Below, one piece after another: positions 1 through 64,000 of a DNA stretch of 64,000 bases; position 1 is the stretch's first letter; each line of letters opens with the position of its first letter. The notes under the pieces were generated by a model that did not search any database, was not told the DNA's origin, and saw only the letters and a list, made by a program, of their open reading frames with translations. Origin of the DNA: Hyalangium ruber (GTDB lineage: Bacteria; Myxococcota; Myxococcia; Myxococcales; Myxococcaceae); assembly GCF_034259325.1 (NCBI RefSeq), contig NZ_JAXIVS010000004.1, positions 682,001-746,000 of the forward strand. The letters run 5' to 3'. Position numbers and translations under genes: made by a program.

Positions 1-1
1 T

Positions 2-199
2 GGGCAGCAGGTGCAGGCTGGGGAGCTCGTAGCGCGCTCGGGCGACACGGGCCGCGTCACCGGGCCGCACCTCCACTATCAGGTGAAGCTGCCCGGCGGG
101 TACGTGGACCCCTTGGGGAGCCGCGCGTCCGTGGAGCTCGTCGCCGCGCCCCTGGTGCTCGCTCCCGCGCCGCTGGCCACCCTGCCCAGCGCCCAGTAG
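2..199 (+). CDS. M23-family peptidase, C-terminal fragment
   Basis: Only the last 65 codons lie in the window; the gene begins upstream of base 1. The visible residues contain G-x-V-x-x-G-x-L-V-A-x-S-G-D-T-G followed by TGPHLHYQV, the HxH zinc-binding end of the LytM/M23 fold that cuts peptidoglycan cross-bridges. It then runs into a short Ala/Pro-rich tail. Proteins of this kind are exported and either remodel the wall or, if catalytic residues are lost upstream, act as amidase activators. The other zinc ligands are out of view, so activity cannot be judged. The opposite-strand immunity gene ends one base after this stop, so the two are convergent. Confidence 0.85.
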   Translation, partial: GQQVQAGELVARSGDTGRVTGPHLHYQVKLPGGYVDPLGSRASVELVAAPLVLAPAPLATLPSAQ

Positions 200-200
200 A

Positions 201-764
201 TCAGACTTCCTCGAACCTCGTGCCCGTGGCGCCCATGCGCTCCAAGGCGTCCTTGATCCTGCCGGAGACGATCAGCGGACCCATCCACCCCTCGCAACGG
301 AACACCTGGGCGCTCCCAACCTTCGCCTTGTCGATGCGCATGTCACGCACGGAGAAGTACTGACCCACCTTGTGCGGCACACCGTCTTCATGCGTCCAGA
401 GTTCGATCCGGGATGCCTGTTCATCGATACAACGGATGAGGCGGGTCGCCACGAGAATGAGGTGCTGTTCTGGTTGGCCCTCCACGTCCACTGGAATCAG
501 TTGCACATCATCCCGTGCCAGCTCCGAGAACATGGATGCGACCCGGACATGAACCACAGGGAGCCGAATACCCGCCTCCGTGAAGTCCAGCGGCTTTCCC
601 GCGCTCTCGATGGGAATTCTCAAGCGATCCTTGATGTGGACGGGGACCCCGAGCCTGAATTGCCAGTCGTCCACCTTCTGGCCGTGACTGTCCCTGGGGA
701 GCGCCAAGTGCCAGCGGTGAGGGAGTTCTACGTCGTCGGATAGCTGGAAAAACCGCTCCGCCAT
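201..764 (-). CDS. Imm11-type (DUF1629) immunity protein
   Basis: A 187-residue soluble protein whose C-terminal half (YFSVRDMRIDKAKV, then FRCEGW, L-I-V-S-x-R-I-K-x-A-L-E-x-x-G-x-x-G-x-x-F) matches the Imm11 immunity family, whose members neutralise polymorphic toxins of the same cell lineage. The ATG at 764 is chosen because GGAG sits five bases before it; an ATG at 773 directly abuts the upstream stop codon and has no clear ribosome-binding site. The upstream neighbour on the same strand is the tail of an AHH nuclease, the usual toxin partner of such proteins, so this looks like an orphaned immunity gene. The family call rests on remembered motifs. The toxin pairing is inference. Confidence 0.7.
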   Translation of the reverse strand: MAERFFQLSDDVELPHRWHLALPRDSHGQKVDDWQFRLGVPVHIKDRLRIPIESAGKPLDFTEAGIRLPVVHVRVASMFSELARDDVQLIPVDVEGQPEQHLILVATRLIRCIDEQASRIELWTHEDGVPHKVGQYFSVRDMRIDKAKVGSAQVFRCEGWMGPLIVSGRIKDALERMGATGTRFEEV

Positions 765-773
765 GGACTCCAT

Positions 774-1040
774 TTAACGCGCTTGCTGCCGGGTGACGAG
801 TTGGTTCAGTTCTGTTCCCGGAGTGGAGATCTGCCTGGCCAGCCTCTGAAGTGCGCCAGTCAAAGCTCCCCGGCACTCCACGACGCTGCGACAGTTCGCC
901 GTTGCATCGTCCAGGGTGCTGAGAACGATCTCATGATACCGCCTGGGGTGGGGCCCATAGTGACCCGATAGCGGCATCTTGTTCGCCGGATCATCCAGCG
1001 TCATCCCCGCCCTGGCGAAGATCTCCTTCTTATGACGCGT
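774..1040 (-). pseudogene. 5'-truncated AHH (HNH/Endo VII) nuclease toxin remnant
   Basis: Reading leftward from 1040, the frame gives TRHKKEIFARAGM, then LDDPANKM, GHYGPHP, YH and ends in TAA at 774-776. This is the C-terminal half of the AHH nuclease fold, with the conserved Asn and the H-x-G-x-H-P-x-x-YH block. The N-terminal half, including the AHH His pair and all delivery domains, is missing. The frame is closed upstream by TGA at 1041-1043, which is also the stop codon of the BMP lipoprotein gene. An ATG at 1004 could still give a 76-residue peptide, but without the N-terminal active-site residues. The immunity gene follows with no gap. I read this as a decayed toxin gene joined to the BMP gene by a deletion or rearrangement. 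Confidence 0.65.
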
Positions 1041-2201
1041 TCAGGGGGTGGGGACCTCGAGCTCCCCCGCGATGATCTTCGCCTTCAGCGCCTCTACCTT
1101 GCTCAAGGCCTCCTCCTTGCCTGGGAAGTCGAGGCGCACCGGCGCCAGCGCGATGCCGCCCTCCTTCAGGCCCATGGACACCAGGCCTCCGTGGAAGCGG
1201 CCCTGGACCTGGTCGCGGATGCCTTCGTAGATCGTCAGGTCCACCCGCTTGAGCACCGTGGTCAACATCGCCTTCGGCGCCAGGTGGAACTGATCCGAGT
1301 CCACGCCGATGACGAAGACCGCGCGGCCCGCCTCGCTCGCCTCCTTCACCGCCTGGATGGCGCCCAGCCCATCCACTCCCGCCGCCGAGAAGATGACGTC
1401 CATGCCCTTGGTCACCAAGTCCTGCCCCACCTGCTTGCCCGCGGCGAAGTTGGTGAAGCTCCCCGTGTAGTTGGCCACCACCGTGGCCTTGGGATTCGTG
1501 GAAGCCACCCCCGCGCGGAAGCCCGCCTCGTATTGCTTCACCAGGGGAATCTCCATGCCTCCCACGAAGCCGATCTTGCCTTCCTTCGTCGCCAGCCCCG
1601 CCAGCGCCCCCGCCAGGAAGCAGCCTTCCTCGGCGCGGTAGGTCACCGCCCGCACGTTCGGCAGGGAGTAGGGCTCGTTGGCGGGCGTGAGCAGCGGGCT
1701 GTCCACGAAGAGGAACCGCTGCTTCGGATGGCGCTGCGCCACCACCTCCACCGCGTTCTCCAGCATGAAGCCCACGGCGACGGTGAGCGCCACGCCCTGC
1801 TCCACCGTGAGCTGGAGGTTCGGCTCGTAGTCCTCCGCCACCTGGCTCTGCAGGATGCTGGGGGTGATGCCCAGCGGCGTAATGGCCGGGTCTCGCCGGG
1901 CCAGCTCCGGCCCCAGGGAGGCCTGGAGCTCCTCCGGCGTGGCGGGCTTGTATCCCGTCCCCTCGTACTTCAGGCCCGCGGCCCACAGCTCCAGACCGCG
2001 CAGCGCCGAGTCATTGAAGGCGTGATCGCCGCGCCCTCCCAGCCCTAGCACGAGGCCGATCCGGGGCTTCTCGGCGACGGGGGCAGCGGCCGCCGGCGCG
2101 GGGGCCTGGCTCGACGCGGCAGGCTCTGCATTCTGGCTCTTGCAGGCCAGCATCAGCGACAGGGACAAGAAAGCGCAGAGACTTCGTGGGACGCTGAGCA
2201 T
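1041..2201 (-). CDS. BMP/PnrA-family substrate-binding lipoprotein
   Basis: A 386-residue lipoprotein. The N-terminus has basic and hydrophobic segments and a lipobox ending LMLAC (Cys20), followed by an Ala/Pro linker and a periplasmic-binding fold. The mature start KPRIGLVLGLGGRGDHAFND, the VAVGF and FLFVDSP stretches and the G-K-I-G-F-V-G-G-M-E-I-P motif are typical of the BMP (Med/PnrA) family, which binds nucleosides for ABC import. No permease or ATPase gene is adjacent, so it may act as a receptor or serve a remote transporter. AAAGGA lies six bases before the ATG. It is divergent from mtnB with only 36 bases between start codons. The 3' end abuts, in frame, a toxin-gene remnant. Confidence 0.85.
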   Translation of the reverse strand: MLSVPRSLCAFLSLSLMLACKSQNAEPAASSQAPAPAAAAPVAEKPRIGLVLGLGGRGDHAFNDSALRGLELWAAGLKYEGTGYKPATPEELQASLGPELARRDPAITPLGITPSILQSQVAEDYEPNLQLTVEQGVALTVAVGFMLENAVEVVAQRHPKQRFLFVDSPLLTPANEPYSLPNVRAVTYRAEEGCFLAGALAGLATKEGKIGFVGGMEIPLVKQYEAGFRAGVASTNPKATVVANYTGSFTNFAAGKQVGQDLVTKGMDVIFSAAGVDGLGAIQAVKEASEAGRAVFVIGVDSDQFHLAPKAMLTTVLKRVDLTIYEGIRDQVQGRFHGGLVSMGLKEGGIALAPVRLDFPGKEEALSKVEALKAKIIAGELEVPTP

Positions 2202-2237
2202 CCTGTTCCTTTAGCATGCCCTCAACCCGGAGCCCCC

Positions 2238-2864
2238 GTGTTGGACGCCACCTGCTACGCCGAGCGCTCGCAGCAGATCATCGAAGCCGGACGCCTGCTC
2301 TACTCCCGAGGCTGGTCCCCGGCGACCAGCAGCAACTACTCGGCCCGCATCGACGCGGGGCACCTGGCCATCACCGTCTCCGGTCGCCACAAGGGCCAGC
2401 TCACGCCCGAGGACGTGATGGTGGTGGACCTGGCCGGGCGACCCGTCCAGAGCGAGCGCAAAGCCTCGGCGGAGACGCTGCTGCACACGACGCTCTATGA
2501 GCTGTTCCCCCACGTGGGCGCGGTGCTGCATACCCACTCCCTCACCGCCACCGTCCTGAGCCGGCTGCTGCGCGGACAGGACGCCGTCCGCCTGCGGGAC
2601 TACGAGCTCCAGAAGGCCTTCGAGGGCGTCACCACCCACGCGCTGGAGCTGGTCGTCCCCATCTTCGACAACACCCAGGACATCCCCGCACTGGCGGCCA
2701 CCACCCGCGACTACCTGCGCGCTCACCCGGCCACGCCGGGCTACCTCATTCGCGGGCATGGGCTGTATACCTGGGGCCGAACCATGGCCGACAGCCTGCG
2801 CCACGTGGAAGCCTTCGAGTTCCTCCTGGCCTGCGAGCTGGAGACGATCCGGATCACCCGATGA
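2238..2864 (+). CDS. mtnB: methylthioribulose-1-phosphate dehydratase
   Basis: A 208-residue class II aldolase-fold enzyme of the methionine salvage pathway that dehydrates methylthioribulose 1-phosphate. Diagnostic stretches are RGWSPATSSNYSARID near residue 30, VSGRHKGQL, ASAETLLHTTLYE, the zinc ligands in VLHTHS and a later His in RGHGLYTWG. The length is normal for the family. The start is the GTG at 2238, preceded by CGGAG. It is the first gene of a coupled unit: its TGA overlaps the ATG of mtnD in ATGA. The promoter must lie within or just before the 36-base gap to the divergent BMP gene. Confidence 0.93.
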   Translation: MLDATCYAERSQQIIEAGRLLYSRGWSPATSSNYSARIDAGHLAITVSGRHKGQLTPEDVMVVDLAGRPVQSERKASAETLLHTTLYELFPHVGAVLHTHSLTATVLSRLLRGQDAVRLRDYELQKAFEGVTTHALELVVPIFDNTQDIPALAATTRDYLRAHPATPGYLIRGHGLYTWGRTMADSLRHVEAFEFLLACELETIRITR

Positions 2865-3418
2865 GCACACTGAAGATCTTCGCGGAAGAAGGCGCACCCA
2901 CTCCCCGTGTCACGACCAGCGATAGCGCGGAGATCGCGCGCCTGCTCGGAGCCCAGGGCGTTCGCTTCGAGCGCTGGGAGACACGGGCGCTGCCGCCCTC
3001 CGCGGGCCAGGCGGAGATCCTCTCCAGCTACGCGGCCGAGGTGGCGCGGCTGAAGGCGGAGAACGGCTTCCAGTCCGCCGACGTCATCAACCTCACCCCT
3101 TCCCATCCCCAGAAGGAGGAGATGCGCCGGAAGTTCCTCTCCGAGCACCGCCACTCCGAGGATGAAGTGCGCTTCTTCGTCCGGGGCCGAGGGCTGTTCT
3201 ACCTGCACCTGGGGACCGAGGTGTATGCCCTGCTGTGCGAGCAGCAGGACCTGATCAGCGTCCCGACGGGGACCCGGCACTGGTTCGACATGGGGCCGGA
3301 GCCCGACTTCACCTGCATCCGCCTGTTCACCAGCACCGAGGGCTGGGCCGCCCAGTGGACCGGGGATGGAATTGCCGAGCGCCTTCCGCGCTTCGAGAAG
3401 GTGGTTCACGCGGGATGA
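2861..3418 (+). CDS. mtnD: acireductone dioxygenase
   Basis: A 185-residue cupin metalloenzyme that oxidises 1,2-dihydroxy-3-keto-5-methylthiopentene to the keto-acid precursor of methionine (Fe form), or off-pathway to methylthiopropionate (Ni form). The metal-binding cupin motif is visible as HRHSEDEVRFFVRGRG, with the distal His in VPTGTRHWFDMG. The ATG at 2861 overlaps the mtnB stop codon, and its own TGA overlaps the mtnC start, so the three proteins are translationally coupled. Metal choice cannot be told from the sequence. Confidence 0.93.
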   Translation: MSTLKIFAEEGAPTPRVTTSDSAEIARLLGAQGVRFERWETRALPPSAGQAEILSSYAAEVARLKAENGFQSADVINLTPSHPQKEEMRRKFLSEHRHSEDEVRFFVRGRGLFYLHLGTEVYALLCEQQDLISVPTGTRHWFDMGPEPDFTCIRLFTSTEGWAAQWTGDGIAERLPRFEKVVHAG

Positions 3419-4098
3419 TCCGCGCCATCGTCACGGACATCGAGGGGACGACCAGCTCCCTGCGCTTCGTGCATGAGGTGCTCTTTCCCTACTCGGCCCG
3501 GCACCTGGAGGAGTTCGTCCTTCAACACCTGCGGGAGCCCGCGGTCCGTGAGCAGCTTCACGAGACGGCGCGCCTGGCGGAGCTCGACCCGGAGGACACC
3601 CCGGCGCTCATCGCCCAACTGCTGCGGTGGATCGCCGAGGATCGCAAGAGCCCGCCCCTCAAGCTCCTGCAAGGGATGCTCTGGGAGCGCGGCTACCGCG
3701 AGGGCGCGTTCCAGGGCCATCTCTACGAGGATGCTGCCCAGCTCTTGCGCCAGTGGCAGCGCCAGGGCCTGCGGCTCTACGTCTATTCCTCCGGCTCAGA
3801 GCAGGCCCAGAAGCTGCTCTTCGGATACAGCTCGCATGGAGACCTGACGCCGCTGTTCTCGGTTTACTTCGACACCCGCGTGGGCGCCAAGCGCGAGGTG
3901 GCGTCCTACCGCCGCATCGCCCAGGAATTGGGAGAGGCACCAGGAAACATCCTCTTCCTCTCCGACGTGAAGGAGGAGCTGGACGCGGCGCGGGCCGCGG
4001 GCCTGCACACCACGTGGCTGGTGCGCGAGGGCGCACTGCCCGCACAGCCACTCCACCCCGTGGCGCGTGACTTCCACGAGGTCCGCCTCGACGCGTGA
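3415..4098 (+). CDS. mtnC: enolase-phosphatase E1
   Basis: A 227-residue HAD-superfamily enzyme that enolises and dephosphorylates 2,3-diketo-5-methylthiopentyl-1-phosphate to the acireductone used by MtnD. Motif I is D-I-E-G-T-T at residues 8-13, with the signature [13 protein letters not shown]; motif II is in VYSSGS and motif III/IV in GAKREVASY and [13 protein letters not shown]. The frame is open much further upstream, but the ATG at 3415 fits both the family N-terminus ([13 protein letters not shown]) and the ATGA overlap with mtnD. It replaces separate MtnW and MtnX enzymes. No MtnA or MTA nucleosidase gene is in the window. Confidence 0.93.
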
Positions 4099-4105
4099 GC
4101 CCCCT

Positions 4106-5164
4106 ATGAACGCCGTGCCCGTTGCCGCTGAGTTCGATCGTGTCCCGATCATCGATGTGCGTGCGCTCGTCGAGCCTTCCGCGAGCCTCGCCTCGCGCCG
4201 CGCCGTCGCCGAACAACTGGGCGCCGCCTGTCGCGAGAGCGGCTTCTTCTATGTCGTCGGCCATGGCATCGACGCCGGGCTCCAAGCCCGCTTGGAGGAG
4301 TCGAGCCGCCGGTTCTTCGCGCTCCCCCTCGAAGAGAAGATGGCCGTGCGCATGGCGCTCGGCGGGCCCGCCTGGCGAGGGTATTTCCCCGTCGGCGGCG
4401 AGCTGACCTCCGGCCGTCCAGACCGCAAGGAGGGCCTCTACTTCGGCGCCGAGCTGCCTCCCACCCACCCGCTCGTGCGCACCGGCACGCCGCTCCATGG
4501 CTCCAACCTGTTCCCCCGGGAGCCGGCCGGACTGCGCGACGAGGTCCTCGCGTACATGGCCGCCCTCACGGGCCTCGGGCACGCCCTCATGTCCGGCATC
4601 GCCCTCAGCCTCGGCCTCGACGCGGACTACTTCGCCGCGCGCTACACCGCCGATCCGCTCGTGCTCTTCCGCATCTTCAACTACCCGCCCGGCCCCGAGC
4701 TCGCCGAAGACGGGCAGCCCGTCTGGGGCGTGGGCGAGCACACCGACTATGGCGTGCTCACCATCCTCAAGCAGGACGATGCGGGCGGCCTCCAGGTCAA
4801 GTCGCGCGCGGGCGGCCAGGTGCGCTGGGTCGAGGCGCCACCCGTGCCCGACTCCTTCGTGTGCAACATCGGCGACATGCTCGACCGCATGACGCGCGGC
4901 CTCTATCGCTCGACGCCCCACCGGGTGCGGAACCGCGCCGGCCGAGACCGCCTGTCCCTGCCGTTCTTCTTCGACCCGAGCTGGACCGCCGAGGTGCGTC
5001 CCATCGACTCCCCGGCCCTCGAAGGCGCCGCCTCCGATGACCGCTCCGAGCGCTGGGACGGGCAGAGCGTCCACGCCTTCCGTGGCACCTATGGCGACTA
5101 CCTGCTCGGCAAGGTGGGCAAGGTCTTCCCCGAGCTTCGCGCCGAGGTCCTCTCCTCGAAGTGA
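4106..5164 (+). CDS. 2OG-Fe(II) dioxygenase, isopenicillin-N-synthase-like
   Basis: A 352-residue non-haem iron oxygenase. The N-terminal DIOX_N half contains V-P-I-I-D-V and [13 protein letters not shown]. The C-terminal double-stranded beta-helix has the facial triad His212-x-Asp214 in [10 protein letters not shown] and His272 in STPHRV, and the 2-oxoglutarate-anchoring Arg in [10 protein letters not shown]. The start is the ATG at 4106, seven bases after the mtnC stop, so it is probably co-transcribed with the mtn genes. The substrate is unknown: relatives include ethylene-forming, gibberellin and clavaminate-type oxygenases, and this fold alone does not separate them. A link to methionine salvage is inferred from position only. 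Confidence 0.85.
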
Positions 5165-5168
5165 GCCG

Positions 5169-5726
5169 CTACTGCGACGGCGGGTACTTCTGCAGCTTTC
5201 GCTGCAACGAGCGGCGGTGGAGCCCCAACCGCCGCGACGCCTCGGAGATGTTCCCGTCACAGTCGTTGAGCACCCGCTGGATGTGCTCCCACTCGGCCCG
5301 TGCCAGCGAGGGCGCCTGGAACTCCTCGGCCACCTGCGGGCTCGGCTCTCCCAGCCCTCGCGCCAGCGCCACCAGCAGGTCATCCACGTCCGCCGGCTTC
5401 GGCAGGTAGTTGAGCGCTCCCAGCCGCACCGCCTCCACCGCCGTGGCGATGCTGCCGTAGCCCGTGAGGACGATGATGCGCGTGGAGTCGTCCAACCCCC
5501 GCAGCTCGCGCACCAACTCCAGACCGCTGCGACCCGGCATCCGCAGGTCCACCACCGCCAGCTCCGGGGACTCCTGCCGCGCCGCCGCCAGCGCCTCGTC
5601 CACCGAGCCCGCCGTCACCACCTCGAAGCCCCGCTCGCGGAAGGCGCGCGCCAGCCGCTCGCGGAAGACCGCGTCGTCATCCACCAGCAGCAGTGAGGGT
5701 GCGTCGGAGTCTCTCGGAGTGGCCAT
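5169..5726 (-). CDS. RegA/PrrA/ActR-type response regulator
   Basis: A 185-residue regulator. The receiver has the acidic pair in LLVDDDAVF, the phosphoacceptor Asp in AVVDLRMPGRSGLELV, Thr in VLTGYGS and Lys in LPKPAD. The C-terminal Fis-type helix-turn-helix reads GNISEASRRLGLHRRSLQRKL, very close to the DNA-binding segment of RegA/ActR. RegA proteins control respiration, carbon and nitrogen fixation in response to redox state. The gene follows the RegB-type kinase with 12 bases between them and closes a four-gene minus-strand unit. It converges with the dioxygenase gene, with four bases between stop codons. Confidence 0.9.
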   Translation of the reverse strand: MATPRDSDAPSLLLVDDDAVFRERLARAFRERGFEVVTAGSVDEALAAARQESPELAVVDLRMPGRSGLELVRELRGLDDSTRIIVLTGYGSIATAVEAVRLGALNYLPKPADVDDLLVALARGLGEPSPQVAEEFQAPSLARAEWEHIQRVLNDCDGNISEASRRLGLHRRSLQRKLQKYPPSQ

Positions 5727-5738
5727 AACGGGCCGGGC

Positions 5739-7058
5739 TCACTCACCCGGGGCCGGGAGGCTCGCCCCGCTCGCCTCCGGGGACAACGGGGCAAATTGTC
5801 GCAGGCCCCCCGCCGGCCACGTCAGCTCCACCCGCGTGCCCTGCCCCGGCGTCGAGCGCAGCTCCAGCTTCCCACCCAGCTGATCCAGCACCGCCCGCGC
5901 CAGGAAGAGCCCCAGCCCCATCCCCTCCCCTGGTGGCTTCGTGGTGAAGAAGGGTTCGCCCGCTCGCGACAGCACCTCCGCCGTCATCCCCCGCCCCCCG
6001 TCCTCCACCGACAGCCGCCACAGCGCCGCCTCGCGCGAGAGCACCAGCCGCACCGGCGTTCCCTCCGGCGAGGCCTGGAGCGCGTTCTTCACCACCCCGC
6101 GAATGGCGTGTGTGAGCGCACGGGCCGGCACGGACACCGCCTCCTGCTGGCCGCGCCCTTCCGTCTCCACCTGGACGCGCTCGCGCCCGCTCAGGCCCTC
6201 CAGCGCTCCCTCCAACAACGAAGCGGGCGGCACCGAGACGAAGGCCTCTCCGCGGCTGGCGCCCGCATCCGCCGCCATCTGCCCGAGGATGTCGTGGCAG
6301 CGCGCTACCTGCTGGCGGATCAGCTGCGCGTCCTCGCGGCCCGCCGGCGTGAGCTCCGCGCGCCGCTCCAACTCCTTGGCCACCACGGCGATGGTGGACA
6401 GCGGCGTGGACAGCTCGTGCGCCGCCCCCGCCGCCAGCGTGGCCAGCGCCGCCAACTTCTCGTTGCGCGCCGTCACCGCGCGCGCCGCCACCAACTCCGC
6501 CTCACGCTGGGCCAGCGCCCGGGTGACTCGCTGCACGAAGTAGACGATGAAGACCGCGGCCAGCCCGAAGGCCACCCACATGCCCTCCAGGTGCAGCCGC
6601 ACGTCATTGATGTGGTGGTGCTCGGCGCCAGCGGATCCACCGGGCACCCACAGGTGGCGGACGAACAGCGTGCCGAAGCACGCGGAGGCCATGGCCACCA
6701 GCGCCCACGTCCACCCGGCGCCCAGCACCACCGCCGCCAGGGCGATGTGGACCAGGTACAGCGTGCTGAAGGGGTTGAAGGGGCCGCCGCTGAAGTCCAG
6801 CAGCACCGTGAGCAGCACCACGTCCAGCGCCATCACCGCCCACAGCATCCACTCGCGAATGTCTCGCGGCTGCCGCGCCCACAACCCCAGCGCCCCGTTG
6901 CTCGCCGCCGCCACGCCCACCGTGGCGAACAGCGGCACCAGCGGCAGCGCCATGCCCATCCCCACGGTCGCCAGGAGGATCAGCGCCGCCTGCCCCACCA
7001 CGGCACCCCAGCGCAGCCGCAGCAGCCACGAGAGGTTGATGGCCTGGGCCTCGCGCAC
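5739..7058 (-). CDS. RegB/PrrB-type redox sensor histidine kinase
   Basis: A 439-residue membrane kinase with about six hydrophobic segments in residues 14-175, then HisKA and HATPase domains. Two RegB hallmarks are present. GGPFNPF at residues 91-97 corresponds to the quinone-binding GGxxNPF loop. Cys254, in the stretch QQVARCHDIL, lies exactly 40 residues after the phospho-His (His214 in AHELSTP), the same spacing as His225 and Cys265 in Rhodobacter capsulatus RegB, where that Cys is the redox switch. The GTG start at 7058 is one base after the stop of the zinc-ribbon gene, implying coupling. The ATP lid and G boxes (G-L-G-L-F-L-A-R-A) are intact. Confidence 0.9.
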   Translation of the reverse strand: MREAQAINLSWLLRLRWGAVVGQAALILLATVGMGMALPLVPLFATVGVAAASNGALGLWARQPRDIREWMLWAVMALDVVLLTVLLDFSGGPFNPFSTLYLVHIALAAVVLGAGWTWALVAMASACFGTLFVRHLWVPGGSAGAEHHHINDVRLHLEGMWVAFGLAAVFIVYFVQRVTRALAQREAELVAARAVTARNEKLAALATLAAGAAHELSTPLSTIAVVAKELERRAELTPAGREDAQLIRQQVARCHDILGQMAADAGASRGEAFVSVPPASLLEGALEGLSGRERVQVETEGRGQQEAVSVPARALTHAIRGVVKNALQASPEGTPVRLVLSREAALWRLSVEDGGRGMTAEVLSRAGEPFFTTKPPGEGMGLGLFLARAVLDQLGGKLELRSTPGQGTRVELTWPAGGLRQFAPLSPEASGASLPAPGE

Positions 7059-7059
7059 C

Positions 7060-7797
7060 TCAGGGGTTCCCGAGCGTCATCCGGAACTGGCGGTAGAGCA
7101 CCAGGCCCACCACCACCAGCACGATGAGGAAGAACAGCCCGGCGATGAGCTGTGCCCGGTTCGAGCTCGCCGGCGCCGCCGCGGGCGCGAAGCCCACCGG
7201 CGAAGCCGAGGCCAGGCGCACCACCTCGTCCCGCCCGCGCTGGGCGTACAGGTCCTCCGGCGCCTGCGCCAGGCGGATGCGGTACAGGCGCCCCGCCATC
7301 GCCAGCTCTCCCCGCCCCACCGCCAGCGACAGCAGCCGGTCGTGCGCGTCCCGGTCGTCCCACCGCTCCAGCACCGTGAGCCACGCGGCGCGCAGCGGCT
7401 CGGACAGCTCGTGCTCCTGCGGGTTGAAGTTGGCGTACACCAGCCCGCAGGAGGCGCACGACACCGCGCCCTCCTTGCGCACCGCGATGCACTTGGGACA
7501 GAAGCCCGGCGGCACCGCCAGCGGATCCTCCGAGCGCGCCAGCGCCGCCGCCTCCCGCACCCGCTCCTCCGAGGGCCGCAGCGTCACCACCTTCAGCGAG
7601 GGCACCGTGGTGCTCCGGGGGGGCAGGGCCAGAGGGGGCTCCAGCTCCGTCTGCGCCACCGCCGCGGCGAGCGCCTCCTCGGGCCGCGCACGGCTCTCCT
7701 GGCCGCAGCGCGCGCACGTCATCACCAGCACGCCCAGCTCGACTCGGAACGCGGCCGGCGGCGCCAGCCGCTCGCACGCATCACACAGGTACCTCAT
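7060..7797 (-). CDS. zinc-ribbon membrane-anchored protein, unknown function
   Basis: A 245-residue protein. It begins with one CxxC pair (Cys5/Cys8, then Cys28/Cys31 in CARCGQ) and has a second zinc ribbon near residue 100 (CPKC, then CASCGLVYANF). A helical middle with paired Trp and Arg residues follows, and a single hydrophobic helix near the C-terminus (AQLIAGLFFLIVLVVVGLVLY) leaves a short basic tail. I do not recognise a named family. It sits between a site-2 protease (two bases away) and the redox kinase (one base away). A zinc- or thiol-responsive partner of the kinase, or a protease substrate, is possible; both are inference from position. Confidence 0.8.
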   Translation of the reverse strand: MRYLCDACERLAPPAAFRVELGVLVMTCARCGQESRARPEEALAAAVAQTELEPPLALPPRSTTVPSLKVVTLRPSEERVREAAALARSEDPLAVPPGFCPKCIAVRKEGAVSCASCGLVYANFNPQEHELSEPLRAAWLTVLERWDDRDAHDRLLSLAVGRGELAMAGRLYRIRLAQAPEDLYAQRGRDEVVRLASASPVGFAPAAAPASSNRAQLIAGLFFLIVLVVVGLVLYRQFRMTLGNP

Positions 7798-7799
7798 GG

Positions 7800-8786
7800 C
7801 TACACCTGACGGAGGGGGATGGGCATGGCACAGGCGATCAGCGCCAGGAAGCACAGGGCGCACACCCACTTGCGCCCGGTGCTCAGCGGCACCTCTGGCT
7901 CTACCACCTCCGGGTGCCCGAAGCCCACCATCTTGCTCACCACCAACAGCCACACACCCCAGGACGCCGTGGCGAACAGCGTCAGCCCCAGGAGCACCAG
8001 CGCCGCCGTCTTCCCCACCCACTGCGCGCGCCTGCCCCACAGCGCGTACGCCAGGTGCCCGCCGTCCAGTTGCCCCACCGGCAGCAGGTTGAGCAGCGTC
8101 ACCAGCAGGCCGAACCACCCGGAGATGACCACCGGGTGTACCGCCACGTCCTTGCCCTCTGGCAGCGGCCCCAGCGTCAGGTAGGTGAGCCCCTGCATCA
8201 GCAGGTTGTCGGCGAAGATGGTCGCCCGGGGCACATACACCTCGGTAGCGGCGGCGGGAGCGACCTGGGTCAGTTGCTCCATCGTCCAGGCGAACAGCCG
8301 CTGCAGCAGCGACACCAGCGAGTCCTCGCCGGGGAAGGCCACCGCCGTCTGGGGCGCGTCCACCACCTGCGAGTGCAACAGGCCCCATATAAGGATGGGG
8401 ATGGCGACAATCAGCCCCGCCAGCGGGCCCGAGGCGCCGATGTCCACCAGCGCGTTGCGGTGCGGAATGCGCCCGCGGATGCGGATCACCGCCCCCAGCG
8501 TGCCCACGCCGATGATGGGCAGGGGGATGAAGTAGGGCAGCGTCGCATCCACCTTGTGGTAGCGCGCCAGCAGGTAGTGCCCCATCTCGTGCGAGCCGAG
8601 GATCGTCAGCAGCGCCAGGCTGAAGGCCAGCGCGTCGTTCCACACCCGAGAGATGCCCAGCGCATCCCACGGGAAGACGCCCACGAAGGAGACAGGGTAC
8701 GCGCTGAGCGTCGTGCCCACCGTGAGCACGAACAGCAGCAGGTGCGGCCAGAGCCTCACTGCAGGGCGGGCGGGAGCGATCTCCAT
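7800..8786 (-). CDS. site-2 protease family (M50) membrane metalloprotease
   Basis: A 328-residue polytopic membrane protein. The zinc-binding motif HEMGH lies in a hydrophobic helix (LTILGSHEMGHYLLARY) and the second metal-ligand motif is NLLPVGQLDGGH near residue 235, as in S2P/SREBP-type intramembrane proteases. There is no PDZ domain; an insertion separates the two motif-bearing helices. The ATG at 8786 (MEIAPARP) is preferred over upstream in-frame codons because it gives a normal N-terminus before the first helix. No strong ribosome-binding site is visible. As first gene of the unit with the zinc-ribbon protein and the Reg-type pair, it may cut a membrane partner in that pathway (inference). 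Confidence 0.88.
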   Translation of the reverse strand: MEIAPARPAVRLWPHLLLFVLTVGTTLSAYPVSFVGVFPWDALGISRVWNDALAFSLALLTILGSHEMGHYLLARYHKVDATLPYFIPLPIIGVGTLGAVIRIRGRIPHRNALVDIGASGPLAGLIVAIPILIWGLLHSQVVDAPQTAVAFPGEDSLVSLLQRLFAWTMEQLTQVAPAAATEVYVPRATIFADNLLMQGLTYLTLGPLPEGKDVAVHPVVISGWFGLLVTLLNLLPVGQLDGGHLAYALWGRRAQWVGKTAALVLLGLTLFATASWGVWLLVVSKMVGFGHPEVVEPEVPLSTGRKWVCALCFLALIACAMPIPLRQV

Positions 8787-8878
8787 CGGGGGTGCCAAGG
8801 TCTGGCTACCAAGCGCATTGATCCTTTGCAACGCAAGGGCCGGGCCCGGGAAAAAGGGGAATCTGCCGGGAACTGCGC

Positions 8879-8906
8879 TTGACTTGAAGCGGCCATCTGC
8901 TACGAA
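8879..8906 (+). promoter_or_regulatory. candidate sigma-70-type promoter for small lipoprotein gene
   Basis: TTGACT and TACGAA are separated by 16 bases, about 97 bases upstream of the ATG at 9003. It is the best -35/-10 pair in the 216-base gap between the divergent protease and lipoprotein genes. Predicted by eye only. Confidence 0.4.
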
Positions 8907-9002
8907 CGCGCCGCGCTTGGGGACCGAACACTCAACCAAGGGCTCGCTCGAATGATCGATCCCTTACATTTCCCGCAAGCCATCTATCTGGGAGGGAACA
9001 CA

Positions 9003-9353
9003 ATGAAGAAGGCCATTCTGACCGCCGTTGCCGCGAGCAGCCTCGTGGCGTGCACCAGCGTCGAGAGCGCGGTTGTTTCCGGCGCTGAGATTTCCGCGAA
9101 CGGCGGCGAGGCCGTTGCCGTGATCCAGGCGAACGCCCTGGGTCTGACCGCGATCTTCCACATCGTCGACCTGGTCCAGAGCGACCTCGACACCGTGGTG
9201 AACAAGCTCCTGGTGGCCGAGGCCAAGGCCATGGGCGCCACCAAGCTCGACCTGAAGGGCGCCGGCACCACCCCCCGCCACGGCATCTTCGCCCTGGCCG
9301 GTGGCATCATCGGCGTGACCAGCTCCTCCGCGATGGGCGTTGCCGTCAAGTAA
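9003..9353 (+). CDS. small lipoprotein of unknown function
   Basis: A 116-residue protein with a lipoprotein signal MKKAILTAVAASSLVAC (Cys17). The mature part is Ala/Val-rich and ends in a hydrophobic Gly/Ser stretch (IFALAGGIIGVTSSSAMGVAVK). The start is supported by GGAGGGAA seven bases before the ATG. A strong intrinsic terminator follows directly, so it is a single-gene transcript with its own candidate promoter. Codon use is strongly biased toward C-ending codons, which suggests high expression. I do not recognise the family. Confidence 0.85.
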   Translation: MKKAILTAVAASSLVACTSVESAVVSGAEISANGGEAVAVIQANALGLTAIFHIVDLVQSDLDTVVNKLLVAEAKAMGATKLDLKGAGTTPRHGIFALAGGIIGVTSSSAMGVAVK

Positions 9354-9376
9354 TCGCTCGGAGTCGCTGTCTTTCG

Positions 9377-9413
9377 AGAAGGCCCCCTGGCAACAGTGGG
9401 GCCTTCTTTATTT
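9377..9413 (+). terminator. intrinsic terminator after small lipoprotein gene
   Basis: A perfect 10-bp stem, AGAAGGCCCC with GGGGCCTTCT (9377-9386 and 9398-9407), has an 11-base loop and is followed by TTATTTTCT. It begins 24 bases after the stop codon at 9353 and ends before the next ATG at 9441. Confidence 0.9.
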
Positions 9414-9440
9414 TCTCCCTTCTTCGCCCCCGCCCTCCGT

Positions 9441-10226
9441 ATGCGCGTCCGCCTCCTGCTCCCCGCCCTGCTCGTATTCGCTGGCTGCACCAAGTCGGGT
9501 GAGGACCCCGCCGCCGCCCTGCTCACCGAGGTGAAGAAGCGCCTCACCGAGCGCGATGGCCGGCTGACGAGCTACCGCCTGGAAGGCCGCACGAGCGAGG
9601 GTGCCGCGGAGCCCGTGGGCTTCAGCTTCGCCTACCGCTCGCCGCAGCGGATGCGCGCCGCGCTGGGCGCGCCCATCTCCCGCACCTTCTCGTGGGATGG
9701 GGAGCGGCTCTTCGAGCTGAGCGAGACGGAGAAGCGGCTGACCACCTTCAAGACGGAGCTGCCCCCGGAGCGGCGCGCCGGCTTCCTCACCGAGACTTTC
9801 GCCCCCTTCACCCCCGAGGGCTTCCGCGCCCCGCTGCTGCCCCTGGGCGCCAGCGCCAAGCGCACCACCCACCCGCGCGCGCAGGAGGCCGTGGAGCTGT
9901 CCGCGAAGGTGGCGGACCCCGCCGCCCAGGGCCTGGAGGTGGCCTACACGCTGCGCTGGCCCACGCTGGACTTCCTCGGCAAGCGCTCCCTCACCGCCGA
10001 GGGCGACACGCTCGAGGTGCGCGTGGAGGAGGAGCACTGTGACGAGGCGCTCAAGCTCTGCGTCCCCAAGCGCCTCACCCGCTGGGTGAAGGGCGAGAAG
10101 GTGGGCGAGACGACACTCTCCGGAGTGGAGCTCAATCCCGCCCTGCCCAACGACACCTTCACCCTCGGTGCTCCCGAGGGTTACGAAGTCCTCACCAAGA
10201 CACTGGTGGACGCGGCGGCCAAGTAA
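9441..10226 (+). CDS. LolA-like outer-membrane lipoprotein
   Basis: A 261-residue lipoprotein with signal MRVRLLLPALLVFAGC (Cys16). The mature part has alternating beta strands of the kind found in LolA/LolB-like and DUF4292-like folds: YRLEGRTSEG, F-S-F-A-Y-R-S-P-Q-R-M-R-A, F-S-W-D-G-E-R-L-F-E-L. A conserved-looking Cys pair sits in EEHCDEALKLCVPKR. Such proteins bind lipid acyl chains in the envelope. The ATG at 9441 is chosen because it gives a clean signal peptide; upstream in-frame codons overlap the terminator. The fold is suggested by pattern only. Confidence 0.7.
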   Translation: MRVRLLLPALLVFAGCTKSGEDPAAALLTEVKKRLTERDGRLTSYRLEGRTSEGAAEPVGFSFAYRSPQRMRAALGAPISRTFSWDGERLFELSETEKRLTTFKTELPPERRAGFLTETFAPFTPEGFRAPLLPLGASAKRTTHPRAQEAVELSAKVADPAAQGLEVAYTLRWPTLDFLGKRSLTAEGDTLEVRVEEEHCDEALKLCVPKRLTRWVKGEKVGETTLSGVELNPALPNDTFTLGAPEGYEVLTKTLVDAAAK

Positions 10227-10290
10227 CCGCCACCGCCGCCTTGCCCGCGTGCCTCACCGTTCCCACCTTCCCCGGGTGGAGGTACGGGTG

Positions 10291-11007
10291 ATGGTGCAGA
10301 ACGTCATCTTCGACGTGGATGGGACGCTGGTGGACTCGGTGGATGAGCACGCCGAGGCCTGGCGCCGGGCGTTCCTCGAGTTCGGCCGGGACGTGCCCTT
10401 CTCGCACGTGCGCAGTCAGATCGGTAAGGGCGCGGATCAGCTCATCCCCGTCTTCTTCAATGACGAGGAGCTGGAGCGCTTCGGCAAGGACCTGGACGAG
10501 TACCGCAGCAAGCTCTTCCTCAAGGACTTCCTGCCCAAGGTGCGCGCGTTCCCGAAGGTGCGTGAGCTGTTCCAGCGCCTGCGCAAGGACGGGGTGCGCG
10601 TCGCCCTGGCCTCCAGCGCCAAGGGTGAGGAGCTCAAGCACTACATCCAGCTGTGCCGCATCGAGGGGCTCTTCGAGGAGGCCACCAGCAAGGATGACGC
10701 GGAGAAGAGCAAGCCGCACCCGGACATCTTCGCCGCGGCGCTCGAGCGGCTGGGGCGCCCGGACGTGAGCGCCACCTGCGTGGTGGGTGACACGCCCTAT
10801 GACGCGCTCGCCGCTGGCAAGTTGAGCGTGCCCACCGTGGGCCTGCTGTGCGGCGGCTTCCCGGCGGACGACCTGCGCGCCGCGGGCTGCCGCGTGCTGA
10901 TGAAGGATCCCGCCGAGCTGCTCGCGCGCTACGAGGCCTCGCCCCGCGCCTGGCCCTGGACGGAAGGGAACGTGGCCGCCTCTCCCGAGGACGAAGAGTC
11001 GCGCTGA
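10291..11007 (+). CDS. HAD-family hydrolase, phosphoglycolate-phosphatase-like
   Basis: A 238-residue HAD phosphatase. Motif I is FDVDGTLVDSVDEH at residues 7-20 (nucleophile Asp9 in the D-x-D pair), a helical C1 cap follows, motif II is LASSAKGEE, motif III is a Lys in KSKPHPDIF and motif IV is VVGDTPYDALAA. The cap and motifs match the Gph / beta-phosphoglucomutase branch, so small sugar phosphates or phosphoglycolate are likely substrates; specificity cannot be assigned. GGAGG precedes the ATG at 10291 by nine bases. It lies 64 bases after the LolA-like gene, possibly in the same transcript. Confidence 0.88.
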   Translation: MVQNVIFDVDGTLVDSVDEHAEAWRRAFLEFGRDVPFSHVRSQIGKGADQLIPVFFNDEELERFGKDLDEYRSKLFLKDFLPKVRAFPKVRELFQRLRKDGVRVALASSAKGEELKHYIQLCRIEGLFEEATSKDDAEKSKPHPDIFAAALERLGRPDVSATCVVGDTPYDALAAGKLSVPTVGLLCGGFPADDLRAAGCRVLMKDPAELLARYEASPRAWPWTEGNVAASPEDEESR

Positions 11008-11150
11008 TCAGTAGAAAGCAGGAAAAGTTCTTTTCCACGTCAGCGCCGCGAGGTGAGTGAGCCCTCGGGGTGTTGACGTGCCGTCCCTTGCCGCTCGTCT
11101 CTCGTGAGTGACAGGCTCCGGCTCCCTTCTTCATGCATCGGGAGTCGTGA

Positions 11151-14100
11151 ATGGCGTTGCAACCTGTTGGGTCCCTCAGGTTCCTCCTGGCCTTGGTGTT
11201 CGTGCAGCTGGCCAGCGCGTGCGGAGGTGGCTCGACTCCGCCTCCAAACCCTCCTCCTGAGATGGATGCCACGGCGCCGACGACTCGGGCGACCCCCGCT
11301 GGCGGCACCTTCAGCGCGCCCGTCACGGTGGAGCTGACGTGCGCGGATCCGGGCGGCAGCGGCTGCTCGGCTACGCACTACACCACCGATGGCGCCACCC
11401 CCACGCGGAGCTCGCCGCGCTACAGCGCGCCCCTCTCCCTGGCGGCCAACACCACCCTGAAGTTCTTCTCCGTGGATGTCGCGGGCAACGCGGAGGCGGT
11501 GAAGACGGAGACGTACGTCATCAACCTCGACCTGGTCCCGCCGACCGTGAGCGCCTCGCCGGAGGGTGGCACGTACAACGCCGCCCAGACGGTCACCCTC
11601 ACCTGCGATGACGGCACGGGCAGCGGCTGCGCCTCCATCCGCTACACCACCGACGGCAGCGCGCCGACGACCTCGTCCCCCGCGTACACGACGCCGCTGT
11701 CCATCTCCGCCAACACCCCGCTCAACTTCATCGGCGTGGACACCGCCGGCAACGTGAGCGTGGTGCATACCGAGGCCTATGTCATCGTCACGGGGGCGCC
11801 CACCGTGGAGGCCAGCCCCGCCGGTGGCACGTACAACCTCTCGCAGTCGGTGACGCTCGCCTGCACGGGCAGCTTGGGCAGCACCTGCATCGCCATCCAC
11901 TACACGGTGGATGGGAGCACCCCGACGACCTCGTCCCCCACGTATACGGCGGCGCTGGTCATCTCCGCCAACACCCCGCTCAAGTTCATCGGCGTGGACA
12001 ACGCGGGCAATGTCTCCGCCGTGGTGACCGAGACCTACGTCATCGACACCGTGGCGCCCATCGTGGCGGCCAACCCCACCGGCGGCACGTACACCACGGC
12101 GCAGTCGGTGACGCTCACGTGTATCGATGCCTCGGGCACGGGTTGCGCTTCCATCCGCTACACCACCAATGGGAGCACTCCGACGACGGCCTCCACGCAG
12201 TACACGGGGCAGTTGTCGCTTGCCGCGAACACCACGCTCAAGTTCATCGGCGTGGACAATGCCGGCAACGTCTCCACCGTGGTGACCGAGACCTACGTCA
12301 TCGACACGGCGGCTCCCACCGTGGTGGCCACCCCCGCGGGTGGCTCCTTCAACGCGGCGCAGTCGGTGACGCTCACCTGTGCGGACGGCTCGGGCACGGG
12401 CTGCGCCTCCATCCACTACACGCTGGATGACAGCACTCCGACGACGGCTTCCTCCACGTACACGGCTCCGCTGCCCATCTCCGCCAACACCCCGCTCAAG
12501 TTCATCGCCGTGGACGAGGCCGGCAACGTCTCCGCCGTGGTGACCGAGACCTATGTCATCGACACCGTGGCGCCTACCGTGACAGCCAGCCCCGCGGGTG
12601 GCTCCTTCAACGCGGCGCAGTCCGTGACGCTCACCTGTGTGGACGACCCGGGCACGGGCTGCGCCTCCATCCACTACACGCTGGATGACAGCACTCCGAC
12701 GACGGCTTCCTCCACGTACACGGCTCCGCTGCCCATCTCCGCCAACACCCCGCTCAAGTTCATCGCCGTGGACGAGGTCGGCAACGTCTCCGCCGTGGTG
12801 ACCGAGACCTATGTCATCGACACCGTGGCGCCCACCGTGACGGCCAGCCCCGCCGGTGGCACCTTCAACGAGACTCAGACGGTGACGCTCTCGTGTGCCG
12901 ACGTCTCGGGCACGGGCTGCGCCTCCATCCACTACACGCTGGATGGCAGCACCCCGACCGAGACTTCCTCCGAGTACACGGCTCCGCTGTCCATCACCAC
13001 CACCACCACGCTCAGCTTCATTGGCGTGGACGAAGTGGGCAACGTCAGCAGCGTCCGCATCGAGGATTACGTCATCGACACCGTGGCGCCCACCACCACG
13101 GCCTCTCCCGGAGGCGGGGTGTACGCCACGGAGCAGACCGTCACCCTCACCTGTGACGCCGGCACCGGCACCGACTGCGCGGTCACCTACTACACTGTCG
13201 ACGGCAGCACCCCCGACACCACCTCTCCGCAGTACATGGGGCCGCTGTCCATCAGCACCAACACCCGGTTGAAGTTCTTCTCCGTGGACCTTGGCGGTAA
13301 CACCGAGACCGTGAAGTCCCAGAGCTACTTCATCGGCAGCTCGCCCGCCGACACCTCGACTCAGATCGCCGCCGTGCGCGCCGCCGCCAATGGCACCGTG
13401 AACCTGCCCATCACCCTGGCGCTCGTCACCTACGTCAAGCCGCTGGTGAGCACCGACCCCGCCGGCTTCTTCCTCCAGGCCGAGCAGGCCGGGCCCGCCG
13501 TCTTCATCGCCGTGGACCCCGCCACGCTCACCCCCGTGCCCGCCGCCGGTGACCGCGTCTCCCTCACGGCGACCACCAAGGCCACCGTGTCCAACATGGT
13601 TCGCGTGACGGCCATCTCCAACTTCACCGTGGCCGGCAGCGGCGAGTCGGTGGAGCCGCTCCGCGCCGACGTGAGCACCGTCGATCTGCCTCCCGCGGTG
13701 GCCAGCTACGAGAGCGAGCTCATTTCCATCACCGGTACGCTGAACACCGCCTTTGCCGGTTCGGGCACCGGGCACGTCGCATCGAACCTCGCCACCGTCG
13801 GCACGCCCTCTGGCACCAACCTCTTGCTGCGTCTGCCCACCCCGCTGCAGGACCAGCTCGACCTGGAGGTGAACTGCAGCGTCACGGCGCAGGCGCCCCT
13901 GTGGCGCTCCACCACGATGGCCCAAGCCTCCGGGTGGAAGCCCGCGGACATCACCGTCCTGGCCTGCCCCGCCCCCAAGGTGCTGAGCGCCTCGGCCAGC
14001 AACCCCACCAGCATCGCGGTTCGCTTCACCCGGCACATCGAGCCGGGCAGCGTGCAGCCCAACGGCAGCCAGTTCACCTTCAACAACGGCCTGTCGGCCA

Positions 14101-14885
14101 GCGCCGCCACCGTCCAGGGGCGCGACGTGCTGCTGACCACCGTCGCCCAGACGGGTGGCCTGCCCTACACCGTGACGGTGGACGGCAGCGTGCGCGACAC
14201 CCAGAGCACGCCGCTCGACGCGACGGCTACCACCGCCACCTTCACCGGTTACCAGCCCGTCGCCATCCTGCGTATCAACGAGGTCTCCCCCAACATCACG
14301 AGCGCGAGGGATCTCGTCGAGTTGTATGTGGTGCAGGGCGGCAACGTCGCCGGCTACACCCTGGCGCAGGAGACCAGCACGCTCGCCACGCTGCCCAGCG
14401 CGCAGGTGGCCACTGGCGACATCATCGTGGTGCATTTCTCCCCGAACACCACCGATGGTCCTTCCTCGGAGACGACCAGCAAGAACCAGTTCCCCGAGGC
14501 CACGTACTCCTCCAACTACGACTCCGCCTGGGACGTCCGCGCTGGGACCTCGGCCATCACCTACTCGAGCCGCGTGCTCCGGGTGAAGGATGCGCAGGGC
14601 AACACGCAGGACGGTGTCTCGTTCGCGAACACCTCGCCGGCTCCCGGCGACTTCCCGACCTACCTCCAGGCGCTGCAGGCCGAGGGGCAGTGGCTGCCCG
14701 CCAACTGCAGCGGTGTTCCCTGCAGCACCACCTCGAACCCGACGGCCGCCCAGGTCTCCGCGAACTGGACCGGTGCCGGCACGACCAAGACTGGCGCCAC
14801 CGTGCGCCGCGTGTCCGCGACCGACACCAACATGGCCGGTGATTGGGCCGTCGGCGCGCAGTCGCTGGGCCTGCCCAACCCGTAA
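11151..14885 (+). CDS. large surface lipoprotein: eight chitobiase-C-type repeats, Ig-like and lamin-tail domains
   Basis: A 1244-residue lipoprotein. The signal ends L-A-S-A-C (about Cys24), followed by a Gly and Pro-rich linker. Residues about 40-730 form eight tandem units of about 86 residues with the pattern ASPAGGTYN...VTLTC...GC...YTTDGSTPT...LKFIGVDNAGN...ETYVIDT, matching CHB_HEX_C-type beta-sandwich repeats; two Cys per unit suggest disulphides. After these come an OB-like region, an SbsA-type Ig-like domain (near residue 945) and a lamin-tail-like domain beginning ILRINEVSPNI (about residue 1040). There is no catalytic motif. A role in adhesion or matrix binding is likely but inferred. 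GGGAG lies before the ATG. Confidence 0.85.
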   Translation: MALQPVGSLRFLLALVFVQLASACGGGSTPPPNPPPEMDATAPTTRATPAGGTFSAPVTVELTCADPGGSGCSATHYTTDGATPTRSSPRYSAPLSLAANTTLKFFSVDVAGNAEAVKTETYVINLDLVPPTVSASPEGGTYNAAQTVTLTCDDGTGSGCASIRYTTDGSAPTTSSPAYTTPLSISANTPLNFIGVDTAGNVSVVHTEAYVIVTGAPTVEASPAGGTYNLSQSVTLACTGSLGSTCIAIHYTVDGSTPTTSSPTYTAALVISANTPLKFIGVDNAGNVSAVVTETYVIDTVAPIVAANPTGGTYTTAQSVTLTCIDASGTGCASIRYTTNGSTPTTASTQYTGQLSLAANTTLKFIGVDNAGNVSTVVTETYVIDTAAPTVVATPAGGSFNAAQSVTLTCADGSGTGCASIHYTLDDSTPTTASSTYTAPLPISANTPLKFIAVDEAGNVSAVVTETYVIDTVAPTVTASPAGGSFNAAQSVTLTCVDDPGTGCASIHYTLDDSTPTTASSTYTAPLPISANTPLKFIAVDEVGNVSAVVTETYVIDTVAPTVTASPAGGTFNETQTVTLSCADVSGTGCASIHYTLDGSTPTETSSEYTAPLSITTTTTLSFIGVDEVGNVSSVRIEDYVIDTVAPTTTASPGGGVYATEQTVTLTCDAGTGTDCAVTYYTVDGSTPDTTSPQYMGPLSISTNTRLKFFSVDLGGNTETVKSQSYFIGSSPADTSTQIAAVRAAANGTVNLPITLALVTYVKPLVSTDPAGFFLQAEQAGPAVFIAVDPATLTPVPAAGDRVSLTATTKATVSNMVRVTAISNFTVAGSGESVEPLRADVSTVDLPPAVASYESELISITGTLNTAFAGSGTGHVASNLATVGTPSGTNLLLRLPTPLQDQLDLEVNCSVTAQAPLWRSTTMAQASGWKPADITVLACPAPKVLSASASNPTSIAVRFTRHIEPGSVQPNGSQFTFNNGLSASAATVQGRDVLLTTVAQTGGLPYTVTVDGSVRDTQSTPLDATATTATFTGYQPVAILRINEVSPNITSARDLVELYVVQGGNVAGYTLAQETSTLATLPSAQVATGDIIVVHFSPNTTDGPSSETTSKNQFPEATYSSNYDSAWDVRAGTSAITYSSRVLRVKDAQGNTQDGVSFANTSPAPGDFPTYLQALQAEGQWLPANCSGVPCSTTSNPTAAQVSANWTGAGTTKTGATVRRVSATDTNMAGDWAVGAQSLGLPNP
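11265..13340 (+). repeat. eight in-frame direct repeats of about 258 bp
   Basis: The repeat section of the large lipoprotein gene. Units five and six (about 12310-12825) are almost identical at DNA level over more than 100 consecutive bases, whereas the outer units diverge. This indicates recent unequal exchange or duplication inside the gene. Confidence 0.85.
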
Positions 14886-14895
14886 CCCTCCCTTT

Positions 14896-14922
14896 GGGAG
14901 GAGCCGCTCTTAGGCTCCTCCC
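14896..14922 (+). terminator. hairpin after large lipoprotein gene
   Basis: A perfect 10-bp stem, GGGAGGAGCC with GGCTCCTCCC, and a 7-base loop begin 11 bases after the stop codon. It lacks a T tract, so it could stabilise the 3' end or act with the next hairpin. Confidence 0.55.
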
Positions 14923-14964
14923 GGAGGGCCCCCATTCGCCGTCTACAAAACGCTTTCTCTATGG

Positions 14965-14989
14965 AAAAGCCGCCTCGCGCGGCTTTTTT
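14965..14989 (+). terminator. intrinsic terminator
   Basis: AAAAGCCGC pairs with GCGGCTTTT around a five-base loop, followed by further T residues. It lies between the large lipoprotein gene and the next lipoprotein, and the A and T arms make it usable on both strands. Confidence 0.8.
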
Positions 14990-15129
14990 CGTTCCTTTCC
15001 AGGCAGTTGGGCCGAAATATTATGGACGTAACAGAATCCCTTGGCTTAGCCTGCCTCCCGACCATCCGGGGTTCCGCACGAAAAGGGTCGTCCCGCACCG
15101 CGCGATGAGTCGCTCCAGGGAGGAAGTCC

Positions 15130-17067
15130 GTGAAGAAACATTTCATTAGCTTGCTGGTAGGCGTCGCCTTCGCAGCGGCCGCTTGCAGTGCGCAACCGTC
15201 GGCGGAGCCCGCACCGGAGGAGACGAAGGGCGAGTCGGCGCCGCTGGTGCTCGCCAGCGTCAACGTGGACAACAAGACGCGCTCTTCGTTGACGACGAAG
15301 CGCTCGGGGCTCACCACCGCCGCCGCCAGCGCCGTGGTCTATGACGAGCAGTGCTTCGCGCGAGCCCTGCCCGCCAACGATGATGGCTCGACCGCCAACG
15401 TCGCCCTGCCGTTTGCCCTCAACTTCTTCGGGCAGACGTACTCCGAGTTCTTCATCAACAACAACGGCAACGTCACCTTCAACGCGCCGATGCGGACGTA
15501 CACGCCGTTCGCGCTGACGTCCACCACCCCGCCCATCATCGCCGCGTTCCTCGCGGACGTGGACACGCGCGGCTCGGGCTCGGGCCTCACCACCTACTCG
15601 GCCGGCACGTTCGACTTCCAGGGTCGCCCCGCCTTCTGCGTCAGCTGGATCGACGTGGGCTACTACTCCGCGCACACCGACAAGAAGAACACCTTCCAGC
15701 TGCTGCTGGTGGACCGCACCGAGACGGGCGCGGGCAACTTCGACATCGTGCTGAACTACGACACCATCAACTGGGAGACGGGTGATGCTTCCGGTGGCCG
15801 CGGCGGCTTCGGCGGCACCTCGGCCGGCGCCGGCTTCTCGGCGGGCAACGGCAACCCGGACGCGTTCTACAGCTTCCCGGGCTCGCTGGTTCACAGCGGC
15901 CTGCTGGACCTGAACACCGACACGGGGCTGATCCACAGCAGCCGCAACAGCCCCATCCTGGGCCGCTACATCTTCCAGGTGCGCAACGGCACCCCGGACG
16001 TGACGCCGCCGGTCACCACCGCCACCATCTTCCCGGCGTCTCCTGACGCCAACGGCGAGTACCACGCCCCCGTCTCCATCACCCTGAACGCGACCGACGA
16101 CGACTCGGGCGTGGCCAGCATCACCTACGCCCTGAGCGGCGCGACCACCGGTGGCGCCACCGTGGCGGGTGACGAGGCCCACGTGCCGGTCATCGCCGCG
16201 TACGGCACCACCACCGTGACGTTCTACGCGGTGGACGTGGCGGGCAACGTGGAGGAGCTGCAGACGCTCACCATCACCATCACCCCCGAGGACGTGCCCT
16301 GCACCGCGGTGGACCTGAACGACTACAACCTGTTCCTGGCGGCCGACTACACCAACGGTCACGACGTGCAGGGCAAGGTCGCCGCCGGCGGCAACGTCTC
16401 CATGGACGGCTTCGCGGTGGGCGCGGGCCTGCAGGAGAGCGACACCCAGAACGTGTTCGTGGTGGGCGGTGACCTGACGATGCGCAACGGCGCGGTGTTC
16501 GGCGACACCTTCTACGGCAACAGCGTGGACCTGGACGGCACCGTCACCTTCCCGCGCGGCACGCTGGCGCAGGGCACGCCGATCGACTTCACGGCCCGCT
16601 TCAGCGAGCTGAACTCGCTGTCCACGGACCTGGGCGGCCGCGCGGCCAACGGCACCACGCGCATCGAGCCGTGGGGCGGCATCTTCCTGGAGGGCACCGC
16701 CTCTGACCTGAACATCTTCGAGGTGCAGGCCTCGGACATCGCCAACGCCAAGTACTTCTCCATCAGCGTGCCGTTCGGCTCGTTCGTGGTGGTGAACTTC
16801 CGCGGCGCGGCGTTCACGTTCACCGGCTTCGGCCACGGCTACAGCGGCGTGGACCAGACGGGAATCCTGTTCAACTTCCCGGAGGCCACCAGCATCAACG
16901 CCTTCGGCTACGGCTTCTGGGGCACGGTGCTGGCGCCCCAGGCCGCCATCACCTTCGACAACGGCAGCTGGGACGGCGGCATCTACGCCTACTCGCTGTC
17001 CGGCACCGCCGAGGGCCACATCAACCCGCTGCGTGACTACGAGTTCTGCACGGGCAACAACTACTAA
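15130..17067 (+). CDS. lipoprotein with NIDO-like, Ig-like and choice-of-anchor A domains
   Basis: A 645-residue lipoprotein. The signal MKKHFISLLVGVAFAAAAC gives Cys19. Residues about 85-285 resemble a nidogen-like (NIDO) domain: LPFALNFFGQTYSEFFINNNGNVTF is split by the D-V-D-T-R-G-S-G block and C-V-S-W-I-D-V. Residues about 295-390 form an OmpL47/Ig-like domain (PPVTTATIFP, YAVDVAGNVEE). Residues about 395-640 form a choice-of-anchor A domain (VDLNDYNLFLAADYTNGHDVQGKVAAGGNV). This architecture fits a structural or adhesive cell-surface protein. The GTG start at 15130 follows GGAGGAAG. The gene is closed by its own intrinsic terminator. Confidence 0.85.
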   Translation: MKKHFISLLVGVAFAAAACSAQPSAEPAPEETKGESAPLVLASVNVDNKTRSSLTTKRSGLTTAAASAVVYDEQCFARALPANDDGSTANVALPFALNFFGQTYSEFFINNNGNVTFNAPMRTYTPFALTSTTPPIIAAFLADVDTRGSGSGLTTYSAGTFDFQGRPAFCVSWIDVGYYSAHTDKKNTFQLLLVDRTETGAGNFDIVLNYDTINWETGDASGGRGGFGGTSAGAGFSAGNGNPDAFYSFPGSLVHSGLLDLNTDTGLIHSSRNSPILGRYIFQVRNGTPDVTPPVTTATIFPASPDANGEYHAPVSITLNATDDDSGVASITYALSGATTGGATVAGDEAHVPVIAAYGTTTVTFYAVDVAGNVEELQTLTITITPEDVPCTAVDLNDYNLFLAADYTNGHDVQGKVAAGGNVSMDGFAVGAGLQESDTQNVFVVGGDLTMRNGAVFGDTFYGNSVDLDGTVTFPRGTLAQGTPIDFTARFSELNSLSTDLGGRAANGTTRIEPWGGIFLEGTASDLNIFEVQASDIANAKYFSISVPFGSFVVVNFRGAAFTFTGFGHGYSGVDQTGILFNFPEATSINAFGYGFWGTVLAPQAAITFDNGSWDGGIYAYSLSGTAEGHINPLRDYEFCTGNNY

Positions 17068-17091
17068 CCGGTTCGCTTCCAGTTGACTGGA

Positions 17092-17130
17092 AGAGGGGTC
17101 GCGCGAGGTACCGCGCGGCCCCTCTGCTTT
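17092..17130 (+). terminator. intrinsic terminator
   Basis: A 14-bp stem (17092-17105 with 17112-17125, containing one G-T wobble) with a 6-base loop is followed by GCTTTT. It sits 24 bases after the stop codon of the NIDO/choice-of-anchor lipoprotein. Confidence 0.9.
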
Positions 17131-17218
17131 TGCGGGTACACAGTGCGACACGTGGGCGGATGTCGCAGTTCGCGGGTTGGGCCTTCCCTCCCTGCTCCCC
17201 TGGCTCCTCGGGGAGGCC

Positions 17219-18238
17219 ATGCGCACCTTGGGTGCGGGAAGAGGAGGAAGCACCCTGGAGACAGCCCTGATCGCGCCCCCGCGGCGCCGCGCCCTGGAGG
17301 ACGGGCCCGCGGTGTTGGTGGTGAACACCAAGTCTCGCTCGGGGCGGGAAGCCTTCGAGGCGGCTCGCGCGGCGCTCTCCGCCCGAGGCGTGCCGCTGCT
17401 GAGCTGCCATGCACTCACCCAGCCGCGCCGCCTGCCTCGGGTGCTGGCCGACGCGGTGGCGCGTGGCGCCCGGCGCATCCTCGTGGGCGGAGGCGATGGC
17501 ACGGTGAGCTTCGCCGCCTGCCAGCTGCTCGGCAGGGACGTGACGCTGGGCGTGGTGCCGCTGGGCACCGGCAATGACTTCGCCCGCTCGCTGGGCATCC
17601 AGGACACGGTGGAGGCCGCCTGCGACGTCATCGCCGAGGGCTACACGGCCCGGGTGGACGTGGGCCTGGCCAACGGGCGGCCCTTCCTCAACGCGGCGAG
17701 CCTCGGGCTGGCCACCGCCATCGCCAAGCGGCTCAACAAGAAGCTCAAGCAGCGCATCGGCAAGCTCGCCTATCCCGTCGCCGCCGCCACCCAGCTCTGG
17801 GAGCACCAGCCGTTCCGGGTGCGGCTACAGGCCGACTCGCAGGCGCTCGAGCTGGAGGCGCTCCAGCTCGTGGTGGGCAACGGGCGCTACCACGGCGCGG
17901 GCAACATGGTGGCTCCGGGCGCGGCGCTGGATGACCACCGGCTGCACGTCTACGCCATCACCGCTCCTTCGGCGGAGTCCGGCCGGGAGGGCACCAGCCT
18001 GGGGCAGTTGCAGGACATGTCCACGCTGGCGCGCGTGGCGCTGTCGCTGCGCCGGGGGGAGCACGTGGAGCACCCCTCCGTCACCTACCTGCGCACCTCG
18101 CGGCTGTATGTGGAGTCCGAGCCCGTGCAGGAGGTGAACGCGGACGGCGAGCTCATCGGCCGCACGCCGATGCGCTTCGAGGTGGTGCCCTCCGCGCTCC
18201 GGGTGTACGCGCCCGCTCCCGCGCCCGTGGCGCACTGA
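17219..18238 (+). CDS. diacylglycerol/lipid kinase (YegS/BmrU family)
   Basis: A 339-residue cytoplasmic lipid kinase. The catalytic-domain signature is visible as VLVVNTKSRSG, I-L-V-G-G-G-D-G-T-V-S-F and V-V-P-L-G-T-G-N-D-F-A-R. The C-terminal beta-rich domain contains V-V-G-N-G-R-Y-H-G-A-G-N and ends with the DGE motif (VNADGELIGRTP). These enzymes phosphorylate diacylglycerol or related lipids. The ATG at 17219 is preceded by GGGAGG at a three-base distance; other in-frame starts upstream lack support. It converges with hrcA, with 15 bases between stops. Confidence 0.88.
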   Translation: MRTLGAGRGGSTLETALIAPPRRRALEDGPAVLVVNTKSRSGREAFEAARAALSARGVPLLSCHALTQPRRLPRVLADAVARGARRILVGGGDGTVSFAACQLLGRDVTLGVVPLGTGNDFARSLGIQDTVEAACDVIAEGYTARVDVGLANGRPFLNAASLGLATAIAKRLNKKLKQRIGKLAYPVAAATQLWEHQPFRVRLQADSQALELEALQLVVGNGRYHGAGNMVAPGAALDDHRLHVYAITAPSAESGREGTSLGQLQDMSTLARVALSLRRGEHVEHPSVTYLRTSRLYVESEPVQEVNADGELIGRTPMRFEVVPSALRVYAPAPAPVAH

Positions 18239-18253
18239 GCGGGCGCTTGGGGC

Positions 18254-19291
18254 TCAGCCCTGCTCCAGCACCCGCGAGAGCACCTGGGCGGTGAAGTTCA
18301 CCAGGGGGATGACGCGCTGGTAGTTCATCCGCGTCGGGCCGATGACGCCCACCGAGCCCAGCACCTGCTCGCGGCTGCCGTAGGGGCTGGCGATGACGGT
18401 CAGCTCTCCGGCCGCCGAGAACTCGCTCTCGGCCCCGATGAAGATCTGCATCTCCCGGGCGCGCTGCACCCGGTCGAGCAGCTGCAGGAGCTTGTGCTTC
18501 TCATCCAGCTTCCGGAAGAGCGAGCGCATGCGCTCCACGTCCGCGAACTCGGGCTGCTCCAGGAACGAGCCCGTGCCTTCAATCAGCACCCGCTCCGACT
18601 CCGGCGTCTGCAGATCCGTGGCCGCCGCGCCCAGCTTCAGCGCCTTGGCCGTCAGCGCGTTGTAGAGCGCCTGCTCCTGGTCCATCTCCTGGCGGATGCG
18701 CTCGCGCGCCTCCTCCAGCGGCACCTCGCGCAGCAGCTCCGAGAGGTAGTTGGAGGCCTTGAGCAGCTCGTCCGAGGTGAACGGGAACTCGACCGTAATC
18801 ACCTTGTTCTGCACCTGCCCGTTGTGCCCCACCAGCACCGCCAGCACGCGGTTCTCTCGCAGCCGCACGAACTCGATGCGGTGGAACACCGTGGCCTCCG
18901 GCCGCGGGGTGAGCACCACGCTGGCGTGCCGGGTGAGCGAGTGCAGAATCCGGCTCGCCTCGCCGAGGATGTCCTCCACGTTGGACTCGTACACCAGCCC
19001 CGCGTGGATGAGCTCCCGGTCCTTGGGCGCCGGATCCTTCAGCCGCACCATGGTGTCCACGAAGAAGCGGTAGCCCCGGTCCGTGGGGACGCGCCCCGCG
19101 GAGGTGTGCGGCTTCTCCAGGAAGCCCAGCTCCTCCAGGTCCGCCAGCACGTTGCGCAGCGTCGCCGAGGACACATCGAACTCGGCGCGACGCGTCAGCT
19201 GTTGGCTGCCGACCGGCCCACCCGTGGTGATGTACTCCTGCACGACCGCTCGCAGGACTTCCTTCTCACGTTCGCCTAGCTCTTCCGACAT
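18254..19291 (-). CDS. hrcA: heat-inducible transcription repressor HrcA
   Basis: A 345-residue repressor of chaperone genes. The N-terminal winged helix reads LGEREKEVLRAVVQEYITTGGPVGSQQL, followed by the family signature SSATLRNVLADLEELGFLEKPHTSAGRVPTD (read in parts). The GAF-like and dimerisation domains follow (GAESEFSAAGELTVIASPYG, V-G-V-I-G-P-T-R-M-N-Y). HrcA binds CIRCE inverted repeats. I find no TTAGCACTC/GAGTGCTAA element in the 210 bases upstream, so autoregulation through CIRCE is not evident. No dnaK, grpE or dnaJ is adjacent in the window. Confidence 0.95.
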   Translation of the reverse strand: MSEELGEREKEVLRAVVQEYITTGGPVGSQQLTRRAEFDVSSATLRNVLADLEELGFLEKPHTSAGRVPTDRGYRFFVDTMVRLKDPAPKDRELIHAGLVYESNVEDILGEASRILHSLTRHASVVLTPRPEATVFHRIEFVRLRENRVLAVLVGHNGQVQNKVITVEFPFTSDELLKASNYLSELLREVPLEEARERIRQEMDQEQALYNALTAKALKLGAAATDLQTPESERVLIEGTGSFLEQPEFADVERMRSLFRKLDEKHKLLQLLDRVQRAREMQIFIGAESEFSAAGELTVIASPYGSREQVLGSVGVIGPTRMNYQRVIPLVNFTAQVLSRVLEQG

Positions 19292-19502
19292 CCCTGATCA
19301 CACTCCAGCCTGCCGCGCTGCCTTGTCTGGCTCACAGCGCCTCAAGGACGAGCAAAGTCTAAGGAGGTCTCCGAGACGGTTCAATCCCGCCCAGCCTACC
19401 AGGCAACCGGGCGCGGGCCCGTTCACGCCCGCCCCCCACCCCGGACCGAGGGTTCTCCACCCTTGAAGCCGGCGCCCCGGCGGCTTGAAATGACAGGGGC
19501 GC

Positions 19503-19979
19503 ATGTACGACGACATCCTCGAGGTCCGCCACGCGGTGGAGAGTCTGCTGTACCGCTATGCCACCTGTCTGGACGACGGGCCGCTGGAGCACTGGGCACA
19601 GTGCTTCACCGAGGAGGGGCAGTACCGCCTGCTGCCGCGCGAGAACTTCCTGAGCGCCTTCCCCGTGGCGCTGATGCACTGCACCTCCCGGAGCCAGTTG
19701 GAGGAGCGCCTCGCCACCCTGCGGCGCGCCCATGCCACCGTGCCGTACGCCTGCCGCCACCTGTACACCAACGTCCAGGTGGCGCCGGAGCGCGCCGGCC
19801 GGGCCTCGCTGCGCGCCAACTACACCGTCTACCACGCGGTGGACGAGGGCGAGGTGGAGCTGCTCAGCGTGGGGCGCCTGGAGGCGCGCATCCGCATGGA
19901 GCCGGCGCCGCTCTTCGAGCGGATGGATGTCATCTACGAGACGTGCCGGCCGTCGGGCTTGAAGGTGTATCCGCTCTAG
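19503..19979 (+). CDS. aromatic-ring-hydroxylating dioxygenase beta-subunit-like protein
   Basis: A 158-residue protein with the cystatin/NTF2-like fold of ring-hydroxylating dioxygenase beta subunits: VRHAVESLLYRYATCLDDGPLEHWAQCFTEEGQY at the N-terminus, HLYTNVQV in the middle and LSVGRLEARIR near the end. Beta subunits normally pair with a Rieske-iron alpha subunit, but no alpha subunit, ferredoxin or reductase gene is present in the window. It may be a stand-alone SnoaL/NTF2-like enzyme or partner a remote subunit. The ATG at 19503 begins 211 bases after the divergent hrcA start. Confidence 0.75.
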   Translation: MYDDILEVRHAVESLLYRYATCLDDGPLEHWAQCFTEEGQYRLLPRENFLSAFPVALMHCTSRSQLEERLATLRRAHATVPYACRHLYTNVQVAPERAGRASLRANYTVYHAVDEGEVELLSVGRLEARIRMEPAPLFERMDVIYETCRPSGLKVYPL

Positions 19980-20083
19980 CAGTGCGCGCCGCACCGCGTT
20001 GGCGTGCGCCCAACTGTGTCCATTGTCCCGAAGGGCAGCTGTCACTCGCGCCACTGAAGTGAACGCGTTACAAGGGCGGCCTC

Positions 20084-21058
20084 GTGTCCTCCAGCGCGCC
20101 CTCCCTGTCCGCCCCGCTGCCTGCCCAGTCCACCCCCGCGGACCCGCGCCGAGGTTGGCTGCTCTTCTGCCTCTTCGCGCTCTACTTCATCTGGGGCTCC
20201 ACCTACCTGGCGATCCGCTGGGCGCTCGAAGGGGGCTTTCCTCCGCTGCGGCTGGGCGGGCTGCGCTTCACCCTGGCGGGCGCCATCCTCTATGGGGTGC
20301 TGCGCCTGAGGGGCATGCGCTCGCCGACGCGGCGCGAGTGGATGGCGGGTGCCTTCACCGGCTTCCTGCTGCTCGTCGTGGGCAATGGGTGCGTCGCCTA
20401 TGCCCAGCAGTGGGTGTCCTCGGGCGTGGCGGCGCTGGTGGTGGGCAGCATGCCGCTGTGGGCGGCGCTCTTCGGGGGCCTCTATGAGGGCCAGTGGCCG
20501 GGCCGCGCCGAGCGGTGGGGATTGGCGCTGGGCTTCTTCGGCATCGCCCTGCTCAACCAGGGGGGCGAGCTGGGCGGCCGGTGGCTGCCGGTGGTCGCCT
20601 TGCTCTTCGCGCCGCTGGCGTGGGCCTTTGGCTCCATCTGGGCCCGGCACCATGCCTTCATGCCCCAGGGGCTGATGGCGACCGCCACGCAGATGTTGTG
20701 CTCGGGCGCGGCGCTGCTGGTGCTGAGCGCCGCCACGGGCGAGCACATGTTGGGCATGCCGGATGCGCGCGGGCTGGCCTCCTTCTTCTACCTGGTGGCC
20801 TTCGGCTCGCTCATCGCCTTCAGCGCCTATGGCTACCTGCTGCGCCACGCGCGGCCGGCGCTCGCCACCAGCTACGCCTACGTCAACCCCATGGTGGCGG
20901 TGCTGCTGGGCGTGCTGCTCGGCGGTGAGACTCCCGGCCCGCATGCCTTCGTGGCCATGACGGCCATCCTCGCGGCGGTGGTCCTCATCACCCGCAGGGC
21001 TCCCGCCAAGGTCCGTCGGGAAGCCAGCGCGCAGGCCAGCACGCCTTCGACCTCCTGA
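20084..21058 (+). CDS. EamA/DMT-family transporter
   Basis: A 324-residue membrane protein with about ten hydrophobic helices in two EamA halves. The first half starts LFALYFIWGSTYLAIRWALEG and the second contains the E-x-x-x-P-like and SYAYVNPMVAVLLGVLLGGE motif near the C-terminus, as in YedA/RhaT-like metabolite exporters. The substrate is unknown. The likely start is the GTG at 20084; the first 25 residues are a Ser/Pro-rich cytoplasmic extension. It ends six bases before the stop of the convergent receiver gene. Confidence 0.9.
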   Translation: MSSSAPSLSAPLPAQSTPADPRRGWLLFCLFALYFIWGSTYLAIRWALEGGFPPLRLGGLRFTLAGAILYGVLRLRGMRSPTRREWMAGAFTGFLLLVVGNGCVAYAQQWVSSGVAALVVGSMPLWAALFGGLYEGQWPGRAERWGLALGFFGIALLNQGGELGGRWLPVVALLFAPLAWAFGSIWARHHAFMPQGLMATATQMLCSGAALLVLSAATGEHMLGMPDARGLASFFYLVAFGSLIAFSAYGYLLRHARPALATSYAYVNPMVAVLLGVLLGGETPGPHAFVAMTAILAAVVLITRRAPAKVRREASAQASTPSTS

Positions 21059-21064
21059 GCCGCT

Positions 21065-21418
21065 TCAGGGGGTGCAGCAGCTGTGGACGAGGTTCAGCAG
21101 CCGGGCGGACTCGAAGGGCTTGCGCAGGAAGCCCTCCGCCTCGGTCGGAGGCGGGGCCTCGCTCGCGGTGAGCACCACCACGGGCACGGAGTGCCGCTGA
21201 GGGTCCGCGCGCAGGCAGGAGAGGAACTCACTGCCGGACAGCAGCGGCAACCACCAGTCCAGGAGGATGAGGCACGGCCGGCCGATGCGCTCGAGCAGCT
21301 TCAGCCCCGCCATGCCGTTGGGAGCGGCGGCGACCTCGAAGCCCTCCGCTTCGAGCAGGGCCGACATGGCCTCTCTCAAGTCTGCATCGTCCTCCACCAA
21401 GAGGATGGTTTGGCTCAT
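21065..21418 (-). CDS. single-domain response regulator
   Basis: A 117-residue stand-alone receiver: ILLVEDDADLREAM at the N-terminus (acidic pair), phosphoacceptor Asp in LILLDWWLPLLSG, Thr in VVLTASE and Lys in FLRKPFES. There is no output domain, so it passes phosphate or acts by protein contact. An unusual pair of Cys residues lies at the very end (HSCCTP). It stands alone between the EamA gene and the toxin/immunity pair; the partner kinase is not identified. Confidence 0.9.
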   Translation of the reverse strand: MSQTILLVEDDADLREAMSALLEAEGFEVAAAPNGMAGLKLLERIGRPCLILLDWWLPLLSGSEFLSCLRADPQRHSVPVVVLTASEAPPPTEAEGFLRKPFESARLLNLVHSCCTP

Positions 21419-21493
21419 GACGTCCTGTCCCCCTGGGAAGTCTACCCGGGGGCAGGTGGCTCGACCCTGAGGTATTCTTGGAGTGCCAACAAA

Positions 21494-22267
21494 TCAACGC
21501 GGCGAACCGCCGGGGCTCAGTGCCGGGCGGCGCGGGGGCAGGCTGTGCCGGGTGTGGTCATAGAAGCAGTCGGCGCCCAGGTGGGCGATGAGCTGGCGCT
21601 CGTGCTCGGCTCCTTCCGGAGTCCCCGCTTGGGTCGGTAGCGCGTAGGGCTGGACCAGAATGGTGCCCTGCCCGAGGTCCTGCTTGAACTCACCGGGAAG
21701 CGTGTCCAGCCGCTCGCCGAACATGCTCACGAAGGGGGGGCCAAAGAAGTTGCGCCAGAACAGCCCCGCCAGCCCCTCGCTGGGGTCTCGCACGGTGGAG
21801 GACTCCTCTGATCCGAGACCGTCTGCTGCCGGCACCAGCCTCCGTGTCTTACGCTCGAAGTCATCATCCACCGCGGACTGTGCCAGCGGAGAGCCCATCA
21901 GGCGCATCAGTTCCAGCACCTGCCGCATGTGCTCTGTACGCCATGAAGCCTTCACGGCCTCTCGGATCGAAGTCCTCCAGATGATGGCCCCCGTATGGGG
22001 CGGGACATCTGGCCTGGCCGGGTGGATCAGGAAGAAGTCTCGATCCGTTGGGGCTGCCACACACAAGGCCTTCAGGTCGTCGTAGAAGGTCAGCAGCACC
22101 TCGTAGTCGAGGTGCTCTGGATCAAGCCTCTCTTCTGGAAAAGCCAACCCGAAGCGGGTGGGCCGGAACCAGCGATACTCTTCCAACGCCCTCCGGAGAA
22201 ACTCTCGGACACGTGTGAGCGGTGGGAGCCCCGGTGGCAGATAGATATAGGTCTTGAGGTATTTCAT
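21494..22267 (-). CDS. predicted immunity protein for adjacent nuclease toxin
   Basis: A 257-residue soluble protein without signal peptide. It begins at the ATG at 22267 (MKYLKTYIYLPPG), 14 bases after the stop of the toxin gene; the longer upstream frame overlaps that gene and is not used. Features are an acidic/aromatic N-terminal half, the stretch LFWRNFFGPPFVSMFG near residue 165, and a C-terminal ERQLIAHLGADCFYD. Size, solubility and position directly after a toxin gene are typical of immunity proteins; it resembles the Imm52-like group I recall beside REase-fold toxins, but that family name is uncertain. Confidence 0.65.
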   Translation of the reverse strand: MKYLKTYIYLPPGLPPLTRVREFLRRALEEYRWFRPTRFGLAFPEERLDPEHLDYEVLLTFYDDLKALCVAAPTDRDFFLIHPARPDVPPHTGAIIWRTSIREAVKASWRTEHMRQVLELMRLMGSPLAQSAVDDDFERKTRRLVPAADGLGSEESSTVRDPSEGLAGLFWRNFFGPPFVSMFGERLDTLPGEFKQDLGQGTILVQPYALPTQAGTPEGAEHERQLIAHLGADCFYDHTRHSLPPRRPALSPGGSPR

Positions 22268-22281
22268 CGCGGCATGGGACT

Positions 22282-24063
22282 TCAGGGGTAATACCTCAAG
22301 CTGGCTCGGCCCTGGACCCTGAGGCGCTCGAGCAGATCCTGAAGGGGTGCGGAGAGCCGAGTAGGCCCGTCTGCATGCCGAGCCGAGCGGGCCCATACCT
22401 CGATATGGCCTCCCTGTTTCTCCACATACCGAAGCATCGCCTCCAGATTGCCTGAAAGCGAAAGCTTCGCGCGCGCCTTGACCTCGACGAAGTGGTAGGG
22501 CTGCCCCCAGACCAGCTCTCCAGGAGTCGGGCTGCCCACGACCGCATCGGGGATGAAGCCCTTCGCCTCACTCTCGGGCGGCGGCATCATCAATGCCCGG
22601 TTCTTCTCCTGCCCACGGGCCTGGAGCACCGCCTGCTCCAGTTCGCTGCCCTTCTCCTTGTTCTTGAGGATGGTCTCGTACTTCTTGCGCCAGTCCTCGT
22701 CGATGCCGTAGCGAAAGCGCGAGTACTTGTCCGGGTGGCGGAACTGGTAGTCCACCCATGCCGCCGCCATGTGCTCGGCACTGCCAAGCTCCAGGCGCAG
22801 GCCTGCTTCTCCCAGCCGAGAGCCCACCAACGGCACCTTGCCGCCCCGGCGCAGCGTGTCGGCCGCTTCCGCCAGCGGCTTCTCCAACCCCGCGGCCACG
22901 CGTCGCAGGAAGGCCACGTCCTCCTCGCTCAACCTCCGCCCCGCCGCCGCCTGGCGCACCAGCACCTCCACCTGCGAGGCGTCCGCGGGGCTCAGGTGGC
23001 TGGCCACCCGCTGCAGCACCCGCACCTCTTCCAGGCTTCGCCCCGTCACCAACGCCGCCCGCTCCACCCACTCCCCACCACCTGACAGCGCTCGCCCCGG
23101 CACGAACGGCACGAGCACCGCCACCCCACTCAGCAGCCGCTCCTCCGGCTCCAGCTTCCGACCGGTGATGCTGTAGCCCGCCACGAGACCAGCTGCGTCC
23201 GTCGCCTCGCCTATCCCCGGCAGCAGGCCCGCCAGCAACTCAATCACCAGCTCGTCGGCCGGGGGCCTCGTGTCCTCCGGAGGCGTGTAATCCAGATGGG
23301 GCGGTGCGTACCGTCCCAGCTCAATGGCCGTGGCCAGACTGCTACGACGCGCCAGCAGGTAGAGTGCCACCTCGCTGGGCCCCTTCCTCAACAGCGCCTC
23401 GTCACGCGTATGGGTGAAGGCCCAGTCCAGCACCGCTCCCGTGAGCGCATCCAAGGACTGGGTGCGCAGTGGGTGCTCGGTCAGCAGGTGCCCGGGCGCC
23501 ACCCGCCGCACCCGCTCCCGCGCTGTCTCACCCCAGCGCGTCTGAGCCCAGTCCAGGTACTCCTCCAGCTTCGCTTCCACCTCTGCCTGCCGTCGGGCCT
23601 CCTGGCGTTCCCTCTCCTGCCGCTCGGCCTTCAGCTCTGCGTACACCTCCAGGGGTCGATGCCGCCTCAGCGTCGCCTCGTCCTGGCTCAGCGCCCACTG
23701 CTGCAACTCGAGCAGTACCCGGTGCTCCAGCCGCTGCTGCTCCTCGGGCACCCGTGCTCGCTTCAACTGCTCTTCTTGCTCGCGGATGAACTCCAGGTAG
23801 GGCGTCACCGCCCCCGTGCCCATCGCTCCCGCTCCACCTCCTGTACTCGCCTCCGTCCGCTCGGCCATTTCCCGCCGCTGACGAAGCGTGCGCATCTTCC
23901 GCGCGTGGGCTCGAAGCTCCCGACAGCTCCCCAGCAAACCGCAGGGCGCCTCGGGACGCGGGCCCGCCGCGCATCCTCCCCACATGCCGCTCAGCCCCAG
24001 CAGCAGCACCGTGAGCCACCGCGCACCAGACCTGGAGAGGAGCTTCATCCGAGGAAGGTTCAT
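22282..24063 (-). CDS. lipoprotein polymorphic toxin with PD-(D/E)xK nuclease tail
   Basis: About 593 residues. A hydrophobic signal ends GMWGGC, so it is a probable lipoprotein with an atypical Trp in the lipobox. A coiled-coil-like, Arg/Glu-rich region spans about 75-170. A pretoxin-like segment (ELLAGLLPGIGEATDAAGLVAGYS) lies near 270-320. The C-terminal 100 residues look like a restriction-endonuclease fold: FIPDAVVG, then YHFVEVKAR, giving the Asp...Glu-x-Lys catalytic set, followed by YVEKQGGHIEVWAR. The toxic activity would be nucleic-acid cleavage. The start codon is uncertain (ATG at 24063 or 24048). A small immunity gene follows at once. Confidence 0.72.
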   Translation of the reverse strand: MNLPRMKLLSRSGARWLTVLLLGLSGMWGGCAAGPRPEAPCGLLGSCRELRAHARKMRTLRQRREMAERTEASTGGGAGAMGTGAVTPYLEFIREQEEQLKRARVPEEQQRLEHRVLLELQQWALSQDEATLRRHRPLEVYAELKAERQERERQEARRQAEVEAKLEEYLDWAQTRWGETARERVRRVAPGHLLTEHPLRTQSLDALTGAVLDWAFTHTRDEALLRKGPSEVALYLLARRSSLATAIELGRYAPPHLDYTPPEDTRPPADELVIELLAGLLPGIGEATDAAGLVAGYSITGRKLEPEERLLSGVAVLVPFVPGRALSGGGEWVERAALVTGRSLEEVRVLQRVASHLSPADASQVEVLVRQAAAGRRLSEEDVAFLRRVAAGLEKPLAEAADTLRRGGKVPLVGSRLGEAGLRLELGSAEHMAAAWVDYQFRHPDKYSRFRYGIDEDWRKKYETILKNKEKGSELEQAVLQARGQEKNRALMMPPPESEAKGFIPDAVVGSPTPGELVWGQPYHFVEVKARAKLSLSGNLEAMLRYVEKQGGHIEVWARSARHADGPTRLSAPLQDLLERLRVQGRASLRYYP

Positions 24064-24154
24064 GAGCACTCGCCAGCACGCACGAGACCCCCCAGCGTCG
24101 GGGCTTCCCCTCGGCGACGCTGGCTCTGGAAGGAGCTGAATCTCGGCTGGAGGC

Positions 24155-26155
24155 TCAGCCCGCCGAGACCTGGGTCTGCACCACGGCGGCGTGCGGCTCT
24201 ACCGGGGCCTCGGCCGCGGCGGCCTGCTGCTGCGCCTCACGCGGCAGCCACACATGGAACAGCGAGCCCTCGCCGGGCACGCCCTGGGACTCCACCCAGA
24301 TGCGCCCGCCGTGCTGCTCGACGATGCCCTGGCTAATGGTCAACCCCAGCCCCAGCCCGCCGTACTTCGAGCCGTGCGCGCGCCCGAAGCGCTCGAAGAT
24401 GACCGACTGCTTCTCCGGGGGAATGCCCACGCCGCGGTCCTTCACCATCAAATGCACTCCCGTCCCCTCCTCCAACACCCGCACCACCACCTCGCCCCCG
24501 TCCGGCGAATACCGGATGGCGTTGGACACCAGGTTCGTCAGCACCTGGTCCAGGCGCCCCCGGTCCCACACACCCTCCAGCCGCTCGGGGACCTCCAGCC
24601 GCAGCGGGTGCGACTGGGCGAGCACCGACATGCGGTCGCACGTCTCGCGCAACAGCTGCCCCAGGTCGAAGCGCTCCAGCTCCAGCGACAGGCGCCCGGC
24701 CTGCAACCGGCTGATGTCCAGCAGCTCCTCCACCAGCTTCGTCATCCGGTCGATCTGCCGGTTGATGATTTTCAGCGACTTGCCCGGCCCCGTCTCCGTC
24801 TGCCCGCCCAGCTTGAGCATGGCCAGGTGGGCATGGCCCTTGGCCGCCGCCAGCGGGGTGCGCAGCTCGTGGCTGGCCGCGGCGAGGAACGCATCCTTCG
24901 CCTCGCTGGCCATGCGCAGCGCGGCCTCGGCGCGCTGGTGCTCGGTAATGTCACGCGCCACGGAGATGAAGCGGCCCAGGCCCCCGCCCGCCTTCACGTA
25001 CTGGAGCACCACCTCCACCGGCACCTCGGTGCCATCCTGCCGCCGGTGCGTGGTGGTGTAGGTGTGGCTGGGCTTGGTGCCACTGAGCAGCGGCGCCAGC
25101 AGCCGGCGGAAGCCCTCCTCGTCGAAGGCGCCCTCCACCCGCAGCACGCTGTTGCCCAACAAGTCCTCCACCGTGGAGCCCAGCTGCCGGGCCGCGCCCG
25201 CGTTGGCGTAGGTGAGCGAGAGCTGCTCCGGCTCGAACATGAGCACGCAGTCGAGCGTCGCATCCAACGTGGTCTTGAAGCGCTCCAGCGTCTCCTCGGT
25301 GCGCTTCTTGTCGTCGATGTCCGTGGCCACGGCGATGAAGCCCAGCAGCCGCCCGGCCTCGTCCCGCTCGGGCACCGAGCGCCCCAGGTGCCAGCGCCAC
25401 ACCCCGTCGCTGCGCCGCATGCGGAACTCGCGCTCCGTCCGGGTGCCCTCGCGCACGCCCTCCTGCCACATCCGGCGCATGGCCTCCTGGTCCTCCGGGT
25501 GGACATGCGCCAGGAAGACGTCCAGCGACAGCTCTTGCTCCTCCGTGCGGCCGATGTAGTCGCGCCACACCCGGTTGGCGTAGTACAGCGAGCCGTCCGG
25601 GCGCGCCGCCCACATGGACTCCGGCAGCGAGTCCAACAGCCGCCGGTAGCGCAGCTCGCTCTGGCGCTCCAGCGCCTCGCGCTCCTTCTGGCGCAGCAGC
25701 GCGCCCTGGCGCTGGATCTGCTGCTCCTTGAGGAACAAGTCCACGAACACGCCGACCTTGGAGCGAAGAATCTCCGGGTCGAACGGCTTGAGCAGGTAGT
25801 CCACCGCGCCGTGCGCGTAGCCCTTGAAGACATGGGCCGCATCCCGGCTGAGCGCGGTGAGGAAGATGATGGGGATGGTGCGGGTGCGCTCGCGCTGCTT
25901 GATGAGCGCCGCCGTCTGGAACCCGTCCAGCCCCGGCATCTGCACATCCATGAGGATGACAGCGAAGTCTCGCTGCAGGAGGAACTTCAGGGCCTCCTCA
26001 CCACTGGTGGCCTTCACCAGCTCCTGGCCCAGCGGCTCGAGGATGGCCTCGAGCGCCAGCAGGTTGGAGGGGTGGTCATCCACCATGAGGATGCTCGCCC
26101 GGGAGCGCGGGGTGCTCTCGGGGACACGGTCGGTGGTGGAGTCGTTGGGAATCAT
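24155..26155 (-). CDS. hybrid histidine kinase: receiver, two PAS, HisKA, HATPase
   Basis: A 666-residue cytoplasmic protein. An N-terminal receiver (ILMVDDHPSNLLALE, Asp in VILMDVQMPGLDGF, Lys in LLKPFDPE) is linked by a coiled coil to two PAS domains (SLPESMWAARPDGSLYYANRVW and the region from TLDATLDCVLMFEPE to DITEHQRAEAAL). HisKA follows with SHELRTPLAAAKGH, then HATPase with VSNAIRYSPDGG, D-R-G-V-G-I-P and GGLGLGLTIS. There are no membrane segments. The ATG at 26155 is chosen over a TTG nine bases upstream. It lies 102 bases after the poly-HAMP kinase on the same strand, so the two may be co-transcribed; its receiver could be the phosphate target of that kinase. Confidence 0.92.
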   Translation of the reverse strand: MIPNDSTTDRVPESTPRSRASILMVDDHPSNLLALEAILEPLGQELVKATSGEEALKFLLQRDFAVILMDVQMPGLDGFQTAALIKQRERTRTIPIIFLTALSRDAAHVFKGYAHGAVDYLLKPFDPEILRSKVGVFVDLFLKEQQIQRQGALLRQKEREALERQSELRYRRLLDSLPESMWAARPDGSLYYANRVWRDYIGRTEEQELSLDVFLAHVHPEDQEAMRRMWQEGVREGTRTEREFRMRRSDGVWRWHLGRSVPERDEAGRLLGFIAVATDIDDKKRTEETLERFKTTLDATLDCVLMFEPEQLSLTYANAGAARQLGSTVEDLLGNSVLRVEGAFDEEGFRRLLAPLLSGTKPSHTYTTTHRRQDGTEVPVEVVLQYVKAGGGLGRFISVARDITEHQRAEAALRMASEAKDAFLAAASHELRTPLAAAKGHAHLAMLKLGGQTETGPGKSLKIINRQIDRMTKLVEELLDISRLQAGRLSLELERFDLGQLLRETCDRMSVLAQSHPLRLEVPERLEGVWDRGRLDQVLTNLVSNAIRYSPDGGEVVVRVLEEGTGVHLMVKDRGVGIPPEKQSVIFERFGRAHGSKYGGLGLGLTISQGIVEQHGGRIWVESQGVPGEGSLFHVWLPREAQQQAAAAEAPVEPHAAVVQTQVSAG

Positions 26156-26257
26156 GCTGAGCAAGCGGGGTGCCCCGGGGGTGTGGCAGGAGGGAAGGCT
26201 AGGCCCTCTGCCCGCCGGACAGAAGCCGGGGGGGCAGAGAGCCGTGTGCTATCCAAC

Positions 26258-34006
<7,749 letters not shown>

Positions 34007-34033
34007 GAGATGAACCTCGGCGAAGGTGAAAGC

Positions 34034-34053
34034 CGCGCCCTGCGAAGGGCGCG
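34034..34053 (-). promoter_or_regulatory. perfect hairpin in the leader of the poly-HAMP kinase gene
   Basis: CGCGCCCT and AGGGCGCG flank a four-base GCGA loop, 28 bases upstream of the TTG start codon on the minus strand. In RNA this is an 8-bp GC stem with a tetraloop. Any role in limiting translation is speculative. Confidence 0.35.
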
Positions 34054-34171
34054 CGAACTCCAGGGTGCCTTCTTCTAGAAGAGTTCGGGGACTTGTCGAC
34101 TGTCGAGCGAAGCCGCCCCAGTCAACGGTTCAGAACTCAACCACATTCGTCCCGGGCCTACTCCTAACGCC

Positions 34172-35053
34172 TCAGGGCGATGGAGCCGTGCAAGGAAGTC
34201 CCTCGCAACCGTGGACGTAGAGCGGCCGGCCGGGGAGCCGACGGGCAGAGGTGCGCCACCTGCGCGGTGCTTCCTCTCTCTGTCCCGTCCGCAGGTCGAC
34301 GGAGAGTGCGGGTTGCTGCCCCTCACAGGCCAGCAGGACGCGCTCGGGCGCATCCAGCCACCACAACCCTTCCACCTGGCAGGGCGCTTCGGCTCGGAGC
34401 AGCGTCAGGGAGCGCGCCTCGTAGGCGATCAGGCCCCCGTCCACCACCACGGCCGCCAGCAGGCCCTCCGGGCCCACGGACAGCGCCCCGGGGAACGGGA
34501 GCTTGGCCTGCCCGAGCACCTGCCCCTGCGCGGAGATGGAGAGCATCTGCCCGGCCGTATCCAAGGCGATGACGCCCTCCGAGTGCCCCGCCAGGGCCAC
34601 GGGTGCAAAATCGCCTACCGGTACGAGCTGGCCCGCCTCCTCGCGGAGCAGTTGCTCGTGGGTGGCCACCCAGAGCCGGCCCTGTCCATCGAAGGTGATG
34701 GCGACGGCGCCGGGAGCGGAGAACACGGTGGGAGACTTCTGGGCGCCACAGAGGGCCACGGCGCGGGCTCCAAAGGTGGCGGCCTGGGAGCCATCCGGGG
34801 CCACCGCCCAGCCGAGCCGGGGGCCTGGGAGCGCGAGGGCGAGGCAGTGGTTGAGCTTGCCGAAGTGGGGATCCGTGGTGGGCGAGGAGACGAGGTAAGG
34901 CAAGCTGGTAGTGGCGGTGGCGACGAGCAGCGCCAGGGCGGCGGCGATGATGAGCGAGAGGGCCCACGAGCGTGGGCCCAGGGCGCGGGAATGCCGGCCG
35001 GAGAGCCGGAGCCCTCTCCTGCCTGCAGCGCCATGGCCGTCCCGATCTCGCAC
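34172..35053 (-). CDS. membrane-anchored beta-propeller-like protein, unknown function
   Basis: About 293 residues. A basic N-terminus precedes one transmembrane helix (SWALSLIIAAALALLVATATT, about 29-49). The exterior part has repeated beta-strand blades of the form G-x-L-W-V-A-T-H, G-V-I-A-L-D-T-A-G-Q-M, A-L-S-V-G-P-E-G-L-L-A-A-V and W-W-L-D-A-P-E-R-V-L-L-A-C, suggesting an SMP-30/PQQ-like propeller. A C-terminal Cys pair is present (HGCEGLPC). I do not recognise a family. The start is a GTG at 35053 and is uncertain. Confidence 0.65.
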   Translation of the reverse strand: MRDRDGHGAAGRRGLRLSGRHSRALGPRSWALSLIIAAALALLVATATTSLPYLVSSPTTDPHFGKLNHCLALALPGPRLGWAVAPDGSQAATFGARAVALCGAQKSPTVFSAPGAVAITFDGQGRLWVATHEQLLREEAGQLVPVGDFAPVALAGHSEGVIALDTAGQMLSISAQGQVLGQAKLPFPGALSVGPEGLLAAVVVDGGLIAYEARSLTLLRAEAPCQVEGLWWLDAPERVLLACEGQQPALSVDLRTGQREEAPRRWRTSARRLPGRPLYVHGCEGLPCTAPSP

Positions 35054-35161
35054 CGTGCGGACTTGTTATCGAACTGTGCCGCCGCTTGCACCTCCCCCTC
35101 CCGGCGAGGGCCGGGGAGGCGGCCGGGAGGGTTGGCCCCGCTGATGCACTGAAGCCTGGGC

Positions 35162-35572
35162 ATGAAGCTCTGGCGTTACATCCGGCGGGTTCTGTGGGCG
35201 GTGGGCATCAGCGGCGTGGTACTGCTGGCCACGGTGGAGTGTCTCAGCCGGGCCACGTTCACGCGGCTGCCCCAGCTTCCTCCGAATCCGCCCGGTGCCG
35301 CCGCCTCGGCGCGCCTGGCGCCTGCCCTGGGGCGGGTGGAGGAGAGAGCGGCGGCGCCCCGGGTGCTGCGCGTGTTGCCCTGGGCCCTGCTGCGCGTGTT
35401 GACGGCCACGCTCCGGGCCCGGAAGGGTCAGTCGCGGATGAGCGAGTACCTGCTGCTCAAGGGCCGCGAAGTGACGGAGTGGACGTGGTTGCTGCCCAAA
35501 ATGACCCCGGCGCCGAAGGCCGAGCCCCTGTGGTCGGGGCTGGGCGCCCGCGCGTGGAGGCGGGCGGCGTGA
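35162..35572 (+). CDS. small membrane-anchored hypothetical protein
   Basis: A 136-residue protein with an N-terminal signal-anchor helix (VLWAVGISGVVLLATVECLS) after a short basic segment, then a Pro/Ala-rich stretch and an Arg-rich helical part. No known domain is recognised. Codon use matches the neighbours. The ribosome-binding site is weak (CCTGGGC before the ATG). It lies back to back with the propeller-like gene, 108 bases away. Confidence 0.55.
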   Translation: MKLWRYIRRVLWAVGISGVVLLATVECLSRATFTRLPQLPPNPPGAAASARLAPALGRVEERAAAPRVLRVLPWALLRVLTATLRARKGQSRMSEYLLLKGREVTEWTWLLPKMTPAPKAEPLWSGLGARAWRRAA

Positions 35573-35581
35573 GGCCGGGGT

Positions 35582-35809
35582 TCAGGGCTTGCGGGGCTTG
35601 TCCGCGTCCGCCTTCTCCTGGAGACGGGAGGAGAAGCTGCCCTTGCCGCTCACGGGAGGCATCACGTTCGCGGCGCGCTGCTCGCGCTTCATCGCCGCCA
35701 AGGGGCTGGCCGCGTCCCCTTCCAGGGACTCCTTCTCGTAGCGGTCCGCACCACTGCCGACACGCCCCACGGGACGGGAGCTGAGGGTGCGTCGGTTCGT
35801 GTCCACCAT
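35582..35809 (-). CDS. small hydrophilic hypothetical protein
   Basis: 75 residues, charged and probably unstructured, ending KADADKPRKP. It is kept as a gene because GGAGG lies nine bases before the ATG and the frame uses typical third-position GC. It converges with the 136-residue gene, with nine bases between stops. The function is unknown. Confidence 0.5.
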   Translation of the reverse strand: MVDTNRRTLSSRPVGRVGSGADRYEKESLEGDAASPLAAMKREQRAANVMPPVSGKGSFSSRLQEKADADKPRKP

Positions 35810-35959
35810 GGCGGGGGCCTCCGTGTTGCCAGGGCTTCTTTATATCGCGAGAGCCTGTGTGGACGCATTCCCACCCTGAAGAGAAGGTGTGCAACCGACC
35901 ACCTCTGAGGTAGGGTGGAGACGGAGCGCGGGCGGAGATTCCTCGACGAGGGCCCTCTG

Positions 35960-37327
35960 ATGGCAACACAGCGGACCTTTCTGGCGTGGGAGCCGGGCTG
36001 CCTTCCACCAGGGGTGGAGATCGGAGCCTGGCGGGTGCTGGAGCTGCGCGGGAAGGGCGCCTACGGAGCCGTCTACCGCGTCGAGCCCGTGGGCGAGAGC
36101 GGCGCCGAACCGTGTGCCCTGAAGCTGGCCCTGCATCCGGTGGATCCGCGCTTCGAGCGCGAGGTGGAGCTGCTCACGCGTCTCCGCCATCACCCGAACG
36201 TGCCGCACCTGCGGGAGCGTGGGCTGTGGGCTCACCCCGTCGGTCTGTTCCCGTTCATCGTCATGGAGTGGGTACAGGGCGTGCCGCTGTATGATTGGGC
36301 GCAAGCGCGCACGCGCAGCTCGCGGCAGGTGCTGCGCGTGCTGGCCCAGGTGGCCCGGGCACTGGAGGCCACGCATGGAGTGGACGGCGTGCATCGAGAC
36401 GTGAAGGGAGCCAACATCCTGGTGGGGCCCGAGGACGACCGGGCGAGGCTCCTGGACTTCGGAGCGGGAGACTTCCAGGGAGCGCCCACGCTCACGCGGG
36501 AGGTGCTGCCTCCTGGCACCCCTCGGTACCGCAGCCCCGAGGCGCAACGCTTCCAGTGGCTCTATTGGCGCCAGCGTGGAGCCCACTACGAGCCGGGCCC
36601 GGCGGATGACGTGTACGCGCTGGGTGTAACGGCCTACCGTCTCGTGACGGGCAGCTATCCGCCACCCGGCGTGGACCCCGAGGCGGCGGTAGGTGGCACG
36701 CTCGTTCCGAGTCCCGGGTGGGTGCCTCCCGAGGAGGTAGTGACGGTCTGCCCGGAGCTGGCGGGCCTCATCCGCCGGATGCTCTCCGAGGAGCCCTCTA
36801 CGCGAGGCAGCGCGGCGGAGCTGGCGCAGGCGCTCGAGGAGGCAGCGAAGACAGCGGGGCGCGCGGCGGACCTCCCCCTCACCCAGCGCTCTACTCGAAC
36901 AACCGCTTCGCGGCGGCCCACGAGTGCATGGCTAGCGGCATGCGTTGTCGCCGTCGTCTGCGTCAGTGGATGGTGGACCTCACGACAGCAGCCCGTGGGG
37001 GAAGTGACGCGGGATGGCGGCGTGGAGGATGCCAGCACCTCGGACCTCGCGAAGGATGCGCTCACGGTCAGTGCTCATGTGAAGCAGCCCGAATCCACTT
37101 GGGACGTGCTCGCGCTGGAGATGCCGGAGAAGCCCATGCCAGGGCAGGCACGGCCTCCGTGCAAGAAACACGAGTTGGAGATCAACGGGGGTTGCTGGGT
37201 AGAGCCGAAAGAGTCGAAGCCCCCTTGCAGAGAGCGGGAGCACGAGTGGAAAGGCGTCTGCTACTACGCGGTCCTCGCGCTGCCTCTTCCCGCGACCTCG
37301 CAGCCGAAGTCGCCAGGAAAGCGTTAA
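35960..37327 (+). CDS. Ser/Thr protein kinase with transmembrane helix and Cys-rich tail
   Basis: A 455-residue Hanks-type kinase. The kinase domain (about 20-300) has the Gly loop GKGAYGAVY, Lys in CALKLAL, the catalytic loop VHRDVKGANIL and DFG in LLDFGAGDF; the activation segment ends GTPRYRSPEA. One transmembrane helix (AWLAACVVAVVCVSGWW, about 318-334) follows. The outer tail contains paired motifs PPCKKHELEINGGCW and PPCREREHEWKGVCY, a tail I associate with myxobacterial kinases. The ATG at 35960 has GAGGG upstream; a GTG at 35915 is the alternative. It probably senses something outside the inner membrane through the Cys tail (inference). Confidence 0.9.
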   Translation: MATQRTFLAWEPGCLPPGVEIGAWRVLELRGKGAYGAVYRVEPVGESGAEPCALKLALHPVDPRFEREVELLTRLRHHPNVPHLRERGLWAHPVGLFPFIVMEWVQGVPLYDWAQARTRSSRQVLRVLAQVARALEATHGVDGVHRDVKGANILVGPEDDRARLLDFGAGDFQGAPTLTREVLPPGTPRYRSPEAQRFQWLYWRQRGAHYEPGPADDVYALGVTAYRLVTGSYPPPGVDPEAAVGGTLVPSPGWVPPEEVVTVCPELAGLIRRMLSEEPSTRGSAAELAQALEEAAKTAGRAADLPLTQRSTRTTASRRPTSAWLAACVVAVVCVSGWWTSRQQPVGEVTRDGGVEDASTSDLAKDALTVSAHVKQPESTWDVLALEMPEKPMPGQARPPCKKHELEINGGCWVEPKESKPPCREREHEWKGVCYYAVLALPLPATSQPKSPGKR

Positions 37328-37334
37328 ACAGAAA

Positions 37335-37377
37335 CCGCCGCCAGCCAGCCCGCGTACGGCGGACCCACTGGCGGCGG
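37335..37377. terminator. bidirectional terminator between convergent genes
   Basis: A 10-bp stem, CCGCCGCCAG with CTGGCGGCGG (37335-37344 and 37368-37377), lies between the kinase stop at 37327 and the stop of the minus-strand gene at 37419. On the minus strand it is followed by TTTCTGTTT. Confidence 0.65.
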
Positions 37378-37418
37378 CTTGTTCAACCGGAATTGCCCCC
37401 AGCGTTGAGGCGCTGGAC

Positions 37419-38090
37419 TCACGCCGCCTCGTTGCTCGGCTTGAGGCTGTCCATCAACGCCTCGATGAGCTTGGGCATCTGCGCCTCAGGGATGTCCTGG
37501 AGGCTGATGAGCAGCTGGCTACGCTCCTCGCGCGCGCGAACCCGAATGCGGTTCTGCTTGCCGAAGTGCTGATCCAGGGTCTGGCGGTAGAGCATCACTC
37601 GCGCCGTGGCGCTCTCGGGCAAGGGCGTGGGAGGCGTGCGCTTGTGCTTCACCGCCTGCTTGAGCTCCTCCACGGTGCAGTCGGCGAAGGCCTTCTGCGC
37701 CACGGTGCCATCCTCTTGGGGCACGAGGATGGGAGTGGGGCCCGGCTCGTTGCCATCCACGGTGATGCCGGCCAGCTTCTCGTAGGACAGCAGGGTGTAC
37801 AGGTTGTTCATGCCGTGCTTCACGCAGGCCGCCGCCGTGAACGAACGCGCGACGGCGCCGTAGCTGGTCAGCGTGGACTGACTGAGCACCTTCACCTGAT
37901 TCTGGAAGAAGTCCTCGGCGTCCTTGAAGCCTCCTGTCTTGGCCAACTCGTGATCCACCACGTAGTTGTAGAGCCAGCCAATCTGGTAGTTGTCGGCGTG
38001 GCCCTGCTCCACCAACTGGATGACGCGCTGATGCACCTCCTCCAGGGTGATTTTGATGTTCGGGTTGCTCTTGTTCTCCAGTTTCGTCAT
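37419..38090 (-). CDS. conserved-looking hypothetical protein facing a palindrome array
   Basis: A 223-residue soluble, mostly helical protein without signal or membrane segment. It begins MTKLENKSNPNIKITLEEVHQRVIQ (read in parts), has a central QNQVKVLSQSTLTSYGAVARSF segment that could form a helix-turn-helix-like pair, and a charged C-terminal helix (EAQMPKLIEALMDSL). I recognise no named domain; the style is that of myxobacteria-specific hypotheticals. Its start codon lies 158 bases from the 28-bp palindrome array at 38249-38400. DNA binding to that array is a hypothesis from position only. Confidence 0.75.
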   Translation of the reverse strand: MTKLENKSNPNIKITLEEVHQRVIQLVEQGHADNYQIGWLYNYVVDHELAKTGGFKDAEDFFQNQVKVLSQSTLTSYGAVARSFTAAACVKHGMNNLYTLLSYEKLAGITVDGNEPGPTPILVPQEDGTVAQKAFADCTVEELKQAVKHKRTPPTPLPESATARVMLYRQTLDQHFGKQNRIRVRAREERSQLLISLQDIPEAQMPKLIEALMDSLKPSNEAA

Positions 38091-38248
38091 GACACGTATG
38101 GGGTTGGTTGCCGCGGGAGTGCGACATGCGTGGGCAAAGCAGGAGTCGGGCCAACGGGCGGACGGAGGGCTCTCCCTGTGATGACGGGCAGTTGAACGGT
38201 GGGAACGGTCTAGAACCTGGACACCCGTCCACGTAGCCGGACTGTGTG

Positions 38249-38400
38249 CCGGTCAGTCCCAGATGACCGGTACCAGCCGTTCAGTCCCGGTTGACCGGTA
38301 CCAACCGGTCAGTCCCAGATGACCGGTACCAGCCGGCCAGTCCCGGTTGACCGGTACCAACCGGTCAGTCCCAGATGACCGGTACCAGCCGGTCAGTCGG
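38249..38400. repeat. array of five and a half 28-bp repeats forming TGACCGG/CCGGTCA palindromes
   Basis: Units start at 38249, 38277, 38305, 38333 and 38361, with a partial sixth at 38389. Odd units carry AGATGACCGGTACCAG and even units GGTTGACCGGTACCAA, so two variants alternate strictly. Each junction forms the dyad TGACCGGTACCARCCGGTCA with 7-bp arms; three of the five junctions are perfect. There are no spacers, so it is not a CRISPR array. It fills most of the 353-base gap between a hypothetical gene (minus) and an alpha/beta hydrolase gene (plus). It could be an operator array or an iteron-like binding site. Confidence 0.9.
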
Positions 38401-38443
38401 TCCAGGAAGACTCCGGCAACACTCCGAGATATGCGGGAGCAAG

Positions 38444-39283
38444 ATGAGCGCCCCCCTGCAACTGGATGATTGGGGCGGCACCGGCCCGGTGCTGCACCTC
38501 GCCCACGCCAACGGATTCCCGCCCGGCAGCTACCGCAAGCTCATCGAGTTGCTGAAGCCACGCTACCGAGTCTTCACCCTCCGCAGCCGCTGCCTCGTGC
38601 CGGGAACGGATCCGCAAACCCTGCGGACCTGGGATGACATGGCTGACGAGCTGGTCCACGCCCTGCGCGCCCAGGGCCTGGAGGGCATCATCGGCGTGGG
38701 CCACAGCATGGGCGGCGTATCCACCCTGCTCGCCTCGGTGAAGGAGCCACGACTCTTCCGAGCCGTGGTGGCGTTGGACCCGGTGCTCATCACGGGCCCG
38801 CGCCTGCTGGCGCTCCACGTGCTGACGGTGCTCGGGCTGCGCGGTCGGATTCCTCCCGCGAACCTGGCCCGGCGGCGCCGCGAGTCCTGGAACTCGCGCG
38901 AAGAAGCGGCCACGAGCTACCGCAAGAAGCCGCTCTTCCAGCGCTTCGATCCCGAGTGCTTCCAGGACTACATCACCCACGGGCTCACCGAAGCACCGGG
39001 CGGCGGCCTGCGCCTGACCATTCCCAGGGATTGGGAGGCCCGCATCTTCGAGACATCGCCGCGCGCCGTCTGGCGCAAGCTGCGTTCGGTGCCGGTGCCA
39101 GCGCTGGTGATGCGCGGAGGCGACACGGACACGCTCACCCCGGAGGCCCTGGAACGCGTGCGCCGCACCCTGCCGGGCGTCCGCACCGAAGAGCTTCCCG
39201 GCACCACCCACCTCTTCCCGCTAGAGCAGCCAGAAGAGTGCGTCCGGCGCATCCTCGCGTTCCTCGCGACGCTGCGAGATTAG
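38444..39283 (+). CDS. alpha/beta hydrolase
   Basis: A 279-residue hydrolase. Strand and oxyanion region are in LHLAHANGFPPGSY, the nucleophile elbow is G-H-S-M-G-G (Ser about 88), the acid is probably Asp in VMRGGDTDTLTPE and the His is in PGTTHLFPLEQPE. No cap-specific motif is recognised, so the substrate (ester, lactone or epoxide) is unknown. The ATG at 38444 is supported by CGGGAG eight bases before; the frame upstream runs into the palindrome array. Its promoter must overlap or adjoin that array, 44 bases away. Confidence 0.88.
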   Translation: MSAPLQLDDWGGTGPVLHLAHANGFPPGSYRKLIELLKPRYRVFTLRSRCLVPGTDPQTLRTWDDMADELVHALRAQGLEGIIGVGHSMGGVSTLLASVKEPRLFRAVVALDPVLITGPRLLALHVLTVLGLRGRIPPANLARRRRESWNSREEAATSYRKKPLFQRFDPECFQDYITHGLTEAPGGGLRLTIPRDWEARIFETSPRAVWRKLRSVPVPALVMRGGDTDTLTPEALERVRRTLPGVRTEELPGTTHLFPLEQPEECVRRILAFLATLRD

Positions 39284-39317
39284 ACCTCTTCGATCGATCC
39301 CAGCGGCAACGAGGTAT

Positions 39318-39866
39318 CTACCGTTCGCGCTTGCCGGGGGGTTCTATGCCGTAGCGGGCGGCATCTCGCCGGGCATGATCGATGCCGTCGAGCATTTGCT
39401 GGCGGGAGTGCCGATGCTTGGACCTCTTCCGGACCCGGCGCTCCGTGTCTGCCAGCATGGAGAAGGCGTCTTCTGCTTGCTCTCGGAAGCTGGGGAGGGA
39501 CTGGACGTAGAGGGTCGAGACGTGGAAACGGTCCCAGAGCGTCGGGAAGCCCAGCCGTCTGATCCTGCGCAGCCACGTGCCAAAATCCTCCCACGGGCGC
39601 TCATGATCGAACGCCGCTTGCACGGCATTCAATGCCGTCAGCCGCTTGAGGTGCAGACGTTCGGCGGGGGTTCGTGCTTCTCGTACGAACTGCCGCTCTA
39701 ATTCCTGGAGCGCGGCTACGACGACTTCAAATGGCATTTCAGCGTGAGCCAGCCCGAACATGAGCCACTCGCGCTGCTCTGCCACCGTGTTCCACCACTC
39801 CCTGCGCAAACGCCCCACGGCTAGTCGCCTCCGAGCGTGATGCACTGACTCCAATCGTCGCGGCAC
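39318..39866 (-). CDS. hypothetical protein, Arg-rich
   Basis: A 182-residue, basic, Trp-containing helical protein (EWWNTVAEQREWLMFGLAHAEMPFEVVVAAL in parts), with a C-terminal R-K-R-S-K-H-R-H-S-R stretch that could contact nucleic acid. Codon use is less GC-biased at third positions than in its neighbours, which may reflect recent acquisition. GGGAGCGGAG directly precedes the GTG start. No family is recognised. Confidence 0.6.
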   Translation of the reverse strand: MPRRLESVHHARRRLAVGRLRREWWNTVAEQREWLMFGLAHAEMPFEVVVAALQELERQFVREARTPAERLHLKRLTALNAVQAAFDHERPWEDFGTWLRRIRRLGFPTLWDRFHVSTLYVQSLPSFREQAEDAFSMLADTERRVRKRSKHRHSRQQMLDGIDHARRDAARYGIEPPGKRER

Positions 39867-39980
39867 CTCCGCTCCCGCTCTCTTCTGCCCTCCGGTCCAG
39901 TTCAGCAGGGCAAGACCTTAAAGTTCCGTGATGGCGCCCGCTGTGAAAAGGCGCGTTCGATGTCGGACGAAGAACGGTGA

Positions 39981-41057
39981 TCACGCCCGGCGCAGTGTGA
40001 TGACCGCCAGCTCCGCCGGAGCCCCCAGCCGCGCGGGCGGTCCGGTGGTACCGACTCCTCGGTTCACATAGAGCCACGAGCGCCCATGCCGATACAGCCC
40101 CGCCGTCCAACGGGTGATGAACCGGGCCAGCGAGAGGCGGCGCACGCCCGGAACCGCGAGCTGGCCGCCATGGGTGTGCCCCGAGAGGGTCAGCTCCACG
40201 GAGCGGGCCTGCGCCTGGGGAAACAACTCCGGATCATGCGCGAGCAACACGGTGGGAGCCCCCGGCGGCCGGCCCGCGAGCGCCCGAGCCAGGTCATGGC
40301 GCGAGGTCCACGTATCGTCCACGCCGGCGACATACAGGCGCGCCCCACCCCGCTCCACCACCACGCCTCGGTTGCGAAGGACCGTCAGTCCCTGCCGCTC
40401 CAACGCCCGAACGAGGTGCTCGCCGTCGGTGAAGTAGTCGTGGTTTCCCATGCAGGCGAACGCGCCATCCTTCGCGCGCAGGCCCCCCAGCGCCCGCGCC
40501 ACGGGCTCCACGTGCGAGGAGCCGTGGGTAATCAAATCGCCGGTGACCGCCACCAGGTCCACCTCGAGCGCGTTGAGTCGGGAGACCCAGGACGAGACAC
40601 GCTCCTCGGAGACATACGGCCCGCAATGCACATCGGAGATCTGCCCGATGCGGTAGCCGTCCAGCTCGGCCGGGAGCCCATCCACCCGCACCACCCGCTT
40701 GCGAAGCCTCGGCCGCCCGAGGACGGCATCCGCGCCGAGCCCCAGCGAGAGGACTCCCGCCAGCCCCCAGGCCAGCCCCCAGGGTGCTCCCACTCGCACC
40801 GCCAGCTCGGCCGGCACCATGAGCAGGTCGAACACCAGGCAAGCGGACCACCACCCCAGCGCCAGGTAGGTGGACCGCGCGGGAGACGTGGAGTGCCAGG
40901 GGCTCTGGAGCTGGCGCAGGTACGGCACGGACACCAGCACCGCTCCCAGCACGGGCAGCGGGGTGCGCGTGTGCCAGCAGAGCCACAGCACCACGGGAAG
41001 CTGGATGGCGGTGACGAGCAGGACCGCGAGCAGCTGGAAACGAGGTCGTCGGGGCAT
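39981..41057 (-). CDS. membrane-bound metallophosphoesterase
   Basis: A 358-residue protein with three to four N-terminal hydrophobic helices (about 8-105) and a calcineurin-like phosphoesterase domain. Its metal-binding motifs are in order: QISDVHCG, VTGDLITHG, MGNHDYF, LLAHDPE and SGHTHGGQ. It resembles YkuE/YaeI-like membrane phosphoesterases, some of which cut UDP-2,3-diacylglucosamine or cell-wall lipid phosphates. All catalytic residues are intact. It stands alone between the basic hypothetical protein and the PfpI-type gene. Confidence 0.9.
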   Translation of the reverse strand: MPRRPRFQLLAVLLVTAIQLPVVLWLCWHTRTPLPVLGAVLVSVPYLRQLQSPWHSTSPARSTYLALGWWSACLVFDLLMVPAELAVRVGAPWGLAWGLAGVLSLGLGADAVLGRPRLRKRVVRVDGLPAELDGYRIGQISDVHCGPYVSEERVSSWVSRLNALEVDLVAVTGDLITHGSSHVEPVARALGGLRAKDGAFACMGNHDYFTDGEHLVRALERQGLTVLRNRGVVVERGGARLYVAGVDDTWTSRHDLARALAGRPPGAPTVLLAHDPELFPQAQARSVELTLSGHTHGGQLAVPGVRRLSLARFITRWTAGLYRHGRSWLYVNRGVGTTGPPARLGAPAELAVITLRRA

Positions 41058-41105
41058 TCGCCCTGTTCTCTAACCCCCTCGCGGCCCGCCCGCTCCCCCC
41101 CCGGC

Positions 41106-41681
41106 TCAGTGCAGGGAGGGCGACTCCTCCTCTGCCATCCCAGCCCCCGCCGAGAGCGGCGGGGCGATGCCCTGGTCCAACTGGCGCAGCAGGGCGGCGC
41201 AGAAGGACTTCAGATCGTCCGGCTTGCGAGAAGTGATGAGGTTGCCGTCCTCCACCACCTCGCGGTCCACCCAGTTGGCGCCGGCGTTGAGGAGGTCGGT
41301 CTTGATGGAGGGCCACGAGGTGACGGTGCGCCCGTCCACGATGTCCGCCTCGGCGAGCATCCAGCCCGCGTGGCAGATGGCGGCGACGGGCTTGTCCGCC
41401 TCGAAGAAGGCTCGCACCAAATCGACCATGTCCGAGTCCATCCGCAAGTGGTCGGGGGAGTAGCCGCCCGGAATGACCAGCGCGTCGAAGTCGTCGGCGG
41501 ACACCTCCTGGGCGGCGCGGTCGGCGGTGATGGTCTCCTTGCCCTTCTTGCCCTTGAGCTTCTTGCCCGCCTCCACCCCGACGATGACCGCCTCGTGGCC
41601 CGCCTGCTGCACCTGGTCGTACGGAACGCGGAACTCCGAATCCTCGAAGTCCGAAGCCACGATGAACATGATTCGAGCCAT
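41106..41681 (-). CDS. DJ-1/PfpI-family protein (YhbO/YajL-like)
   Basis: A 191-residue protein. The N-terminus MARIMFIVASDFEDSEFR carries the conserved Glu. The nucleophilic Cys lies in the elbow VAAICHAGWML and the VIPGGYSPDHLR loop matches class I PfpI proteins (stress-protective, proposed glyoxalase/deglycase or protease activity). The tail after residue 165 is a short Ser/Glu-rich extension. GGAG lies before the ATG at 41681; the frame upstream of it is not coding. Confidence 0.9.
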   Translation of the reverse strand: MARIMFIVASDFEDSEFRVPYDQVQQAGHEAVIVGVEAGKKLKGKKGKETITADRAAQEVSADDFDALVIPGGYSPDHLRMDSDMVDLVRAFFEADKPVAAICHAGWMLAEADIVDGRTVTSWPSIKTDLLNAGANWVDREVVEDGNLITSRKPDDLKSFCAALLRQLDQGIAPPLSAGAGMAEEESPSLH

Positions 41682-41746
41682 GTGTCGCTCCTCGCGATGG
41701 AACCCCTGCCCGTGCAAGGTGCCCATGCGATGCCCGGCGACAACAG

Positions 41747-43453
41747 TCACCCCCGACCGGGGGTACCAGGACTCAGGTTGCCTGTCTGCTCCACCTCCGG
41801 CCAGGCAATGACGCCCAGTTCATCGGCGGCCAGGAGGAACTCGCCGATCATCCGCCCTTGGTCGGCGATGAAGCGCGCGGTGGAGATACCCGCGAGCACC
41901 CCACGCCCCCGCTCCCGCCACGCCGCGTCTCCCGTGAGCGCGTGAAGCGAGGCGAGGAAGCGCGCCGCCGCCACGTTGTGGACGAAAGGGCGCTCCCGGC
42001 GGGCGAAGACGCCCACGGCGTCTGGGTCCAACGTCGTCTCGAAGAGCGCACCGCTGTCCGGAGCCGCGAAGTCCTTCATGAGCCGCTCCCCCACCCGCAC
42101 GGCGGCCTCGCGGTAGCGCGCCTCTCCGGTGCGCAGGGCCAGCAACGCGAGGGCCCGCCCGAGCGCCGCCGCGTCCCCGAGGTACCGAGGCCCGGAGCGG
42201 TGGGAGGCCTCGCGCCACACCGTGCCGCCCTCTCGCACATGGCTGCTCAAGAGGACGTCGGCCGCGGTGCGCGCCCGCGTGAGCGGCTCGCCTTCTCCCG
42301 TCGCCTCATGGAGCGTGAGCAGCGCGGCGATGGCCCGCCCGTTCTCGCGGGAGTAGACGTGGGTGTCCACCCAGGGAATCCCGAGCGCCCGGCGGCCGGC
42401 ATCCTCCTTCGCGTAGTACACGTGTCCATCCACGAAGGGGATGCTCGAATCGTGCGCCCCCACGTCGGCGTCCTGGTTCGTATAGAAGGTGCCATCCGGC
42501 GCGCCCAGGAAGGTCTCCATGTACCGGGCGATGCCACGCGCCTGGGCGAGCACCGAGGCCTCCTTCGTGAGCGCCCACGCTCGCGCGTAGGCCTCCAGGT
42601 TGGCGGCCTGCTGCACCATGAGCTTCTCGTAGTGCTGCTCGTTCCAGTGGTTGGCGGCCGAGTACTGGTAGACGCCGCCCCACACCGGATCATGGATGGG
42701 GCGCTGGCGCTCCAGGGTGAAGACGACGCGCTCCCGAGCGCTCCGGTCCCCCCGAGCGGCGCGACGCACCTCGAACTCGAGGTTCTCTCCCACCGGTGCC
42801 TTCCGGTACGCGCCCCAGTTCCCCTCGCGCGCGTCGTACATGTCATCCATCCGCTGGAGCACGGAGGAGGCAACCCACGGCAGCATGGCGGGCGTGGCCG
42901 CCACCTCCACCGAGAGCGAGCGCGCCGCGGCCTGCCGCTCCCGCGAGAGCGCCTCGACGCTCCGGAGCAGCGCGAGGAAACGTTCCGGAGCGAGATAGCC
43001 CCGGTACTTGCCGACCTCCTCCGCGTCGGGGTTCAGGAGGATGGTGGCGGGCCAGCCGTAGTCCACCCAGCGCTCGAACAAGTCCGGCCGCGCATCCACG
43101 TCCACGCGGATGGCCACGAAGCGCTCGCGCAGGAGCCGGCCCACCTCGGGGTCGCGGTACGTCGTCTCGTCCATGACGTGGCACCAGTGACACCACTCGG
43201 CGGCGCCATCGATGAGCAGGTAGCGCCCCTCGCGCTTGGCACGGGCGAAGGCCTCCGGCCCCCACTCCTCCCAGGTGAAGGAGGGCGCCAGGCCCCGCTC
43301 CCGGGCGCGGACGATGTCCACCGAGGCGGGAGTCCCTGGGCGGACGTGCCCTCCGGGACCGGTAGCGGGGCGGCAGGCGGACAGCAGCAGGAGCAGGACG
43401 AGACAGGAGCGCACGCGGGGGAGGATACGGAACAGCCGCGAGAACGGTTTCAC
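41747..43453 (-). CDS. DUF255 thioredoxin-fold lipoprotein with six-hairpin domain
   Basis: About 568 residues. The lipoprotein signal ends LLLLLSAC. A thioredoxin-like domain follows with AEWCHWCHVMDETTYRDPEV, the CxxC signature of the DUF255 (SSP411/YyaL) family, and IRVDVDARPDLF. The rest is an alpha/alpha barrel-like region (VWGGVYQYSAANHWNEQHYEKL, RENGRAIAALLTL), as in the eukaryotic SPATA20 relatives, but somewhat shorter. It is predicted to work in the periplasm. The GTG start at 43453 overlaps the stop of the upstream kinase in GTGA, implying coupling. The substrate is unknown. Confidence 0.85.
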   Translation of the reverse strand: MKPFSRLFRILPRVRSCLVLLLLLSACRPATGPGGHVRPGTPASVDIVRARERGLAPSFTWEEWGPEAFARAKREGRYLLIDGAAEWCHWCHVMDETTYRDPEVGRLLRERFVAIRVDVDARPDLFERWVDYGWPATILLNPDAEEVGKYRGYLAPERFLALLRSVEALSRERQAAARSLSVEVAATPAMLPWVASSVLQRMDDMYDAREGNWGAYRKAPVGENLEFEVRRAARGDRSARERVVFTLERQRPIHDPVWGGVYQYSAANHWNEQHYEKLMVQQAANLEAYARAWALTKEASVLAQARGIARYMETFLGAPDGTFYTNQDADVGAHDSSIPFVDGHVYYAKEDAGRRALGIPWVDTHVYSRENGRAIAALLTLHEATGEGEPLTRARTAADVLLSSHVREGGTVWREASHRSGPRYLGDAAALGRALALLALRTGEARYREAAVRVGERLMKDFAAPDSGALFETTLDPDAVGVFARRERPFVHNVAAARFLASLHALTGDAAWRERGRGVLAGISTARFIADQGRMIGEFLLAADELGVIAWPEVEQTGNLSPGTPGRG

Positions 43454-45114
43454 GAAGCCACGGCCAGGGTGACGCGGAAGGTGGTGCCTCGCCCCACCTG
43501 GCTCTCCACCTGGATGCTGCCCCCCTGGGAGTTGACGAGGCTGCGGCACAGCGACAGTCCCAGCCCCGTACCCACGCCAATGGGCTTGGTGGTGAAGAAG
43601 GGATCGAAGATGCGCTCCAGGTTCTCCGGAGGAATTCCACACCCCGTGTCCTTCACCTCCAGGAAGACGCTCCCCTCCCCATTCAGCCGCACCACCACGC
43701 GGATCTCGTTCTCCTCGACCTGTCCCGGCTCGATGGAGTGCGCCGCGTTGATGAGCAGGTTGAGCAGCACCTGCACCAGCCGCGGCCCATTGCCTCGAAT
43801 GGAGGGCACGTCCTGACAGTCGAGCACCATCCGCGCCCGAGGGAGGACCTCCGGCTCGGCCAACCGCGAGGCGCTGCGAACCACCGACGCCAGCTCCACC
43901 GGGCCGAGCGCGAGATCATCCGGGCGGGCCAGCATCCGGAGATCCTGGACGATGAGGCGCACCCGCTCGGCGCCCTCGCTCACCCCGCTCAACGCCTCCA
44001 TCAGCTCCTGGTGCTCGGGAGACGCGGCATCGCCCATCCGCGACAGCTCGGTGGTGAGGAAGCGCAGGTTGCTGATCATATAGGAGAGCGGGTTGTTGAT
44101 TTCATGCCCCACACCGGCCGCGAGCCGGCCCACCGCCGCGAGCCGGTCCGAGAAGAGGAGCAGCTCCTGGGTGTTCTGGAGCTGCCGAAAGCTCGCCTCC
44201 AGGCGGGCGTTGGCGGTCTCCAGCTCGGAGGTCCGTGCGCGCACCGTCTCCTCCAACATGGCGCTGTAGCGGCGCGCCTCCCGCTCGGAGGCCTCGGCCT
44301 CGGCCTTCACCAGCCGCTGCTTCTCCTGGAGCGTGTCGCGCAGCTCGCCGGCCATGCGGTTCATGGCATGGGCCAGCATGCCCAGCTCATCCCGCCCCAT
44401 GGTCGGCACGGCCACCTCGAAGTCCCCCTGACCGATGCGCTCGGCGGCGCCCCGGAGCTTGCGCAACGAGCCTCGCAGCGGCAGGAGGATGGCCATGGCC
44501 AGCACGATGACGAGCACGCCGCAGCCAATCGTGACGGCCTTCGCGATGGTCAACCCGCGCTGCACGTTGTGGTTCCAATGGCGGCGCAGCTGGGCCCGCA
44601 ACTCCCACTCCCGCTTATGAATGGCGGAGATGCGCTGTCCCACCTCGCGCTCATATTCCTGGTAGAGCCCCCAGTGAACGCTGGCCGAGACGGGGACTCC
44701 TTCTGGCTCCGCGCGCAGGCGCAGTTCGGCCCGGTCCATCCAGAGGCGCAGCGCCAGGAAGATCTGCTGCTGCTCCTCGGTCTTCCACTCGCCCTCCCAT
44801 CCGTCGCCCACGGCCTGCCGCTCTCGCTGGAGTCCCTGCTCGAGCCGCACCCGCTCTTCCTCGAGCAGGGCCTGGTACTCGCGCCGCACCTTCGCGGTGT
44901 CCTTCCCCTGCTCCCGCGCCTCTCGCATGGCGTTGAGGTAATGCCAGGAGTCGTCCTTCAGCAGGGACAGGTTGTCGAGCTGCTCTTGGATGGAGATCAG
45001 CCGCTCGCGGATGCCCTGGCCCACCCGCGAGGCGAAGATGAGCGAGCCCCCCAGGGTGCAGATCGACAGCAGGGCCACACCCGCGAACAGCAGGACCTTC
45101 GTGCTGACCGACAT
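43450..45114 (-). CDS. membrane sensor histidine kinase with HAMP
   Basis: A 554-residue kinase. TM1 is at about 8-28, a helical periplasmic sensor rich in Glu/Arg spans about 30-180, and TM2 is at about 192-213 (VLVIVLAMAILLPL). HAMP is at about 214-265, then comes a coiled coil and HisKA with GHEINNPLSYM, followed by HATPase (LLINAAHSIEPG, D-T-G-C-G-I-P, G-L-G-L-S-L). The GHEINNP form is typical of NtrB-like kinases that feed NtrC-type activators. The ATG at 45114 has GGAGG 11 bases upstream. It is coupled to the DUF255 lipoprotein and follows a receiver-DUF4388 gene by 237 bases. Confidence 0.9.
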   Translation of the reverse strand: MSVSTKVLLFAGVALLSICTLGGSLIFASRVGQGIRERLISIQEQLDNLSLLKDDSWHYLNAMREAREQGKDTAKVRREYQALLEEERVRLEQGLQRERQAVGDGWEGEWKTEEQQQIFLALRLWMDRAELRLRAEPEGVPVSASVHWGLYQEYEREVGQRISAIHKREWELRAQLRRHWNHNVQRGLTIAKAVTIGCGVLVIVLAMAILLPLRGSLRKLRGAAERIGQGDFEVAVPTMGRDELGMLAHAMNRMAGELRDTLQEKQRLVKAEAEASEREARRYSAMLEETVRARTSELETANARLEASFRQLQNTQELLLFSDRLAAVGRLAAGVGHEINNPLSYMISNLRFLTTELSRMGDAASPEHQELMEALSGVSEGAERVRLIVQDLRMLARPDDLALGPVELASVVRSASRLAEPEVLPRARMVLDCQDVPSIRGNGPRLVQVLLNLLINAAHSIEPGQVEENEIRVVVRLNGEGSVFLEVKDTGCGIPPENLERIFDPFFTTKPIGVGTGLGLSLCRSLVNSQGGSIQVESQVGRGTTFRVTLAVAS

Positions 45115-45351
45115 GGGCTGGCCCCCCTCCACGCTCTCCCAGGGCAAAGGCAGTGTAACGAGCTTGAACCCACGCTCGCTACCCTCCCCCCCCGTGTCCT
45201 GGAGGGCGGCTGCGCTTCGGGCCGGACGGCATGCGCTGGCGGAGGTGTACCTCTACGTCACCCGATGAAAATACCCTGCCCCGCCGAGGTTCCCGATCAA
45301 AGCTTTTTGGGGGGGAGCGAATGGCGGTTGCCCTCGACGGGACAGGGGCTC

Positions 45352-46077
45352 TCAAATCAATGCCAGGGACGGCTCGGCCGCGACGGCGTGCTCACCTCTG
45401 CGGGCCAGCAGCGAGCGGGGCCACGGCGCCCGCTCCCGGGCGAAGAGTCGTTGGCTGGGCGTGTCGATGGTGAGCCGCAGCCCGGAAATGGCTGGCGAGA
45501 GGCGCAGCCGCGGCGTCCCCCAGCCCATCATCTCGAAGAGGGCGCGCTCACCCACCAGGGACGAGGTCTCCGCGTGGACGACCTCACCCGAGAGCACGTG
45601 GAGCGTGCCGGTGCGCTCACCCACTTGCAGTTGAAGCATGCAGGTCTTCCGCTCCCACGCCACCAGCTGCAGGAAGCCCAGGAGGGTGCCGGTCGGCCAG
45701 CGCCCCTCGTCGTGCTTCTGGAGGAGCTCGCGCACCTCGAAGGCCAGGCTGTGGATGCCAAACTGCTTGGGCAGACAAGGCACCTGGGCCGAGCGCCCGA
45801 AGCAGATCAACCGCTCCCAGGGGTCTCGGGAAGTCAGCACCACCACCGGCAGCTCCGGGTTGCGGTACATCACATGGGCCAGCAGCTGGAAGCCATCCAT
45901 CACCGGCATCCACAAGTCGGTGAGCAGCAGATCCACCGGGCGATCCCCCAACACCTGCACCGCCTCCGCGCCGTTGGAGGCCACCACCAGCGTGAACTCC
46001 TCCCGGTGGAGCTCGAACGCGGTGGCCGCCCTGGCCCGCACGTACTTGTCGTCATCGACCAGCAGGATTGTCTTCAC
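45352..46077 (-). CDS. receiver plus DUF4388 (PATAN) protein
   Basis: 241 residues. The receiver has TILLVDDDKYVRA, Asp in LLLTDLWMPVMDGF, Thr in VVLTSRD and Lys in LPKQF. The C-terminal DUF4388 domain reads LLGFLQLVAWERKTCML...GTLHVLSGEVVHAETSSLVGERALFEMM. DUF4388 domains mediate signal output by protein contact in myxobacteria and cyanobacteria. The GTG at 46077 has GGAGG seven bases before it; the longer frame upstream would cross the sigma-54 promoter at 46111-46128. The predicted leader is about 25 bases. Confidence 0.88.
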   Translation of the reverse strand: MKTILLVDDDKYVRARAATAFELHREEFTLVVASNGAEAVQVLGDRPVDLLLTDLWMPVMDGFQLLAHVMYRNPELPVVVLTSRDPWERLICFGRSAQVPCLPKQFGIHSLAFEVRELLQKHDEGRWPTGTLLGFLQLVAWERKTCMLQLQVGERTGTLHVLSGEVVHAETSSLVGERALFEMMGWGTPRLRLSPAISGLRLTIDTPSQRLFARERAPWPRSLLARRGEHAVAAEPSLALI

Positions 46078-46110
46078 GGAGGGCCTCCGAACGGCGTGAC
46101 CCTCCCGCTT

Positions 46111-46128
46111 AGAGCAACCCGGATGCCA
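46111..46128 (-). promoter_or_regulatory. sigma-54 (-24/-12) promoter for receiver-DUF4388 gene
   Basis: On the minus strand the sequence is TGGCATCCGGGTTGCTCT, matching the consensus TGGCAC-N5-TTGC at all invariant positions with correct spacing. Start of transcription would fall near 46101, about 25 bases before the GTG. The same 18 bases occur upstream of the paralogous gene at 48673. Confidence 0.85.
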
Positions 46129-46366
46129 GGGCCTCGGGCCGCGCCAACTCCGCGAAACCGTTGAGGCTACGCCTCGGTGCCCTTCAAAGGGCCCGTGCGC
46201 GAGGCGTGCATCGTGGCATTTCGCCTCAGCGGCTCGCGCGAGGCAAAAGCCCTGTCTTTCTCCGCACATACCCACGCGGGCCCAGGGCAGGCGTGACGGA
46301 ACGCCACAGCGCTCGACGGCTGCTCCCTTTGCGTCTGGGCAGGCGGCGAGCGCAACGACTGCGCGC

Positions 46367-47776
46367 TCAGCGCGAGCGCGGGGGCGCGGGCGCGTCGGGG
46401 TCCGCGGCGTCCTCGGAGGACAGGGCGCGGTACTCGGCGAGCTTGCGATAGAGGGTGCGCCGGTCCACGCCCAGCACGGTGGCGGCGCTGGACTTGTTGC
46501 CCCCCAGCGCCTCCAGCACGCTGAGGATGTGGCGCCGCTCCACCTCGTGCAGGGGCAGGAAGGAGCCCCCCTCGGCGCCCAGGCTCGGCGGCACGCCCCG
46601 GTACTGGCGGACCTTCTCCGGCAAGTCCCGCACGGCGATGGACTCGCTGGCGGTGAGGGCCACCGCGCGCTCGATGCAGTTCTGCAATTCGCGCACGTTG
46701 CCCGGCCACGAATAGGCCAACAGCCGCTCCGCCGCCTCGTCCGACAGGCCCGCCACCTTCTTGTCCGCGAGCGCCGCCGCCTGCTCCAGGAAGCGCTGGG
46801 CCAACAGCAGCACGTCTCCGCCCCGGTCCCTCAAGGGCGGCAGCGGCACATGCACCACGTTGAGCCGGAAGAAGAGGTCCTGCCGGAAGCGCTTCTGCTG
46901 GACGGCCTCCTCCAGGTCCACGTTGGTGGCGGAGACGACGCGCACGTCAATCGCCTGCTCGGCGGTGGCGCCCACCGGGCGCACCTTGCGCTCCTGCAAC
47001 GCGCGCAGGAGCTTGGGCTGCAGGCCCAGGGGCAGCTCGCCTACCTCGTCCAGGAAGAGCGTGCCGCCATGGGCCTGGACGAAGAGGCCGGGCTTGTCCG
47101 AGCGCGCGTCGGTGAAGGCGCCCTTCACATGGCCGAACAGCTCGCTCTCCAGCAGGGCCTCGGGCAGCGCGCTGCAGTTGATGGCCACCAGGGGCCCGTC
47201 CTTGCGCCGCGAGCGCTGGTGCAGCGCGCGCGCCACCAGCTCCTTGCCCGTGCCGCTCTCGCCGGTAATCAGCACGGAGATGTCGGCGGTGGCCACCCGG
47301 TCCAGCAGCCCGTACACCTCGCGCATGGCGGCGCTGGTGCCCAGCAAGTCCTCGAAGCGCCGCGTCTGGTCCACGGTGCGCCGCAGCCGGCTCACCTCCT
47401 CGCGCAGCGCGCGCAGCTGCACGGCGCGCTCCAGCGTGAGCGCCAGCGCCGCGAAGTCCAGGGGCTTGGTGATGAAGTCGTAGGCGCCCGCGCGAATGGC
47501 CGCCACCGCCAGCTCGATGCTGCCGTGGGCGGTGATGAGGACGATGGGCAGCTCGGGGTAGCGCTCGGCCACCTGGCGACACAGCTCGATGCCGTTGGGG
47601 CCGCCGATGAGCTGCAGGTCCGTCACCAGCACATCCGGCAGCTCGCGCGTCAGCCGCGCCAGCGCCGCGTCCGCGCCCGTGACGGTCGCCACCTCGAAGC
47701 CGCGATGGCGGAGCTGCACGGAGATGAGCGCTCCGAGCTCCACATCGTCATCCACCACCAGGACCTTGGGTGCCAT
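46367..47776 (-). CDS. NtrC-family sigma-54-dependent activator
   Basis: 469 residues. The receiver has VLVVDDDVELG, Asp in VLVTDLQLIGG, Thr in LITAHGS and Lys in ITKPLD. The AAA+ domain has Walker A GESGTGKE, the loop-1 motif ELFGHVKGAFTDA (GAFTDA in place of GAFTGA) and Walker B GGTLFLDEVGELP. A Fis-type helix-turn-helix follows (GGNKSSAATVLGVDRRTLYRKL). It activates sigma-54 promoters when phosphorylated. The ATG at 47776 is chosen by the receiver N-terminus. It lies between two receiver-DUF4388 genes that both carry sigma-54 promoters, which are its obvious candidate targets. Confidence 0.93.
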   Translation of the reverse strand: MAPKVLVVDDDVELGALISVQLRHRGFEVATVTGADAALARLTRELPDVLVTDLQLIGGPNGIELCRQVAERYPELPIVLITAHGSIELAVAAIRAGAYDFITKPLDFAALALTLERAVQLRALREEVSRLRRTVDQTRRFEDLLGTSAAMREVYGLLDRVATADISVLITGESGTGKELVARALHQRSRRKDGPLVAINCSALPEALLESELFGHVKGAFTDARSDKPGLFVQAHGGTLFLDEVGELPLGLQPKLLRALQERKVRPVGATAEQAIDVRVVSATNVDLEEAVQQKRFRQDLFFRLNVVHVPLPPLRDRGGDVLLLAQRFLEQAAALADKKVAGLSDEAAERLLAYSWPGNVRELQNCIERAVALTASESIAVRDLPEKVRQYRGVPPSLGAEGGSFLPLHEVERRHILSVLEALGGNKSSAATVLGVDRRTLYRKLAEYRALSSEDAADPDAPAPPRSR

Positions 47777-47866
47777 ACCTCGCAGCATGGCCGGACGCTC
47801 GGGGCCGGCACCTCCTGGGCCTCTGGATACCACGTCATGAACGCCCCGGCGCTATTGGGACTCGGC

Positions 47867-48673
47867 TTAGCTGGCGGCGCCTGCCTGCTGGCCCGACACC
47901 CAGCGCTCCGCCCAGGAGATGGCGCGACGCAGCGCGCTGTCTCGCCGGGAGCGCACGAGCACCACCGGGGCGGGCTTGCCCGAGGTGGCCGGCATGGGGA
48001 CGACGGTGGCGGGCATCTCCCAGACGGACTCCTCCACCACGAGCTGCTCCAGCCGGTGCGAGAGCGTCAGCTGGGGCTGCGAGGGCAGCGGGTCCACGCG
48101 CATCCACACCTCGCGCCAGGTCAGCATCTCGTCCATGGCCACCCCACCCTCGGCGCCATCGCACGCGGCGTGGATGAGCTCGCCGCAGAAGAGCTGGAGC
48201 TGCCCGGAGCGCGGGCCCGCGTTCACCTTCAACGTACACGTCTCACGCTCGTGGGAGAGCACGCGCAGCAGGTCATGCAGGGACATGGGCCGGGCCGACT
48301 TGCCTTCGAGCGACTGGAGCACCTCGCGCGTCATGGTAAGCAGCAGCTCGGTGCGGACCGGCTTGTTCAGGTGGCTGCGCCAGGGAAGGACGGACACCTC
48401 GTCCTGCGAGCTCCGGTCGGCGCTCCACGGGGTACTCATCGTCACCACGGCCACCTTGGGGCAGCAGTTGGCCAGGTAGGCCAGCAGCTCGAAGCTCTCG
48501 CGCTCGGGCAGGCCCAGGTCCACGAGCGCCAGGTCCACCTCGTGCTCGCCCAGGACCCACAGCGCCTCCAGGTAGGTGGAGGCCGTGAGCAGCAGCAGCT
48601 CGGGCTGCGCGAAGGCGCGGACCGCACGGGCGCGGGCGAGGCAATCGGTGTCGACGAGGAGCACGGTCTTCAT
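47867..48673 (-). CDS. receiver plus DUF4388 (PATAN) protein, paralogue
   Basis: 268 residues, same layout as the gene at 45352-46077. The receiver starts TVLLVDTDCLARARAVRAF, with Asp in LALVDLGLPERESF, Thr/Ser in VVTMSTPW and Lys in HLNKPVR. The DUF4388 part has LHDLLRVLSHERETCTLKV and LQLFCGELIHAACDGAEGG. A 70-residue C-terminal tail follows that the paralogue lacks. No ribosome-binding site precedes the ATG at 48673; with the sigma-54 promoter 12 bases upstream the transcript would begin about three bases before the start codon. The activator gene follows 90 bases downstream, so it may be transcribed with it. Confidence 0.87.
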   Translation of the reverse strand: MKTVLLVDTDCLARARAVRAFAQPELLLLTASTYLEALWVLGEHEVDLALVDLGLPERESFELLAYLANCCPKVAVVTMSTPWSADRSSQDEVSVLPWRSHLNKPVRTELLLTMTREVLQSLEGKSARPMSLHDLLRVLSHERETCTLKVNAGPRSGQLQLFCGELIHAACDGAEGGVAMDEMLTWREVWMRVDPLPSQPQLTLSHRLEQLVVEESVWEMPATVVPMPATSGKPAPVVLVRSRRDSALRRAISWAERWVSGQQAGAAS

Positions 48674-48684
48674 GCCCGTGTACC

Positions 48685-48702
48685 AGAGCAACCCGGATGC
48701 CA
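48685..48702 (-). promoter_or_regulatory. sigma-54 (-24/-12) promoter, nearly leaderless
   Basis: TGGCATCCGGGTTGCTCT on the minus strand is identical over 18 bases to the element at 46111-46128. Fourteen bases separate TTGC from the ATG, which places +1 about three bases before the start codon. Confidence 0.83.
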
Positions 48703-48807
48703 CGCCCCTCTGGGTACACAACCCCTCGAAACTCCAGGGCCCGTGCCGTCCGGGGGCTCACCCACCCCCGTGGCAGCCCTGTGCACCGTAGCGTCCTGTC
48801 ACAGGGG

Positions 48808-48862
48808 CCCGGGAGGGACAAAGCCGTGTCCTTCCCGGGGGTTGGGGAGCTGGAGGCTCCCC
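48808..48862 (-). terminator. two hairpins after the subtilase gene
   Basis: An imperfect 13-bp stem (48808-48820 with 48827-48839, one mismatch) and a perfect 7-bp stem GGGGAGC/GCTCCCC (48844-48850 with 48856-48862) lie between the protease stop codon and the next gene on the same strand. No T tract is present. Confidence 0.5.
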
Positions 48863-48877
48863 CTGGGACATTTCGCC

Positions 48878-51800
48878 TCAGCGGGTGACGGTCACCGTGA
48901 AGGTGGAGCTGAAGGCTGTATTGCCTGCCGGGTCCCACGCCCGTGACTTCAGGGTGTAGGTGCCCACGGGATAGCTCGAGGTGTTCCAGTTCACCGAATA
49001 GGGCGCGGTGGTGTCGGTGCCCACCAGGGTGTTGCCCACGAAGAACTCCACCTTGGTCACCGTGCCCCGGTCATCGCTGGCGGTGGCGGCCATCTGCACC
49101 CCCCCCGTGAGCGCGGCGCCGGCCGAGGGCGCGGTGAGCGTGGTGACGGGCGGCGTCAGGTCATTGTCGAAGGTGACGGTGACCGCCTGCGAGCTGGCCA
49201 CGTTGCCGGCCGCGTCGTAGGCCTTGGCGGTGAGCACCTGGGCGCCGTTGGCCAGGCTCCGGGTGTTGAGGCTGTAGCTGTAGGGCGCCGAGGTATCGAG
49301 CCCCCACTGCACGGTGCCGACGAAGAAGGCCACCCGGGTGACGGCCACGTTGTCGCTGGCGGTGGCCGTGAGGTTGACGGTGCCGGTGAGCGTGGCCCCC
49401 GAGCCAGGCGCGGTGAGCGCCACGGTGGGCGCGGTCAGGTCATTGTCCACCGTCACCGTGCGCTCGGCGATGCCGATGTTGCCCACGGAGTCGTAGGCCT
49501 TGGCGGTGATGGTGCGCGGGCCGTTGGGGCTGCCGACCGTGCTCCAGCTGAAGCTGTAGGGCGAGGAGATGTCGGTGGCCAGCTTCATGGCGCCCTCGTA
49601 GAACTCCACGCGGATGACGCCCACGTTGTCGGTCGCCGTCGCGGAGAAGGCGACGGAGCCCTTGACGATGGCGCCCGCCGCGGGCGCGGTGAAGTTCACC
49701 GTCGGGGGCGTCAAGTCGTTGTCGAGCGTCACGTTCACCGGGTCGGAGGTGCCCTCGTGGCCCGCGGCGTCATAGGCGCGCACGGTCAGCGCGTGGGTGC
49801 CATTGGGCGCCGTGCGCGTGTTCCACACGTAGGTGTAGGGCGCCTCGGAGTCGGTCCCCAGCAGCGTGGCCCCGTCGTAGAACTCGACGCGGGTGACGCC
49901 GAAGTCGTCGCTGGCCGTGGCGGTGAGGGTGGCGTTGGCCCGCAGCGTGGCCCCCGCGCCAGGCGCGGTGAGGGTGGCCGTCGGCGGCTGGGTGTCCGTG
50001 GCCTGCCCCACGATGAAGACCAGGTCGTCATAGTCGTTGAAGTTGCCGCTGCCGCAGGGGCTGGCCGGGCCGCCGTAGCGGTAGGCGGCACGGATGGCCT
50101 GCTGCGGGCCGCCATGGGGGAGGATGAAGGTGGTGGTCAGCTGGTTGGGGCCCACGTCCAGCGGGCTCAGCGTGGTGATGAGGTTCCACACGGGGGCGGT
50201 CGCGTCGGCGGCGGAGTACAGGTCCAACCGCTCCTTGGAGGCGTCGAAGCCCGCGTTGAGGGTGACGTTGACGCGCACCTGCTTGCCCGAGGCGAACAGC
50301 GTGCCGTCCTCGCGGAGGACCTGGATGCGCTCCAGCGAGGGATCGAACTCGTAGTAGCCCTCATTGCCGTCCGCGCAGGAGTCGCCCAGGGTGTTGGGGG
50401 CGTTCGACTCGGGGCCCATGGCGCCGCGGCCCTCGAGCAGATCCGAGGAGTCGCACTGGTCGGTGAGCACCGAACAGGCGGGGGCGCGCAGGGTCGGGTC
50501 ATAGGTGGCCTTGCCCGGATTCTGGAGGGTGACGGACACGGACGAGGTGCTGCTGTTGCAGCCCGTGTCGTGGGCGCGCGCGGTCAGGGTGTAGGAGCCA
50601 TTGCCCACGGTGTTGCTGTTCCAGCTCACCGAGTAGGGCGGCGCCGAGTCGACGGCGATGAGCAGCCCGTCGAGGAAGAACTCCACCTTGAAGACGTTCA
50701 CGTCGTCGCTGGCGGTGGCCGACAGCGTGATGGCGCCGACAATCGTGGCGCCGGCCGCCGGCGAGGTGAGCTGCACCTGGGGCTTCACCGAGTCGGTCGA
50801 GCCCATGCACGCCGAGTGGAGCAGCACATTGGGCGAGCCGGTGTAGGCGTCCTCGACGACGTTGCGCGTGGAGCGGGCGACGATCTCCTCATGGACCTCG
50901 GCGGGCGTCGCGTTGGGGTGGCCCTCCAGATAGAGCGCCACGGCGCCGGCTACATGGGGCGAGGCCATGGAGGTACCGTCGGTGACGTAGATGGCCGTGT
51001 CCGAGTTGTACCAGGCGGAGGTGATTCCCTCGCCGGGCGCGAAGAGGTCCACGCAAGGGCCATAGTTGGAGAAGACGGAGCGGTAGTCATTGATGTCCGT
51101 GGCGCCCACGGTGATGGCGCCCGGCACCCGGGCCGGCGACTTGGCGCAGGCGTCGATGCTCTCGTTGCCGGCGGAGACGACATACGTGACGCCCGCCGCG
51201 ATGGAGGCGCTCACCGCGTCATCCACGCCCTGATGGGCCTCGGCACCCAGGCTCATGTTGGCCACGGCCGGGCTGATGTGGTTGGCGGTAATCCAATCCA
51301 GGCCGGCGATGAGCGCCTCCTCGGTGCCCTCGCCCGAGCAGCCGATGACGCGCACCGAGTGGATGGTCACATTCTTGGCCACGCCATAGTTGGTGCCACC
51401 CAGGGAGCCGGCGACGTGGGTGCCGTGGCCATGGCAGTCCTCCGTGGTGCCCTCGCCGACGGCGTCGAAGCCCTCGCCCATGCGTCCGGTGAACTCGACG
51501 TGGGTGCTGCGCACGCCGGTGTCGAAGACGTAGGCGTGGACGCCCGCGCCCGTGTACTCGTAGGTGTAGAGGTTATCCAATTCCAGGAAGCGCTGGTCCA
51601 CGCGGTCCAGGCCCCAGGTCGGGTTGAGCTGGGTGCCGTGCAGGGTGACGACGCGGTCCTGCTCCACGTAGCGCACGCGCGGATCCTCGCTCATGCGCAG
51701 CGCCTCTTCCTCCGTCATGGTGACGGAGAAGCCGCGCAGCGCGTGCGAGTACAGCTTGCGGACGGCGCCACCGTGGGCCCGAACGAGCGTATCGGAGGCC

Positions 51801-52054
51801 TTGCTCACCTCCTGGACGGAGGCCCGGGGGCTCTGCTTGGCCTTGTCATCGAAGACGACGATGTAGCGATTGGGGATGCCGTTGGCGGCCGCACGCAGGA
51901 GCTTGGTGCCCGGGCCCTTGCCCGCCGCGAGTCCCTGCGCCTGCGGCTGGGCTTCCGCTGTTGGCGGCGAGCCCGATTCGAGGCGCTCTCCACATGCGGA
52001 GAGGAATCCGCACATCCCCAACAGGATGGCGGTGGTTCGCAGCGAGGTGAGCAT
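48878..52054 (-). CDS. subtilisin-like (S8, proteinase K type) lipoprotein protease with Ig-like repeats
   Basis: A 1058-residue secreted protease. The lipoprotein signal ends GFLSAC. An I9 inhibitor propeptide spans about 60-140 (NRYIVVFDD...RYVEQD). The catalytic domain has Asp in YVFDTGVRSTH, His in CHGHGTHVAG and Ser in GTSMASPHVAG. The C-terminal half has one Big/Ig-like repeat, an inserted domain with FNDYDDLVFIVG near residue 690, then four more Ig-like repeats of about 90 residues (T-L-T-A-P-x-x-G-A-T-L and N-D-L-T-P-P-x-V). It is likely attached to the surface or to vesicles, with a role in feeding on macromolecules or prey. GGAGGAAG precedes the ATG. Confidence 0.93.
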   Translation of the reverse strand: MLTSLRTTAILLGMCGFLSACGERLESGSPPTAEAQPQAQGLAAGKGPGTKLLRAAANGIPNRYIVVFDDKAKQSPRASVQEVSKASDTLVRAHGGAVRKLYSHALRGFSVTMTEEEALRMSEDPRVRYVEQDRVVTLHGTQLNPTWGLDRVDQRFLELDNLYTYEYTGAGVHAYVFDTGVRSTHVEFTGRMGEGFDAVGEGTTEDCHGHGTHVAGSLGGTNYGVAKNVTIHSVRVIGCSGEGTEEALIAGLDWITANHISPAVANMSLGAEAHQGVDDAVSASIAAGVTYVVSAGNESIDACAKSPARVPGAITVGATDINDYRSVFSNYGPCVDLFAPGEGITSAWYNSDTAIYVTDGTSMASPHVAGAVALYLEGHPNATPAEVHEEIVARSTRNVVEDAYTGSPNVLLHSACMGSTDSVKPQVQLTSPAAGATIVGAITLSATASDDVNVFKVEFFLDGLLIAVDSAPPYSVSWNSNTVGNGSYTLTARAHDTGCNSSTSSVSVTLQNPGKATYDPTLRAPACSVLTDQCDSSDLLEGRGAMGPESNAPNTLGDSCADGNEGYYEFDPSLERIQVLREDGTLFASGKQVRVNVTLNAGFDASKERLDLYSAADATAPVWNLITTLSPLDVGPNQLTTTFILPHGGPQQAIRAAYRYGGPASPCGSGNFNDYDDLVFIVGQATDTQPPTATLTAPGAGATLRANATLTATASDDFGVTRVEFYDGATLLGTDSEAPYTYVWNTRTAPNGTHALTVRAYDAAGHEGTSDPVNVTLDNDLTPPTVNFTAPAAGAIVKGSVAFSATATDNVGVIRVEFYEGAMKLATDISSPYSFSWSTVGSPNGPRTITAKAYDSVGNIGIAERTVTVDNDLTAPTVALTAPGSGATLTGTVNLTATASDNVAVTRVAFFVGTVQWGLDTSAPYSYSLNTRSLANGAQVLTAKAYDAAGNVASSQAVTVTFDNDLTPPVTTLTAPSAGAALTGGVQMAATASDDRGTVTKVEFFVGNTLVGTDTTAPYSVNWNTSSYPVGTYTLKSRAWDPAGNTAFSSTFTVTVTR

Positions 52055-52087
52055 CGGCTTCCTCCGGTTCGCTCGTGCGCGACTTAT

Positions 52088-52123
52088 TCAAGTGTGAAGC
52101 AAGATGATGGCAGATTCACTTGA
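52088..52123. promoter_or_regulatory. inverted repeat upstream of the subtilase gene
   Basis: TCAAGTG and CACTTGA are separated by 22 bases, beginning 34 bases from the protease start codon in the divergent region with the antiporter gene. It is a possible operator. No strong promoter was seen here. Confidence 0.35.
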
Positions 52124-52255
52124 GGTGCGTACAGTCACCTGAGGCTTGCCTGCTCTGGGGTTTTCATACCCCGGGGGCGTGGGTCCCTGCTCACCCGCCG
52201 CACTGGGGACGTGATAACACTCTCACCGCAGCAGCCCTGAAGGATCGGAGCGCCC

Positions 52256-53839
52256 GTGGAGATGCATGTCGTCATCGGTTTGATGGTCGCGGCCATCGCC
52301 GTGGCCATTGCCGCCAAGCGCGTGCGCATCCCCTACAACGTGGCGCTGGTGGGAGGCGGCCTCATCATCTCGGTGGGCGGCCTGCTGCCGGGGGTGCCAC
52401 CGCTGAGCCCAGAGGTGGTGTTCATCGTCTGCCTTCCAGCGCTGTTGTTCGAGGGCGGCATCACCGCGGACATTGGCAACGTGCGCGCCAACGCGGTGCC
52501 CATCGCCGTGCTGTCCTCGCTGGGCGTGGTGCTGGCCATCGGCGCCACGGGCGCGGCGCTGCATGGGCTGCTGAACCTGGGGTGGGGCCCGGCGTTGCTC
52601 CTGGGGGCCATCCTCTCCGTCACCGACACCGTCTCCATCCTCTATGCCTTCCGCCGGGCGCCGGTGCCGCAGCGCCTGAGCGGCATCATGCAGGGCGAGA
52701 GCCTCTTCAATGACGGCACCGCGCTGGTGGCCTACGCCGCCATCGCCGCCGTGGTGGCCGGGGGGCAGACGCCCTCGCTGGTGATGCTGACGGGCAAGGT
52801 GCTGGCCGCCAGCATCATGGGCGCCGTCATCGGCCTGGTGCTGGCGCTGGTGGGCAGCTTCATCATCCGCCGCACCGAGGATCCGCTGGCGGAGATCATG
52901 GCCACCACGGCGCTGGCCTTCTCCTCCTTCGTGCTGGCCGAGCAGTTCCACTTCTCGGGCGCCATCGCCGCCGTCACCGCGGGCCTGGCGGTGGGGGTGA
53001 CGCTGCGGCGGGCGGTGTCCCCGCAGAGCCAGGTGGCCATCCACACCTTCTGGGAGTACGCCGCCTTCGGGGTGAACACCTTCCTCTTCCTGTCGGTGGG
53101 GCTCACCACGCGGCCGGAGGTGCTGCTGTCATACCTGCCGGAGACGGGCATCGCGTTCGCCTGCGTGCTGGTGGGCCGGGCGGTGGCCATCTACATCCCC
53201 TTCCTGCTGCTGCGCTGGCTGCGCCCGGCGGCCTCCATTCCGCTGCGCTGGCAGCACGTGTTCCTCATCGGCAACATCAAGGGCGCGCTCTCCATCGGCC
53301 TGGTGCTGGGCCTGCCCGCGAACACGCCCTCGCGCGAATTGCTGGTGGCCGTCGCCTTCGGCGTCACCTTCTTCTCGCTGGTGGGCCAGGGGCTGCTGTT
53401 GAGCAAGGCGCTGCGGCGCATGGGCCTCATCGAGGAGGACCCGGTGGCGCTGCACGTGGCCGAGCACCAGGGGCGCCTCATCGCCAGCCGGGCGGCGCAC
53501 CACGAGCTGGAGGACCTGCACGAGCAGGGGCTGGTGCCCCGGGCCGCCTACGAGCACCTGCGCAGCGACTACCAGGTGAACATCGCCCGCGCGGAGCGGG
53601 AGCTGCGGCGGCTCAATGAGCAGCACCTGGCGCAGGGAGCCCGGAGCCTGATCGCCGTGCGCCGCCGCCTCATCGACGCGGAGCGCACGGCGCTGCAGGG
53701 AGCGCGGCGCAACGGGCTCATCCCCGACGCCATGGCGGAGGAGATGCTGGCGCGGTTGGATCAGCGCACGCTGGAGCTGGAGCACGCACTGCACGGCACG
53801 GAAGGCCGAGAGAAGGACGGAGGGAGAAAGAGCGCATGA
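52256..53839 (+). CDS. CPA1-family Na+/H+ antiporter
   Basis: A 527-residue protein. About twelve hydrophobic helices span residues 5-390 and contain the CPA1 signatures LPALLFEGGI, GAILSVTDTVSI and the ion-binding pair in GESLFNDGTALV, plus G-N-I-K-G-A-L-S-I near helix 11. The last 130 residues are a soluble, charged helical tail (AAHHELEDLHEQGLVPRAAYEHL), as in NhaP-type exchangers with regulatory tails. Start GTG at 52256; an ATG two codons later is equally possible. Its stop overlaps the next start in ATGA. Confidence 0.92.
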   Translation: MEMHVVIGLMVAAIAVAIAAKRVRIPYNVALVGGGLIISVGGLLPGVPPLSPEVVFIVCLPALLFEGGITADIGNVRANAVPIAVLSSLGVVLAIGATGAALHGLLNLGWGPALLLGAILSVTDTVSILYAFRRAPVPQRLSGIMQGESLFNDGTALVAYAAIAAVVAGGQTPSLVMLTGKVLAASIMGAVIGLVLALVGSFIIRRTEDPLAEIMATTALAFSSFVLAEQFHFSGAIAAVTAGLAVGVTLRRAVSPQSQVAIHTFWEYAAFGVNTFLFLSVGLTTRPEVLLSYLPETGIAFACVLVGRAVAIYIPFLLLRWLRPAASIPLRWQHVFLIGNIKGALSIGLVLGLPANTPSRELLVAVAFGVTFFSLVGQGLLLSKALRRMGLIEEDPVALHVAEHQGRLIASRAAHHELEDLHEQGLVPRAAYEHLRSDYQVNIARAERELRRLNEQHLAQGARSLIAVRRRLIDAERTALQGARRNGLIPDAMAEEMLARLDQRTLELEHALHGTEGREKDGGRKSA

Positions 53840-54969
53840 GGATCGTCATCGCTGGAGGAGGCCGGGTGGGCTCGGTGCTGGCGGCGCGGCTGGTGGCCGA
53901 GCAGCACACCGTCACGGTCATCGAGCGAGACGCGACCATCTGCACCCGGCTCTTCGAGGAGGTGGGCGTGGTGACGGTGTGCGGGGACGCGACGAGCACC
54001 CAGGTATTGGAGGCGGCGGGCATCGCCGCGGCGGACGTGGCGGCGGGCGTGCTGGCGCGAGACGCGGAGAACCTGGCCTTCGCCATGCTGGTGCGCAGCA
54101 TGTCGCCCGCGCGGGTGATGGTGCGCATGTTGGACAACACCTACCGCGAGGCGTACCGGATGGCGGGGGTGAAGGACCTGGTGGCCGAGGCGGACGTGGT
54201 GGTGGCGAAGATGACGACGGCCATCGACTTCCCGCAGGTGGCCGGCTCGCTGCCGCTGGCCAGCAGCGACACGCTGCTCTTCGAGGTGGGCATCGGCCCT
54301 CGGGCGCTGGTGTCGGGCAAGACGGTGGCCCAGGTGCGCGGGATTGAGGGCTTCCCGAAGGAGAGCCTCTTCATCGCCGTGGTGGACTCGGAGGGGCAGA
54401 CGGTGGTTCCGGACGGCAGCACCGTGCTGCGCTCCGGCCACACCGTCATCCTCGTGGCGCGCCGCTCCCAGCTCGCGCAGGCGGTGGAGCTGCTCACCGC
54501 CGAGCCGACCTCGAGCACCGGCTTGACGCCGCTCACGCAGGCGCTGCGCAAGGTGGACTTCCTGGCGCCGCTGAGCGACGCGGAGCTGGCGACGGCGGCG
54601 CGGGGCGCGGAGTTCCTCCAGCGGCCGGCGGGCTCGGAGATTTTCAAGAAGGGCGACCCGGGAGAGACGTTCTTCGTGGTGCTGGCGGGCGAGGTGCGGC
54701 TCCTCGGAGACGGCGGGCAGTTGGTGAGCACGGTGGGCCCGGGCGGCTTCTTCGGCGAGCTGGCGCTGCTCACGGGCGAGCCGCGCATGGCCACGGCGGT
54801 GGCCTCCAGCCCGTGTGAGCTGGCGGCGGTGGGGCGCGAGGACTTCCGAGGGGTGGTGATGGGCAACCCCACGGTGGCGCTGGAGATGAGCCGCATCCTC
54901 GGCCAGCGGCTCTCGCGCGCTCAGGGCGCCAGCCTCCCCATCAAGCGCAAGGGCCTCTTCGGACGCTGA
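53836..54969 (+). CDS. TrkA-type (RCK) regulatory protein with cyclic-nucleotide-binding domain
   Basis: A 377-residue protein. The TrkA_N Rossmann domain has RIVIAGGGRVGSVLA and the acidic VIERD; TrkA_C spans about 145-215. The cyclic-nucleotide-binding domain (about 235-355) has a phosphate-binding-cassette-like FFGELALLTGEPRMATAVA and RPAGSEIFKKGDPGETFFVVLAGEV. It overlaps the antiporter stop by four bases, so it is very probably the cytosolic gate or sensor of that exchanger, answering to NAD(H) or other nucleotides and possibly cAMP or cGMP. The cassette keeps the Glu and the Arg that usually grip the cyclic nucleotide. Confidence 0.9.
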   Translation: MRIVIAGGGRVGSVLAARLVAEQHTVTVIERDATICTRLFEEVGVVTVCGDATSTQVLEAAGIAAADVAAGVLARDAENLAFAMLVRSMSPARVMVRMLDNTYREAYRMAGVKDLVAEADVVVAKMTTAIDFPQVAGSLPLASSDTLLFEVGIGPRALVSGKTVAQVRGIEGFPKESLFIAVVDSEGQTVVPDGSTVLRSGHTVILVARRSQLAQAVELLTAEPTSSTGLTPLTQALRKVDFLAPLSDAELATAARGAEFLQRPAGSEIFKKGDPGETFFVVLAGEVRLLGDGGQLVSTVGPGGFFGELALLTGEPRMATAVASSPCELAAVGREDFRGVVMGNPTVALEMSRILGQRLSRAQGASLPIKRKGLFGR

Positions 54970-54972
54970 CCC

Positions 54973-55605
54973 ATGCTCAAGCTCTACCAGTTCCACCCCT
55001 CGGGCAATTGCTACAAGGTCCGCTTGCTGCTGCACCAGCTCGGCATTCCCTTCGAGGTGGTGGAGCTGGACCTGAAGGCCGGCGCGGCGCGCGGCGCGGA
55101 CTTCAAGGCGAAGAACCCCATCGGCCGGGTGCCCACGCTGGAGCTGTCGCCGGGCACCTTCCTGGCCGAGTCCAACGCCATCCTCTGGTACTTCGCGGAG
55201 GGCACGCCCTTCATCCCCACCGACAAGCTGGAGCGGGCGCGCATGCTCCAGTGGATGTTCTTCGAGCAGTACAGCCACGAGCCCTACATCGCCGTGGCGC
55301 GGGCGTGGATCTCCTTCTTCGGAGTCCCCGCCGGCAAGGAGCGCGAGCTCGAGGAGCGCACCCAGAAGGGCTACGCGGCGCTGGACGTGATGGAGGGCGA
55401 GCTGAAGCAGCGCCCCTTCTTCGCGGGAGAGCGCTACAGCCTGGCGGACATCGCGCTGTACGCCTACACGCACGTGGCGGACGAGGGGCGCTTCGAGCTG
55501 AGCCGCTACCCCGCCATCCGTGCCTGGTTCACACGGGTCCAGGCGCAGCCCGGACACCTGACCATCACGGCACCATCAGGAACGTGGCGTGAGCCGTCGC
55601 GATGA
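54973..55605 (+). CDS. glutathione S-transferase family protein
   Basis: A 210-residue protein. The thioredoxin-like N-domain has LYQFHPSGNCYKVRLLLHQLGIPFE, cis-Pro in GRVPTLEL and ESNAILWYFA; the helical C-domain has GERYSLADIALYAYTH (the N-capping motif). Likely cytoplasmic detoxification or glutathione-dependent chemistry. It starts three bases after the TrkA-type gene. Its last 41 bases overlap the 3' end of the opposite-strand thioesterase gene, which is unusual but leaves both with family-typical ends. Confidence 0.9.
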   Translation: MLKLYQFHPSGNCYKVRLLLHQLGIPFEVVELDLKAGAARGADFKAKNPIGRVPTLELSPGTFLAESNAILWYFAEGTPFIPTDKLERARMLQWMFFEQYSHEPYIAVARAWISFFGVPAGKERELEERTQKGYAALDVMEGELKQRPFFAGERYSLADIALYAYTHVADEGRFELSRYPAIRAWFTRVQAQPGHLTITAPSGTWREPSR

Positions 55606-56005
55606 GGCGGGAGCGCTCCTGCTGCCAGGCCTCGACGCGCACGTTGGCCACGCGGCGCCCCTGACGGGTGACGAAGCCCTGGGCGAAGGTGTCCTGAAGC
55701 CCCCCGGCGCGCAGGAACTCCGTGGTGAGGCTGATGAGCCGGGGCATGCGCTCGGTGTCCTCCTGGAGGAGCAGCTCGAAGAGCGCGGACGACTCCAGCA
55801 GCGCGCCCAGGGCGCCACCGTGCAGGGATTGGAAGCCCACGAGCTCGGGCGCGTACGTCATCCGGCAGCGCGCATGGCCCTCGGCGGCCTCCAGGCCAAT
55901 GCGGAACAACCGCGCGGAGGGGATGAGCGCGGTGAGCGGGCCATAGTCGTGCCCCTGGCGCGCCTGACGCAGCAGCTCGACGAACGAGGCGGAGGAGGAG
56001 GCCAT
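55565..56005 (-). CDS. PaaI-type hotdog-fold thioesterase, copy A
   Basis: A 146-residue acyl-CoA thioesterase-like protein. The hotdog core helix region reads LHGGALGALLESSALFELL and is followed by ISLTTEFLRAG and VANVRVEAWQQERSRLIATAHATFLMV. It starts three bases after the stop of copy B, so the two are one unit and may form a mixed oligomer. Its 3' end overlaps the GST gene by 41 bases. The acyl substrate is unknown; the neighbouring acyl-CoA ligase suggests a shared pathway. Confidence 0.8.
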   Translation of the reverse strand: MASSSASFVELLRQARQGHDYGPLTALIPSARLFRIGLEAAEGHARCRMTYAPELVGFQSLHGGALGALLESSALFELLLQEDTERMPRLISLTTEFLRAGGLQDTFAQGFVTRQGRRVANVRVEAWQQERSRLIATAHATFLMVP

Positions 56006-56008
56006 GGC

Positions 56009-56422
56009 TCACTCCTCCACGAGCATGTAGGTGGCCTGCATGGTGGCCACGGCGTCGGCCGCGTCCCCGTCATGCACGAGCCCTCGCACGAATGCCACCG
56101 AGGGTGTCAGCTCGTAACACTCCGCGCGTGCGGCGAGGTCCTTGCCGGAGCGCGAGGGGCGCAGGTGGTCGATGCGCAGCTCCAGGGTGACGATGCGCCG
56201 CAGCCGCGCCATCTTCATGCACGCGGCGCTGCCGCACGTGACGTCCACCAGCGTGGTGATGGCCCCTCCATGAACCGCCCCCGTCTCGGCGTCTCCCACG
56301 AGCGCTGGGGCATACGGCAACAGGCACGTCGCCTCCCCCGGCGCGGTGGCCACCAGCCGCAGGCCCAGCGCTCGGTTGAGGGGTGTGCGCTCTTCAACGA
56401 AGGCGCGGAGCATTTCCACCAT
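56009..56422 (-). CDS. PaaI-type hotdog-fold thioesterase, copy B
   Basis: A 137-residue protein with VHGGAITTLVDVTCGSAACM (the helical hotdog signature), LELRIDHLRPSRSGKDL and FVRGLVHDG, typical of PaaI/YdiI-like thioesterases. The ATG at 56422 is chosen because GGGAAG lies six bases upstream; a TTG nine bases earlier is less likely. It is divergent from the methyltransferase gene across a 68-base, AT-rich gap with two palindromes. Confidence 0.82.
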   Translation of the reverse strand: MVEMLRAFVEERTPLNRALGLRLVATAPGEATCLLPYAPALVGDAETGAVHGGAITTLVDVTCGSAACMKMARLRRIVTLELRIDHLRPSRSGKDLAARAECYELTPSVAFVRGLVHDGDAADAVATMQATYMLVEE

Positions 56423-56436
56423 TCTTCCCAATAATA

Positions 56437-56461
56437 CAGTGATACACTGATTTCGCGCGAA
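56437..56461. promoter_or_regulatory. two palindromes in the divergent promoter region
   Basis: CAGTG-ATA-CACTG (56437-56449) and the perfect 10-bp palindrome TTCGCGCGAA (56452-56461) stand side by side in the 68-base gap between the thioesterase and methyltransferase starts. The region is much richer in A+T than its surroundings. They look like binding sites for a dimeric repressor such as a TetR or GntR type; none is encoded beside them. Confidence 0.55.
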
Positions 56462-56490
56462 CTTCGCGGAAGTGCCAGCAGGGAGCCGGA

Positions 56491-57477
56491 ATGCCTGATT
56501 TTGACTGGCCTAAAGACTTTCACCGAATTCCCGATGAGGACTGGACAGACGCCCCGCTGGATCCGCTGGGGCAGCGCTACGACTCGATGGCGCGGCACCT
56601 CTGGTACAGGAACCTGGAGCTGACAGTCGAGCAACTCGCGGAAGCGCTAAAGCCTGGGCAGCTATTGATTGATTATTCCGGAGGCACCGGAATCCTGGCG
56701 CGCCAACTGCTTCAGCGGATTGCAGGAATTGGTACGGTGATGGTGGATGCCTCGCCGCGGTTCCTGCGGGTAGCGCTGGAACACTTCCGTGACGAACCGC
56801 GCGTGGCCTTCCGGCTGCTGCGCTACCTCGAGGGCGAGCGGCGCCTCCAGGGGCTGGACGAGGTGCTGGGCCCGGCGTTCCTGGCGCGCAAGGCGGATGC
56901 GCTGGTCTCCACCAACGCGGTCCACCTCTACCCGGACCTGCCGGGGACGTTCCAGGCGTGGGCGCGCTCGGTGCGGCCCGGCGGGAAGGTCTTCGTCCAG
57001 TCCGGAGACATCCGCAATCCGGAGGGCAAGCCGGGTGAGTGGTTGATCAGCCAGGTGGTGGAGAAGGTGCGCGAGGTGGCCAAGGAGGTGGCGGCCGAGG
57101 ACCCGCGCTATGCGCCCTACCGCGCCGTGCTGGAGGACCGCGCGAAGATGGCGGCCTACGACGCGCTCTGGCGCAAGGTGTTCCTGCCCATCCGCCCGGT
57201 GTCGGAGTACCAGGAGGCGCTGACGCAGGCAGGCTTCACCGTCAAAGACATCCTCACGCGCACCGTGGATGTGGGCGTGCTCGAGTGGTACGAGGCGACG
57301 AGTGTCTATCCAGACCTGCTCGGCTGGGTGGGCGGCTCTCCGAAGGTGGACAAGCGCCTGCCCACGGCGGCCGAGGTGCAGGATCGACTGGATTTGCTCA
57401 AGCAATCCTTTCTCAAACTTTTCAAAGGCCGGGATATCTATCAAAGCACCTGGACATATTTCGTCGCAGAGAGATGA
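56491..57477 (+). CDS. class I SAM-dependent methyltransferase
   Basis: A 328-residue protein. The SAM-binding motif I is LLIDYSGGTGILARQLL (about residue 58-74), the acidic loop is VMVDASPRFL, and a post-I stretch DALVSTNAVHLYPDLPGTF is followed by SVRPGGKVFVQSGDIRNPEGK. The C-terminal 130 residues form an extra helical domain (EVQDRLDLLKQSFLKLFKGRDIY in parts). The first and last 100 bases of the gene are richer in A+T than the middle. It is the first gene of a plus-strand unit with acyl-CoA ligase and flavoprotein, so an acyl or lipid-like substrate is plausible but unproven. Confidence 0.85.
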   Translation: MPDFDWPKDFHRIPDEDWTDAPLDPLGQRYDSMARHLWYRNLELTVEQLAEALKPGQLLIDYSGGTGILARQLLQRIAGIGTVMVDASPRFLRVALEHFRDEPRVAFRLLRYLEGERRLQGLDEVLGPAFLARKADALVSTNAVHLYPDLPGTFQAWARSVRPGGKVFVQSGDIRNPEGKPGEWLISQVVEKVREVAKEVAAEDPRYAPYRAVLEDRAKMAAYDALWRKVFLPIRPVSEYQEALTQAGFTVKDILTRTVDVGVLEWYEATSVYPDLLGWVGGSPKVDKRLPTAAEVQDRLDLLKQSFLKLFKGRDIYQSTWTYFVAER

Positions 57478-57492
57478 CGGCGGGGGTCATCC

Positions 57493-59022
57493 ATGCACAT
57501 CGGTCAATTGCTGACACGCGCGGCGCAGCGCCACCCGACGAACACGGCCTGGTACGACGGAGCGCGTCCGGTGCTCTACACAGAGGTCGAACTGCGCGTC
57601 ACGTGCCTGGCCGATGCCCTGCGCCAACTGGGGCTGAAGACGGGAGATCGCGTGGGGATGATGCTGCCCAACAGCCCCCAGGCGCTGGAGGTGATGTTCG
57701 CGACGATGAAGGCGGGGCTGGTCATCGTCCCGATGAACATCCGGCTCCACCCGGAGGAGCACGCCACCATCCTCGATGACGCCGGGTGCTCGCTGCTGAT
57801 CTACGCGGCGGAGTTCACCCAAGCGCTGGCCTCCATCCGGGACCGCCTGCCCACGCTAAAGACATACGTGGTGGTGGGCGACTCCCCCACGGCGGACAAA
57901 CGCTATGAGGAATTGCTGGCCATGGGCTCTCCGGTGCTGGGATTCCAGCCGGGCCCGGAGGACCTGGCCTGGCTTTTCTATACCTCGGGGACGACGGGCA
58001 AGCCCAAGGGGGTGATGCTGACGCACCGCAACCTCCTGACGCTGGTCAGCATCAACCTGATCGATCTCAACACCCCGTCGCACCAGGATGTGCTGCTGCA
58101 CGCGCTGGCGATCAGCTTCGCGGGCGGGTTCTTCATGCTCCACCACGTGGCGCGGGCGGTGACGCACGTCTTCCTGCCCCGGTTCGATCCGGCCACGTTC
58201 TTCCAGTTGGTGGAGAAGCACAAGGTGACGACGGTGGCGCTGGTGCCGACGATGATCAGCATGCTGGTGCGCTCACCGGCGCGCACGGCCCACAACCTGT
58301 CGAGCCTGCACACCGTCTTCTATGGCGGAGCGCCGCTGCACGCCGAGCGGCTGCGGGAGGCGCTGGAGGCCTTTGGCCCCATCTTCCTGCAGAGCTACGG
58401 GCTGGGCGAGTCGCCGCTGACGCTCACGGTACTGGGCAAAGACGAGCACACGGGGTTTCGCGCGCAGTCGGCGGGCCGGGTCAGCACGCTGGTCTCGCTC
58501 CGCATCCAGGATGATGACTGGAACCCCGTGTCGATGGGCCTGGAGGGGGAGATCGCCGTGCGCAGCGATCTGGTGATGGCGGGGTACTGGAACCGTCCGG
58601 AGCAAACGGCCGACGTGCTCAAGGACGGCTGGTTCCGCACGGGTGACATCGGGTACCTGGACCAGGACGGCTACCTCTTCATCAGCGACCGCAAGAAGGA
58701 CCTCATCAAGAGCGGCGGGGCGACGGTGTCTCCGCGCGAAGTGGAGGAGGTCATCCACCTGCACCCGGCGGTGCAGGAGGTGGCGGTCATCGGCGTGCCG
58801 GACGAGACATGGGGCGAGGCCATCAAGGCGTTGGTGGTGCTGCGGCCGAACGCGGTCACCACGGAGAAGGAGCTCATCGCCTTCTGCAAGGATCGGCTGG
58901 CCTCGTTCAAGAAGCCCCGCTCGGTGGACTTCGTGCCGGACCTGCCCAAGAGCGCCAACAACAAGGTGCTGCGGCGCGAGCTGCGAGAGCGCTACTGGCA
59001 GGGGCGCGCCCGGAAGGTTTGA
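57493..59022 (+). CDS. AMP-dependent acyl-CoA synthetase/ligase
   Basis: A 509-residue adenylate-forming enzyme. The P-loop-like motif YTSGTTGKPKG lies near residue 170, YGLGESPLTL near 300, and the A8 hinge region RTGDIGYLDQDGYLFISDRKKDLIKSGG near 385-412. The catalytic Lys is in SANNKVLRREL close to the C-terminus. All motifs are intact. The layout matches medium/long-chain or aromatic acyl-CoA ligases rather than NRPS A-domains, as there is no carrier domain. It starts 15 bases after the methyltransferase gene and is probably co-transcribed with it. Confidence 0.92.
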   Translation: MHIGQLLTRAAQRHPTNTAWYDGARPVLYTEVELRVTCLADALRQLGLKTGDRVGMMLPNSPQALEVMFATMKAGLVIVPMNIRLHPEEHATILDDAGCSLLIYAAEFTQALASIRDRLPTLKTYVVVGDSPTADKRYEELLAMGSPVLGFQPGPEDLAWLFYTSGTTGKPKGVMLTHRNLLTLVSINLIDLNTPSHQDVLLHALAISFAGGFFMLHHVARAVTHVFLPRFDPATFFQLVEKHKVTTVALVPTMISMLVRSPARTAHNLSSLHTVFYGGAPLHAERLREALEAFGPIFLQSYGLGESPLTLTVLGKDEHTGFRAQSAGRVSTLVSLRIQDDDWNPVSMGLEGEIAVRSDLVMAGYWNRPEQTADVLKDGWFRTGDIGYLDQDGYLFISDRKKDLIKSGGATVSPREVEEVIHLHPAVQEVAVIGVPDETWGEAIKALVVLRPNAVTTEKELIAFCKDRLASFKKPRSVDFVPDLPKSANNKVLRRELRERYWQGRARKV

Positions 59023-59067
59023 CGCGAGATTCTGGTTCCAAGCCGTATCCACTCCAAGGGGACACTT

Positions 59068-60042
59068 ATGCTCTCGACGCGCTTCACGGAACTCGTTGGA
59101 TGTCGTGTGCCGATTCAGCAGGCGGCGATGGGAGGCACCGCCACGCCGAAGCTGGCGGCGGCGGTCTCGGACGCGGGCGGGCTGGGCATGGTGGCGGCGG
59201 TGATGATGTCCGCCGAGGACCTCGCCCGGGAGCTGGATGGGCTTCGCGCGCGAACGAAGGCCCCCTTTGGGGTGAGCTTCATCGTGCCCTTCCTGCATGA
59301 GCGAGAGCTGGTGGAGGTAGTGGCCTCGCGGGCGAAGGTGGTCGAGTTCTTCTTCGGTACGCCGGATCGCTCCCTGGTGGACACGGTCCACGCGGGGGGC
59401 GCGCTGGCATGCTGGCAGGTGGGCTCGAAGGAAGACGCGGTGGCGGCGGAGGCGGTGGGCTGTGACCTGGTCGTGGTGCAGGGGGTGGAGGCCGGTGGCC
59501 ACGTGGCCGGGAAGATTGGCCTCTTCCCACTGCTCGACGAGGTGCTGGAGGTGGTGAAGATTCCCGTCATCGCGGCGGGAGGGATCGGCTCGGGCCGAAC
59601 GATGGCGGCCGCGCTGGCGGCGGGGGCCTCGGCGGTGCGCATGGGCACCCGCTTCGTGGTGGCGGAGGAGGCGGACACCCACGCGGGCTATGCGGAGAAG
59701 CTGATCGCGGCCCGTGGGCGGGACACGGTGATTACCAAGGCGTTCCACGTGATGTGGCCGGACACGCCGCACCGGGTGCTGCGCTCGGCGCTCGAGGCGG
59801 CGACCGCGTTCCAGGGAGAAGTAACGGGCGAACTCTTCCTCCATGGAAAGAAGATGCCGCTGCCGCACTGGGCGGTGCCCAACCCGACCCGGCTGACGAC
59901 GGGCAACATCGACGCCATGGCGCTCTACGCGGGCGAGTCGGTGAGCGCGGTGAAGTCCGTGCAGCCCGCCGCGACCATCGTGAAGGAGGTCTCCGAGCAG
60001 GCCGAGAGCCTGCTGCGCCAGTGGGCCTCGCGGCTGAAGTGA
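59068..60042 (+). CDS. nitronate monooxygenase / FabK-like flavoprotein
   Basis: A 324-residue TIM-barrel FMN enzyme. The N-terminus is GCRVPIQQAAMGGTATPKLAAAVSDAGGLGMV, then VVQGVEAGGHVAGK, I-P-V-I-A-A-G-G-I-G-S-G and AAGASAVRMGTRFVVAEE, the flavin phosphate-binding part. This fold covers nitronate monooxygenases, enoyl-ACP reductase II and related oxidoreductases; sequence by eye does not separate them, though the acyl-CoA context favours a lipid-related reaction. It is the last gene of the plus-strand unit and ends one base before the stop of the convergent large gene. Confidence 0.85.
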   Translation: MLSTRFTELVGCRVPIQQAAMGGTATPKLAAAVSDAGGLGMVAAVMMSAEDLARELDGLRARTKAPFGVSFIVPFLHERELVEVVASRAKVVEFFFGTPDRSLVDTVHAGGALACWQVGSKEDAVAAEAVGCDLVVVQGVEAGGHVAGKIGLFPLLDEVLEVVKIPVIAAGGIGSGRTMAAALAAGASAVRMGTRFVVAEEADTHAGYAEKLIAARGRDTVITKAFHVMWPDTPHRVLRSALEAATAFQGEVTGELFLHGKKMPLPHWAVPNPTRLTTGNIDAMALYAGESVSAVKSVQPAATIVKEVSEQAESLLRQWASRLK

Positions 60043-60043
60043 G

Positions 60044-62305
60044 CTACCGGCGCAGGGCCAGGAGCGCCAGGAGCGCGTGCTGGACGGACTCGACCTGGAC
60101 CTCGCTCCGCTCGAGGCTGGAGCGCACCCCACCGAGGGCGTGACGCGGATTGGGCAGGAGCGCGGCTTCGCGCTCCTGGATGACGAGGGTGTCCAGGAAG
60201 GACACGCCCCGGGCGCAGGCGTCGAGGTAGCGCTGCTGGCGGGTGCGATCTCGGAGGCCGGCGGCGAGCTCGGCCCCGGCGGCCAGCGCCTCGAGGTAGA
60301 GCGCGGTGGTGGCGCCTGGAGCGTCGGGCTGGTGGTCGTTGAGGAACGCGCCGGTCGTCTCGGACTGGTAGGTCAGCGCCCAGTCGCAGATCTCGAAGGC
60401 GAGGCGGGCGGCCTCGGCGTCACGGTCGACGTGCCACCACGCCACGGCGGCCTGGGTGAGCCAGGAGACCTGGTCCCAGTGGCGCTTGTAGCGGAAGCGG
60501 TGTCGGTAGAAGCGCCAGGCCTGGGCGAGCTTCGCCGCATCGGCGGCGTGAACGTTCTCCTGCGCGGCGCGGGCGAGCGCGAGCAGGGCCTGGCCGGGCA
60601 TGGAGTCCTGCCACGGGTCGCCATCGGCGGCGGGCTCCAGGTAGCAGGAGAACCGCCCATGGACGCCCATGCGGGACCAGAGGGTGGCGGCGAGCGTCTG
60701 GGCCGTGGCCATGTCCTCGCCGGTCTCGAGCAGCGCGAGGAGGACGAGCGCGACCTGGGAGATCGACGCTCCTTCATCGGCGCGAATCCAGACATGCTCG
60801 GTGTCATCGAACACGAGGTCCGAGGTGAGCGCGGTGAGCAGGGTGCGCGCGCCCTCGCCCAGGGGCGCGGGGCCGAGCTTCCGGTGGGCGCGAGCGAGGG
60901 CCCACGCCTGGTGCGCGAGCCGCGCGGTGTCGAGCCCCTGGTGGATGGCGTCGCTGGAAGGCTCATAGCGAGCCGTCGCGCCCAGGTGGCGCAGGAGGAA
61001 CTTGCACAGCGGAGGGGTCAGCCGCGAGACGCTCTCCCCGAGCGTCTTCGGAGAGGCCTCCACGGGCGGCTTCGACTCGACGCGGGAGGGCTCGGGCGGC
61101 AGGCCCGGCTCGACGACCTCCTGAAGGGAGTAGCGATAGAGCGTGAATGGCTCGGTGGGCAGCAGTCGGGCGTCGAGGGTCCGGGCGTGTTCGAGCTGCT
61201 GCCACGCGTTGGAGATGCCCGGCATGCGGGGAGGCGCCCCGCCCACGAGATACGGCCGCTCACGGCTGCGCACGACGAGGCCATGGCGCTCGGAGTCGAG
61301 CTGAGCAACCTCACATGGCTCGAGCGCGGCGCAGAACGTCACTGAGATGGCGCTGCGCTCCAGGGTGGCCAGCGGCTCGGGACTGACCCGGGTGAGCTGT
61401 CGGGCGGCCAGGAACGCGGCCTGACTCACGGCGATGGCCAGGGCCGGGGCCTTCTCCTCGGGGAAGTTCCAGAACCCATTGTGCGCAAGGAGCTCGTGGG
61501 GTGCGTCCTTCGAGTACACGCTGACCCAGACGCCGCCAGGGCCGGAGTACCGCCCGGCGAGGCGACGGGGAGGACGCAGGAGCTTTCCTGAGCGCAGGGC
61601 CTCGGCGATGACCTGGCGCGCGAGCTCGACGGGTTGGAGCCCCTCCGGCGCCTTCTCGGACGTCACCTCATGCGGAGGAAGAACACGGCCCGGATTGAGC
61701 GCCCGAGGCGCCCCACCTGGCATTCGGGCGGAGAGCTCCTCGGTGTCATAGAGCGCGAACACCGGGATGCCGCGCGAGCGAAGGCGGGAGAAGGCGCCCT
61801 CGTAGCCGGAGCGAACGAGACAGACCCCTCCCTCGACACGAAGTCCTGACTGCTCGAGCCGGGAGACGAAGTCCTCCAGCTCGGACCCCTCGCCGATGGC
61901 GTCGTGGACGAAGAGGACGGGTTGGGCAGGGTCGACCTTGCCCTCGAGGGTCAGGTGCGAGCCTTCTCCGGGCCGGGTGAGGAGCCCGCGATACTTGCCG
62001 CGAGAGAGCATCACACAGGCCTGTAGCAGCGGCAGGCTCCTGGGGCTCGCGGCGACGAGCTGGAGGCCCTCGAAGGCCTCCAACAGGCGCAGGAGACAGC
62101 CCCCGGAGAGCTCGGCGCCACGGGTGGTGAGGGTGACCGCGGGCAGGTCGAGCCGCCACCGGGCGGGGACGCCCTCGGACAGGGCCGGCTCCTCCTGGCG
62201 CATGGCCTCCTTCAGCAGGAGCGAGAGCAGTTGCTCACGCTCGGAAGCATCTGACGCGGCCCGTTTCTGGCGAGAGCGGCCCTGCCGGCCGCGCTGTGCG
62301 GGCAT
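60044..62305 (-). CDS. PRTase-like + AMMECR1-like + alpha/alpha-toroid protein, unknown function
   Basis: About 753 residues. Residues about 45-200 look like a phosphoribosyltransferase fold: QLVAASPRSLPLLQA, then VLFVHDAIGEGSELEDF (129-145) in the place of the PRPP loop. Residues about 225-400 resemble AMMECR1: AISVTFCAALEPCEV, then RHGLVVRS (340-347) and FTLYRYSLQEV; the usual LRGCIG loop is altered to LLAHNGFW. Residues about 425-753 are helical hairpins with W/H-rich motifs (MGVHGRFSCYLEP, HWDQVSWLTQAAVAWWHVD), suggesting an (alpha/alpha) toroid as in six-hairpin enzymes. No signal peptide. GAGAGGGG lies six bases before the ATG at 62305. Domain calls are by pattern; the function is unknown. 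Confidence 0.7.
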   Translation of the reverse strand: MPAQRGRQGRSRQKRAASDASEREQLLSLLLKEAMRQEEPALSEGVPARWRLDLPAVTLTTRGAELSGGCLLRLLEAFEGLQLVAASPRSLPLLQACVMLSRGKYRGLLTRPGEGSHLTLEGKVDPAQPVLFVHDAIGEGSELEDFVSRLEQSGLRVEGGVCLVRSGYEGAFSRLRSRGIPVFALYDTEELSARMPGGAPRALNPGRVLPPHEVTSEKAPEGLQPVELARQVIAEALRSGKLLRPPRRLAGRYSGPGGVWVSVYSKDAPHELLAHNGFWNFPEEKAPALAIAVSQAAFLAARQLTRVSPEPLATLERSAISVTFCAALEPCEVAQLDSERHGLVVRSRERPYLVGGAPPRMPGISNAWQQLEHARTLDARLLPTEPFTLYRYSLQEVVEPGLPPEPSRVESKPPVEASPKTLGESVSRLTPPLCKFLLRHLGATARYEPSSDAIHQGLDTARLAHQAWALARAHRKLGPAPLGEGARTLLTALTSDLVFDDTEHVWIRADEGASISQVALVLLALLETGEDMATAQTLAATLWSRMGVHGRFSCYLEPAADGDPWQDSMPGQALLALARAAQENVHAADAAKLAQAWRFYRHRFRYKRHWDQVSWLTQAAVAWWHVDRDAEAARLAFEICDWALTYQSETTGAFLNDHQPDAPGATTALYLEALAAGAELAAGLRDRTRQQRYLDACARGVSFLDTLVIQEREAALLPNPRHALGGVRSSLERSEVQVESVQHALLALLALRR

Positions 62306-62424
62306 CCTCATCCCCTCTCCATGGGCGGTGGCGACTCCCTCCTCATGGGGAGCGGACCTCCCACCTTACCTCTCGATCACCGCTTCGGCAGAATTTCCGA
62401 CCAGCCCGGGAGAAATGCCCTCCC

Positions 62425-63405
62425 TCATTGCGTCGGGTGTCCCAGGACATCCGTAAGATGGGTGGCTTTCAGGGCTTGGTCAAACCACCGGTCCAAGGTC
62501 GCCATATCCGTGCATGCCAGGATGTGTTGGCGCGCCTCTTCGTCAATCTGCACCCCACGCGCCGCGAGAATCCGAAGCACGTCCTCGGCCCGTCCCTGCT
62601 GACGCCCTTTCTCGATGAGCTTCTCACCCCAGGTCATCATCAGTTCCTCCGTTCGCTGTGTACCAATGACCTCTTTTAACATGCTCACCGCAGCGCCCTG
62701 TGCAGCCTCATTCCCCACCAGCAGCAGGTAGCGGAAGACAACACTCAACTCCTCGGCGCCATTGGGCATGGCCTGCACCTGCGTGAAGAGCGCCGCCCAG
62801 TCCGGTAGCGCTTCCGCCAGTTTCTCGGTGCGTCCGTAGACCAACGCCAGCAGTGCCAACCGAACCAGGGGCGGCCCTGGACGCTTCATCAGCGCCTCCG
62901 CGCGCTCGGCCGTCAGGTCGTCCACCAGGTACTCGAAGCGTGGCACGAGCGCCCTCCACCGCTCGGGCTCCTCGTCCGCCCCTGGCAAGTCGAAGAGCTC
63001 TTCAACCCGGCGAGGAGCGCTCCAGGCCCCATCCGGCCCGTGGTACAGGACCAGGGGAATGATGACCGGCAGGAACCCGCTGCCCGGGTGCTCCTTGCGC
63101 CAGTGCTCCAGCTGGCGCACCACGTAGCGCAGCATGCGCAGGGCCATCCACCGATCCACCGACGACTGGTGTTCCAGCAGGATGTAGAACAGCAGAGGCC
63201 GTCCGCTGGAGAGGCGCGCCGAAAAGAGCAGATCGCTCTGGGTTTCCCGGAGCTCCGGGTCCACCACGGAACCGGGCTCACGCCGCAGACTCTCCCAGTT
63301 CACCTGCGACACCAGATGGGGCGGCAAGGCGGCTCGCAGCTCGGCCGCGGCCCGCTCGGGGTTGCCGAAGGTGAAGCGGACGAAGAGGTCATGAGGCCCA
63401 GGCAT
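62425..63405 (-). CDS. Rpn-family (Transposase_31) PD-(D/E)xK nuclease
   Basis: A 326-residue protein of the RpnA-E/YhgA group. The N-terminal nuclease domain begins PHDLFVRFTFGNPERAAAELRAALP, then has SDLLFSAR (Asp) and LLFYILLEHQSSVD (Glu-x-Gln, the usual variant of the Glu-x-Lys site). The stretch VIIPLVLYHG and a helical C-terminal half with EKLIEKGRQQGRAEDVLRIL follow. Such proteins nick DNA and promote RecA-independent recombination; many occur as multiple copies per genome. It is not flanked by inverted repeats. The gene appears intact. Confidence 0.88.
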   Translation of the reverse strand: MPGPHDLFVRFTFGNPERAAAELRAALPPHLVSQVNWESLRREPGSVVDPELRETQSDLLFSARLSSGRPLLFYILLEHQSSVDRWMALRMLRYVVRQLEHWRKEHPGSGFLPVIIPLVLYHGPDGAWSAPRRVEELFDLPGADEEPERWRALVPRFEYLVDDLTAERAEALMKRPGPPLVRLALLALVYGRTEKLAEALPDWAALFTQVQAMPNGAEELSVVFRYLLLVGNEAAQGAAVSMLKEVIGTQRTEELMMTWGEKLIEKGRQQGRAEDVLRILAARGVQIDEEARQHILACTDMATLDRWFDQALKATHLTDVLGHPTQ

Positions 63406-63580
63406 GCCCCGCAGCGCCGAAGCACAATGCGGGCCAACCTCGCCTCACTCGGAAGCCCCGGGGCACACCCATCCACCGCCAGCGACTCCCGTCCCGCACG
63501 GGAGACAGCCGTCAGCGGCCGCCAAGGGCCAGCGCGAAAGGGGCTACCATCGCCCGCGCTGTCGAACCTGGGAGGAAGTC

Positions 63581-63991
63581 ATGAGTCCGAGCACCCCCAC
63601 CGAAGGACAGGAGCAGAAGATGATCGTCTACACACCGGGCCCCATCCGGGACATCTCGGGGTTCGTCCCGCTGGGCTCCGCCGAGGCCCTGGGAGGCAAG
63701 GTGCTGGAAGGCAAGGTCGAGCTCTTCGGACGCATCGACTTCAGCGCCCGGGGCATGACGGCGGGCCTGTTCATGTCGACCCGGGGCAAGGTGCAGATCC
63801 TCTTCCCCTTCACCGAGCACGCCACCATCCTGGAGGGCGAGGTGACGCTCACCGATGAGTCCGGCCAGAACCACACCTATCGCCCCGGGGACAGCTACTT
63901 CATCAAGCAGGGACAGGTCATCCTCTGGGACGTGAAGAGCGAGCGCGTCATCAAGTCGTTCTTCAACATCGTCGAGAACGGGCCGAAGTAG
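63581..63991 (+). CDS. cupin-domain protein
   Basis: A 136-residue protein with one small cupin barrel: FSARGMTAGLFMSTRGKVQILFPFTEHATILEGEVTLTDESG (read in parts) and YRPGDSYFIKQGQVILWDV. The usual metal-binding motif G(X)5HXH is not kept; only one His (EHAT) is obvious, so catalysis is doubtful and ligand binding is more likely. It resembles the ethanolamine-utilisation EutQ-like or DUF861 cupins. GGAGGAAG precedes the ATG at 63581; the upstream open frame is intergenic. Confidence 0.85.
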   Translation: MSPSTPTEGQEQKMIVYTPGPIRDISGFVPLGSAEALGGKVLEGKVELFGRIDFSARGMTAGLFMSTRGKVQILFPFTEHATILEGEVTLTDESGQNHTYRPGDSYFIKQGQVILWDVKSERVIKSFFNIVENGPK

Positions 63992-64000
63992 CCCCCTGCC

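Follow-up and report, generated by a model that had tools for sequence, protein, structure and literature searches.

In the window, which is the whole 64,000-nucleotide stretch of Hyalangium ruber DNA that was analysed, a block of five genes lies between a GST-like gene on the plus strand (54973..55605; left junction) and an AMMECR1-like gene on the minus strand (60044..62311; right junction). Two hotdog-fold thioesterases are encoded on the minus strand, namely, PaaI_a (56009..56422; 137 aa from the ATG at 56422) and PaaI_b (55565..56005; 146 aa, 4HBT/PaaI-like), which follows as the second. The list of open reading frames also contains an alternative TTG start for PaaI_a at 56431, giving 140 aa. 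The plus strand encodes a class I SAM-dependent methyltransferase (MT, 56491..57477, 328 aa), a class I adenylate-forming (AMP-binding) acyl-CoA ligase (LIG, 57493..59022, 509 aa) and a flavoenzyme of the NMO/FabK family (NMO, 59068..60042, 324 aa). Because the gaps between MT and LIG and between LIG and NMO comprise only 15 and 45 bases, these three genes are probably transcribed as a single unit. A palindrome-rich divergent intergenic region (56423..56490, GC 0.53) separates the two sides. An earlier sequence-only reading had described two PaaI thioesterases facing a methyltransferase, a ligase and an NMO/FabK-like enzyme across 68 bases; all five gene identities were confirmed, as was the gap between the ATG codons at 56422 and 56491.

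Both thioesterases resemble the PaaI/4HBT hotdog enzymes in their 4HBT match and in retaining HGG followed by an acidic residue (VHGGAITTLVD in PaaI_a and LHGGALGALLE in PaaI_b). We take HGG followed by Asp or Glu in a helix to be the motif of PaaI-like hotdog thioesterases. PaaI_a passed TIGR00369 (50.8 bits; cut-off 36.6) and was far below the PaaI equivalog TIGR02286 (31.4 vs 118.9 bits). PaaI_b fell below the TIGR00369 cut-off (31.5 bits), was not listed for TIGR02286 and passed Pfam 4HBT (PF03061; 35.3 bits, cut-off 20.6). Members of the family commonly carry the thioesterase pair, which was present in 36/36 genomes examined out of the 46 other family genomes that have PaaI_a. The two source proteins form the longest terminal branches in both thioesterase trees, and PaaI_b is devoid of three residues (GNS/GNP) carried by 28/28 aligned relatives. 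Since the trees comprised family members only, with no outgroup from outside the family, they leave room for an origin of the pair beyond the family.

LIG passed the model PRK06187 of long-chain fatty-acid-CoA ligases (497.4 bits; cut-off 476) and matched FadD8 (8ivi) and feruloyl-CoA synthetase (8wev) in the PDB over nearly its full length. The core acyl-CoA ligase motifs YTSGTTGKPKG and YGLGE and the C-terminal Lys are all present. Its best match in the phylum reached 40% identity, with matches at E ≤ 1e-95 in 7 other genomes of the 195 searched (at most seven candidate places scored per genome), and the best among the plasmid matches listed reached approximately 41%. The substrate is not deducible from these comparisons, and membership of a broad fatty-acyl ligase subfamily says little about it.

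The flavoenzyme could be read in two ways. A passage of PMC13311796 gives a Trp at the second position after the Met of motif I as the criterion for FabK, and a motif II of the form [VI]SFHF[GN], with its His near FMN, as that for nitronate monooxygenases. Compared with these families, the gene has an NMO-type motif I (MGG, with Gly where FabK has Trp, two residues after Met) and lacks the NMO motif II His, which is replaced by Phe in VEFFFG; motif III (VEAGGH) keeps the catalytic His. A role as a true nitronate monooxygenase, detoxifying nitronates or nitroalkanes and standing outside acyl-CoA chemistry, would agree with motifs I and III as outlined in that source, with the passed Pfam NMO model (185.8 bits; gathering score 28), with a score far below the cut-off of the FabK model TIGR03151 (193.5 vs 453.1 bits) and with a best PDB match, 3bo9, titled putative nitroalkan dioxygenase. 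However, the loss of the motif II His argues against this function, as do the PDB matches that follow, 5gvh and 5gvj: both are FMN enoyl-ACP reductases, and their letters in the alignment to the query are the same as those of 3bo9. We consider this function unlikely. NMO is similar to both 3bo9 and 5gvh over nearly the full length and shares with the FabK, nitronate monooxygenase and IpdC flavoenzymes the catalytic His in xEAGGH. A relative of NMO at 69% identity was detected in one phylum genome, beside a gene resembling a LysR regulator; MT and a close LIG were looked for in that genome and not found. A second, higher-scoring NMO-family gene is located elsewhere in the source genome.

MT contains the motif I LLIDYSGGTG. 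Its best PDB matches are the C-methyltransferases NovO and CouO (E 3e-8 and 1.5e-6) in the SAM-binding part; the Pfam and PDB matches end at approximately residue 173, and the long C-terminal part, which is additional to NovO and CouO, is without a match there. In the phmmer alignment, His120 of CouO aligns with His145 of MT, whereas the position of Arg121 is occupied by Leu146, so the adjacent His-Arg pair is not retained. The exchange of Arg121 in CouO nearly abolished activity, according to a passage of PMC5289526. MT lacks a close relative from which O-, N- or C-methylation could be told apart. No match to MT was found in plasmids (E ≤ 1e-5), viral contigs or PHROG families, and a phage or plasmid source was therefore rejected. 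A PADLOC match to mad2 (E 7.9e-9, 32.9 bits, residues 41-197) was taken as a probable reflection of the shared SAM-binding fold, and a defence role was set aside. The L009 match to MT (34% over 66 residues) was set aside as spurious because the long frame at that place is encoded on the opposite strand and looks like a sugar-phosphate nucleotidyltransferase.

For the proposed functional group, lack of conservation had been named as a refuting result; a conserved functional group is not supported, as this result was obtained within the phylum, where MT was detected in 1/195 genomes searched, namely, the source genome (for MT and NMO, at most 11 candidate places were scored per genome). The site itself varies among relatives. 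The GST and AMMECR1-like genes stand side by side in one relative (G052), and the AMMECR1-like gene lies beside a 42-codon GST remnant in another (G062), both thereby representing empty sites; a cupin gene adjoins GST in two further relatives (G065 and G037). In the source genome, the similarity of the GST-like gene to the GST of relatives ends at approximately residues 199-202 (~55569), at the 3′ end of PaaI_b. Because of the empty site in two relatives and the partners missing elsewhere, the five-gene block of ~4.5 kb that separates GST from the AMMECR1-like gene was probably acquired in this lineage as a mosaic. Gene loss in the relatives, instead of gain in the source genome, is a formal alternative, and the five genes may have arrived in more than one event.

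Acquisition had been argued from an A+T-rich composition, and this argument was rejected. The GC content of the group is 0.674 vs 0.687 for the window, with 36/239 same-length stretches lower; the description as A+T-rich suits only the 68-base gap and the start of MT, low GC being confined to that gap and to positions 56420-56800 (0.58), with 0.645 for the MT gene. Terminal repeats or a target-site duplication were likewise rejected, since the two 70-base junction stretches share at most 7 bases in direct and 8 in inverted orientation, word lengths that stand without a computed chance level. A tRNA as integration site was rejected, with no tRNA in the window. Two other relatives count against the favoured reading: ~2.3 kb from GST, the opposite strand encodes a distant acyl-CoA ligase (32% in G029 and 31% in G014), and G014 has a distant NMO gene (30%) ~4.9 kb from GST on the other side. 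Both loci are without NHX-TrkA neighbours, and these ligase and NMO genes were taken as members of common families that probably occur there by chance.

The same distribution bears on whether the block acts as a whole. It may instead hold two unrelated units, a relocated operon of thioesterases for the general clearing of CoA esters and a separate MT-LIG-NMO pathway, with only the promoter region in common. No match to MT, LIG or NMO was found near the thioesterase pairs of relatives (0/20 wider loci), at four of the relatives' loci the ten frames scanned in the neighbourhood are of varied kinds, and the nearest NMO relative is likewise without partners, all of which favour separate units. However, both units sit between flanking genes that touch in two relatives, and the longest terminal branches of both thioesterases and the loss of the conserved three-residue loop in PaaI_b fit a changed job. 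We regard two separate units as possible, though rather doubtful. We hold, with about as much confidence as doubt, that a thioesterase pair of a family-common type was joined to the MT-LIG-NMO unit in one accessory pathway, with the caveat that the two sides of the block have different sources and need not act together.

Both palindromes named in the sequence-only reading are present in the divergent gap, namely, CAGTG-ATA-CACTG (CAGTGATACACTG, 56437..56449) and TTCGCGCGAA (56452..56461). Two further palindromes, CGCGAA-C-TTCGCG (CGCGAACTTCGCG, 56456..56468) and ACTTC-GCG-GAAGT (ACTTCGCGGAAGT, 56461..56473), overlap each other. The gap contains five palindromes with arms of 5 (gaps 0-4). Among 3195 sampled 68-base stretches of the window, the mean count is 0.50 and 0.3% have five or more; among 5000 shuffles of the gap, the mean is 0.26 and 0.02% have as many. 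These density tests were picked post hoc, with the sites already seen, and the counted palindromes overlap one another. Other measures are less striking. Both named kinds occur together in 0.24% of the gap shuffles and, when every 68-base stretch of the window is counted, in 1.1% of them. With one mismatch allowed, CAGTGNNNCACTG has 4 window sites vs 3.63 expected, which is not above chance, and TTCGCGCGAA has 7 vs 2.81 expected (3/100 shuffles reach 7).

The palindromes most likely constitute a local putative operator that serves one or both of the divergent promoters and is bound by a regulator encoded at another place. A search for them elsewhere had been suggested, and CAGTGNNNCACTG has only two genomic sites, one in the gap and one other place, vs 8 for its backward control; a genome-wide regulon of CAGTGNNNCACTG was therefore rejected. 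A linked TetR/GntR gene had also been envisaged, and a scan of 11 genes located between 52256 and 63991 found no regulator of these or other kinds. A search of the region for a sigma-70-like promoter found none. That the palindromes are incidental, arising by chance or as promoter or terminator structure without a regulator, is possible, though rather less likely than not: CAGTGNNNCACTG is rarer than its backward control, the window contains many TTCGCGCGAA-like sites, neither exact motif is present upstream of PaaI_a in 22 relatives, and on the minus strand the first palindrome doubles as a weak terminator-like hairpin. However, the palindromes exceed both the shuffles of the same 68 bases and other 68-base stretches.

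With the five genes read as one accessory pathway, the likeliest function would be the activation, modification and release of a carboxylic acid handled as a CoA thioester, the order of steps being left unassigned. A pathway running through activation, methylation, a redox step and release is plausible; LIG and the thioesterases have intact motifs, and NMO keeps its catalytic His. LIG would convert a carboxylic acid to a CoA thioester, MT would methylate the acid or an intermediate, and the PaaI-type thioesterases would free the product or remove CoA esters that have stalled. The NMO-fold flavoenzyme may oxidise or reduce the activated acid near the thioester, akin to the role proposed for IpdC, a FabK-like flavoprotein that a passage of PMC5380842 places on CoA thioesters downstream of the FadD3 ligase in steroid-ring breakdown.

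The version first put forward, in which the genes serve a dedicated route to a signalling lipid that is methylated, is very unlikely. The clustering of a methyltransferase, a ligase and thioesterases would suit such a route; against it, no synthase, carrier protein or regulator was found among the 11 surrounding genes scanned, conservation of the group within the phylum is lacking, and nothing observed supports the claim. It is also very unlikely that MT founds an undescribed methyltransferase subfamily acting on a CoA-activated acid, and that it would make, with LIG and a flavoenzyme of hybrid NMO/FabK motifs, a new methylated acyl product released by a co-opted, fast-diverging thioesterase pair under a shared operator.

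If one accessory pathway is the right explanation, the block would be a small example of how an accessory metabolic set is assembled, here by the joining of an orphan enzyme unit to a pair of relocated thioesterase genes at a single chromosomal site, which varies among relatives. Each enzyme is of a known kind, and the general interest is thus modest. MT, with its unmatched C-terminal part, is the piece likeliest to hide new chemistry. An AlphaFold model of MT from the single sequence had a mean pLDDT of 44.6.

The five genes that the sequence-only reading had placed around a short divergent region are present as described, each with a family match; that sighting is sound, and every component of the group is of an already known kind. 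Two PaaI-like hotdog thioesterase genes lie on the minus strand, namely, PaaI_b (55565-56005) and PaaI_a (56009-56422), both of which match the 4HBT family and keep the HGG-acid motif. A SAM methyltransferase gene (MT, 56491-57477, with methyltransferase domain matches), an acyl-CoA ligase gene (LIG, 57493-59022, with AMP-binding and AMP-binding C-terminal domains) and an NMO/FabK-family flavoenzyme gene (NMO, 59068-60042, with a nitronate monooxygenase family match) lie on the plus strand. The core motifs of LIG were found in its sequence, and its score exceeded the NCBIfam cut-off for the PRK06187 long-chain ligases (497.4 vs 476); NMO carries its catalytic-His motif and remained well under the NCBIfam FabK cut-off (193.5 vs 453.1).

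The surroundings of the group were compared at 21 wide loci of GST, the left-junction gene (54973-55605, +), obtained from 20 of the 26 other genomes matching GST at 1e-60 and from G062, whose locus came in through the AMMECR1-like right-junction gene (60044-62311, -). The NHX-TrkA-GST order of the window recurred at four of these loci (relatives' genomes G052, G062, G065 and G037), and none of the four stretches held the five genes. GST is followed directly by the AMMECR1-like gene in G052 and by a cupin gene in G065 and G037; in G062, the AMMECR1-like gene comes after a GST remnant (the last ~42 codons, immediately past TrkA). GST similarity ends at ~55569, where PaaI_b has its 3′ end, and similarity to the AMMECR1-like gene begins immediately past NMO. 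The simplest explanation is that this lineage gained the block, whose five genes may have arrived in one event or in several. No long flanking repeats at the block ends and no tRNA were found.

Relatives differ in what the GST-cupin stretch (window 55605-63404) contains: G065 and G037 have no gene there, G052 has the AMMECR1-like gene, and the window has the five genes together with AMMECR1-like and Rpn-like genes. This variation suggests a site where genes have repeatedly been gained or lost. An Rpn-type nuclease gene (62425-63405; Pfam Transposase_31; PHROG 'integration and excision') lies 2.4 kb right of the block. Between TrkA and GST, which almost adjoin in the window, the G052 locus (L101) carries ~2.5 kb of extra DNA. 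The window AMMECR1-like protein (755 aa) lacks ~188 residues past residue 411-415 that occur in its relatives of G062 (967 aa) and G052 (954 aa).

PaaI_a was matched at E<=1e-20 in 47 of 76 family genomes, own included, and was followed by PaaI_b in all 36 genomes examined among the 46 others (29 genomes, and seven more via 20 wider loci). No MT, LIG or NMO match at E<=1e-8 was obtained in these 20 wider loci (7.3-12 kb). Ten frames beside the pair at four loci, selected with a simple rule based on length and codons, comprised a kinase, two amidohydrolases, two TPR proteins, an AHH nuclease, an AAA protein and three without a Pfam match. In unrooted trees with 28 of the 36 relatives, no terminal branch was longer than those of the window thioesterases (0.53 and 0.46), and three residues shared by all 28 relatives are missing from PaaI_b. 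Judged by these trees and residues, the window thioesterases belong to a type that occurs in the family, strongly diverged; the trees being without an outgroup, an origin outside the family may also apply. The motif is changed from HGG to AGG (His to Ala) in PaaI_a of 13/28 relatives (loci L039, L040, L042-L044, L046, L048, L052, L054, L056, L057, L059 and L060) and is retained in the window copy.

The remaining genes were searched in 195 phylum genomes, and MT and LIG in a 76-genome family sample as well. MT was matched at E<=1e-8 in its own genome only (1/195; at most 11 candidate places scored per genome listed), and plasmids and viral contigs gave no match. At E<=0.001, eight family-sample genomes matched, own included; the seven others were weak (best 6.7e-6) and partial, confined to residues 13-189 at 30-41% identity. 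LIG was matched at E<=1e-95 in 8/195 phylum genomes, own included, the other seven at 38-40% identity (at most seven candidates scored per genome listed), and at 1e-90 in 7/76 family-sample genomes, own included (at most 20 scored). NMO was matched at E<=1e-35 in 41/195, own included (at most 11 scored), with a single close relative, in genome G027 (69%; next best 40%). The divergent neighbour of that relative resembles a LysR regulator, and both MT and LIG are absent from the surrounding 19.5-kb stretch. A second, higher-scoring NMO-family gene lies on contig C8 of the own genome. By these similarity searches, MT and LIG have no close relatives among the genomes searched, and NMO has a family relative. 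We call the five-gene set mosaic because its pieces differ in this way and the thioesterases are diverged but of family type.

The sequence-only reading had proposed that the group activates, methylates, oxidises and releases an acyl compound. This pathway is possible; the conservation of the group that it needs is absent among the phylum genomes searched. LIG should form a CoA thioester, and all steps past gene family are what we infer. IpdC is a flavin-containing, FabK-like protein (30% identity to FabK) that acts on CoA thioesters downstream of the FadD3 ligase, and together with IpdF transformed 5-OH HIC-CoA (PMC5380842). By the criteria of PMC13311796, NMO resembles nitronate monooxygenases in motif I and keeps the motif III His, but the motif II His is gone. 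The best solved relatives of MT are NovO and CouO. Exchange of a CouO arginine nearly abolished activity (PMC5289526); this arginine is not retained in MT, so phenol C-methylation by MT should not be assumed.

The ATG codons of MT and PaaI_a are 68 bases apart, as had been claimed, and the gap (56423-56490) contains both palindromes named earlier, CAGTGATACACTG (56437-56449) and TTCGCGCGAA (56452-56461), with two further, overlapping ones reaching to 56473. Five arm-5 palindromes occur in the gap, against means of 0.50 in 3195 window stretches (0.3% reach five) and 0.26 in 5000 gap shuffles (0.02% reach five), in density tests picked post hoc; the two named kinds occur together in 1.1% of all 68-base window stretches. 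A search for the palindromes elsewhere, suggested with the original sighting, located CAGTGNNNCACTG at just two places in the 10.77-Mb genome (backward control, eight), and it is therefore not a regulon mark. Neither exact motif was present in 22 regions searched upstream of PaaI_a in relatives. No sigma-70-like promoter was found in 55500-60200 (shuffles 0.4), which carries little weight in such a genome.

The GC content of the group was 0.674 vs 0.687 for the window, and 36 of 239 equal-length stretches were lower. MT had the lowest value (0.645, third-position GC 0.814), followed by LIG (0.666), NMO (0.701), PaaI_a (0.703) and PaaI_b (0.717). Because of these values, the description of the region as A+T-rich holds only for the gap and the first part of MT, not for the group. 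Base composition, together with genome size and gene content, suggests that the organism is a myxobacterium. Elsewhere, very long overlapping open frames of 2112 aa (+, without a Pfam match) and 2582 aa (-) occupy 27740-34078, the part of the window with the lowest GC.
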